Positions 1 through 35,261 of a stretch of DNA of 35,261 nucleotides are shown one piece after another. The DNA comes from an uncultured Prolixibacteraceae bacterium. GTDB taxonomy: Bacteria > Bacteroidota > Bacteroidia > Bacteroidales > Prolixibacteraceae. Within the stretch, counting starts at the first letter, position 1. Every line of letters starts with the position of its first letter. The position numbers and the translations under genes were made by a program. The stretch spans positions 1-35,261 of the forward strand of contig CAIPKZ010000399.1 of NCBI GenBank assembly GCA_903865775.1, given 5' to 3'. Under the pieces are notes generated by a model, which saw only the letters and a program-made list of their open reading frames with translations, was not told the origin of the DNA and made no database searches.

Positions 1-2733
1 ATAATCAGACATCAGGGCAATTTTCATTTTATTGCGGATCTCCAGAATATCTGTCGAAAATTGTTGCTCCTGGCGTACCATGATAACTTTCACGGCCGAA
101 TCACGTTCAGACTCAAGATTTTCAATAGACTGGGTAATGGCAACCTTTTGTTCCTGCTTAAGTGTCGGTGTCTCGGTAACGAATTTCCTGGCCTTCTCGA
201 TCAGGGTGTTATACTTTTGCTGAGTAGCAAGAACCTCTTTCTGGAACTGGTTTAGTTTATCTCCCAGGTGTTTTTCGTCCATAGAATTCATTTCATCCAA
301 AAGCTGCTGGTAGTCCTGGGATATCTTCTTCAGCTTTTCACCGGATTTATTATCGGGGTTCGAAATTTCAGTTTGAAACTTGGCAAGTTCTTTATTTACT
401 GCACTGATCTTTTCCTTAATTCTTAAATAGGCTTCACTTCCTGCTTCGGTACCTTTTAAAGCTGTTTGGTATTTAGAAAGTTTGGCTTCAAGTTGATCCA
501 TTGATTTGCCTGTAATTTTGTCCCCGGTTGATTCGGCATTCATGATCGTATCAACCTGTTTTTTTTGTTCGAACAGATTTTTCACATTGTCTTTCAACCT
601 ACCAACTTGTCCATTAATTCCTTCTGCTGCTTTAGCTGCATTTTCCGCGGCATATTCATCCATTGTATAAGAACTAAAGGCAGCTTTGACCGTTTGCCAG
701 TAAGTCACCCGTTTATTATCAGATTCAATTAGCGCTGCCTTCATTTGCAAAACTTTAAGGTCGCTCTGAGCCATTTTTAGATTGAGATCAATTTTATCCT
801 GAAGGTTTTGTTTTTCCTGAGCAGATAATGTGTTTAGCCGTTCAACTGATTTGGCAATCCTATTATTAGAATCTTCCAATTTATTATTCACCGAAATAGC
901 CTGGTTCTGAACGGTAACCCTCTCCTGCTCTCTTTTGACGGCTTCAGCGCTATTCTGTTCATAAAGCGTAATTGCAGCAATTGCACCAGTGATCAAACCA
1001 ATAAAGGCGCCAATTGGATTTGCAAGAATAGCCGTGTTCCATGCCCATTGCCAGGCTGTTGCTAATTGACTAGCCATAGCCGCCCTGGAGGTAAACGCTG
1101 TCATAATTGCAGTTTGAACAGCACTTGCCTTTTCTGTAAGTGTTTTCTTTATAGTTAGTCCGATGCCTTCCTTCAGTAGCAAATTATTTAACACAGTGAC
1201 CTGCATTTTTTTTGTTTCGGCGGCAATCCAGTATCCGGAAACTCCAATAATTGCAACTATAGCTACCCTATATTTGTCAATAAATGCAGGAATGTTTTTT
1301 AATCCCTCGATAACCTGCACCGCACCATACACAATATTTTTAAAGAATTCCTGAACACCCTGAAGGGTAATGAGTTTGTAAAACTCCTTACTCAGTTTAT
1401 CCAGGGTTGCTCCGAGCGTCTCATTTTTTACTTTAAACTCACCTAGTATCGATTCTGTCCCTAATAAACTAACCCCGGCCAGCTCGATCTTTTCTTCCAG
1501 CGTTTTAGTATTTTCACTGAGCTTTGCAAATACCTCACTGGCTCCAGATCCCTCTACTCCCAACTCCTTGATAATTCCACCTAGTAATGTTGCACTCTGG
1601 CCACCTCGTTTCGAACCTTCGACAACCTTGGTAAATGCACCCATCAGATCAGAATTTACAAGGGCTGTAAATTCCTTGATTGGCATCCCGGCGATCTTCG
1701 CAAAATCGCTGGTATTGGTTACCATTTTCTGAAGAATCTTGGTAATGGCAGTGCCACCACGCTCTGTTGATACGTTAAGTTCCTGGAGTGTCGCAGACAG
1801 TCCAAGAACTTGATCGGAAGTTAAACCCAATGGTATTCCTATACCACCAATACGGTTGGCAAAATCAGCGATTACCGGGGCAGTAGCAAAGCCGGCAGCT
1901 CCAAGTTCGTTCACAGCGTTACCAATGCGTAGCATATCCTGGTCAACCTGCGTTGACTTCACATCAGTGAGAACATTCCGGAGTGTACCCAACGTCTTGG
2001 CAACTTCTTCGGCGCCACCTGTAATTTCATCACCCAGGGCAACATTCAATTTATCAATGGCCTCAACAAACCCATAAACTTGATCTTTGCTGATATCAAG
2101 TTGTCCTGCCACCACTGCCATTTGCCGGAGATCCTGTCTTGATGTTCTGGTATCGATCTTGCCAAGTTGTGTATTTAGGTTCTCCACTTCTTCGGCAGAA
2201 AGTTTTGTTGTTTTCTGGATATCAGCCAGGGAATCTGACAGCTCACCACTGCTGGTAATAAATTGCTTAATGGTGTACATGGTCCCGGTTAAAGCAGCTG
2301 TAAAAGTTGCACCCATTGCAAAATACCTGTTAAACCCATCGGCAAGCTTTCCCCACGACATCCCGGTTCCTTTGGAGGCCGAATTCAGCTCATTAATCCT
2401 TTGCTGAGTTTCTTTAAGTTCTGCTTGTAAAATTTTATACTGCTTGGTATTTGGACGCATATTATTGATGGAAAGATTCAGCTCATTTACATGCTGTTTC
2501 AATTCCTTCATTGTCATTCCGGTAATCCCAATTTCCCTTTTGAGATTATCCATTTTTACTTTGATCCCATCAATCTCCGCCGACTTATCAATATACTCCT
2601 GGGTACCTTTGGTCATACCCTTAAGTTCCTTATTCGCCTTTTTCAATTCATCATCGAGTTTCCGCATTTCAGCGCGGGCCTTGTCGTTCTCGATAATTAT
2701 CTGGAGCTGTACTTTGTCAATGCTGAGTGCCAT
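1..2733 (-). CDS. Phage tail tape measure protein (3' end outside window)
   Basis: The frame stays open from the ATG at 2731-2733 to base 1, giving 911 codons with no stop, so the C-terminus lies outside the window. The first ~110 residues are coiled coil, starting MALSIDKVQLQIIIENDKAR and rich in K/E/L heptads. Next comes a TP901-type tape measure core, very roughly residues 130-350, with the stretch ELGAAGFATAPVIADFANRI and the motif GLTSDQVLGLSATL. Two hydrophobic segments follow (VAIVAIIGVSGYWIA and NPIGAFIGLITGAIAAITLY), then a second long coiled coil. This matches tape measure proteins, which set tail length and line the tail tube for DNA entry. It starts 4 bp after the stop of the gene ending at 2738, so the two are probably co-transcribed. 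The family is clear; siphovirus versus myovirus cannot be decided because the baseplate genes are not in view. Confidence 0.93.
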   Translation of the reverse strand, partial: MALSIDKVQLQIIIENDKARAEMRKLDDELKKANKELKGMTKGTQEYIDKSAEIDGIKVKMDNLKREIGITGMTMKELKQHVNELNLSINNMRPNTKQYKILQAELKETQQRINELNSASKGTGMSWGKLADGFNRYFAMGATFTAALTGTMYTIKQFITSSGELSDSLADIQKTTKLSAEEVENLNTQLGKIDTRTSRQDLRQMAVVAGQLDISKDQVYGFVEAIDKLNVALGDEITGGAEEVAKTLGTLRNVLTDVKSTQVDQDMLRIGNAVNELGAAGFATAPVIADFANRIGGIGIPLGLTSDQVLGLSATLQELNVSTERGGTAITKILQKMVTNTSDFAKIAGMPIKEFTALVNSDLMGAFTKVVEGSKRGGQSATLLGGIIKELGVEGSGASEVFAKLSENTKTLEEKIELAGVSLLGTESILGEFKVKNETLGATLDKLSKEFYKLITLQGVQEFFKNIVYGAVQVIEGLKNIPAFIDKYRVAIVAIIGVSGYWIAAETKKMQVTVLNNLLLKEGIGLTIKKTLTEKASAVQTAIMTAFTSRAAMASQLATAWQWAWNTAILANPIGAFIGLITGAIAAITLYEQNSAEAVKREQERVTVQNQAISVNNKLEDSNNRIAKSVERLNTLSAQEKQNLQDKIDLNLKMAQSDLKVLQMKAALIESDNKRVTYWQTVKAAFSSYTMDEYAAENAAKAAEGINGQVGRLKDNVKNLFEQKKQVDTIMNAESTGDKITGKSMDQLEAKLSKYQTALKGTEAGSEAYLRIKEKISAVNKELAKFQTEISNPDNKSGEKLKKISQDYQQLLDEMNSMDEKHLGDKLNQFQKEVLATQQKYNTLIEKARKFVTETPTLKQEQKVAITQSIENLESERDSAVKVIMVRQEQQFSTDILEIRNKMKIALMSDY

Positions 2734-2737
2734 TTTG

Positions 2738-3187
2738 CTAGATATTTCCTGATTCTAAATTTGCTTTGATTCTTTTGCGCTCCTCATCGGATAATTCGTA
2801 ACCAATAATTCCGATAAGGCGATTGAGTGTACCATAGGCTGTTTTTGCATACCACCTGGTATCCTTTTTCCTTTTCTTAGGCTTTTCACGTTCGCCAATA
2901 ATGATGCGGTTAACAGTGATATTGCGACGTGTTTTGGTGTTTTTGCTGGTGTGGTATTGAATTTCGACCAACCTTCCATGATCAACAAAATTCATCTCGA
3001 GCATGGGAGAATTGCCACTGCTTGTTACAGAGTGACCAATTGATTGTTGAAGTACCCGGGTTTTGTCGTCCTGGTAAAGACGTTTTGCTTCAATCTCCTT
3101 TCGAAACAAATCCGATAGGAATTCACCATGTTCTACAAGCTTCTCCCTTATCCAGGTCAGCTCAATTTCATTGTATTTCCCTTCCAT
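2738..3187 (-). CDS. Hypothetical phage protein upstream of tape measure
   Basis: A 149-residue, strongly basic and charged protein with no signal peptide or membrane segment. The C-terminal half has the basic run EREKPKKRKKDTRW followed by a helical part (YGTLNRLIGIIGYELSDEER). It sits 4 bp upstream of the tape measure gene and just after a terminator (3229-3255). It therefore probably starts a new transcript together with the tape measure gene, or depends on read-through. I do not recognise the family. Position suggests a tail assembly or tail completion role, which is inference only. Confidence 0.75.
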   Translation of the reverse strand: MEGKYNEIELTWIREKLVEHGEFLSDLFRKEIEAKRLYQDDKTRVLQQSIGHSVTSSGNSPMLEMNFVDHGRLVEIQYHTSKNTKTRRNITVNRIIIGEREKPKKRKKDTRWYAKTAYGTLNRLIGIIGYELSDEERKRIKANLESGNI

Positions 3188-3228
3188 TCTACAATGTTAA
3201 TTGACAAGTAAATGAGGGGAAAGGACAT

Positions 3229-3256
3229 AAAAAAAGCCCCCGATTGGAGGCTTTTC
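3229..3256 (-). terminator. Rho-independent terminator
   Basis: Read on the minus strand: AAAAGCC, a further C/G pair region, a short loop, then GGGGGCTTTTTTT. The stem pairs 3232-3238 with 3249-3255 and ends in a U tract. It lies 11 bp after the stop of the gene at 3267-3494 and before the gene starting at 3187, so it splits the late operon. Confidence 0.85.
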
Positions 3257-3266
3257 AAAACTCGAC

Positions 3267-3494
3267 TTAATCATCTTCTGGCAAACCGGGTTCACCGGTT
3301 ACCTCCCGGAATTCGATATCATTGCCTGGTACATCTATGGCATAATAGAAATCGTCATCAACCACAACTAATCTCATCATATCCTCAGTGACCACCAATT
3401 TCCATAACGATTCTTCCTCTATTATAAAATAACCATTGTCACTGCCCTTTTTTACCGGGGTTAAATTCCTGAAGTACCTAGTTCCTGAACTCAT
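3267..3494 (-). CDS. Small acidic hypothetical protein
   Basis: 75 residues, very acidic, ending GEPGLPEDD. The middle section (LVVVDDDFYYAIDVPGND) looks like a beta-rich small domain. It overlaps the upstream gene's stop by 17 bp (start at 3494, upstream stop at 3478), which indicates translational coupling in a cluster of three tiny genes (3995-3267). The cluster is followed by a strong terminator. Function not recognised. Confidence 0.7.
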   Translation of the reverse strand: MSSGTRYFRNLTPVKKGSDNGYFIIEEESLWKLVVTEDMMRLVVVDDDFYYAIDVPGNDIEFREVTGEPGLPEDD

Positions 3495-3723
3495 TAATCA
3501 CCTCCTTCCCTTTGTGAAGAAATGTTTCGGTAAACTTCGATCGGATGTTGATGGACAGGCATTCATCGGTTACCTCATTGTAAAGAATGATTGTTTCCTC
3601 ACCATTTTCAGTATCAACCATGCGTTTGCACATATGCCCCGGCATGGTGCGTTGAATGTGATCGGCCAGCAGCAGAATTTTCCGGTGGGCCTCGGCTACA
3701 GGGATGTTCTTAATTTCTGTCAT
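3478..3723 (-). CDS. Small hypothetical protein
   Basis: 81 residues, mixed charge, no membrane segment. N-terminus MTEIKNIPVAEAHRKILLLA is likely helical. Its ATG overlaps the stop of the preceding gene (ATGA-type overlap at 3720-3723), so the pair is translationally coupled. Second gene of the three-gene cluster 3995-3267. Function not recognised. Confidence 0.7.
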   Translation of the reverse strand: MTEIKNIPVAEAHRKILLLADHIQRTMPGHMCKRMVDTENGEETIILYNEVTDECLSINIRSKFTETFLHKGKEVINEFRN

Positions 3724-3995
3724 TCCTGTAAGGTTTTGTGGTTTGCAACAAATTCTTCCATGTCCCTGAAGGTATCAGCAAACAAGTACAAGCTTGATAC
3801 AATTTTCTTGAATTCGCTTACCGGGGCGTCCTCAGAAAAATAGAGCGTAATAAACCTTGCGGCTTCGTTAAGCTCCTCTGAAACTTCATAAAATCCTTCG
3901 AATTGTTCTGCCAGGTCGAAAAGTGGCTGAATGTTTACATGCCTTCTGGTGGAAGGGTTCATGACCAGTACTGGTCCATTTTCATTTTTTGACAT
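3720..3995 (-). CDS. Small hypothetical protein
   Basis: 91 residues, acidic and largely helical (FDLAEQFEGFYEVSEELNEA; VSSLYLFADTFRDMEEFVA). It is the first gene of a coupled three-gene cluster. Its start lies 11 bp downstream of a large three-way-junction hairpin (4007-4095), which would form the 5' leader of this mRNA and may control it. Function not recognised. Confidence 0.72.
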   Translation of the reverse strand: MSKNENGPVLVMNPSTRRHVNIQPLFDLAEQFEGFYEVSEELNEAARFITLYFSEDAPVSEFKKIVSSLYLFADTFRDMEEFVANHKTLQE

Positions 3996-4006
3996 TTAAG
4001 TTCTCC

Positions 4007-4095
4007 TTAAATGGGAAATTCCCTGCTCCGCCTAGAGGCCCGCCAAGGCCTTTCCTCTCTTGCGAGAGAACGGAACAGGGAATTTCCCTATTTAA
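4007..4095 (-). ncRNA. Structured RNA element or leader (three-way junction)
   Basis: The outer stem pairs TTAAAT+GGGAAATTCCCTG (4007-4025) with CAGGGAATTTCCC+T+ATTTAA (4076-4095): 19 bp with one bulged base. Inside are two smaller hairpins, GGCC/GGCC (4037-4040 with 4047-4050) and CTCTC-TTGC-GAGAG (4055-4068). It lies between the gene at 4232-4759 and the gene starting at 3995. There is no U tract on either side, so it is not an ordinary terminator. It could be a cis-regulatory leader, a small RNA, a processing site or a DNA-level structure; the sequence does not say which. Confidence 0.55.
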
Positions 4096-4231
4096 GTTTT
4101 GAATTATCGATCTCATTGGTTGGCGGTTAACTAGGATGACAACTCTATGTTGTCATTACTGAGTGCAAATATAAGCCTGTTAAATCGAAAATCAATGTTG
4201 GATTCTAAAATATTTTACGGACTGTAAAATA

Positions 4232-4759
4232 TCAGCTTTCATTCCCATCAACTCCCCAAATAGTCATTGAAAGTTCTGAATCAATACGTGAAATCATTAA
4301 TGGATATTCATATTTATCGGAATCGCTCCAACTACGGCCAAAAAGTCCATATTCATCATTGGGATCCATCTCCTTTATGTCATTAGAATTAAAAGCCGCC
4401 TTATTGTCTGAATCATGCCCGTAAATAAGAAATAGATCATTTACAAGCGCTCTCAGCTTATTAATACTAATTGATCTTATTCCTTCAACTGTTAATGAAA
4501 TGTTTTTCTTTCCATTATTGAAAACTACAACCTCCATATAATCAAATATCCCCAATAATTTATCATTGTATCTTTTTCTATACTTAATTATTGGTTCATT
4601 TACGGTATTAAACTCATCAGAACCTTTAATGAACGTTTCGTCAGGTAATGATCTCAAATCGAACTCGAAAAAATCAAATATTGTTCGTTTTATTTTTTGC
4701 TCCTTTTTTGTTGTATCCAAAGACTCACTTTTGTTGAATAATTTTCCAAATAGTCCCAT
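4232..4759 (-). CDS. Hypothetical protein sharing an MGLFGKLF N-terminus with its neighbour
   Basis: 175 residues. It begins MGLFGKLFNKSE, almost the same as the start of the adjacent exonuclease gene (MGLFGKLFGSTK), followed in both by a polar linker. The rest is an acidic alpha/beta domain I cannot assign; it contains LTVEGIRSISINKLRALVND and ends in MTIWGVDGNES. The gene is visibly AT-richer than the structural genes. With the exonuclease gene it lies between the terminator at 5958-5986 and the hairpin at 4007-4095, which suggests a moron-like inserted pair. The shared amphipathic N-terminus may target both proteins to the same place; this is inference. Confidence 0.75.
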   Translation of the reverse strand: MGLFGKLFNKSESLDTTKKEQKIKRTIFDFFEFDLRSLPDETFIKGSDEFNTVNEPIIKYRKRYNDKLLGIFDYMEVVVFNNGKKNISLTVEGIRSISINKLRALVNDLFLIYGHDSDNKAAFNSNDIKEMDPNDEYGLFGRSWSDSDKYEYPLMISRIDSELSMTIWGVDGNES

Positions 4760-4807
4760 AGTTTTTAATCTTTATTTGTTCTTTTTAATTACGTGTGAAT
4801 AGTATTT

Positions 4808-5893
4808 TTACTTTGATTTTTTGGCCGCGGTAAATACCTTAATAAAATGTTTTTCATTCAGCATTTTGATTGGGGATCCAGATGATTGCATTTCAATAAT
4901 TTTATCAAGCTTTGATGGTCCTGGATCACTTCCTACCAGCACATAATCAGTTTTTGAACTGATGGATTTGACTATAGAAGCCCCCATTACAGTTAAATAT
5001 GCAATAATTTCTTCTCGAGAGAATTGTTGAAATACGCCAGTGATAACAATTTTCTTGTTATTGTAAGGATTATCCTGGTTAAAATCATCTGCCGTTTCGT
5101 ATATAACTGGCTTTTCAATTGGTTTCTCCCAGAAACTTAAATATGAACTGGAAAAGTAAACAGGATCAAAGGAGTGTTTCATATTTATCATTCTAGCCAA
5201 ACAGCTTGCTGTGTATGCGGCATCGAATAATGCATTATGTGCAACTGTAATTTGGTAACCATCATATAAAAAGGAAACTAAATTTGGTAGTGAAACTTTG
5301 GAAGTGTTATGATAATACTTACCAAATTTCACAAGATCATCACGAGCAATAATCTTTGCACCATTTTCCATTGTGCATATAATCGTTTTGTCAGTTAATC
5401 TCCGAATCATACCATGCCGATATATCTCAGATTCTACAATTGGGATATCAAATAAAGCATGATGAGCTACAATAAACTCAGCATTATTTAAATCTTGCAT
5501 GAAATCCGTTATGGCTGACATAGTAGATACTCCATTTGCTTTAACGAAATCATCAGTGATGCCATGAATGTGTGTAGTTTTCTGAGGGATTGGAATACAA
5601 TCAGTGCAATAATAGTTCTTGAATCCAATCAAATCTGCATTTTTATCTATGATTATCCATGCAATTTGGACTATTCTTGGCCAATTTTCAACATCCCAAG
5701 GATGTGCATCTCTTTTTTTGGGTAGACCAGTAGTTTCAATATCGACAATAATGAATTTACCAACATTATTAATACTCTTGAAAAAATCCACATCTCCAAC
5801 TTTTACCTTTTCTTCAGGTATTTTATCTGTAATTGGTACATGAGTATCTTCATTTGATTTTGTACTTCCAAATAACTTTCCGAATAGTCCCAT
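4808..5893 (-). CDS. DEDDh 3'-5' exonuclease (DnaQ-like) with C-terminal BRCT domain
   Basis: 361 residues. After MGLFGKLFGSTK and a linker comes an RNase T/DnaQ-type exonuclease. Exo I is IIVDIETTGL (D51, E53), Exo II is VAHHALFDI (H144-D149) and Exo III is VAHNALFDA (H219, D224). All the usual metal ligands are present. Residues ~278-355 form a BRCT domain (KKIVITGVFQQFSREEI, then VMGASIVKSISSKTDYVLVG), as found in DNA ligase and in some bacterial DnaQ-like proteins. The likely role is 3'-5' exonuclease action on DNA or RNA ends in the cytoplasm. It is not a usual late gene and is AT-rich. It follows a terminator, so it probably has its own promoter, and is likely a moron for DNA processing or interference with the host. 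The domain call is firm; the biological role is not. Confidence 0.88.
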   Translation of the reverse strand: MGLFGKLFGSTKSNEDTHVPITDKIPEEKVKVGDVDFFKSINNVGKFIIVDIETTGLPKKRDAHPWDVENWPRIVQIAWIIIDKNADLIGFKNYYCTDCIPIPQKTTHIHGITDDFVKANGVSTMSAITDFMQDLNNAEFIVAHHALFDIPIVESEIYRHGMIRRLTDKTIICTMENGAKIIARDDLVKFGKYYHNTSKVSLPNLVSFLYDGYQITVAHNALFDAAYTASCLARMINMKHSFDPVYFSSSYLSFWEKPIEKPVIYETADDFNQDNPYNNKKIVITGVFQQFSREEIIAYLTVMGASIVKSISSKTDYVLVGSDPGPSKLDKIIEMQSSGSPIKMLNEKHFIKVFTAAKKSK

Positions 5894-5957
5894 GAGTTTT
5901 AATATTAAGTATTTGCGTAATATTCACATTACGTAAATAATTGAATTTTGTTTCAAT

Positions 5958-5986
5958 AAAAAAGCCGGAGACCAACCCCGGCTTTT
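5958..5986 (-). terminator. Rho-independent terminator after the lipoprotein gene
   Basis: Minus-strand hairpin AAAAGCCGG...CCGGCTTTT (arms 5960-5968 and 5978-5986), running into a T tract. It ends the lysis operon after the gene stopping at 6034 and isolates the exonuclease pair. Confidence 0.85.
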
Positions 5987-6033
5987 CAACTTTTAAATCG
6001 TGAGAATCAAACAATGGGGGCAAGCCCCACAAC

Positions 6034-6654
6034 TTAAGGTACCTTTCTGGGCTTCCAGAGCCGTTTGGTAAAGGTAAAAAACACATCCTTATGAATTGCA
6101 TCGTAGGCCACAGAATACGAACAGTTATTCCTCAGCAACATCATGGAGGGCCCAATACCGAACTCCCTGAACGATCTTCCTACGGTCAGTCCGGCGTATA
6201 GACCAACCGGATTAAACCCTGAATTCGGGAAAGTTGTATTGTTATTGATTGTTACCGGCCTGCGATTAATAAATACCAGGGTACCACCGAGAAGCTGATT
6301 CATGAATACGGTATCGATCACACCGATAAAGGCGTTTGAATCATCCTGCAAAGTTCTTTCATACACCAGTTTCATGGCAAACATTTGCAGGATCTTATTC
6401 GTATCTACTTCGAAATAACACCATCTGGTAGTTCCTGTGTCACGATACTTTGGGTACCATCGAACTGTGACAGAATCAACGTGAGAAGGCACCGGTTTCG
6501 GAATATAGGTTACCTGGGGTTTCTGATCACCAGGAATAACGGTGGTAGCTGTTTGTGGTGTAGATAAATCACTCCTGCGGCTGCAAGTGATCACCGAAAC
6601 AGTGAGCAAAGCAGCCAGCAGGAAAGATATAATTTGCCAGGGCAAGGATTTCAT
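6034..6654 (-). CDS. Putative phage lipoprotein (possible spanin)
   Basis: 206 residues. It begins with a lipoprotein signal (MKSLPWQIISFLLAALL then SVITCS), putting the lipidated cysteine near residue 24. A proline-rich stretch (IPKPVPSHVD) follows, then a beta-rich C-terminal domain. It is the last gene of a module also holding a GH108-type endolysin and two membrane proteins, and a terminator follows. In Gram-negative hosts this position is typical of outer-membrane spanin subunits, so a role in outer-membrane disruption is a reasonable guess. It is longer than a classical Rz1, so it could instead be another surface lipoprotein, for example for superinfection exclusion. Confidence 0.78.
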   Translation of the reverse strand: MKSLPWQIISFLLAALLTVSVITCSRRSDLSTPQTATTVIPGDQKPQVTYIPKPVPSHVDSVTVRWYPKYRDTGTTRWCYFEVDTNKILQMFAMKLVYERTLQDDSNAFIGVIDTVFMNQLLGGTLVFINRRPVTINNNTTFPNSGFNPVGLYAGLTVGRSFREFGIGPSMMLLRNNCSYSVAYDAIHKDVFFTFTKRLWKPRKVP

Positions 6655-6676
6655 GTGTAAATTTTAGTAGTTAGTA

Positions 6677-7195
6677 TCAGCCTTTCCCGGATAGAACATC
6701 CCAGAGCGTCGCCTGATGCGAACCACCTCCTTTCTTCTTGTTCGGTACAAGAAAATGAATGAAATCGGGCAACCAAGTCAGCCATTTATATTTAGAGGCT
6801 GTGGGAAAAAAGTAAATAATAACGCTGATAACTCCATACAAGAGTGAGAGGATAAATTCCCATCCAAGGCCGAAAACGCCCATGGGATCTTTGGGAGGTA
6901 ACTTAGCCGGGTCAATCCAGGCACCAGTAGGGTCAACCTGCAATTGTGAACTGGTGTCCGGCACTGTATCCACAACTTCCGTTGGTGGAAGGCCCGGATC
7001 ATCATTCAACATTGCATATTGGTAATCATTCACAACATAGGAAGCGATCATTTCGGTGTTTACACCAAAATGATCAGTAGCAATGCCATAATCCGAATTA
7101 TGAACTTTACCAGGTGGGCTGCTTTGCGAATCATATGAAGCAAAAAGCATCAAAGTCGCAATAAGAATTCCGGTCAGAAATTTCATTGGTTTCAT
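6677..7195 (-). CDS. Exported membrane-anchored protein of the lysis region
   Basis: 172 residues. There is an N-terminal signal sequence (MKPMKFLTGILIATLMLFAS), a proline/aspartate-rich periplasmic stretch (PPTEVVDTVPDTSS), one strong transmembrane segment near residues 110-130 (FILSLLYGVISVIIYFFP) and a basic tail with KKKGGG. It lies between the endolysin and the lipoprotein. Topology and place fit a lysis accessory protein such as an inner-membrane spanin-like subunit, but no family is recognised. Confidence 0.75.
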   Translation of the reverse strand: MKPMKFLTGILIATLMLFASYDSQSSPPGKVHNSDYGIATDHFGVNTEMIASYVVNDYQYAMLNDDPGLPPTEVVDTVPDTSSQLQVDPTGAWIDPAKLPPKDPMGVFGLGWEFILSLLYGVISVIIYFFPTASKYKWLTWLPDFIHFLVPNKKKGGGSHQATLWDVLSGKG

Positions 7196-7246
7196 TTTTG
7201 ATTGTTTTTGGGTTTATACTGTCCTCCTTTCAGAGGGTGATTTCAT

Positions 7247-7786
7247 TTAAACTTTGCAGGCGTTTACCCGGTTTAACCAACCTTTGCGGAACTTCATAAG
7301 CTTGGGGTTATCCACGCACAGTTCGCTGTAGAACTGAATCCTGGCTTCTACAAAGCAGTTTCCGCAGCTTCCACATTCCAGGCTATTAACTGCCTTTAGT
7401 GTAGCAGGTCCGAATATGCCATCGGGTTTCAGCTTAAGAACCTTTTGGAGCATTTTTATTGACCTGCCTTTGCCTGCATTTACCCCATGATCAAATACAT
7501 GGAGCGCCAGAAAATCGCTGTTGATTTCCTCGATCCGCATAGGCAGGTAGAATTTCTGGTAATAGATGTCCATAGCCTGGTCACGGGTCATAATTTTAAC
7601 ATCGTTCTCGTCAACATCACCATCATGGTCAAAATCGCCCATCGATTTGAGATCATTTTTGAGGCAACCAAGGGTTACGCCGAACTTGGTAGCTCTGCCG
7701 GGATCATCCGGATCATTCGTGTAGCGTTCGCCACCTTCGCGCTGAAGGAGGCCAGGCATAAACTGTAAAAATCTTTTTGTAAACAT
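7247..7786 (-). CDS. Endolysin, GH108-type muramidase with an EF-hand-like insertion
   Basis: 179 residues. The start resembles glycoside hydrolase family 108 lysozymes: LLQREGGERYTNDPDDPG with the catalytic glutamate at E17 in the EGG motif, then RATKFGVTLG. The C-terminal part is peptidoglycan-binding-like (MLQKVLKLKPDGIFGPATL). Between them residues 51-62 form an EF-hand/dockerin-type calcium loop, DFDHDGDVDEND, with D at loop positions 1, 3, 5 and 12 and G at 6. No signal peptide is present, so export should need a holin, and a candidate lies 3 bp upstream. It cleaves peptidoglycan at lysis. Confidence 0.9.
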   Translation of the reverse strand: MFTKRFLQFMPGLLQREGGERYTNDPDDPGRATKFGVTLGCLKNDLKSMGDFDHDGDVDENDVKIMTRDQAMDIYYQKFYLPMRIEEINSDFLALHVFDHGVNAGKGRSIKMLQKVLKLKPDGIFGPATLKAVNSLECGSCGNCFVEARIQFYSELCVDNPKLMKFRKGWLNRVNACKV

Positions 7787-7789
7787 CTG

Positions 7790-8122
7790 TTATGAATTTA
7801 AACCGTGGTTTCTTGCGTGGTTTTTTTCCATGTAGCTCAGGCGTTCGGAGTGATTATCCAGGCGTTTGTCAATTTTGTCGAATTTATCATGAGCCTGTTC
7901 ATTGCGAAGCACCTGTACTTTGCTGTCTGCTTTGAATTCAGCCACATCATCGCGAAGTCCGTCAACCTTTTTCATTAGTTGATTGATAAGATCCTGTACA
8001 GGATTAGAATTCCCGACATCTTTGGAGGCAAAGAAAAATTTATTGATAAAAAATCCAAGGATCAAAAAGAGCCCGGAAATCAGGCTTATCACCAGCCATT
8101 GTTCAAATTCGGTCAGATGCAT
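7790..8122 (-). CDS. Putative holin or membrane-anchored coiled-coil protein
   Basis: 110 residues. There is a single N-terminal transmembrane segment (WLVISLISGLFLILGFFINK), then a long charged coiled coil (MKKVDGLRDDVAEFKADSK; DKRLDNHSERLSYMEK). It sits 3 bp upstream of the endolysin and 1 bp after the preceding gene. This matches single-span holin or inner-membrane spanin proteins. No family signature separates the two options. Confidence 0.75.
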   Translation of the reverse strand: MHLTEFEQWLVISLISGLFLILGFFINKFFFASKDVGNSNPVQDLINQLMKKVDGLRDDVAEFKADSKVQVLRNEQAHDKFDKIDKRLDNHSERLSYMEKNHARNHGLNS

Positions 8123-8123
8123 A

Positions 8124-8588
8124 TTAAAATCCCAGGTTAAAAAGGTTAAAACTGAGTGACCATCCTACGCATCCCAGGTAGTTGTATTCAGGATCAGAAT
8201 GCATCCTGTTAAGGTCCATCCGGTGCATAAAATGAGGTGAGGTATCATGGTTAGCCTTATCCGTGGCCAATTGGAGTTTAACAGCAGTAAAAATGTTCTG
8301 GGTATCTTCCATCAGGTTCAGGAAAGAAACATCGTCTGATGCATCCGGAATGAGTTTGCGGACCACATACAGCAGGCAGGTTGAAGCCTCTGTAACATTG
8401 TCAGGATCCAAGGCAATGGAATCAGCAGAAGGGATCAACACGATCAGTAGCGGAAAATCACCATCACTGAGGTTTCGGATCTTATTGGCAAGATCGGATT
8501 CCGATGCAACCAGCAGGAATGATTTCAAGGCCGGAACCTTCACCAGCATTCCTTTGAAATAATCGTTGAACTCCCTAATTCTTACCAT
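8124..8588 (-). CDS. Putative neck/tail-completion protein
   Basis: 154 residues, soluble alpha/beta protein without a signal or membrane segment. It overlaps the end of the preceding gene by 14 bp (start 8588, upstream stop at 8575). It lies downstream of the portal and two connector-region genes and upstream of the lysis genes, where tail terminator or head-tail joining proteins are often encoded. Function is inferred from position only. Confidence 0.7.
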   Translation of the reverse strand: MVRIREFNDYFKGMLVKVPALKSFLLVASESDLANKIRNLSDGDFPLLIVLIPSADSIALDPDNVTEASTCLLYVVRKLIPDASDDVSFLNLMEDTQNIFTAVKLQLATDKANHDTSPHFMHRMDLNRMHSDPEYNYLGCVGWSLSFNLFNLGF

Positions 8589-9468
8589 CTTTATTCGATT
8601 TTTCCTGGTTCTTGAATAGTTGCATGAGCTGGTATAGCCTTACCATCACATCATAAAGGTTTGTTTCAGAAGTTTCCCTGGCATTGCCAAAAACACCACT
8701 TTCGGAAAGGGTATAAAGGATACCTACCAGGCCGGTGTCATCACTGGGCACCCCGGACTGGGAGTAAAGCAGTTTTAATTTGATTGAAGATCCATTCATG
8801 GGAAATTCACCTTCCTTCAGGAAAATTTCACAGGAGTGGTAGAACTGAAAAATACCATACATGACTGGAAAAGGCAATTCAGAGATTAATTTCATCCGGT
8901 GATCCACGGCATGTGGATTGAATTTTACCCGTCTTTGACCATCATAGGAATCAGAAGTTGAAACAACATCGAAATTCTCAATCTCCGGACGGTAAAGAAT
9001 TGCTACAAGCCGGGTTAAGGAGTCAAGATCCTGAAGGGAAATGAAATCGGCATAAGCCTGATGGGCATCTATGTACTCGAAAAATGTAAAATCAGTCAAG
9101 GCATCCTGCGGACCATAATACCGGATCCCGTTCAATTCGAAAAATGGGATCAGGTTTTTGATACAGTACATTTGCAGCTCGAAACTGTTTTTTTCCTGGT
9201 CAATGATCAGGAAAGAATCGAACAGTTCAGATATTTTATAGACCGTGGCATAAATGTCGTCACGTTTGGCGCGTGGTAACTTTTTGATGGTTTGCAGGTT
9301 GTAGAAATGATTCAGCCACACCAGACGAAATTCTTTCAGGCTGAGTTCCCCGGATTTTAACAGCAGGAATAGTTCAACAAATACCAGGTAATCTTCCTGA
9401 GACAGTTCAGAAATTTCAGACGGTACTTCCATCTGAACCTTCAGTTGTGGTATTTCGAACTTATGCAT
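8575..9468 (-). CDS. Hypothetical phage structural-region protein
   Basis: 297 residues, soluble, rich in aromatic and hydrophobic helices; no catalytic motif is seen. The start shares a base with the stop of the preceding gene (both at 9468), so it is translationally coupled. It lies in the portal-neck cluster. I do not recognise the family. A connector, adaptor or chaperone role is possible. Confidence 0.75.
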   Translation of the reverse strand: MHKFEIPQLKVQMEVPSEISELSQEDYLVFVELFLLLKSGELSLKEFRLVWLNHFYNLQTIKKLPRAKRDDIYATVYKISELFDSFLIIDQEKNSFELQMYCIKNLIPFFELNGIRYYGPQDALTDFTFFEYIDAHQAYADFISLQDLDSLTRLVAILYRPEIENFDVVSTSDSYDGQRRVKFNPHAVDHRMKLISELPFPVMYGIFQFYHSCEIFLKEGEFPMNGSSIKLKLLYSQSGVPSDDTGLVGILYTLSESGVFGNARETSETNLYDVMVRLYQLMQLFKNQEKSNKDGKN

Positions 9469-10472
9469 TAAAGGGAGAAAAATTTGTTATCGACGCTGTT
9501 AGATTCGGAAAGATCCTGGACAGTGTAATCACTGCCATTAGCAAGGGCACTGCGGCGTGAAAGCAATTCCTGAAGTTTAATCAGGGCATTATCAGCATCA
9601 GATTTAAGCCCCGCTGCAACCTGGTTCTTGAGTTCAATCGGCGATACTGATTTTGCCCTGATCGTTTGTGTTTCCGGAACATAGTTCTGGAATATTCCTT
9701 CGGGAAGCACTTCCACGCTCAAGCGGTGTAAAGCAATTCCCATGGTGTAAAGTACCAATGGCACCCTGATCAGGGACAAAAGTGCCGGCGTGTCTTCGGC
9801 CATTTCTGATTCACCTGAGATTTCCAACTTCAGAGCATCAAAACCAGTTTTACCGATCACTGAAAGAAAGACAGATTGCTCAATTTCGCGGATAAATGGC
9901 ACAACTTTGAGAAAAAAGCGCCTTGACTGGTCAATCGGGAATACCTGGTCAAATTCAACGGCACTGTTTATAAAAAGCTTCTTTGTAGCCTGGTAAACTG
10001 GTTTTGATGTCCAAACATCGTTAATGAACGTCATTCCCTTGTTTCTTTCAAGGAAAGTGAGCAATCTGTCGGATAGTTTGTGCGCTTTGGACAGCATTGA
10101 CTGGTCATCGCGCTCGATCATCCATTCAAATGGCATTTTTTCCATTTCGGAAACAAGAATCCTGCGGCCCTTTTCGCTGTGAGCCAGATCCCCGTGGGTA
10201 GCATAGTTACGATAGGCATAAAATGCCATTGGAGCCTGAATGTAAGGGACCAACATCAAAGCCATTGTTTCCTCCGGAGTTGGCTCTAAAGTAGGACCCG
10301 TCTGATAATATTCCTCAACTTTGTCAAAGAGGTCATCACCGATCAATAACCGCATTTCGTCTTCTGCCAGCAGGAGATCAGTTTTGAGATTATCAAAAGA
10401 ATTCGTGGCATAGATGAACCCCAGGTGGGATTTCATTTCCTCTTTGCCCTGATTTTCCCGGTTAAATAGCAT
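9468..10472 (-). CDS. Phage head/neck-region protein (DUF6712-like, by memory)
   Basis: 334 residues, mostly helical, with no catalytic motif. The N-terminal part (LLLAEDEMRLLIGDDLFDKV then a helical QAPMAFYAYRNYA segment) resembles, from memory, a domain family of Bacteroidota phages that follows the portal gene. It overlaps the portal stop by 11 bp. It probably belongs to the connector or head-completion set. The family name is a recollection, not a search result. Confidence 0.75.
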   Translation of the reverse strand: MLFNRENQGKEEMKSHLGFIYATNSFDNLKTDLLLAEDEMRLLIGDDLFDKVEEYYQTGPTLEPTPEETMALMLVPYIQAPMAFYAYRNYATHGDLAHSEKGRRILVSEMEKMPFEWMIERDDQSMLSKAHKLSDRLLTFLERNKGMTFINDVWTSKPVYQATKKLFINSAVEFDQVFPIDQSRRFFLKVVPFIREIEQSVFLSVIGKTGFDALKLEISGESEMAEDTPALLSLIRVPLVLYTMGIALHRLSVEVLPEGIFQNYVPETQTIRAKSVSPIELKNQVAAGLKSDADNALIKLQELLSRRSALANGSDYTVQDLSESNSVDNKFFSL

Positions 10473-11832
10473 TTTTGGTTCGATTTGATGATGTGACAGA
10501 ATCTTCGGCCTTTACAACCTGGTGATAAAATCCAATTTTCAGTTTTTTGCCTGGGAAGTTGATGGCAATGGCAATGTTGAGCGCTTTACAAATAATGGCC
10601 TCAGGGATATCGGTTTCGGTAGCCAGGTAAAGTTTCAGTGCATAAAGCAGCTCAGAACCGCTTGCCAGTTTACCATCAACCATGATATTTGAAAGCGAAG
10701 GGTGTAAGCCCATACCTGAAGTGATTGCATTATCAGCCTGTTTTGCGATAATAACCTGGGATTCTACATATTCCTTGATTTTCTGGTCAATCGGTTCTAT
10801 GGTCCATCCTTCGATATCCCCAATGGAGTTTTTCACAGTTTTTGAGTGAAAAAACTTCCCTACATTCACCTCTCCCGAGAGGACATTGGCCAGATCCGTG
10901 AAAACCTTTTTCTCATATTCACGAAGCATTTCTTCCTTGTATGGAATTTCCTCTTCCCCACATTTAATGATAAGCTCCTCACGGATCTTGTTCCAGTAGG
11001 ATGCAGGGGATTTGATGTGATATTTTATCTGGAGACTGTTTTTCGAGAATGCTTCCAGGATCCTAGGAATGGCAGATCCCCTTTTAATCCAGTTAAGGGC
11101 GCCATACCATGCAGGAATACCGTAAAAATTGTGGGCAAATGAGTACATGTTGCAGTACATCATGCTCACGGGATATTTTGAAACTGAAGCAGCATCGAAT
11201 TTAGGATAAGTCTTCAATCCCAGCAGATTTGGATTTAACCAATCACCAACAACGATCCTGTTGGGGGTTTGACCATCTTCCGGCCATTCAAATCGGCAAC
11301 GATCATAAGCCACATGCTCAACAGTAGCAATTCTGGCCTCCATGCCTATTCTTGATCCCCTGGTGAGGGTCAACTTGGCAAAGTGGCCTTCCATGTGGTA
11401 ATAATCGACAATGGCACGGCGTAACACCTCTTCAAAGTCGAAAGTACTAAGCCAGGATTCAACTTCAGGATCAGACATCCAGACTCTTTTCTTCTCCCCA
11501 TCAACAAATTCCTCCTTGTACAGAGCAGGACCCTGGCCCCAGAGTAAACCTCTCTGGCGTTTGAACACACCTTCAGTAAGGTTATTTTCTTCCAGAGCTT
11601 CTTTGATTTCCAAAGGGAGAAGGTTGTATTCACCATTTGGAACAATTTTATGGTTGCCTACAGTATAAGGCTGGTTTTCAAATGATGACCTTATTCCAAA
11701 TGGAATAACGGAACTCGCTGCGAGTCGGTAATCAGCAGCAATTTCAAATGAAAATGCAGCGTTAGAGCTGGTAACTACGCCCCAATTTCCATCCTGGATA
11801 ATCTGCGGATTGTTTTTCTTTTTGTTAGCCAT
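10462..11832 (-). CDS. Phage portal protein
   Basis: 456 residues, a usual portal length. Portal-like features are the central stretch AHNFYGIPAWYGALNWIKRG (compare the 'YG.P' pattern of many portals), a helical stem region rich in E/K around residues 285-310, and a C-terminal region mentioning the active ring (QVIIAKQADNAITSGMGLHP). The dodecameric portal forms the packaging vertex. Its start abuts the stop of the small gene at 11832. The terminase lies upstream, separated by the RadC/structured-RNA segment. Confidence 0.85.
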   Translation of the reverse strand: MANKKKNNPQIIQDGNWGVVTSSNAAFSFEIAADYRLAASSVIPFGIRSSFENQPYTVGNHKIVPNGEYNLLPLEIKEALEENNLTEGVFKRQRGLLWGQGPALYKEEFVDGEKKRVWMSDPEVESWLSTFDFEEVLRRAIVDYYHMEGHFAKLTLTRGSRIGMEARIATVEHVAYDRCRFEWPEDGQTPNRIVVGDWLNPNLLGLKTYPKFDAASVSKYPVSMMYCNMYSFAHNFYGIPAWYGALNWIKRGSAIPRILEAFSKNSLQIKYHIKSPASYWNKIREELIIKCGEEEIPYKEEMLREYEKKVFTDLANVLSGEVNVGKFFHSKTVKNSIGDIEGWTIEPIDQKIKEYVESQVIIAKQADNAITSGMGLHPSLSNIMVDGKLASGSELLYALKLYLATETDIPEAIICKALNIAIAINFPGKKLKIGFYHQVVKAEDSVTSSNRTKNAI

Positions 11833-12110
11833 CAGATGATTACTTTCATTCCGTTAAAAAATAAAATCAGGATTTGCCAGCAATTCCGAGGAACCTGGGC
11901 ATCAACATCATAGTAGCATAGTTTGTGATCGGCATGAATAACATCATCCCCTTTAGCCTGTGGCCTTAATTTGGCTTTCCGAACATATCTTTTCCCACTG
12001 GCTTCTCCGGTGTCAAAGTTGTAAGTAGCATGTACCATTGAGAAAGTTCTTCCAAGTGAAGTAATCCTTCTCATTTCTCTAATTGCCTCGAACAAATTGA
12101 TGCTTTCCAT
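11832..12110 (-). CDS. Small conserved-looking phage protein upstream of portal
   Basis: 92 residues, basic N-terminal half (EAIREMRRITSLGRTFSMVH) and a hydrophobic C-terminus (NCWQILILFFNGMKVII). It overlaps the portal start by one base. It begins about 40 bp after the terminator at 12151-12177, so it probably heads the portal transcript. From memory similar short proteins precede portal genes in Bacteroidota phages. Function unknown. Confidence 0.75.
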   Translation of the reverse strand: MESINLFEAIREMRRITSLGRTFSMVHATYNFDTGEASGKRYVRKAKLRPQAKGDDVIHADHKLCYYDVDAQVPRNCWQILILFFNGMKVII

Positions 12111-12150
12111 TTGGCAATATTAAAAGGAGCTCTCAGGTAGGGAAAGGACA

Positions 12151-12177
12151 AAAAAAGAGCCGGGAGGTGATCCCGGC
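12151..12177 (-). terminator. Rho-independent terminator after radC
   Basis: Minus strand: GCCGGGA, 5-nt loop, TCCCGGC, then TCTTTTTTT. Arms are 12159-12165 and 12171-12177. It stops transcription from the terminase/RadC side before the portal gene group. Confidence 0.88.
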
Positions 12178-12199
12178 TTATAAAAAGGGACTTTCCCTT

Positions 12200-12661
12200 T
12201 TAGATTTCGCCGTTATCGGCAAAGCTGTAATAACTTTCAGAAGTAATGATCAGGTGATCCAGTACCGGGAGTTCAAGAATATTTCCACATTCTTTCATTT
12301 TGCGGGTAAGCTTAATATCTTGATCAGAAGGTGTAAGATTTCCGCTCGGATGATTGTGCGCCAGGATAACTGAAGCTGCATTGCATTTCAGGGCTACCTG
12401 AAAAACGCATTTAGGATCTGCGACAGTTCCGGATAATCCACCTTTTGATAGAAGATAATAACCCATTATTTTGTTGGCCCTGTTCAGGAGCATAATGTAG
12501 AAATATTCAACATAGTCAGTGTCACCTTCCCAGGCATTGAGCATTGCTTCGTAAGCATCTCTGGAAGATGAAATTTTCCTCATAATCGAAGGAGGAACAT
12601 TGTGGCTGTAGCTTACTTTGATTTCAGCTAAATGATTGTTGAAGAGGTCGATTGAGTTCAT
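12200..12661 (-). CDS. radC: RadC-like JAB/MPN+ domain protein
   Basis: About 153 residues from the ATG at 12661; an in-frame ATG at 12703 would add 14 residues, but these look unrelated to the family. The MPN+ metal site is complete: HNHPSGNLTPSDQD (H-x-H...S...D), preceded by ASVILA and with the upstream LLSKGGLSGTVADP. The helix-hairpin-helix part of chromosomal RadC is missing, as is usual for short RadC proteins on mobile elements of Bacteroidota. The biochemical role of RadC is unresolved. It lies between terminase and portal genes, which are normally adjacent, so it looks like a later insertion together with the structured region upstream. Confidence 0.88.
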   Translation of the reverse strand: MNSIDLFNNHLAEIKVSYSHNVPPSIMRKISSSRDAYEAMLNAWEGDTDYVEYFYIMLLNRANKIMGYYLLSKGGLSGTVADPKCVFQVALKCNAASVILAHNHPSGNLTPSDQDIKLTRKMKECGNILELPVLDHLIITSESYYSFADNGEI

Positions 12662-12703
12662 GAGATTGGATTTTAGGGTTAAGTGATTTTTATTGCACCC
12701 CAA

Positions 12704-13325
12704 AACCGGAAGGAATCAGCATGTCAAGTTTTGCTAAGCAACTTCAGCCCAACTTTACATGCGATCAATGACTGAAGGTTCCTTCGCGATAAAAAATCAC
12801 GTCCTAAAATCAAACTGACCAATCGAAATCTTCTTCATTGTGATCACCGAAAAAGATAAATAATGTCAAGGGTGTAGACCATTTTCCTGACGCCAGGAAA
12901 ATGGAAACACTGAAAGCGACAATTCCATAAGGAGGTCGCCCTTGACAGTTTTAAGCTCAGCGAATTTTTTGCAGGTACCTTTGCAAAGATTTTAAGGAAC
13001 CAATGTGCGGTGGGTAGTTTCTTTTTTGCTTCTTTTTGTCTTTTTCCAAAGAAAAAAGAAGCCCCGACGGGATTTTAAGCAATGCACTGATTAAAATAAT
13101 GGCGAAACAAATATTAAGTTGTAAAAAAAAACAAGAAAATGCTAGAAATTCGGAGCTTTTCAACCCTATTTTGACTAAAAAAGGGTTGAATTGAACGAAG
13201 TAGAGGCCGACCCGCTCTCCCGTGGTTACGCAATTGCATAAGGCATGCAGGCAGGACATATGACCAGAGGCGAAAATCCCACCATAGTGCATAAATTCAA
13301 CCAATAAATAAAAGGGAGTACTTTT
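12704..13325 (-). ncRNA. Probable large structured noncoding RNA region between terL and radC
   Basis: 622 bp without a convincing gene but dense in perfect stems. Found by eye: GAAGGAA/TTCCTTC (12709-12715 with 12779-12785), GCATGT/ACATGC (12719-12724 with 12757-12762), TTCAG/CTGAA (12743-12747 with 12772-12776; interleaved with the previous, so pseudoknot-capable), TGTCAAGGG/CCCTTGACA (12864-12872 with 12939-12947) enclosing CCATTTTCCTG/CAGGAAAATGG (12879-12889 with 12894-12904) and GCGAC/GTCGC (12916-12920 with 12935-12939), GGTACCTT/AAGGAACC with one mismatch (12974-12981 with 12994-13001), GCTTCTTTTT/AAAAAGAAGC (13028-13037 with 13053-13062), TTCAACCC/GGGTTGAA (13159-13166 with 13183-13190). 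Strand is assumed from the flanking genes. Size and ornateness recall large phage RNAs such as ROOL or GOLLD, but I cannot match it to either. Confidence 0.5.
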
Positions 13326-15008
13326 TTAGGAATAGACTTTCACACCAGTATCATTAGAGAAGCGTCCGAACTTCAATTGCTCCATGTACTTGGTCTGGCA
13401 CACCAGGGCCTTGAATGCGTCAGACATGTTGGTAGATTCCAGTGGCAAGCGCTCCAGAGGTAACTTCTCAGACTTCTTAACCTTTTGGATCTTGCCTTTT
13501 ACCCGCTCCATTGGAGCAAGCTCCAGACTGCTTTTCAACTCCTTGCATTCGTAAGCATCAATAAGGATCCTTGGCAACACCTTGTGTTTACCTTCCAGCA
13601 TTTCATTGGCAAGATCATACTCCTGGTAGTGCTCAACATTCTTAGCACCAACGCTATTCATTATCACATGCCATTTAGTAGGGCGTTCATCCCTCCATTC
13701 AATAGCCTGCTTTAGCTTATTGGCAAAGTCTTCCTTGGCCTGGCTGTATTGATTGGCAGCCCTGTCAGTATTGAGGTACAGTATCTTGTTCTGATGGTCA
13801 CTGAAGAAGTCAAGGAACTTATCAGCCAACTCACGAACAAACTCAGGTACCAGTGTATAGAAGTTCTTAATACACCTTAGGATATCTCCCTGCTCCTGTC
13901 CTATCACCAATGACATCATGTTGCCCGCATCAAAGCCAGCCTCCAAAGGCTTCTTACCTGATACATACCTGAGCCCCCTTGATGTCTGTGTCATGTTGTT
14001 ACGTATGCCCAACGCATCATAGTAGTCATAGTTGTAACCATCCTCATAGAAGCATGCATCAGTGAGTTTAAAGTAAAACCTTAGGCTCTTGCGTAATGAT
14101 GTTTTAAACGACAGCACAGATGTTTTAAACTCATCGAACTCCATGCTCTCCAACTGATCCTTGATGTAGTTTAGTGTAAGTACATCTACGTTAGCAAGGG
14201 AGCTTACTATATAAAAGAAAGTAGCATTATCCCTTACCTTGCGTAAACGTTTCTTCCAACGCTCCATGTTACGCTCAATAAGGTCTATATCACGTTGACT
14301 TGCCTTACGCCTTTTGGCAAGCACCCACTCCATAGTCAGGTCGTTAAGAATCAATGCAGCCTGGACAATGAGTAAGATCTTTTCTTTGTCCATGTTCTTC
14401 TCCATGTCCAGTATCCATGCATCATTACCATCAGCAGTATTGGGCATATCAGTACAGAAGGTCTGTCCCATGAAGTAATGGGAATGGCTTAATAAAACAG
14501 AATCACCCCTAAGGGTAGGCAGTATTTTATTAAGTTTTTGACGTTTAAAGTACTTTGCCTCATCACCAAAGAGATGGGCAATAGAAATACCAGCATTAAT
14601 TGAGGGACGGTCAAGGCTTTTAAGATAGAACTTACACCCGTTGAAAGTACTGATTGTATGCTTGAAAAATGTAGCAGGAACATAAGGCTTAGGCCAGTGC
14701 CTCGGGGGTTCTTTATCTGCTACATAATGATAATCCTCATAAAACTTCTTCCGGGTCCAACCCAGGATAACGCTCGGGACAATATTGGTAAGAAGGTTTA
14801 CATACGTATCAGCAACAAAGGCAAAAGAAGCCCTGGGCATGTCATAAATAACATCGATAGAGCGTTCAGCAATAATTTCAGTTGATTTTGCCACACCACG
14901 ACCACCAATAAGATAGAGGTTTTTAGGTTTGATCAGGTCGATCAGCATCTTGATATAGGTCGAATACCGGATTTCGGCCTCATTTGATTTAAGAATTATC
15001 TTCGGCAT
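13326..15008 (-). CDS. terL: Terminase large subunit
   Basis: 560 residues. The ATPase half has Walker A LIGGRGVAKST (around residues 34-43) and Walker B AHLFGDEAKYF with the acidic pair D149-E150. The nuclease half starts with LEAGFDAGNMM (D360) and continues with ILYLNTDRAANQ (D415), both typical RNase H-fold acidic positions. It packages DNA into the prohead through the portal. Its start overlaps the preceding gene by 20 bp. The gene is followed by the long structured noncoding region and not directly by the portal, which is unusual. Confidence 0.9.
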   Translation of the reverse strand: MPKIILKSNEAEIRYSTYIKMLIDLIKPKNLYLIGGRGVAKSTEIIAERSIDVIYDMPRASFAFVADTYVNLLTNIVPSVILGWTRKKFYEDYHYVADKEPPRHWPKPYVPATFFKHTISTFNGCKFYLKSLDRPSINAGISIAHLFGDEAKYFKRQKLNKILPTLRGDSVLLSHSHYFMGQTFCTDMPNTADGNDAWILDMEKNMDKEKILLIVQAALILNDLTMEWVLAKRRKASQRDIDLIERNMERWKKRLRKVRDNATFFYIVSSLANVDVLTLNYIKDQLESMEFDEFKTSVLSFKTSLRKSLRFYFKLTDACFYEDGYNYDYYDALGIRNNMTQTSRGLRYVSGKKPLEAGFDAGNMMSLVIGQEQGDILRCIKNFYTLVPEFVRELADKFLDFFSDHQNKILYLNTDRAANQYSQAKEDFANKLKQAIEWRDERPTKWHVIMNSVGAKNVEHYQEYDLANEMLEGKHKVLPRILIDAYECKELKSSLELAPMERVKGKIQKVKKSEKLPLERLPLESTNMSDAFKALVCQTKYMEQLKFGRFSNDTGVKVYS

Positions 15009-15591
15009 AATGCTCCTCTAAAAATTCAACATTAATGATGCCTGCATCCTGGTACACTTTATCTTTTTCATTGTCAGTAAGGTCCATTTTATCAATGAGC
15101 TCAGCAATTTTGCTTCTGGATTCACGCTTAATTCCAACTTTTTCAGGATCCATCTGATAAATTACTATTCTACGATCATAGAAATCTTCCGGGAACTTTT
15201 CCGGATCAGGAATATCAAGGCCACGGGCTTTCATTGCTGATTCAAGGTTTTTGCGAAAACCTTCCATGTCGGTTAATTCCCAGCAAACCTGGGCTGCATT
15301 TTCAAATTTATCAGCATAAATATTCCGCCAGGCTTCTTTTGTAATCCCAGAATTCTGATAGAAAAAATTCATGGAATCCGTAAACAGGTCATATGCATGT
15401 TTTTGCGAAATGTCCGGATACAACTTAAGTATCGTTTTAATGATAAACCGCTGTGACTGGTGTTTTGAATACATTGACCTGATTAATTCCAGCTGTTCCA
15501 GGTAAACAACCATCTTATCAGAAAGGATATCCGATTTACCGGTATCGATCCATTCCTGCAAGGCATCAATATTTGGTTTAAGCAAGTCCAT
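14989..15591 (-). CDS. Terminase-associated protein (candidate small terminase component)
   Basis: 200 residues, all helical and soluble. It contains ILKLYPDISQKHAYDLFTDS and a downstream charged helix region (LIDKMDLTDNEKDKVYQDAG). It overlaps both neighbours (14 bp with the gene before, 20 bp with the large terminase), so it is tightly coupled to DNA packaging. It could be the small terminase or a partner of it. Confidence 0.75.
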   Translation of the reverse strand: MDLLKPNIDALQEWIDTGKSDILSDKMVVYLEQLELIRSMYSKHQSQRFIIKTILKLYPDISQKHAYDLFTDSMNFFYQNSGITKEAWRNIYADKFENAAQVCWELTDMEGFRKNLESAMKARGLDIPDPEKFPEDFYDRRIVIYQMDPEKVGIKRESRSKIAELIDKMDLTDNEKDKVYQDAGIINVEFLEEHYAEDNS

Positions 15592-15907
15592 TCAGCAGCT
15601 TGTATTTATATTCCTCAATTCGTCTTTTTTCGAGCATCTTTTCCAGTATTTGAATAGCTGTTATACTACCATTGGACGCTGATCGATTAAGTTCAATATC
15701 GCGTTTAGCTTTATGCTTAAGCATCCCGGAATCATATGCAATCCTGAATTCTGAATCAGGGTTATTATATTGATTAAAAAGGAAGCTTACATCAAGCCTG
15801 AAGTAGATAGCCACTTCCTCGATGGTATATCCTGAAGCACTGAGATTTTCAATTTCATCAATTGCTTCCGGCGAAAATGGCAAGTACCGAGTCTCTTCTA
15901 AAATCAT
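15578..15907 (-). CDS. HTH protein, candidate small terminase subunit
   Basis: 109 residues from the ATG at 15907, chosen because the longer frame from 15970 adds a hydrophobic stretch (MSSIFLLITRLF) that lies wholly inside the upstream PLD gene. The N-terminal half looks like a helix-turn-helix (IENLSASGYTIEEVAIYFRL), as in small terminases that recognise the packaging site. The C-terminal helices are charged (QILEKMLEKRRIEEYKYK). It starts inside the end of the PLD-like gene and overlaps the next gene by 14 bp. Small terminase is the best guess, shared with its neighbour. Confidence 0.7.
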   Translation of the reverse strand: MILEETRYLPFSPEAIDEIENLSASGYTIEEVAIYFRLDVSFLFNQYNNPDSEFRIAYDSGMLKHKAKRDIELNRSASNGSITAIQILEKMLEKRRIEEYKYKLLNGLA

Positions 15908-16454
15908 AAACAGTCTTGTTATTAATAAAAATATACTGCTCATACTGAGCATTCTCAGAAAAATTTCCACTGCCTTCTACCACGAAATTCCCATCCTTGG
16001 TACGAATGCACATCACTTTAGAATGATTCCATCCATAGCCAACAGAAAATTGACCTGGTCGCTGATTGACAAGAACGATTAATTGATCCTGCACCTTCGG
16101 GATCCGGAACTTAATGGAATCACTCACCAGGATGTGTATTTTTTCAATTTTACCTTTCTCCAGGTAATGGGTAACAGCATTGAGAATTCTGGAGCTAATG
16201 GAATAGGTGGATAATACCAGTTCATGAATGATGCCCTGTTCTTTGATAATATAGGGTATGAAGGTGAAAGCATTAAAGCTGTTGAGTGACCATAAAAAGA
16301 AAATTTCCCCATCTCCAGGCAATTTCCCAGAGAGTTGTTTTATTGATTCAATCCTGGCACAATGTTGATCCAGAAAATTGTCCTTAAGAATACCGGAGCT
16401 GGCCGGTGTAACAAAGTTTTCCTTTAACTCCTTCAGGTCAAACAGCTTTGCCAT
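15858..16454 (-). CDS. Phospholipase D-fold (HKD) protein
   Basis: 198 residues with one HKD-type motif: NHSKVMCIRTKDGNFVVEGS, giving H144, K146 and D154, followed by GSGNFSENAQYEQY (N164, E172). A single motif suggests it acts as a dimer, as in Nuc-type PLD nucleases. Substrate cannot be read from the sequence; phosphodiester cleavage of nucleic acid fits its place just before the terminase genes. No signal peptide. It abuts the preceding gene with 1 bp between them. Confidence 0.82.
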   Translation of the reverse strand: MAKLFDLKELKENFVTPASSGILKDNFLDQHCARIESIKQLSGKLPGDGEIFFLWSLNSFNAFTFIPYIIKEQGIIHELVLSTYSISSRILNAVTHYLEKGKIEKIHILVSDSIKFRIPKVQDQLIVLVNQRPGQFSVGYGWNHSKVMCIRTKDGNFVVEGSGNFSENAQYEQYIFINNKTVYDFRRDSVLAIFAGSN

Positions 16455-16455
16455 A

Positions 16456-16845
16456 CTACCTGGATTTTAGGATATTATCGATTTCGGCCATGATCCTTTC
16501 CTTGGATTTAATGCTTTGTTCTCTTTTGGCATTTAGCAGAGGCTTATCACCTTTGGAAAGTTCATTCTTTGTCTTCTGAATGTTGATGTAAATATTCTGC
16601 CTTTTCTGGGCAAGTTCAGCGGAGTTTAATTTTCGAAGTGTCTCAATTTCATTTAGCTCTGAGAAAACAGGATGTTTGCCAAGCAATTCCCCGTTTTTCT
16701 TGAAATAATTCAATTCTTCCCAAATTGCCCGATTTTCGAGGTAAGCTTCAACAGTTTGCTTTGAAAGCTTTCCAAATTTCTCAGGATCAACAGTAATAAA
16801 CAAATCCTCATGAGCTGCCAGGTAAGTATCGTATGCTGTTAACAT
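16456..16845 (-). CDS. Hypothetical coiled-coil protein
   Basis: 129 residues, highly charged, mostly helical, with coiled-coil propensity in the second half (ELAQKRQNIYINIQKTKNEL). No signal or membrane segment. One base separates its stop from the PLD gene start. Function not recognised; it may be a packaging or head accessory protein. Confidence 0.72.
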   Translation of the reverse strand: MLTAYDTYLAAHEDLFITVDPEKFGKLSKQTVEAYLENRAIWEELNYFKKNGELLGKHPVFSELNEIETLRKLNSAELAQKRQNIYINIQKTKNELSKGDKPLLNAKREQSIKSKERIMAEIDNILKSR

Positions 16846-16916
16846 ATCATTTACCAGTATTTTCAGCTCATGAGGACAATTTTGTGAACCCAGAAAAGGA
16901 AATTCTTCTCTAAGCT

Positions 16917-17342
16917 TTATGCCTTTTTGGACGACTTGGAGGTCTTCCCGGATTTGTTGGCGGGTACTTTTTTTTTTGGTTCTTCTTCTATTTTCCCGGT
17001 ATCCGGAACAGATTGCTCCTGATCAGTCTGGAGAGGATCAATAACCTGGGCTTGTTCAACCTTGGCAGATTCAGAAATAACCGGATCAATGGCCTTTGTC
17101 TGTTCTGCTTTCCTTTTACCGTATACATGTACGGGTATGGAAATAATACTTTTGAATTCTGCTGGATCTATTCCGGCAAGCTTCCGCAATTCTTCCATGA
17201 GGAGATCCATGTTATACTGGGTTTTTCCCTGGCGGTTCAGCCTTGCTTTTAAAGATAACGATGTACCAAATTTCATGAATAAGTGAACTCCGGATTCAAA
17301 TTCACGATCAAACTTTAGCCAATTGATAACTTGAGATTTCAT
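16917..17342 (-). CDS. Hypothetical virion-region protein with lysine-rich tail
   Basis: About 141 residues from the ATG at 17342 (MKSQVINWLKFDREF). The longer frame to 17534 runs back through the terminator at 17394-17423 and the end of the previous gene, so it is rejected. The first ~90 residues look globular (SGVHLFMKFGTSLSLKARLN). The rest is disordered, E/P/Q-rich and ends in a lysine/serine tail (SGKTSKSSKKA) that could bind DNA or acidic surfaces. It lies between the second virion protein and the packaging genes. Function unknown. Confidence 0.72.
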   Translation of the reverse strand: MKSQVINWLKFDREFESGVHLFMKFGTSLSLKARLNRQGKTQYNMDLLMEELRKLAGIDPAEFKSIISIPVHVYGKRKAEQTKAIDPVISESAKVEQAQVIDPLQTDQEQSVPDTGKIEEEPKKKVPANKSGKTSKSSKKA

Positions 17343-17393
17343 GTGTAATATTTTTAACAAAAATGCAATTGCAATTAGCGCAAAAAAAGGACG

Positions 17394-17423
17394 AAAAAAG
17401 CCGATCCTTTTGAGACCGGCTTT
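17394..17423 (-). terminator. Rho-independent terminator after the second virion protein gene
   Basis: Minus strand: AAAGCCG, a 13-nt loop containing further weak pairing, CGGCTTT, then more T. Arms are 17397-17403 and 17417-17423. It follows the gene stopping at 17444 and so ends the highly expressed protease-capsid unit. Confidence 0.8.
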
Positions 17424-17443
17424 CAAACTGGAGTCTAAAAAGA

Positions 17444-18259
17444 CTACTGGCGGGAAAGTTCGATAAATGTGTAAGTGCTCGCAGCATCTTTGAATGCTTT
17501 GAAGGTAATACTTGCACCTGCAGTTCCTGTCCACACAGTACCGTTGTGTAACAAGAATGGAGCTGTTTCAATTGTTGATGGATAAGCACCACCTGAACCA
17601 AGGATGGTATAAACACCACCATCAACCGGGTTGGTAATCCCTGTGATCTCAACTGATGCGGCAGAACCATTTGTTAACTGGTATTCTCCTGGACCAGCAG
17701 CAACATTGATGCTCTGTGCATCAGCAGCTACAGTACCCATTACATCATCAAATGTGATGGTACCAAGGTAATCGGCAACGTCCGGACCTTTCTGGGCTGA
17801 TTTGTAGGTAAGGGTAGCAAGGTTTTTATCCTTGTCCCATTCCATTTTGAAAGCAAGTCTGAGCGGTGCACAAGGTGAACCGTAGAGGGTCTTGGAACCG
17901 TCGGTACATTTTTCAATGATAATTCCAACAGCTTTACCAAGCCAGTTTGACCTGAATTCTTTGATTGCTTTGTAGTTGCCAGGATGTGGGTATTCAATTG
18001 ACTGAATAACACCTTCTGCATCGGTGTCTCCCTGACTTTCGGCAGAAACTTTGATACCATCCTGGGTAGCATATACGGTAATCGCATAGCTGCCTGGTTT
18101 AAAAACCAGTGGACCTGTAATTTCGATACCAGAAGCATCGCGGCTGTAGCCACCAGTTACATCATCCCAATCGAAGATGATAACTTTATCTTTCATATTG
18201 CCACCACTACCCGGCATTACACCTGTTGGTTTGGTAACATTCAATTTAACGTATCCCAT
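17444..18259 (-). CDS. Putative virion protein (tail tube or decoration) with a C-terminal beta domain
   Basis: 271 residues. N-terminal ~165 residues are beta-rich (GPLVFKPGSYAITVYATQDG) and could be a tail-tube or head-decoration fold. The last ~100 residues (from DAQSINVAAGPGEYQL to TYTFIELSRQ) resemble the two domains at the C-terminus of the major capsid protein. Shared pattern: a repeated 'VYTI.G.G' turn and a closing 'F.E..R' strand. It is directly downstream of the capsid gene, separated by a hairpin (18300-18324). Abundant structural protein is likely; which one is uncertain. Confidence 0.75.
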   Translation of the reverse strand: MGYVKLNVTKPTGVMPGSGGNMKDKVIIFDWDDVTGGYSRDASGIEITGPLVFKPGSYAITVYATQDGIKVSAESQGDTDAEGVIQSIEYPHPGNYKAIKEFRSNWLGKAVGIIIEKCTDGSKTLYGSPCAPLRLAFKMEWDKDKNLATLTYKSAQKGPDVADYLGTITFDDVMGTVAADAQSINVAAGPGEYQLTNGSAASVEITGITNPVDGGVYTILGSGGAYPSTIETAPFLLHNGTVWTGTAGASITFKAFKDAASTYTFIELSRQ

Positions 18260-18299
18260 GATAAAAAATATTAAAAGTGAAACAATGGTTTTGTAAATA

Positions 18300-18324
18300 C
18301 CGGGGATCCCTGAAGAATCCCCGG
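18300..18324 (-). promoter_or_regulatory. Intercistronic hairpin after the capsid gene
   Basis: Perfect 8-bp stem CCGGGGAT/ATCCCCGG (18300-18307 with 18317-18324) in the 75-bp gap after the capsid stop. On the minus strand it is followed by TATTTAC, not a T run. It is more likely an attenuator or mRNA-stabilising hairpin keeping capsid mRNA in excess than a full terminator. Confidence 0.55.
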
Positions 18325-18334
18325 CTTAATGATT

Positions 18335-20479
18335 TTAGCCCCTTTCGATTTCGTAGAACTTATCGTCAGAGCTGGAAAGTTGGAGTTTGATGAAAGTACC
18401 AGCCTCCAGGGTCATTGCTGCTGTAAGAACGAAATTCCCGGCATTGGCAATGGTTGAGGCATCTGTTGAACCAGCTCCATAGATCGTGTACACACGTCCA
18501 TAAATTGCATTGTCCAGGGTAAGAATTGCGGTTGTATCGGTATTTGCGTTGGTGATGAAGGTATCACCTGCAGAAACATCCGGGGAGGTATCATCGGCGG
18601 CAAAAGCGAAGATTCCAGATGTCTTGTCGAAACGTGCCATTTCGAGGAATTTCCCGTCAGAACGTTTTTTCAGGATCAGGATATCACCGATAACCGGATT
18701 CCAGGCTGCAGAAAGCAGTGAGAAATTACCAGCCTTTGCGATGGTAATTGAATTGGTTGAATTTCCGCATTTGATGCGAATTTCCTTACCAACAGGTGCA
18801 TCATCAATGTTGGTGAGTGCTGTAGCCTGGGTATTGGCAACTGACACGATGCTCGTATGTTTTGCAACACTTGGAGTAACATCATCTGCTGTCATTTCAA
18901 CAAAGTAATCAGCAGGAAGATCCACATCGTTGCAGAAAATCATTTGCTGATCGTAGGTCTGGTCTTCAGCATTGTCATATTTCTTGCCAACCATGATAGC
19001 CCAAACAGATTCTTTCCAGAACGACCAAACTTTCAAAGTCCAATCCTGCTGTTCAACCTTGAAATCAAGCATTTCGTTTGGTTTGAACTCGAAGCGGCGA
19101 ATGTTTCCATCCAGTGTCCACCAGATCCTTTTCGAAACGCCCATGTTCGGAACACCGATAACATCAATATTCTTGATGAATTTCACTTTGTCAACCGGAC
19201 CTGAATAGTCTGAATTGATACCATAAAGTGCTTCGTAGTTTTTGTCGTACAGAATTTTTGCATCTGAAGACATATAACATTTGAAACCTGGTGTATTACG
19301 GATTTCCTCAGGGATCATCATGGTACCGTTGAAAACATACTCAACGATGTTTGCAGGAGTCCATTCGCCAAGCTCAAATGGCTTGATCTGGAATGCAGCA
19401 ATTTTGTCTTTGATGAATTTCAACACACCATTGCTGATGTCAATAGCTTTTCCTGGAGAGTTCAGTGATGGCTGTTTGTATTCACCCCTGATAACGCGGA
19501 AGTTCTGCTCAGAAACAACCTGTTTGGCAACTTCTGCAAGGAGATAAACAACAAAACCCATCTTGATGGCATCGGATCCGTCAGTTTTAACCAGGTATGC
19601 AATCCACATACGCTCAAGTTCCTTCAGGTCATCAAAAACATGTGTAACGTTACCGTCGTACATTTTAAGGATTTCCGGTTGAAGGGTGTATGAACCTTTC
19701 ACCATGTCAGCAAATTTCTGACCAACGCGGTAAGGCTGAGAGAACTCAGTCATAAACAGGTTCACAAGAACAGTCTGGTCAATGTAACCAGATTCTTTTG
19801 GGAAGATGCTATCGAGAGATGGCACTTGTTTCACAAAAGAAATTATCTGATCCTGTTTGCGGGTCCTGTAATAATCACCTAGATCGTTTTTCAGTGCAGA
19901 ATAGTCACCGGCATTGGCTTCAATGGTAGGAATCTGCACTCCACGGCTGGCCATGATGGCAGCGTAAGCCCTTTTGTTGTAAGGACGGCTTGCATCAATT
20001 GCCATGTACTGTGACTGAATTCCGAAAAGAAATTTTTCATTGGTTGCATCAAGAGATCCTGAAGCGCCTTTTGGTATATTCGGTTCAGTGGTATCAAGCT
20101 CAGGCAAGTTTGAAAGTGCTGTTACCAGCGATTTTTGCTGCTGAAGTTTCTTTTCAAGATCTGCCTTATCAGCTACAGCTGCATTTTTGTCACTCTCCAG
20201 CTGCGTGAGCTGTGCAGTAAGCCTTTGTACTTCGGCCTGAGCATCTGTGAGTTTTTGTGCTGAGTCTTCAGCATCTACGGAGGATGCACCTGCAGGCGGT
20301 TCATTTTGTACATCCTTAAAATCACTGGCAAGAGCCAATGAGAATGCTTCAACAAACTCTGCTCCGTACTCTTTGGTTAACTTTTGTTTTTGCTCGGCTG
20401 TGAGTACCTTTTTTCCGGACTCTTCAGCAAAGGCTTTGATGCTTAAGAAAGTAAGCACAAGTTGCAAGAACTTTTTCAT
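18335..20479 (-). CDS. Major capsid protein with N-terminal scaffold-like coil and C-terminal repeat domains
   Basis: 714 residues, long for a capsid protein. Residues 1-20 look like a signal peptide (MKKFLQLVLTFLSIKAFAEE). Residues ~75-122 are coiled coil (QAEVQRLTAQLTQLESDK), like the delta/scaffold part of HK97-type precursors, which the protease encoded just upstream would remove. The middle (~150-530) is the presumed shell domain. Two related beta domains follow at the C-terminus, about residues 541-620 and 627-714, with matching segments SITIAKAGNFSLLSAAW and STIANAGNFVLTAAMT. Place between protease and downstream virion genes supports the call; no shell motif is diagnostic by eye. Confidence 0.82.
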   Translation of the reverse strand: MKKFLQLVLTFLSIKAFAEESGKKVLTAEQKQKLTKEYGAEFVEAFSLALASDFKDVQNEPPAGASSVDAEDSAQKLTDAQAEVQRLTAQLTQLESDKNAAVADKADLEKKLQQQKSLVTALSNLPELDTTEPNIPKGASGSLDATNEKFLFGIQSQYMAIDASRPYNKRAYAAIMASRGVQIPTIEANAGDYSALKNDLGDYYRTRKQDQIISFVKQVPSLDSIFPKESGYIDQTVLVNLFMTEFSQPYRVGQKFADMVKGSYTLQPEILKMYDGNVTHVFDDLKELERMWIAYLVKTDGSDAIKMGFVVYLLAEVAKQVVSEQNFRVIRGEYKQPSLNSPGKAIDISNGVLKFIKDKIAAFQIKPFELGEWTPANIVEYVFNGTMMIPEEIRNTPGFKCYMSSDAKILYDKNYEALYGINSDYSGPVDKVKFIKNIDVIGVPNMGVSKRIWWTLDGNIRRFEFKPNEMLDFKVEQQDWTLKVWSFWKESVWAIMVGKKYDNAEDQTYDQQMIFCNDVDLPADYFVEMTADDVTPSVAKHTSIVSVANTQATALTNIDDAPVGKEIRIKCGNSTNSITIAKAGNFSLLSAAWNPVIGDILILKKRSDGKFLEMARFDKTSGIFAFAADDTSPDVSAGDTFITNANTDTTAILTLDNAIYGRVYTIYGAGSTDASTIANAGNFVLTAAMTLEAGTFIKLQLSSSDDKFYEIERG

Positions 20480-20489
20480 AATGGAAGAA

Positions 20490-21365
20490 TTAATAATTAT
20501 TAAACATTGACTGAATTCTATTTTTCATACCCAATTTGTATGCTGCATCAATTGCATTCTCGATGGAATCTATCCGATCGCATAATCCAAGCTCTATGGC
20601 ACGTTTTGCCGAAAACATGGCTCCGGTAAAAGCCGGTGAATCTTCACTGATTCCTAAATTCTGAATAATGACCTGGTGAAAAATATCGTTGGTGAAATCA
20701 AGATCATCGACAATAGGTTTTGTGTCACCACTGAGAAGTGCACGGATTTCACCATCTTTTTCCGTGGCTTTGGTTGCATATATATCATAAATGGTGATCC
20801 CTAGTTTGTCTTTGAGAAAACCATTGATATCGGTGAAGGAAGTTTTTACACCAATGCTTCCAAAACGATCCAGCTGGCTTGATGCAATTCTTTCATTGCA
20901 AGCACTCACCAGCCACATTCCGGCACTGGCCGCCATATTAAGAACAAAAGCCACTGAAGGAAGTGGGCTGTTTTTAATAGCATCAGCTGCAATGTCGGTC
21001 ATGAACACCATTCCACCAGGTGTATTTACCAGGAAAAGAATGGAAATAATCTTTGGATTATTTTCGGCCATCCTGATGTGATCGATCAGCTCCATAGTCT
21101 TCCAGGCAACCATCACGCCCTGAATTGGAATAACAGCAATGGAATTTTCTGGAAGCTCAATGTCATTCAGATCCCATCGGTCGGCAAGTTTTCCAGGTCC
21201 TTCAGCAACAGCATAAGGCTTATTATTCTCTTTGTCGGCTCCAAAATCAGAAATGGCCATTTTGTTGCCATTAAGAAATGACACCATTAATGGCAGGTAA
21301 TTCAGAATTTCATTTCTATAGATCAACCAACGGGCGCTGAGAATATCGGAAAGGCGAGAATACAT
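20490..21365 (-). CDS. Head maturation protease, S49 (SppA/protein C-like)
   Basis: 291 residues. The S49 fold is clear: IAVIPIQGVM start, LFLVNTPGGMVF oxyanion loop, nucleophile S147 in NMAASAGMWL, then DRFGSIGVKTSFTDINGFL and the general-base lysine K199 in IYATKATEKDG. Such phage S49 peptidases cleave the scaffold part of the capsid precursor in the prohead. It ends 11 bp before the capsid gene, the standard protease-capsid arrangement. Confidence 0.92.
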   Translation of the reverse strand: MYSRLSDILSARWLIYRNEILNYLPLMVSFLNGNKMAISDFGADKENNKPYAVAEGPGKLADRWDLNDIELPENSIAVIPIQGVMVAWKTMELIDHIRMAENNPKIISILFLVNTPGGMVFMTDIAADAIKNSPLPSVAFVLNMAASAGMWLVSACNERIASSQLDRFGSIGVKTSFTDINGFLKDKLGITIYDIYATKATEKDGEIRALLSGDTKPIVDDLDFTNDIFHQVIIQNLGISEDSPAFTGAMFSAKRAIELGLCDRIDSIENAIDAAYKLGMKNRIQSMFNNY

Positions 21366-21453
21366 TGTATCATAATTGGAAATACAATATTATTTCTAGC
21401 CAGTTTCAGGGGAAAGGACTTAAAGCGCAGATAATTGGAAATTAATGCAATTG

Positions 21454-21897
21454 CTATTCTACGAAATTTGGAATTGGCAGTACCGATTTCTGTAAAAATT
21501 CGAAAACTCTGCCAGCTTTTTCGGTTGAAAGATTATTCTGGCATGTGCATGGTGAGTCAAAATCTCCAATAATTTTAAAGTCACCTGAATTTAATGTGAT
21601 TTTGAGAATGAATCTTTTATTCTCGAAATTATCGATATCGGAAATAGTTGAAAGATCCTCCCCTGGAAATTGGATAGTAACCTTATTATTAAAATATGGT
21701 CCAGCGGCATCATTTACTTGGTCACTTGAAAATGTGCATTTACCTGGAGTAAAATAGAACTGATGCCAGGACTTTCCCTGTTTCCAGACAATAACCATTA
21801 AATGAGTATTACAATTCAGGCTCTCAATATCCGAGATTTCGGCGAATTCAATTTTGCAAACCTGCAGATTGAATGATTTATTCTTTAAAAAAGTCAT
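21454..21897 (-). CDS. Hypothetical protein
   Basis: 147 residues, soluble, beta-rich, with three cysteines in GDFDSPCTCQNN. No motif I can assign. It lies between an unknown gene and the head protease, with ~88 bp before the protease start. It could be a head-region accessory protein. Confidence 0.65.
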   Translation of the reverse strand: MTFLKNKSFNLQVCKIEFAEISDIESLNCNTHLMVIVWKQGKSWHQFYFTPGKCTFSSDQVNDAAGPYFNNKVTIQFPGEDLSTISDIDNFENKRFILKITLNSGDFKIIGDFDSPCTCQNNLSTEKAGRVFEFLQKSVLPIPNFVE

Positions 21898-21948
21898 AGT
21901 TTGATGTTGAAAATATTGCGCAAAATGACGGCTATACTGAATTTATTA

Positions 21949-22473
21949 TTAAACAACTGATTTGCAGGTAATTAAACGTCTCTTTTTTAACATTCTGTTA
22001 AAATCGCGGTAAAAAGCTGAAAAACTGAGATCATCTTCCATAATATTATGCAATTCCATGAAGTTGATAGTGGCTATTCTGCGTTCAATTCCCTGTCGAA
22101 TTTGCTCTCGTATGAAGGTATGAAAATCGTAAACGAAATGCCGTTCAATTTCACGGCGAAAAATCTTTCTTGCATCCCGACCGAGGTAATTGTTTGCATC
22201 GATGTTTTTGAACTCGGAATAAGGTATTGCTATTTCGAGGTAATTGCTTCTAATGTAGTTCTCACACCAGGTTGATTCAAATTTGCAGGATCCGGCAAGG
22301 TTACAGAAAAAATCCGGTCTGTTGTTTACAGGCGGCCTGGTAAGATTTCGAAGAAGGAAGGCATTGTAATCTGATTTTTTTGGAAAAAAGACCGGCTCCT
22401 GGCCATAAAGAGAAATCAGATAATTTTTAATGTACTTTGGAACCTTCAGAAGTAGTGTAACTTGAGATGGCAT
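21949..22473 (-). CDS. Hypothetical protein downstream of the putative origin
   Basis: 174 residues, basic, helical in the second half (KIFRREIERHFVYDFHTFIR; FSAFYRDFNRMLKKRR). The charge suggests nucleic-acid binding. It is the first gene after the TGTGCA repeat cluster, which could hold its promoter or binding sites. I do not recognise the family. A replication or regulatory role is possible but unproven. Confidence 0.7.
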   Translation of the reverse strand: MPSQVTLLLKVPKYIKNYLISLYGQEPVFFPKKSDYNAFLLRNLTRPPVNNRPDFFCNLAGSCKFESTWCENYIRSNYLEIAIPYSEFKNIDANNYLGRDARKIFRREIERHFVYDFHTFIREQIRQGIERRIATINFMELHNIMEDDLSFSAFYRDFNRMLKKRRLITCKSVV

Positions 22474-22609
22474 TCATTGTCTTTTCCACAAATATCGCAT
22501 GATTGCGGAGTATTTGAAACGACGAAATATTGACCTGCATCATGAATTATTGACATCAATTTTCAATATTTAATACATCGTTACACACTGACACTAGGGC
22601 TTATCAAAA

Positions 22610-22930
22610 ACAGTGAAAAAAACTGTGCAGCTGTGCATTTGTGCAGAAAAACACGATAATGCAGGTTTTCAGCAAGTTAAAAAAAAGTTGTGCAAACTGT
22701 GCGCTTTTGTGCAAAACTGTGCAGAAAAAACACCATCCAACACTCTGACAATCAATTGATAAAAAACTGTGCAAAATTGTGCGCACAAATGCACAGTTTT
22801 TTTCCTATATTTTAACAAGTACCCCAATACAAAAGAGAAAATAAATAAAAAGAAGTATATATATACATGGTTTGTAGTATTTTACGCTATATTTTACCTC
22901 GATTTTTGTGCACAACTGTTCTAAAATTAA
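22610..22930. repeat. Cluster of TGTGCA repeats with AT-rich flank; candidate replication origin
   Basis: Ten direct copies of TGTGC(A/G) start at 22624, 22632, 22640, 22689, 22698, 22708, 22718, 22768, 22778 and 22907. Inverted copies lie at 22782, 22790 and 22909. Many are spaced 8-10 bp apart and sit in A/T-rich DNA, often as AACTGTGCA. An AT-only stretch (around 22854-22866) follows. The organisation looks like iterons plus an unwinding region. It lies between the replication/DGR genes and the head genes. A regulatory (repressor-binding) array is the alternative. Confidence 0.55.
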
Positions 22931-22990
22931 TCCCGGAATTGAAGGGGGCGTGGGGGAAACTAAGCCTTTTTTAAAGAACATCTATAAGGT

Positions 22991-23007
22991 GCTCTGCTAT
23001 GCAGAGC
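22991..23007. repeat. Perfect hairpin next to the DGR terminator
   Basis: GCTCTGC-TAT-GCAGAGC: 7-bp stem and 3-nt loop. It lies just downstream of the terminator at 23014-23039 in the minus direction. DGRs often carry a hairpin near the variable repeat, but this one is ~0.6 kb away from VR1, so a second termination structure is the simpler reading. Confidence 0.5.
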
Positions 23008-23013
23008 GAATAT

Positions 23014-23039
23014 TAAAAAGGCCCCTCACGGAGCCTTTT
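23014..23039 (-). terminator. Rho-independent terminator after the DGR cassette
   Basis: Minus strand: AAAAGGCTCC, GTGA loop, GGGGCCTTTTT (arms 23016-23022 and 23033-23039 plus inner pairs). It follows the fused remnant stopping at 23060 and ends the early/DGR transcript before the putative origin. Confidence 0.85.
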
Positions 23040-23059
23040 GATTAACTAAGATTGGTTCT

Positions 23060-23180
23060 TCACAGTTTTGTGGGGTTACCATCACTGTCTAGTGGCAAGA
23101 ATGCGATCACATGATCATTGAATGATCCGTTGGGATCAGCATCGTAATAGAATTCTTCTCCATTATATTTGCCTGGCAAT
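23060..23180 (-). pseudogene. C-terminal remnant of an unidentified gene joined to the RT fragment
   Basis: In a different frame from the RT fragment, the minus strand encodes ~39 residues beginning KLPGKYNGEEFYYDADPNG and ending DSDGNPTKL before TGA at 23060-23062. No start codon precedes it in frame; it opens only after stop codons at the junction. It looks like the end of a longer acidic protein left by a deletion whose junction lies near 23165-23190. The parent gene is not recognised. Confidence 0.5.
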
Positions 23181-23298
23181 TTTTATCATGACCAATAACA
23201 CCGGGTTGTTTTAGCTTTCCTCTCCTGGAAATAGAATCAGCCAACTGGAGGTTTTCAATGCTACAAACCTTACTGTATAAATTCCCAATACTTTTCAT
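23164..23298 (-). pseudogene. Truncated DGR-type reverse transcriptase (N-terminal fragment)
   Basis: The ATG at 23298 opens MKSIGNLYSKVCSIENLQLA, then RRGKLKQPGV and HDKNCQANI. This matches, from memory, the conserved start of Bacteroidota DGR reverse transcriptases (IGNLY..I.S.ENL..AD...R.GK..Y.V..HD.N...NI). After residue ~40-45 homology stops and the frame ends at 23107. The palm with the YxDD catalytic motif (~300 residues) is absent here and in the other listed reading frames. Its place, ~97 bp downstream of the TR, is the normal place of a DGR RT. So this is the stump of an RT removed by deletion. If translated, it would give an inactive 63-residue peptide. Confidence 0.72.
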
Positions 23299-23394
23299 GC
23301 CTTTGTTTTAAAAAATCGTTTTCTCCGAGGGTACCAACGCTTTCTTACTTTCGTGATTTTTTGCTCTGTTAGCAAGGTTTATGCTGCAATATTT

Positions 23395-23478
23395 TCATAG
23401 GTGGGAGCTGACATTCGAGTTCGTATTATCGTAGTTGTAATTCGAGTTCGAAAAACCGAAACCTGAAGACAAAGCTGT
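23395..23478 (-). repeat. DGR template repeat (TR)
   Basis: 84-nt copy of the variable segment of the two upstream genes, noncoding and adenine-rich. Aligned codons read AAC TCG AAT TAC AAC TAC, then GAT AAT ACG AAC TCG AAT. Against VR1 (84 nt) and VR2 (76 nt) there are 17 mismatches each and every one is at a TR adenine; no C, G or T of the TR differs. Fourteen adenines at TR positions 31-59 form the diversified block (8 changed in VR1, 10 in VR2). The last ~20 nt (TGTCAGCTCCCACCTATGA) act as IMH*, differing from the identical IMH of both VRs at fixed sites. It starts 28 bp after the stop of the VR1 gene. Confidence 0.93.
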
Positions 23479-23506
23479 CAGCAAAACAGCATACAACCTC
23501 AATATT

Positions 23507-23938
23507 CTATTCTAAATACAAAAAGAACTCTTTGTATTCATCTTGAAAAGTTTCTGCTATATATAAAGCTTTTTCGCTACTATCAGTGCAAAGGCGGGAG
23601 CCGACACCCGAGCTCGCAATATCGCAGTCGTAAGTCGAGAACGAAAAACCGAAACCCGAAGACAAAGCCGCTGATGCTTGTATTCTTAACCATGGAAAAT
23701 ACTTATACTGGTTAAAATCATTCCAGTTTGGTATCCATCCATTATTGATCGCTTTGAAAATGATAAAAAGCTTATATACATTCACGATAGCTTTTCTCAT
23801 TTCTTCAGGGAGTAAAGAAACTTCCGGAAGCGTTGATGGATTCAGTGCTAGTTTTGCACACGCATCTTCAAATGATTTGATTGATTTGTAATCAAACGAT
23901 GTGTTTTGCTTTGCTGTTTTTGCTTTAGAATTGCTCAT
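23507..23938 (-). CDS. DGR target protein 1 (carries VR1)
   Basis: 143 residues, no signal peptide or membrane segment. The scaffold shares with its paralogue FEDAC near the N-terminus, INxGWxPxWN, a xxFPW motif, SSGFGFS and VGSRLC. The VR covers residues ~90-117, and the diversified residues are F100, T102, D104, C105, I107, A108 and S109. About 26 conserved-type residues follow (SEKALYIAETFQDEYKEF), so the variable part is internal and not at the C-terminus. I do not see a C-type lectin pattern. Likely cytoplasmic. Function unknown; a variable ligand-binding surface is implied by the DGR. Confidence 0.88.
   Translation of the reverse strand: MSNSKAKTAKQNTSFDYKSIKSFEDACAKLALNPSTLPEVSLLPEEMRKAIVNVYKLFIIFKAINNGWIPNWNDFNQYKYFPWLRIQASAALSSGFGFSFSTYDCDIASSGVGSRLCTDSSEKALYIAETFQDEYKEFFLYLE
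23588..23671 (-). repeat. DGR variable repeat 1 (VR1)
   Basis: 84 nt aligned without gaps to the TR at 23395-23478, with 17 differences, all opposite TR adenines (mostly A to G or T). The diversified block is 23613-23641. The 3' end TGTCGGCTCCCGCCTTTGC is identical to that of VR2 and serves as the presumed initiation-of-mutagenic-homing site. Confidence 0.92.
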
Positions 23939-23941
23939 TGT

Positions 23942-24304
23942 CTAGGATTTAAAAGTTATAAACTCTTCATAAATTTCAAGGAATTGCGAGGCTACATAGT
24001 CGCATTTTTCTTCTGTTTCGAAGCAAAGGCGGGAGCCGACACCCGAGTCCGAAATAACGTAGAAGAAAAACGAGTGCGAAAAACCGAAACCCGAAGACAG
24101 ACGGAACCATGGGAACCACTTTCTTTGGCTTAAATTATTCCAGTCAGGCACCCAGCCTTCGTTGATTACCTTAATAATTAGTTTTAACTTTTTGAAGGCT
24201 TTTTCATCCGGAGTATCCGTGGTTGAAAATACTTGGTCTTCGGTAATACCTGCTTCTTTACAGGCATCCTCGAACGTTTTGATTTTGTCAATGATTTTTT
24301 CCAT
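23942..24304 (-). CDS. DGR target protein 2 (carries VR2)
   Basis: 120 residues from the ATG at 24304 (MEKIIDKIKTFEDACKEAG); a start at 24358 would add 18 poorly matching residues and overlap the broken small gene upstream. It is paralogous to the next gene (FEDAC, VINEGWVPDWN, WFPWFR, SSGFGFS, SGVGSRLC, then a C-terminal helix with FLEIYEEF). Diversified residues are H77, F79, F80, F81, V83, I84, S85 and D86, unusually aromatic. The two genes are separated by 3 bp. No signal peptide or membrane anchor. Located just after the primase rather than in the tail module. Function unknown. Confidence 0.87.
   Translation of the reverse strand: MEKIIDKIKTFEDACKEAGITEDQVFSTTDTPDEKAFKKLKLIIKVINEGWVPDWNNLSQRKWFPWFRLSSGFGFSHSFFFYVISDSGVGSRLCFETEEKCDYVASQFLEIYEEFITFKS
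24023..24098 (-). repeat. DGR variable repeat 2 (VR2)
   Basis: 76 nt aligned without gaps to TR positions 9-84, with 17 differences, all at TR adenines. The diversified block is 24048-24076, where 10 of 14 adenines are replaced, mostly by T. Compared with VR1 the substitutions at these sites are largely independent, as expected for separate mutagenic homing events from one TR. Confidence 0.92.
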
Positions 24305-24320
24305 TTGTTGTTTTGTTTGA

Positions 24321-24569
24321 TTATTTATTAAGTGTTTCCAGCAATTGCTTACTGGCATTTAACATTCTTTTGAGAGAATCTATCAGATCATCCTTATCCT
24401 GTTTGTCGTGCGGCCAAATTGATCGAGGATCGGAATGCTGATTAAGCTTCCAAGTATTTAACCAAATTTGGTATTAAACCTTTTTGACATCTGGAGGATT
24501 ACCACAATTATTCATCATTGCTTCCTGGATCTTCTCATCAGTGAAATATAGATTTCCATGTTCTGACAT
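24321..24569 (-). pseudogene. Small gene broken by one in-frame TAA
   Basis: From ATG at 24569 the frame reads MSEHGNLYFTDEKIQEAMMN, reaches ...PPDVKKV, then TAA at 24474-24476. The same frame continues open for 50 more codons (YQIWLNTWKLNQHSDPRS ... RMLNASKQLLETLNK) to TAA at 24321-24323. The second half has natural-looking composition and ends cleanly before the VR2 gene, so this looks like one ~82-residue gene with a nonsense mutation. It starts 3 bp after the primase stop. Other genes here use TAA as stop, so recoding is unlikely. A real 31-residue peptide is the alternative. Confidence 0.55.
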
Positions 24570-24572
24570 CGC

Positions 24573-27500
24573 TTAAAATTTAGCGTTAGCAATTGTGATA
24601 TATTCGACACCAGCACTCTTATCATAACCTGGACGGCCATTTGAAAGTTCTGCGATGTGTGGATTAACCCTTAGTTTACGATACTTGCTATAAGCCAGCA
24701 TTTTTTTATAGAATGCATTTGATGTTATGAACTTTTTCTGAGTTGGATTTTTATCAAGGAAATCATTAAACATTTGCCTGCGTTCTAGTCTCATGTTGAG
24801 ATTAGAATGAGTACCAATTTCTACCTCATTAACATCATCATCATCTGAAATGCAGAAGAATTCGTCGGCCCAGCTGAAGAATGTCTCACCTGCCTCTTGT
24901 CGTAACCTACGCATCTCGAGACGTTCCAATGGTGGGTTTATCAACCCTGAATTATTCGCTCCCCAGCCAAGTTTCTGAGCTTTGAAATAAAGCTGCAGGC
25001 AGCTGGCCATGAAATTCAGAAATAGGTTTCTTTGTGTTGCATCCCATTCGCTGAAAAAGTTAACACCGAAATCATGTATGGGCTTATGGTCATCACTGTA
25101 AAAATCAGAAAAAGCAATTAATGCCTGGCGATCTTTGAAAGATCCGGTGTTCCCATTAATTGCATGGTTAGTTGAAATGTAAAACTTAGGAGTTGTCTTT
25201 TCATCCAGGGTAACCTTACCTATCCCCTTTTTGTTGACTGCCATCCTGCCGGTAATCAGCGGAAAAAAGAACTCAAAGTCCAGGTTAACGCGAACGTCGT
25301 CAATAAAAACATTTCTGATCTTGTCCGAAATCTCCTCAAACAAAAATTTATCCTCTGTAAGATCCCGGGTCTTGCCTGAGATATAAGTTTGAGGGATGAT
25401 CTGGCCGATTGCTTCACCCAATAAACTTTTTCCAGATCTACCATTCGCATCGCCTACCTGGCTATTCTTGCCGTCCATGCCTATTACAGCTTTCTCACAT
25501 GATTTATCCCGGAATTCATGAAGTAGATATCCAATTGCTGTCATTTTGCTTACAAAATGCAGGTTTGTTTCAAGCTTTTCGTCGATGGTGCGAGTATCAT
25601 CCTTGTCAGGTAAAGGCTCTCGCTTCGAATTGTAACACTTTTCCCAGAAGAATTCACTTGTGTTGAAAATGAATCTGGCAAAATGGCAATCCATGGCCTT
25701 TGACATATCAACAGAAAATTGTCCTTCCTTGCCTTCTAATTCTACTGGGAAGCTCTTTAGCTTTTGTTTTAACTGATCATCTATTCGTTCGACTGAAATA
25801 AACTCATTCTCGAGGAGTTTAGCATCGAAGTTTATGACCTGGTCTTTCCATAAATAGTTCTGTATTTTTGAAAGCGGCCTTTCCTCAATCGAATCGGCTG
25901 TAATCTTCCAATACTTTTCATTGAAGTACATGTATTGGTAACCTTTATCGGAGCGCTCGAAAACCGGATGCACAAAATCAATGTTACTTAAACTGTCTGG
26001 TCCAAAATACATTCTTGAGCCAGTATACAACATGTCAAGTACCTCAGTAAAATGATCCTGCTTAACATTTTCTTTCGTGAATTCCATCACAAAGTCTCTG
26101 ATTTCATAAGGCTCTACTATGCTTACTATTTTATTGTCGAGCTTGCAAAAATCAAATTTCTTATTGCCAATATTTATGCGTCCAAAACCCCGTCTTTTCA
26201 GGAAATTAAAAGCATAGGTTGGTTTAAACTTGTATAAAAAGTAGCGATCACCAGAGCGACTTTCTTTAGGTATGATGGTCCAGTATTGTTCATCCTCTTC
26301 CAGGGGTTGAGCTGCTACAAGTTTTCCATCATCAAACCTCCATTTATTTCTTCCAATCACAAATTCTGGTATGTTTTCCAGAATGTTCTTGTACTTATTC
26401 GCAAAAATATGATTTGACTGGAGCGACCAAAACTCAAGCAATTTCAAATCGGATACTGTTGATATTTTATTTAGCTGTATGTATTTACCGGCACCATCCT
26501 TTTCATTAATGGCCGTGTCGATATCATTGTACAAATCATTCTCTTTGCCCTGCAATGTATTTGCAAGCAGATCATCAATTCCCTTATCATTCTTTTCATT
26601 ATCGCGGATGTATGCAAAGTATATCTCAAGATATATACCCATGTTGGTAAATGTTTTGAGATAATCACGATAGTTTTTTATTGCGTAATAAAAAGAAAAT
26701 GGACGCTGGTCTACCCGGTCACCAACCTTTATATTATTACTTAACTTATCCCAGTCGGAGTCAAGTACAAAAATTACTTCCTCTACCATAAGATCCTGAA
26801 TGATAAGTTGTAATTCATACGGTAAATGACCCTTCGAACCAAGGTTTTGAATACCCATTACACCAACTGAAAACAAACCATGTTTGCTGGCTTTTTCTGC
26901 TTTTTTTTCACCTTCCTGAATGTATAATCGTTTGATTGCCCGTTTGTCTTTGTATGCCTTTCGTACAATTTCGGGGATATATAAATGAGAACCAGAACCG
27001 TAAGGTGATGCATACTTCATCGGCCTGTCCAGCTTATCTTTATTTAAATCAGGATTCTGCCAGCGGATCCTGAACAAATTTTCGATTTTTGATGATTTCG
27101 GTTTTTCGAAAGTAACCGGCTTACCCTCAAGATCGAAGTAATGAATAATCATATCATCACCGGGCACAATTCTGCCATACTGATCGCGGGTACCGGATTC
27201 GAATACATCAACTATTTTTTGTTTCCCATCATCAATCACAACCGTTGCCTTTTGATCGGCATCAGTAAGGCCAGATAAGGACAGTTGTTTATCGCGAAAC
27301 GTTTCGCGGGTAGGGTTTCCTTTACGTTGTGGACCCTTTGGACGTTCCTCATCGGGGATGATAATATTATATTTATCAGCCAGGTATTTTAATGCTTCAG
27401 GATAAGATTTATTTGCAGCTTTTGTGAGGTAATGTATTGATGTCTTGCCACTTAAATCGCAATTAAAACACTTGAAAATATTTTTGCCCGGAGATATTAT

Positions 27501-27656
27501 TAATCCTTTGTCTTTACCTTCAGCGCCACATTGTGGACATTTACAAGTGAAGGAAGCTCCTCGCTTTTTGATGGGAGTAATGAAATCAGCAATCACATCA
27601 ATGAGGTTAGCGCAATCTGTGATCGTCTTTACAATTTCTGGTGGGATCTTACTCAT
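24573..27656 (-). CDS. Bifunctional DNA primase-helicase (CHC2 zinc finger, TOPRIM, D5/SF3-type helicase)
   Basis: 1027 residues from the ATG at 27656, which overlaps the upstream stop by 8 bp; an upstream ATG at 27689 would extend further into the preceding gene. N-terminal CHC2-type zinc ribbon: CKCPQCG plus FKCFNCDLSGK. TOPRIM region in the first third: RLYIQEGEKKAEKA (glutamate) and EEVIFVLDSDWD (acidic pair). C-terminal helicase with Walker A GRSGKSLLGEAIG near residue 740, Walker B-like IRNVFIDDVRV and sensor-like PKFYISTNHAINGN. This makes primers and unwinds DNA at the phage fork. Fusion of all three modules is typical of self-replicating phages and plasmids. Confidence 0.92.
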   Translation of the reverse strand: MSKIPPEIVKTITDCANLIDVIADFITPIKKRGASFTCKCPQCGAEGKDKGLIISPGKNIFKCFNCDLSGKTSIHYLTKAANKSYPEALKYLADKYNIIIPDEERPKGPQRKGNPTRETFRDKQLSLSGLTDADQKATVVIDDGKQKIVDVFESGTRDQYGRIVPGDDMIIHYFDLEGKPVTFEKPKSSKIENLFRIRWQNPDLNKDKLDRPMKYASPYGSGSHLYIPEIVRKAYKDKRAIKRLYIQEGEKKAEKASKHGLFSVGVMGIQNLGSKGHLPYELQLIIQDLMVEEVIFVLDSDWDKLSNNIKVGDRVDQRPFSFYYAIKNYRDYLKTFTNMGIYLEIYFAYIRDNEKNDKGIDDLLANTLQGKENDLYNDIDTAINEKDGAGKYIQLNKISTVSDLKLLEFWSLQSNHIFANKYKNILENIPEFVIGRNKWRFDDGKLVAAQPLEEDEQYWTIIPKESRSGDRYFLYKFKPTYAFNFLKRRGFGRINIGNKKFDFCKLDNKIVSIVEPYEIRDFVMEFTKENVKQDHFTEVLDMLYTGSRMYFGPDSLSNIDFVHPVFERSDKGYQYMYFNEKYWKITADSIEERPLSKIQNYLWKDQVINFDAKLLENEFISVERIDDQLKQKLKSFPVELEGKEGQFSVDMSKAMDCHFARFIFNTSEFFWEKCYNSKREPLPDKDDTRTIDEKLETNLHFVSKMTAIGYLLHEFRDKSCEKAVIGMDGKNSQVGDANGRSGKSLLGEAIGQIIPQTYISGKTRDLTEDKFLFEEISDKIRNVFIDDVRVNLDFEFFFPLITGRMAVNKKGIGKVTLDEKTTPKFYISTNHAINGNTGSFKDRQALIAFSDFYSDDHKPIHDFGVNFFSEWDATQRNLFLNFMASCLQLYFKAQKLGWGANNSGLINPPLERLEMRRLRQEAGETFFSWADEFFCISDDDDVNEVEIGTHSNLNMRLERRQMFNDFLDKNPTQKKFITSNAFYKKMLAYSKYRKLRVNPHIAELSNGRPGYDKSAGVEYITIANAKF

Positions 27657-27966
27657 GGTCGATGGTGGATGTTGGAGATAGAGCAGCAAAAACAGATTGG
27701 ATGCGTTTTTGAAACACTTTATCAGTGTCGTTTAAATTGTTGAATACCTTTAAACCATGGACTAGCGTTCCATTTGATATTAAATACTCCTGACAAATTT
27801 CTTTGCGTTTTTTACCATACAAAACCTCAAAATGCCAGACAACAAACCTTGCTTCAGGAATCAATCCTTTTCCCTTCTTTGAATATATCTGCTCCTCGGT
27901 TAGGCCATAAATTTTGAGTATGATGTTTTTGTTGAAAGCAACACCTGGTGCTGAGAAGTAAGTCAT
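27649..27966 (-). CDS. DnaA domain IV-like DNA-binding protein
   Basis: 105 residues. The middle resembles the DNA-binding domain IV of DnaA: PEARFVVWHFEVLYGKKRKE, then EICQEYLISNGTLVHGLKVF at the place of the DnaA 'DHSTV..A' signature helix, then a final helix (DKVFQKRIQSVF). There is no AAA+ domain. It directly precedes and overlaps the primase-helicase, so an initiator or helicase-loading role at the phage origin is likely. The TGTGCA repeat cluster is a candidate target. Homology is judged by eye; a generic HTH protein is the alternative. Confidence 0.65.
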   Translation of the reverse strand: MTYFSAPGVAFNKNIILKIYGLTEEQIYSKKGKGLIPEARFVVWHFEVLYGKKRKEICQEYLISNGTLVHGLKVFNNLNDTDKVFQKRIQSVFAALSPTSTIDHE

Positions 27967-28193
27967 ACACCGGATCTCCTTTCACGTCGTGACATGATCT
28001 GGTAAGGAGGCACTGGTTTAGTATGATCAAGGAGCAGCTTTGGCAAATCATCCTGGGGGAATACTTTGACAGGCTTATATTTTCCAATTGCCCTGTCAGG
28101 TATAAAGTAAACAATTCCATTTGTACTCTTTAGCAGTAAAAGAAGGTCCCAATCAGCCTTCATAAGACCTTGCTGTAATGTGATTTCGCCCAT
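27963..28193 (-). CDS. Small hypothetical early protein
   Basis: 76 residues, soluble, with an aliphatic N-terminal half (ADWDLLLLLKSTNGIVYFIP) and a basic end (MSRRERRSGV). It overlaps the DnaA-like gene by 4 bp (ATGA), so it is translationally coupled to the replication genes. Function unknown. Confidence 0.68.
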   Translation of the reverse strand: MGEITLQQGLMKADWDLLLLLKSTNGIVYFIPDRAIGKYKPVKVFPQDDLPKLLLDHTKPVPPYQIMSRRERRSGV

Positions 28194-28203
28194 TTGAATA
28201 TTT

Positions 28204-28410
28204 TTAAATTATGATTAATCTGCTTCTGTCAACAATGCCCTTACTTCCATTGTCCCAATCGATATAGTATGAAAAGTGAGGTCGGTAATTAATGACTGGT
28301 TCCAGGGCAACACCACTAACAACTCCTGTGAGGTTTCCCATTTGCACACGCTGGCCGGTGTCAAGTTTGTCATGCATAAAAGTTTCAGTTTGGTATTTAC
28401 TACCACTCAT
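28204..28410 (-). CDS. Small hypothetical early protein
   Basis: 68 residues. It has a beta-barrel-like small-domain pattern (GQRVQMGNLTGVVSGV; FSYYIDWDNGSKGIVDRSRL), similar in look to SH3-like modules. It overlaps the small membrane protein gene by 11 bp. Function unknown. Confidence 0.68.
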   Translation of the reverse strand: MSGSKYQTETFMHDKLDTGQRVQMGNLTGVVSGVALEPVINYRPHFSYYIDWDNGSKGIVDRSRLIII

Positions 28411-28558
28411 GGTAGTGCTTGTATTTTCTGTTATTGAAATCGCCTTCCTGGTAGAGAAAGATGGCTATTAAAGCAAGTGCAACAATTAGGTTCAAAATGC
28501 TGAAAAGAAGCCCAATTAAAGGGTTAATCGCCAATAGGGTTATGAATAATCTTTTCAT
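28400..28558 (-). CDS. Small membrane protein (52 aa)
   Basis: The ATG at 28556-28558 opens MKRLFITLLAINPLIGLLF and a long hydrophobic stretch (LNLIVALALIAIFLY), then a polar basic tail (FNNRKYKHYHEW) before TAG at 28400-28402. It has two hydrophobic segments separated by a short polar turn. It fills an otherwise empty 163-bp gap and overlaps the next gene by 11 bp, which supports it being real. Possibly a superinfection or inner-membrane factor. Confidence 0.6.
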   Translation of the reverse strand: MKRLFITLLAINPLIGLLFSILNLIVALALIAIFLYQEGDFNNRKYKHYHEW

Positions 28559-28573
28559 AAATTAAAGTTGATT

Positions 28574-28849
28574 TCAAAAAAGCTCAATCTGCGTATCCAG
28601 CCATTTAACAAATCTGGATTTATGGAATCCGACGTGTACAGTAGATGATCTGTTGTAGCGGACTCCATTCTCCCACATTGGAGTTAAGGAAGTAATTATC
28701 TCGGTTACATAGCACATTTCAGTTTCACCAAGAACTAAGCATTCTTCATCCTTATATTTCCATCCAACAGGTGGTTCAGCGTATTCCCTGGAATCATCAC
28801 CTGCGGAAAAAATGGCTTTTTTAGGTATGGGATATGGTACGTAGGTCAT
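28574..28849 (-). CDS. Small hypothetical early protein
   Basis: 91 residues, soluble, beta-rich (GWKYKDEECLVLGETEMCYV), ending in a helical segment (KSRFVKWLDTQIELF). It overlaps the ASCH-like gene by 4 bp (ATGA). Function unknown. Confidence 0.7.
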   Translation of the reverse strand: MTYVPYPIPKKAIFSAGDDSREYAEPPVGWKYKDEECLVLGETEMCYVTEIITSLTPMWENGVRYNRSSTVHVGFHKSRFVKWLDTQIELF

Positions 28850-29427
28850 GGCTTCACCTTTTCAAATTCGTACACCCAAACCCAGGGATTATCATTCCAG
28901 CAACCTTTTCCGTTTATGGATTCCCAAAGTGAAATAAATGCAGTGTAATGAGGACCACGGGGATGATCTGTGCGCATATCCGGTAATATTCCTTCGCATT
29001 TAATGTCAATCGCAGATATTTCCTTTAGCCTTTCAACTCTGACATTGGTAACTTCCAGGAAAATTCTGGCCGCAGATCGTGGCATGTGGATAGATGGTGT
29101 CCATTTTAGTTCGTTTCCAACATAATTTCCATCCGCTTTGTATGCAAAATAGCTTTCCACATTTTTGAATATCACAACGGTTTCCCTCACCCAAAGAATA
29201 TCACCAATTTCATATTTGCTTTTCACTGTCTGAACTACTTCATAGAAAATTGGGTCATGATCTATTTGCCTTTTGATAGCATAATTTCTATCCTTAAATG
29301 CAGAGTATCTCGCAATAAAAGTTCCTTCTGGTACTATAAAGTCTGCTATTCTTCTGGTTTGAGTCTTATTTCCCGCCAGTATTGCCTGGACCATTTGGGT
29401 GTTAAACAAAATTGGTTTCTCTTTCAT
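28846..29427 (-). CDS. ASCH/PUA-like domain phage protein
   Basis: 193 residues. The start (PILFNTQMVQAILAGNKTQT then RRIADFIVP) is the typical opening of phage ASCH-domain proteins ('I.F....i.ai..G.KTqTRR'), followed by YEIGDILWVRETV and a closing domain NPWVWVYEFE. The fold is related to PUA RNA-binding domains, and such genes are common in early regions of phages. Its precise role is not established. It overlaps its neighbours by 4 bp on both sides, so it is part of a tight operon. Confidence 0.85.
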   Translation of the reverse strand: MKEKPILFNTQMVQAILAGNKTQTRRIADFIVPEGTFIARYSAFKDRNYAIKRQIDHDPIFYEVVQTVKSKYEIGDILWVRETVVIFKNVESYFAYKADGNYVGNELKWTPSIHMPRSAARIFLEVTNVRVERLKEISAIDIKCEGILPDMRTDHPRGPHYTAFISLWESINGKGCWNDNPWVWVYEFEKVKP

Positions 29428-29627
29428 AGCTCCATCGGTTTAATGTCAAAATCAACTTTGGCAGTATTTTCGTATATGGCAGGATATGGAAGAGATGTGT
29501 AAATATTCTCTATATCCTTTCTGAGAATTTCAACTCCTACAGCATCCAGAATAATATTTCTATCATCCCATGTTTTGAGCTTGTTATCAGCCCATGATAC
29601 ACGCACTTTTGTTATGTGGTAATTCAT
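29424..29627 (-). CDS. Small hypothetical early protein
   Basis: 67 residues, soluble; pattern RVSWADNKLKTWDDRN and DIENIYTSLPYPAIYENTAK. Four-base overlap with the ASCH-like gene. No motif recognised. Confidence 0.65.
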   Translation of the reverse strand: MNYHITKVRVSWADNKLKTWDDRNIILDAVGVEILRKDIENIYTSLPYPAIYENTAKVDFDIKPMEL

Positions 29628-29637
29628 GTTTTAAATA

Positions 29638-29985
29638 TTAGAATGGCAGATCACATTCAAAGATCAATTTGCAGTAGAGTGATCTTTTGATTTTTACAAC
29701 CTCAATGCCTGCTATGGACATGCTTTCAGTTTGGCCTTCTGGATGCTGGAGCAGAATTTCCTTTGCCTCAGAAATTACTTTCCCGAATAGCCAGGTAATT
29801 CCCAACCACGTGCGGTAACCATCCGGAAACTCAAATTCAATCAGCTTTTCTACTTCATCATAATCGCATGGCATACCCCACTTTGGTACTTTCCGCGTAA
29901 AAATTGAAGATGAATATCTCCGGTTACATCTGCATGTATTCGTCTCTTCAATAAGACGATCTAGTGATAATTTGATTACATCCAT
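29638..29985 (-). CDS. Small hypothetical early protein with a CxC motif
   Basis: 115 residues from the ATG at 29985 (MDVIKLSLDRLIEE); an ATG six codons upstream (30003) overlaps the preceding gene's stop and cannot be excluded. Contains TCRCNRR near the N-terminus, further cysteines (MPCDYDE, LYCKLIFECDL) and a WLGITWLFG segment, so a small metal-binding or disulfide role is possible. Function unknown. Confidence 0.65.
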   Translation of the reverse strand: MDVIKLSLDRLIEETNTCRCNRRYSSSIFTRKVPKWGMPCDYDEVEKLIEFEFPDGYRTWLGITWLFGKVISEAKEILLQHPEGQTESMSIAGIEVVKIKRSLYCKLIFECDLPF

Positions 29986-29999
29986 TATTCGACCTCTCC

Positions 30000-30233
30000 T
30001 CACAGTTTAATAAATTTGTCAATTAATGTCTGAGCATCGTTATCTGTAAAATCATCAAAATGTTTGTTTCGACTTTCTTCGCTGTTGAACTTATTAGTTA
30101 GATCGATTTTTACACCTTCAGTAAAAAATATAATATGTAATTCGGGTTCATAGCCATCTGAATTATCAAAATCTTTCGCAAGTAGAACTTGGTTGGTTTG
30201 CAACTCAATTATTCTAAAATTTACTTCTTTCAT
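30000..30233 (-). CDS. Small acidic hypothetical early protein
   Basis: 77 residues, acidic, soluble (NSDGYEPELHIIFFTEGV; DDFTDNDAQTLIDKFIKL). Four-base overlap with the gene upstream. Function unknown. Confidence 0.66.
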   Translation of the reverse strand: MKEVNFRIIELQTNQVLLAKDFDNSDGYEPELHIIFFTEGVKIDLTNKFNSEESRNKHFDDFTDNDAQTLIDKFIKL

Positions 30234-30505
30234 GGCTTCTCCTCCATTGATTTATATTCTTTTGTGGGCTCGATTAATTCTACAGCTGCGGCCATGAACA
30301 TTATCTGCTTTATAGGGTCTTCTTGAAACATCTGAGTTTCTGATATCTTTAAAACAGCAGGTAATTCTTCTAGATTATTAGCCTTCATTACTTCCTTTAT
30401 TATGTGTTTGTAAGGCAGTATTGTTTCTTGGTATTGATCTCCTAATAATCCTTTTGCAGCATCTCTGGCTTTTGTAAGTTTCATAGCAAGTTCAATTGCA
30501 TTCAT
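30230..30505 (-). CDS. Small helical hypothetical early protein
   Basis: 91 residues, all helical (AIELAMKLTKARDAAKGLL; IIKEVMKANNLEELPAVLK). Four-base overlaps with both neighbours. Function unknown. Confidence 0.66.
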   Translation of the reverse strand: MNAIELAMKLTKARDAAKGLLGDQYQETILPYKHIIKEVMKANNLEELPAVLKISETQMFQEDPIKQIMFMAAAVELIEPTKEYKSMEEKP

Positions 30506-30756
30506 GGTCCAGGAGTATAAGTAGTGTCACGTTGAACCTTTACGATCATATTCCACAACTCCGGCTGAAGCATCCAGAGCTGGGCAGCTGATTGATTAAA
30601 AACCTGGTCGGCACATTCCGGGCAATTGCCCTCAAATGCTACAATGGTGTCCAGCTGTCCAGGTGAAAAGACGGTAGGACAGTTACTCGGTTCCGGGGAT
30701 GATCCCAGAACCGAAAATGTTACAACTACGATGATTACTTTGAAAATTGCTGTCAT
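30502..30756 (-). CDS. Small exported protein
   Basis: 84 residues from the ATG at 30756, chosen because it gives a clean signal sequence (MTAIFKVIIVVVTFSVLGSS); the frame to 30807 overlaps the KilA-N gene. The mature part is short and has two cysteines in EGNCPECADQVF. Likely periplasmic. A phage-conferred envelope function is possible but unproven. Confidence 0.66.
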   Translation of the reverse strand: MTAIFKVIIVVVTFSVLGSSPEPSNCPTVFSPGQLDTIVAFEGNCPECADQVFNQSAAQLWMLQPELWNMIVKVQRDTTYTPGP

Positions 30757-30766
30757 GGTTTTTGGA

Positions 30767-31315
30767 TTAATTTGTTTCCTGGAATAAATCCATTCTAATC
30801 TGAGCAACGGAGGCTTGTAGTGCCTTCATCCGTTTACGATCAGCAGCAGTAATGCGAAGCTCCAGTTCAAAAATCTCGGCCAGTTCAGGATGCTTAAGAA
30901 TGTAGTCAGATTTTTTTCTTTGAAATTCATTTTGTGCCTGGATTTTCTCGATGGTAGCTTCCTTCACTTCTTTGTAATGGCCAAGAATTATTTGGTCGAT
31001 AGTGGAGAATACCCATACTTCAAATTTTGGATCCAACCATGCAGCAAACTTGAGTGCTAAAATTCGGTGCATCCAGGTGTTTACACCGTTCACTGTTTTG
31101 ATGATTTCTGACCTCTTTAATGGTGCCAACCTTCCACCAAATGGTGTAAGCTCCAGTGCCGAAATAAACTCCCTAGCATGGTCAGATTTCATAAAAACGT
31201 CAACTCTTTTTTCAAAGATTTTTGCCATTTGCGTGGCGTTGATCATGACGTTTTCATCCCCATTTGATAGAAAGTCTACCTCTTGATTCTCATAAATAAA
31301 ATGTACTACTTCCAT
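30767..31315 (-). CDS. KilA-N domain protein
   Basis: 182 residues. N-terminal KilA-N/Rha-like domain: ENVMINATQMAKIFEKRVDV, then VNGVNTWMHRILALKFAAWL and EVWVFSTIDQIILG, the usual pattern of this DNA-binding family. The C-terminal half is coiled coil (EKIQAQNEFQRKKSDY). These phage proteins act as early regulators, antirepressors or inhibitors of host functions. It is the first protein gene after the tRNA. No enzymatic motif. Confidence 0.85.
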   Translation of the reverse strand: MEVVHFIYENQEVDFLSNGDENVMINATQMAKIFEKRVDVFMKSDHAREFISALELTPFGGRLAPLKRSEIIKTVNGVNTWMHRILALKFAAWLDPKFEVWVFSTIDQIILGHYKEVKEATIEKIQAQNEFQRKKSDYILKHPELAEIFELELRITAADRKRMKALQASVAQIRMDLFQETN

Positions 31316-31352
31316 GATTTTTGTTTTTAATTCCAGAACATCCCGGATTTTG

Positions 31353-31424
31353 ATGCGAGGGCGGGATTCGAACCCGCGACCTGTAGGTTATGAGCCTACC
31401 GAGCTACCACTGCTCTACCTCACA
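31353..31424 (-). tRNA. tRNA, anticodon CAT (elongator Met or lysidine-Ile2)
   Basis: Full cloverleaf on the minus strand: acceptor TGTGAGG/CCTCGCA (one G-U pair), D arm GAGC-AGTGGTA-GCTC, anticodon arm GTAGG-CTCATAA-CCTAC, variable AGGTC, T arm GCGGG-TTCGAAT-CCCGC. The anticodon is CAT. The anticodon stem lacks the three G:C pairs of initiator tRNA, so it is an elongator Met or an Ile2 tRNA decoding AUA after lysidine modification. No CCA is encoded and position 73 is T, which is uncommon. It is surrounded by phage genes, so it is phage-borne. Confidence 0.93.
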
Positions 31425-31595
31425 TTGTGTGATGCTGCTTTGCACCAAACCTTACTTCTGACATTGCAGCATCACATTCTACACCACCAGGATAACAGGA
31501 CGGCTTATGAACTCGCCCTCGCCGAGGATTTACGGCCCTTTTTGCTCTATGGTCACTCACCCCTACCCGAGGGGAGATGTAGAATAGCCTTAGGA
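31425..31595 (-). other. Structured leader upstream of the tRNA
   Basis: 171 bp without a gene. It holds a 10-bp perfect stem GTGATGCTGC/GCAGCATCAC (31429-31438 with 31466-31475), an 8-bp stem ATTCTACA/TGTAGAAT (31476-31483 with 31578-31585) that encloses ~95 nt, and inside it CCCCT-ACCCG-AGGGG (31560-31574) and CCTCG/CGAGG. GC-richer than the neighbours. It could be the 5' part of the tRNA transcript, a second small RNA, or a remnant tRNA-like gene. I cannot name it. Confidence 0.45.
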
Positions 31596-32063
31596 TCATT
31601 GAATTGGTTCCAGAATATTTTTGGAAATAAAATCGAAAATTGCATTTACTTCATTCAAGCTCGATTGGTAACTTGGATTTGACTGAATTGGCAATATGTT
31701 TATGAAATCATCCTTAATTTTTGGCAGAACTACACAAACAGCCTTAAAAGTTACCGCACTATCATGACCCCAGTTTAGCATGCGTTTAATTTTTTCAACT
31801 GAATGCAACCGGGTACCGGATTTGTAAAAATTCAAATTGCTCGATTTTGCAATATGTAATTTATGGTCAACATAATTTCCAATCCGGAACAGCACGTAAG
31901 TTTTTCTGCATGAATTAAGATGCCGTTCAGCATCAGTTAAAGAGTTGAATTGTCCTTTAAGAGAATCCAATCCCTTACCATAATTATAAGATACTTCCAG
32001 GTCCACGATGCCACTGATGGCATCGTGGTTAAATTTGGTTATGTTGAACATGGCTGCAATCAT
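31596..32063 (-). CDS. Hypothetical early protein
   Basis: 155 residues from the ATG at 32063; a start at 32117 overlaps the Cro-like gene by 35 bp and is less likely. Soluble, mixed (DAISGIVDLEVSYNYGKGLD; KRMLNWGHDSAVTFKAVC). It lies between the Cro-like regulator and the tRNA. No family recognised. Confidence 0.65.
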   Translation of the reverse strand: MIAAMFNITKFNHDAISGIVDLEVSYNYGKGLDSLKGQFNSLTDAERHLNSCRKTYVLFRIGNYVDHKLHIAKSSNLNFYKSGTRLHSVEKIKRMLNWGHDSAVTFKAVCVVLPKIKDDFINILPIQSNPSYQSSLNEVNAIFDFISKNILEPIQ

Positions 32064-32082
32064 TTTATGGTTAATTAATCTG

Positions 32083-32337
32083 TTAAGCTCTTTTAATAAG
32101 AATACCCTCATGTTCACATCCGAAATCTTTCAGGATATCATATAATTTTTGTAGCGTTCCAATTCCAATCTCAGTTCTTCCCATGCGGTAGTTGAACCAA
32201 GTCATTCCCGTAATTCCAATTCTTATTGGTATTTCATGTACAAGCCTGTCATAATCAGCCTTGCACAGATTGGTCTCCATCCAATTTTGAATATTGTTCT
32301 GATATCTTGCTTCTGAAATAGTTTTTGTTTTGCTCAT
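32083..32337 (-). CDS. Cro-like HTH regulator
   Basis: 84 residues. Contains a helix-turn-helix-like segment IRIGITGMTWFNYRMGRTEI followed by IGTLQKLYDILKDFG. It is divergent from the repressor gene across a 116-bp control region, the classic place of the early lytic regulator. DNA binding is inferred from pattern and position. Confidence 0.75.
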   Translation of the reverse strand: MSKTKTISEARYQNNIQNWMETNLCKADYDRLVHEIPIRIGITGMTWFNYRMGRTEIGIGTLQKLYDILKDFGCEHEGILIKRA

Positions 32338-32453
32338 AATGTTTTACAATTTGTAAATAATTTTATATAAATTTGAAAAGAAAACGAGTGTAAAAGTAAG
32401 CATGTTATCCTTACCGTGTCAAGCGAATCACCTTACTTGTTATTAACAATGAT
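32338..32453. promoter_or_regulatory. Divergent lysogeny control region with operator candidates
   Basis: 116 bp between the Cro-like and repressor genes. It has a perfect 7-1-7 palindrome TTTACAA-T-TTGTAAA (32343-32357) next to the Cro-like start. CTTAC/GTAAG half-sites lie at 32396-32400, 32410-32414 and 32432-32436. Minus-strand promoter candidate: TTGACA (32417-32422) and TACTTTTA (32391-32398), matching TTG-N~21-TAnnTTTG in 7 of 8 positions. For the plus strand TAAATTTG (32368-32375) fits TAnnTTTG exactly but with a poor upstream element. Confidence 0.6.
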
Positions 32454-32819
32454 ATGGAAACAACTATAGGACAGCGATTTAAGCAGTTAATAAAAGAATT
32501 AGGAATAAAACCAACTGAGCTTGCAGGTCATGGTATGACTTCAAAGCAAAATATCAATGCAGTAATCACAGATGTTAATCAACCAGGCGCACCTGTAATA
32601 ATTAACATCCTTAGGGCATTTCCTCATGTGGATGCCAATTGGCTTTTACTTGGGCGTGGTAATATGTTTCTGAATCCTGAATTGTACGGAACTGTGAATG
32701 AAAATTTAAAGGAAATCGAACATCTCAAAAAAGAGATTGAACACCTGAAAGAAGTAATAAAACTCAAGGATGAACTCCTTGAAGTAGTAAGATCTAAGTT
32801 AAAATCGGAAAAGAGTTAG
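32454..32819 (+). CDS. CI-like repressor (HTH plus coiled coil, no peptidase domain)
   Basis: 121 residues. N-terminal XRE-like helix-turn-helix (IGQRFKQLIKELGIKPTELA; TSKQNINAVITDV) followed by the typical Bacteroidota pattern ILRAFPHVDANWLLLGRGNM. The C-terminus is a coiled coil (LKEIEHLKKEIEHLKEVIK) for oligomerisation. There is no LexA/CI S24 peptidase, so induction would not be by RecA-stimulated self-cleavage. It is the first plus-strand gene, with the integrase downstream. Confidence 0.85.
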   Translation: METTIGQRFKQLIKELGIKPTELAGHGMTSKQNINAVITDVNQPGAPVIINILRAFPHVDANWLLLGRGNMFLNPELYGTVNENLKEIEHLKKEIEHLKEVIKLKDELLEVVRSKLKSEKS

Positions 32820-32837
32820 AATTTATGGCATTAGCAG

Positions 32838-32970
32838 ACAAAACAGACACAACGCAAAACACTGATACTTAACAGGCAAAATAGGGGTATAAGTTCCCTC
32901 CAGCTCCACTTTTAAGAGTAAGTAATTGAAATACAATTACTTACAAGAGTTAAAAAATGTCTGTTTTGTC
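32838..32970. other. Putative attP with tmRNA-3'-end-like core and arm inverted repeats
   Basis: In the 194-bp gap before the integrase: inverted 12-mers GACAAAACAGAC (32838-32849) and GTCTGTTTTGTC (32959-32970), a perfect 11-bp inverted repeat GTAAGTAATTG/CAATTACTTAC (32918-32944), and between them AAGTTCCCTCCAGCTCCAC (32891-32909). That core looks like the 3' end of a bacterial tmRNA (T arm end plus acceptor, '...CCAGCTCCAC'). ssrA is a common integration target. Distance to the integrase start is ~105 bp. The att assignment is inference; the repeats are directly visible. Confidence 0.55.
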
Positions 32971-33013
32971 TTTTGCTTGTGTTGACATGGCTGCAACCTA
33001 AAACACAATACAA

Positions 33014-34219
33014 ATGGCAGAAAGAAAAAAATTGGTAATCCTCCCAAAGCTTTGTGATTTTGGGGGCGACATGACAAAACAATGGTTTGTCTATTATTCG
33101 TACCGTTCGCCCAAATCAGGCAGAATGGTACGTTTTCGGGTGTATAATGGCATGGCCGGTGCTCAGGAACCTGAGGAAAGATATCAGCATGCAGATAAGT
33201 GCATCAGTGAAATAGAGAAGAAAATCAGATCAGGTTGGAACCCTTTTGATGATGACAAGGATGTTATCTACGAGGATCAACTTAAATATTCACATTTAGC
33301 CAGGAAGCAAGGCCGTTTGAAAAAATCAAACCGGACTTTCAATTTCTACATGTCAAAATGGTTGGATGAGAACAAGGTAAACCTCTCCCCTGCCACATAC
33401 ACAACTTACAAATCAAAGTACCGGATCTTTCAACAATGGCTCGAAAAGGAGAAGTTAGACCGGTACGAAATGGCCTGTTTCGACCAGGAACAAGCCAGAA
33501 AGTTTGTAAAACATTTATTTGATGACCGTAAGGATGGAAATAATACCGTTCACGGATATATCCGGACGTTAAAATCATTCTTTACCTGGGCAATAAAAAA
33601 GGGTGTCGGGATCCGGAACCCATTTGACGAGATTCACATCACAAAAAGGCCAAGAAAGTCGGCAAAATATTTTAACGATACTCTTCTGGAGAAGGTCAAG
33701 AATGAAGTAATAAAACGTGACAAGCAATTGTGGCTCTCCGTTCAGCTTCAATATTACTGCTTCATAAGGCCCGGCCGGGAACAAATCTACATGTTAGTGG
33801 GCGATATCGACATTCACCAGGGAACTATCCAGGTGAGAGGAGAAATCGCTAAGAACAAAATGACCAAGACCGTTGTGATCCCAGAACCATTCTTGAAATA
33901 TCTTATCGAAATAGGAATTGATAAATATCCTGCTGAAAATTATCTTTTCGGAAACCAAGGAATTCCGGGACCAATACACCTGGGAAAAAATCACCTCTAT
34001 AATCAGTTTGTAAAGGTGCGTATTGCGTTAAATCTACCCAAGGACTACAAACTATACAGCTTTAAACATACAGGCGCTGTGAAGGCTTCAAAAGTGGTCA
34101 CAATAAAAGATCTTCAAATGCAGCTCAGGCATTCAGATCTTGGGATGGTTGATGAGTATTTAAAACAAATGCAGGTCACCGATAGCGATGACCTGCGTGA
34201 GAAATTTCCGGAGATGTAG
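33014..34219 (+). CDS. int: Tyrosine integrase
   Basis: 401 residues. Core-binding domain (SKWLDENKVNLSPATYTTYK; YIRTLKSFFTWAIKKGVG) and catalytic domain with R252 in YYCFIRPGREQ, K283 region (AKNKMTKTVVIP), H352 in YSFKHTGAVKA, H373 in QLRHSD and nucleophile Y382 in DEYLKQ. The second arginine of the H-x-x-R box is not present (HTGA), a form I recall from this Bacteroidota integrase group. It catalyses site-specific integration and excision. It faces a late tail operon that converges on it with 6 bp between stops. Confidence 0.92.
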   Translation: MAERKKLVILPKLCDFGGDMTKQWFVYYSYRSPKSGRMVRFRVYNGMAGAQEPEERYQHADKCISEIEKKIRSGWNPFDDDKDVIYEDQLKYSHLARKQGRLKKSNRTFNFYMSKWLDENKVNLSPATYTTYKSKYRIFQQWLEKEKLDRYEMACFDQEQARKFVKHLFDDRKDGNNTVHGYIRTLKSFFTWAIKKGVGIRNPFDEIHITKRPRKSAKYFNDTLLEKVKNEVIKRDKQLWLSVQLQYYCFIRPGREQIYMLVGDIDIHQGTIQVRGEIAKNKMTKTVVIPEPFLKYLIEIGIDKYPAENYLFGNQGIPGPIHLGKNHLYNQFVKVRIALNLPKDYKLYSFKHTGAVKASKVVTIKDLQMQLRHSDLGMVDEYLKQMQVTDSDDLREKFPEM

Positions 34220-34225
34220 AATAGA

Positions 34226-34546
34226 CTACTCTAACTTTGCATCAAGAATAACCTTTGTCCTGACATCTGTAACCACAGCAGGAAGCAAACCTGAGAATAT
34301 TGTCACCATCTGAGGGGTTGATACTTGAGTAGAAAACACCTTATTTTCCACAATCAACGTATCATTGTCTACAATGACCAATTTTGTCACATTCATCACA
34401 ATCTGGTTTTGGTCTATAGAAGCCTTTCCATTCCATGTGTAGACGATATGCTTAGACAGTTGAATCGTGTCCAGGATAACGGTGCTTTGTGCATTGGCAG
34501 CCCCGAATGCCAATAATAATGCGAATATTGCAATGATTTTTTTCAT
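34226..34546 (-). CDS. Small exported protein at the end of the tail operon
   Basis: 106 residues from the ATG at 34546 (signal peptide MKKIIAIFALLLAFGAANAQ, cleavage after ANA). The longer frame to 34630 lies inside the tail gene and is rejected. The mature part is beta-rich (IVMNVTKLVIVDNDTLIVE). It starts 7 bp after the stop of the tail protein. Periplasmic; function unknown, possibly superinfection-related. Confidence 0.75.
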   Translation of the reverse strand: MKKIIAIFALLLAFGAANAQSTVILDTIQLSKHIVYTWNGKASIDQNQIVMNVTKLVIVDNDTLIVENKVFSTQVSTPQMVTIFSGLLPAVVTDVRTKVILDAKLE

Positions 34547-34553
34547 GTTTATT

Positions 34554-35261
34554 TTATTTTGAGGTTTCTGTTCTTGAACCATTTGTGTCCATCTCGAAAT
34601 GCACATCAGTACCATAGCCGAATATTCCACCTGTACCAGTTTGAGAAATCAGGTAGACTTGCATTTGTAGAATTGATGATATCGTTTTACCTGCCCCTGA
34701 TATTCCATTGGCATTGTAAGACATCTCCATCTTTCCATCAGTTGTGCCAGTTGTTTGTGTAAGCCTGATCCAAGTCCATGCACCGGGAGTTTCGCTTCTA
34801 TTAAACCACCTATATTTTACACCGAAAGTTGGCGTTCCTGTTGTGGTGGTGTATTTGTAATGGATATGAGGATAAACAGTTGAACCCTCTTTCCATCTAT
34901 GCGTTAACTGACAGTCGTTATAATAAACTATGCACTTACTTGCTCCGGTAGTATCAATGACAAAGGTGTAATATCCTGAATCTGCCACAAATGTTGGATA
35001 TCCAGTACCTGCATTGCTACCAACGGTAAATGGGTATTGAGCATCATCCCAAACAGTTGCATTTCCATTATATTTAATTGTACCATCAGCCTCAACAGAT
35101 GTGTAATTACCTGCACTTTCATTACCAATTGACATTTTGCCATTTACAACTAACCTTTGTAAAGCAGTAGTTCCACTCATTAATCCATAAATTATTGCGG
35201 TGGTGGTATCTTCTGCTACAGAACTTGTTGCTCGGTCGTTTATTACTAATCTGTTCTGCTG
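34554..35261 (-). CDS. Distal tail/fibre protein (5' end outside window)
   Basis: The frame is open to the right edge; an internal ATG at 35180 is not the likely start, because the upstream codons continue the same pattern (NRLVINDRATSSVAEDTT). At least 235 residues. The N-terminal visible part has repeat-like short strands (QRLVVNGKMSIGNESAG). The rest resembles a phage family with VWDDAQYPF and HRWKEGSTVYPHIHYKY and a closing strand (HFEMDTNGSRTETSK), found from memory among tail and virion proteins. Likely a tail-tip or fibre component. Confidence 0.75.
   Translation of the reverse strand, partial: QQNRLVINDRATSSVAEDTTTAIIYGLMSGTTALQRLVVNGKMSIGNESAGNYTSVEADGTIKYNGNATVWDDAQYPFTVGSNAGTGYPTFVADSGYYTFVIDTTGASKCIVYYNDCQLTHRWKEGSTVYPHIHYKYTTTTGTPTFGVKYRWFNRSETPGAWTWIRLTQTTGTTDGKMEMSYNANGISGAGKTISSILQMQVYLISQTGTGGIFGYGTDVHFEMDTNGSRTETSK

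What the first reader, a model, noticed from the sequence alone, without database searches (positions are those of the whole stretch)
23395..24098. A diversity-generating retroelement: TR plus two tandem VR genes with purely adenine-specific differences
The TR (23395-23478) aligns without gaps to VR1 (23588-23671) and VR2 (24023-24098). I counted 17 mismatches for each and all are at TR adenines; none of the C, G or T positions differ. In the diversified block (TR positions 31-59) 8 of 14 adenines are changed in VR1 and 10 of 14 in VR2, mostly independently. The 3' end has an IMH/IMH*-like pair, identical in both VRs and different in the TR. Such a bias cannot come from ordinary divergence.
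Basis: partly seen in the sequence, partly recalled or inferred. Interest (0 to 1): 0.95.

Follow-up and report, generated by a model that had tools for sequence, protein, structure and literature searches.

The report
Phage diversity retroelement without reverse transcriptase
This phage sequence carries the template and two hypervariable target genes of a protein-diversifying retroelement, but the reverse transcriptase that does the diversifying is cut down to a stub, so it looks like a recently silenced system that still records its past activity.

Summary
The TR/VR observation is correct: all 17 TR-VR1 and all 17 TR-VR2 differences lie opposite TR adenines on the minus strand (p about 4e-13 and 2e-13). 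It is the footprint of a diversity-generating retroelement (DGR) in two tandem target genes of a temperate-phage contig. Collinear relatives carry an intact module: target-target-TR-RT-~100-aa gene. The window keeps TR, IMH/IMH*-like ends and template-RNA structure. Most likely it is a recently frozen DGR. A second RT deletion was found (L109). Two lineage features stand out: an 11-12-bp covarying stem enclosing the whole TR, and an OB-like protein gene beside the RT in 77 of 80 loci and in one open frame with it in three genomes. DGRs with inactivated RTs are already in print (PMC3521204, section 8).

The parts
23395..23478 (-). Template repeat (TR), non-coding, with IMH*-like 3' end
23588..23671 (-). 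Variable repeat 1 (VR1)
   Evidence: 17 of 17 mismatches at TR A
24023..24098 (-). Variable repeat 2 (VR2)
   Evidence: 17 of 17 mismatches at TR A
23507..23938 (-). Target gene B (143 aa) holding VR1; phrog_11581
   Evidence: E 3e-25
23942..24358 (-). Target gene A (138 aa) holding VR2; phrog_11581
   Evidence: E 2.1e-23
23486..23498 (-). 5' strand of stem P1, upstream of the TR
   Evidence: covarying stem in a 59-sequence alignment
23376..23387 (-). 3' strand of stem P1, downstream of the TR (P1 encloses the TR)
23362..23374 (-). Hairpin P2 of the spacer RNA
23314..23342 (-). Stems P3/P4 of the spacer RNA; Rfam RT-17-like (hit 23293-23379, 25.0 bits, below the 40.4 gathering score)
23107..23298 (-). 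Truncated RT: 63-aa ORF whose first ~45-50 codons are the N-terminus of a DGR-type RT; the rest is non-homologous
   Evidence: phrog_1423, E 0.0047; 64% over 53 aa; 63% over 49 aa, E 4e-13
23063..23182 (-). 3' end (40 codons) of an unrelated ORF in another frame, joined to the RT stub; origin unknown
   Evidence: (only two weak hits besides itself in 140 genomes)
24573..27689 (-). Primase-like gene upstream of the module (collinear anchor)
21949..22473 (-). 174-aa gene downstream of the deletion (collinear anchor)
20490..21365 (-). Head maturation protease (collinear anchor)

Best explanation
A phage-borne DGR of a lineage built as target-target-TR-RT-OB-like gene in phages of Bacteroidota diversified the two small target genes by adenine-specific mutagenic retrohoming. 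A deletion then removed the RT from about codon 45-50 on, the OB-like partner gene, and the start of a following gene. TR, template-RNA structure, IMH/IMH*-like ends and both target ORFs remain. Without an RT in the phage or elsewhere in the host assembly the system is frozen in cis, and the VRs are a record of past mutagenesis. Shown: A-only TR/VR pattern, RT stub, no other RT found in the assembly, intact homologous modules in collinear relatives, conserved RNA structure. Inferred: that the deletion is real in the organism, that it is recent, and that no diversification occurs now.
For: A-only mismatches 17/17 and 17/17. RT stub found by phrog_1423 and by full-length relatives. In the own genome (4.89 Mb, 500 contigs, 99.64% complete) 0 RVT_1 and 0 phrog_1423 matches at E 0.001, and a relative's full-length RT finds only the stub even at E 10. 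The same RVT_1 search finds the DGR RTs of same-genus genomes G010, G021 and G022. The partner gene has no match in the own genome. In the collinear phage L100/L139 the order is primase-T-T-TR-RT-partner-p174-p147-protease-MCP...terL; RT start to p174 start is 2619 bp there and 825 bp in the window. A second RT deletion (L109) leaves TR and VRs with 35 of 36 mismatches at A. No change at the 61 (VR1) and 55 (VR2) non-A TR positions compared, which suggests recent loss. The window's RNA still forms 23 of the 24 conserved pairs.
Against: The genome is a 500-contig draft, so a missed RT cannot be wholly excluded. No reads were available to confirm the junction. The 40-codon fragment at the junction has no known relative that would show the ancestral arrangement. 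Lack of drift at non-A sites also fits ongoing retrohoming by an RT supplied in trans.
Confidence: 0.82

Rival explanations
1. The RT is missing only from the assembly: the contig is a misjoin, and the organism carries a complete, working DGR here.
For: Draft of 500 contigs; the sequence after the junction has no known relative; 77 of 80 partner-gene loci have an RT directly upstream and only 1 is a true absence.
Against: The contig resumes in the expected collinear gene order after the junction. The RT body was found on no other contig, though a simple misjoin would leave it there. A second RT deletion exists in another contig.
Confidence: 0.09
2. A non-autonomous DGR still diversified in trans by the RT of co-infecting or co-resident relatives.
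For: TR, IMH/IMH*-like ends and RNA stems are kept. Same-genus genomes carry related intact modules. RT loss occurred more than once (L109). In G024 a target about 23 kb from its TR/RT matches that TR with mostly adenine-specific differences, so remote action is plausible.
Against: No RT or partner gene found in this genome. RT-less copies look rare: 1 of 78 informative partner-gene loci (this scan cannot find copies that lost the partner gene too) and 1 of 7 strong RNA hits in 395 genomes, that one being the window. Recent loss explains the lack of drift as well.
Confidence: 0.08
3. Ordinary duplication and divergence of repeats, not retrohoming.
For: None found beyond the repeats being paralogous.
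Against: p about 1e-13 for each VR; the same pattern at 12 related loci, 359 of 364 mismatches at TR A in 23 comparisons, each locus with an RT after the TR (that of L005 cut by the contig end).
Confidence: 0.01

Closest known systems
Diversity-generating retroelements, prototype Bordetella phage BPP-1
   Same: TR and VR repeats, adenine-only differences, IMH/IMH*-like pair, VR inside an ORF, TR followed by a structured spacer and then the RT (BPP-1 layout from passages of PMC12875486).
   Different: RT reduced to a stub; in relatives an OB-like ~100-aa gene follows the RT, and the ~200-nt gap between target and RT leaves no room for an avd gene there (the Avd family itself was not searched); two tandem small targets, in the window beside a primase gene; VR 26 codons before the stop.
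DGRs with inactivated RTs (Ruminococcus gnavus, Acaryochloris marina, Bacteroides sp. 9_1_42FAA; PMC3521204, section 8 read)
   Same: RT broken, VR/TR repeats intact with only A mutations; those authors also infer very recent inactivation.
   Different: Those are nonsense, insertion and frameshift cases; here most of the RT and the partner gene are missing and the stub is joined to unrelated sequence.
Rfam RT-17 RNA (RF03020)
   Same: The full model aligns to 23293-23379 between TR and RT; relative L077 exceeds the gathering score (40.7 vs 40.4).
   Different: Window scores 25.0 bits, below gathering; the hit reaches only the last 4 nt of P1's 3' strand, so RT-17 does not include the stem that encloses the TR.
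phrog_11581 (targets), phrog_1423 (RT), phrog_19665 (partner gene)
   Same: Window targets match phrog_11581, the RT stub weakly phrog_1423, and a relative's partner gene phrog_19665.
   Different: phrog_11581 and phrog_19665 are listed with unknown function; the DGR link comes from this analysis.

Membership tests
Diversity-generating retroelement (complete) | TR and VR near-identical repeats | tested here: met
   (80% and 78% identity)
Diversity-generating retroelement (complete) | Differences confined to TR adenines | tested here: met
   17/17 and 17/17, p 4.0e-13 and 1.6e-13
Diversity-generating retroelement (complete) | VR within an intact ORF | tested here: met
Diversity-generating retroelement (complete) | IMH in VR and differing IMH* in TR | tested here: met
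   by sequence only, function not tested
Diversity-generating retroelement (complete) | DGR-type RT with (I/V/L)GxxxSQ and YxDD motifs | tested here: not met
   Window has only ~45-50 N-terminal codons. RTs of the relatives printed carry IGNYLSQ and YADD.
Diversity-generating retroelement (complete) | Adenine-mutagenic retrohoming activity | not testable with these tools
   Needs reads or an assay
[quoted passage not shown]
   Model of target A has mean pLDDT 77.4 but below 50 at residues 90-98 in the VR; no useful PDB match. In G024 one TR matches a target of this family and a 572-aa protein whose C-terminus looks C-Lec-like (that fold name is recalled, not tested).
Rfam RT-17 | Score at or above the 40.4-bit gathering score | tested here: not met
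   Window 25.0 bits, E 0.045; 1 of 12 related loci (L077, 40.7) passes
OB fold (partner gene of relatives) | OB fold | tested here: inconclusive
   Model mean pLDDT 87.6 with b-b-b-a-b-b order; VIA best Z 6.4 (RuvB-like 2 fragment 2cqa), Z 5.6, rmsd 2.9, 67 aligned to SSB 3lgj; Foldseek best E 0.07. Middling scores.

The most novel reading that the evidence does not exclude
This DGR lineage uses a distinct ribonucleoprotein: the whole template is closed by a conserved stem (P1) that would stop reverse transcription at its 5' end and bring the TR 3' end next to the priming spacer, and the RT works with an OB-like nucleic-acid-binding partner. RT-less copies such as the window and L109 are then non-autonomous elements that can still be diversified in trans by helper phages.
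Probability: 0.12. Interest if true: 0.8.

Novelty: new variant of a known kind. Interest (0 to 1): 0.5.

Why it matters
It shows a DGR that seems to have been caught soon after losing its RT, with related phages in intact, RT-less, target-only and DGR-less states, so gain and loss of targeted hypermutation can be followed. It also exposes a covarying RNA stem around the template and a tightly linked RT partner gene. Both give testable hypotheses on how a DGR fixes its template boundaries and which partners a DGR RT can use.

Tried and rejected
Rejected: repeat divergence (adenine specificity). An RT elsewhere in the genome: RVT_1, phrog_1423 and a relative's full-length RT gave at most the stub. 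An origin for the 40-codon fragment: besides itself, two weak hits in 140 genomes (E 0.07 and 0.09) and nothing convincing among the loci held. PDB fold of the target: Foldseek best E 8.7; VIA aligned 5 chains, one at Z 2.1. BFVD matches to the target with the best E-values (5.8e-4, 8.0e-4) are uncharacterised viral proteins. Scans of viral contigs with the window primase and protease found no relative; the terminase scan found 13. Paper searches for orphan, RT-less or decayed DGRs listed nothing relevant; the known case came from reading PMC3521204, which one search had listed. Weak RNA-model hits in G421, G203 and G434 (26-29 bits) had no DGR gene match beside them and are taken as chance.

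Against tight pairing of RT and partner gene: in G396 (L120) a full RT with a strong RNA hit has no partner-gene match in the ~550 bp held after it; in G302 (L121) a partner-like match lies upstream, not seen by the profile search. Against a fixed target-RT module: 2 of 13 viral loci found with target A (L017, L018; 32% identity) show no RT match.

Dropped rows: one VR of L006 could not be extended; 12 of 98 sequences were skipped for the RNA region for want of a target match or an RT start; 59 of 64 distinct RNA regions went into A3, leaving out L026, L037, L066, L096 and L101. The extension score charged nothing for mismatches at A, which favours A-only alignments slightly. The 80 partner-gene loci are 77 distinct sequences and include contigs already found with the targets.

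Full report
Observation. The TR at 23395-23478 and the VRs at 23588-23671 and 24023-24098 align without gaps. On the minus strand, the coding strand of both targets, every one of the 17 TR-VR1 and 17 TR-VR2 mismatches is at a TR adenine; p is 4.0e-13 and 1.6e-13. The 3' ends carry a pair like IMH and IMH*. Both VRs sit in intact ORFs of 143 and 138 aa, 26 codons before the stop. Both proteins match phrog_11581, of unknown function, and no Pfam family at E 0.01.

Setting. The window is contig C399 of an unnamed 4.89-Mb, 500-contig assembly, estimated 99.64% complete. It carries an integrase, a head maturation protease and a primase-like gene, so it is a temperate phage or prophage.

The missing enzyme. 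Downstream of the TR a 63-aa ORF (23298..23107, minus) weakly matches phrog_1423, Reverse transcriptase (E 0.0047). Full-length relatives align to its start: 64% over 53 aa, 63% over 49 aa. Nucleotide homology ends near 23165-23186. After that comes, in another frame, the 3' end of an unrelated ORF (40 codons) with no convincing relative in 140 genomes of the family. In the own genome RVT_1 and phrog_1423 give no match at E 0.001, and a relative's RT finds only the stub at E up to 10. The RVT_1 search is sensitive enough: it matched in 7 of 9 genomes tested, including the DGR RTs of G010, G021 and G022; the own genome and G012 had none.

Relatives. Of 61 genomes near the window's own (itself included), 5 encode a relative of target A: the own one, G010, G021, G022 and G024. 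In G010, G021 and G022 two tandem targets are followed by TR and a ~320-aa RT. All 3 loci found in genome contigs and 11 of 13 found in viral contigs also have an RT after the targets; L017 and L018 do not. At 12 such loci, 359 of 364 mismatches over 23 TR-VR comparisons are at TR A.

Partner gene. Directly after the RT, abutting or overlapping its end, lies a ~100-aa gene (phrog_19665), called ACC here. A scan of viral contigs with ACC (256 confirmed, best 80 kept) gave RT immediately upstream in 77 of 80 loci, 4 of these RTs being cut by a contig end; 2 loci are cut before the RT and 1, L109, truly lacks it. In 395 genomes of the class ACC occurs in 5, all 5 beside an RT. In G024, G241 and G362 RT and ACC share one open frame. 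The pairing is not absolute: G396 has RT and RNA but no ACC match after it. The ACC model is OB-like (mean pLDDT 87.6) with middling matches to OB proteins (best Z 6.4; SSB Z 5.6). I infer that ACC is a DGR accessory protein of this lineage. Whether it has been described is uncertain: PMC10053308 (passages seen) mentions one suggested DGR-associated protein without a Pfam that I could not identify.

Collinear phages. The window's terminase finds 13 viral loci. L139 lies on the same contig as L100, which has the window's gene order with an intact module: primase-T-T-TR-RT-ACC-...-p174-p147-protease-MCP-...-terminase. RT start to p174 start is 2619 bp there and 825 bp in the window, so about 1.8 kb is missing if the ancestor was like L100. 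L133/L134 have target, TR, RT and ACC too. L130, the closest by terminase (75%), has no target, RT or ACC match between primase and p174. L140 keeps two VR-bearing targets with no separate TR hit and no RT in its 40.9-kb contig. Seven viral records were searched whole for an RT (those of L100, L109, L130, L131, L133, L138, L140): 3 hold one (L100, L131, L133) and 4 do not; records may be fragments. A second related prophage contig of the own genome, C428, shows no DGR match between primase and protease.

L109. Here RT is deleted almost exactly: about the first four RT codons run in frame into ACC, and ATCA at the join occurs at both places in relative L085. TR, RNA (22 of 24 pairs) and VRs remain, and 35 of 36 TR-VR mismatches are at A. 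RT loss has thus happened at least twice among these phages, if both contigs are true.

Template RNA. Between target B and RT the relatives share a structure. RNAalifold on 59 sequences found, unaided, a stem P1 whose strands lie on either side of the TR, then a hairpin P2 and stems P3/P4. Counting the structure I named: 95.2% of cells paired, 17 of 24 pairs with two-sided changes, 164 two-sided cells against 43.5 +/- 7.9 in shuffles (0 of 500 reach it) and at most 32 in slid controls. P1 alone has 8 of 12 pairs with two-sided changes. The window forms 23 of 24 pairs; the one lost is in P4. Rfam RT-17 covers little more than P2-P4: the window scores 25.0 bits, below gathering, and 1 of 12 relatives passes it. 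A covariance model of the whole region matches 11 of 395 genomes of the class, 7 of them strongly (E below 1e-16); 6 of these 7 have a full RT next to it, the window does not. The model was built with the window included, so its own score is no test.

Mechanism. BPP-1, as described in PMC12875486 (passages seen), folds its spacer to recruit RT-Avd, primes cDNA from a spacer adenine and ends it within the upstream avd mRNA. By analogy I infer that P1 closes the template and may stop reverse transcription at the TR 5' side, that P2-P4 recruit the RT, and that ACC takes Avd's place. In the window the RNA part survives and the protein part is gone. No change at 61 (VR1) or 55 (VR2) non-A TR positions suggests the loss is recent (rule of three: under about 5% divergence; inference). 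PMC3521204 (section 8 read) drew the same conclusion for other DGRs with broken RTs, so an inactivated DGR is not new in itself.

Trans activity. It cannot be excluded. In G024 a DGR serves a local 572-aa target and, about 23 kb away, a target of the window's family whose VR matches the same TR. Local: 18 of 20 mismatches at A over 100 positions. Remote: 21 of 28 at A over 97 positions, 5 of the 7 others in the first 9 positions. An RT from a co-infecting relative could therefore perhaps act on the window's TR and VRs. I give this 0.08.

Target fold. Target A's model is helical N-terminally and poor in the VR, with no useful PDB match. PMC8144416 (section 8 read) reports that annotated VR regions are C-Lec folds, typically at C-termini; here the VR is internal and its fold is undecided.

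Limits. Draft assembly, no reads, no bench data. The paper library is partial: the papers known to me as Wu 2018 and Handa 2025 (references listed) were not held. My searches do not show that P1 or ACC are undescribed. Passages only were seen of PMC6642488, PMC8143477 and PMC4159848.

Noticed in passing
L114, L118/L143, L125/L147 (G024, G241, G362): RT and the ~100-aa OB-like gene share one open frame, suggesting that the two proteins work together.
   Followed up: partly
L109 (IMGVR_UViG_3300030943_000358), about 3955-4300: Independent RT deletion that fuses about the first four RT codons in frame to the partner gene; TR and VRs kept.
   Followed up: yes
G024 contig C38 (L114 and L029): One TR matches a local 572-aa target and a remote target about 23 kb away of the window's family.
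   Followed up: partly
window 22471-23000: Cluster of TGTGCA motifs: 10 of the 26 in the whole window, both strands; an iteron-like or origin-like region between the DGR remnant and the head genes.
   Followed up: no
L140, 70-776: Two VR-like targets (89 of 111 positions the same) with no separate TR hit and no RT in the contig: targets outliving their DGR, or served from elsewhere.
   Followed up: partly
G000 contig C428 (L154): A second related prophage fragment in the same genome, protease 53% identical, with no DGR match at the corresponding place.
   Followed up: partly
L120 (G396) and L121 (G302): Exceptions to the RT-partner order: in L120 no partner match follows the RT; in L121 a weak partner-like match lies upstream of the RNA.
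   Followed up: partly
L017, L018: Distant target relatives (32% identity) without an RT match in the stretch held.
   Followed up: no
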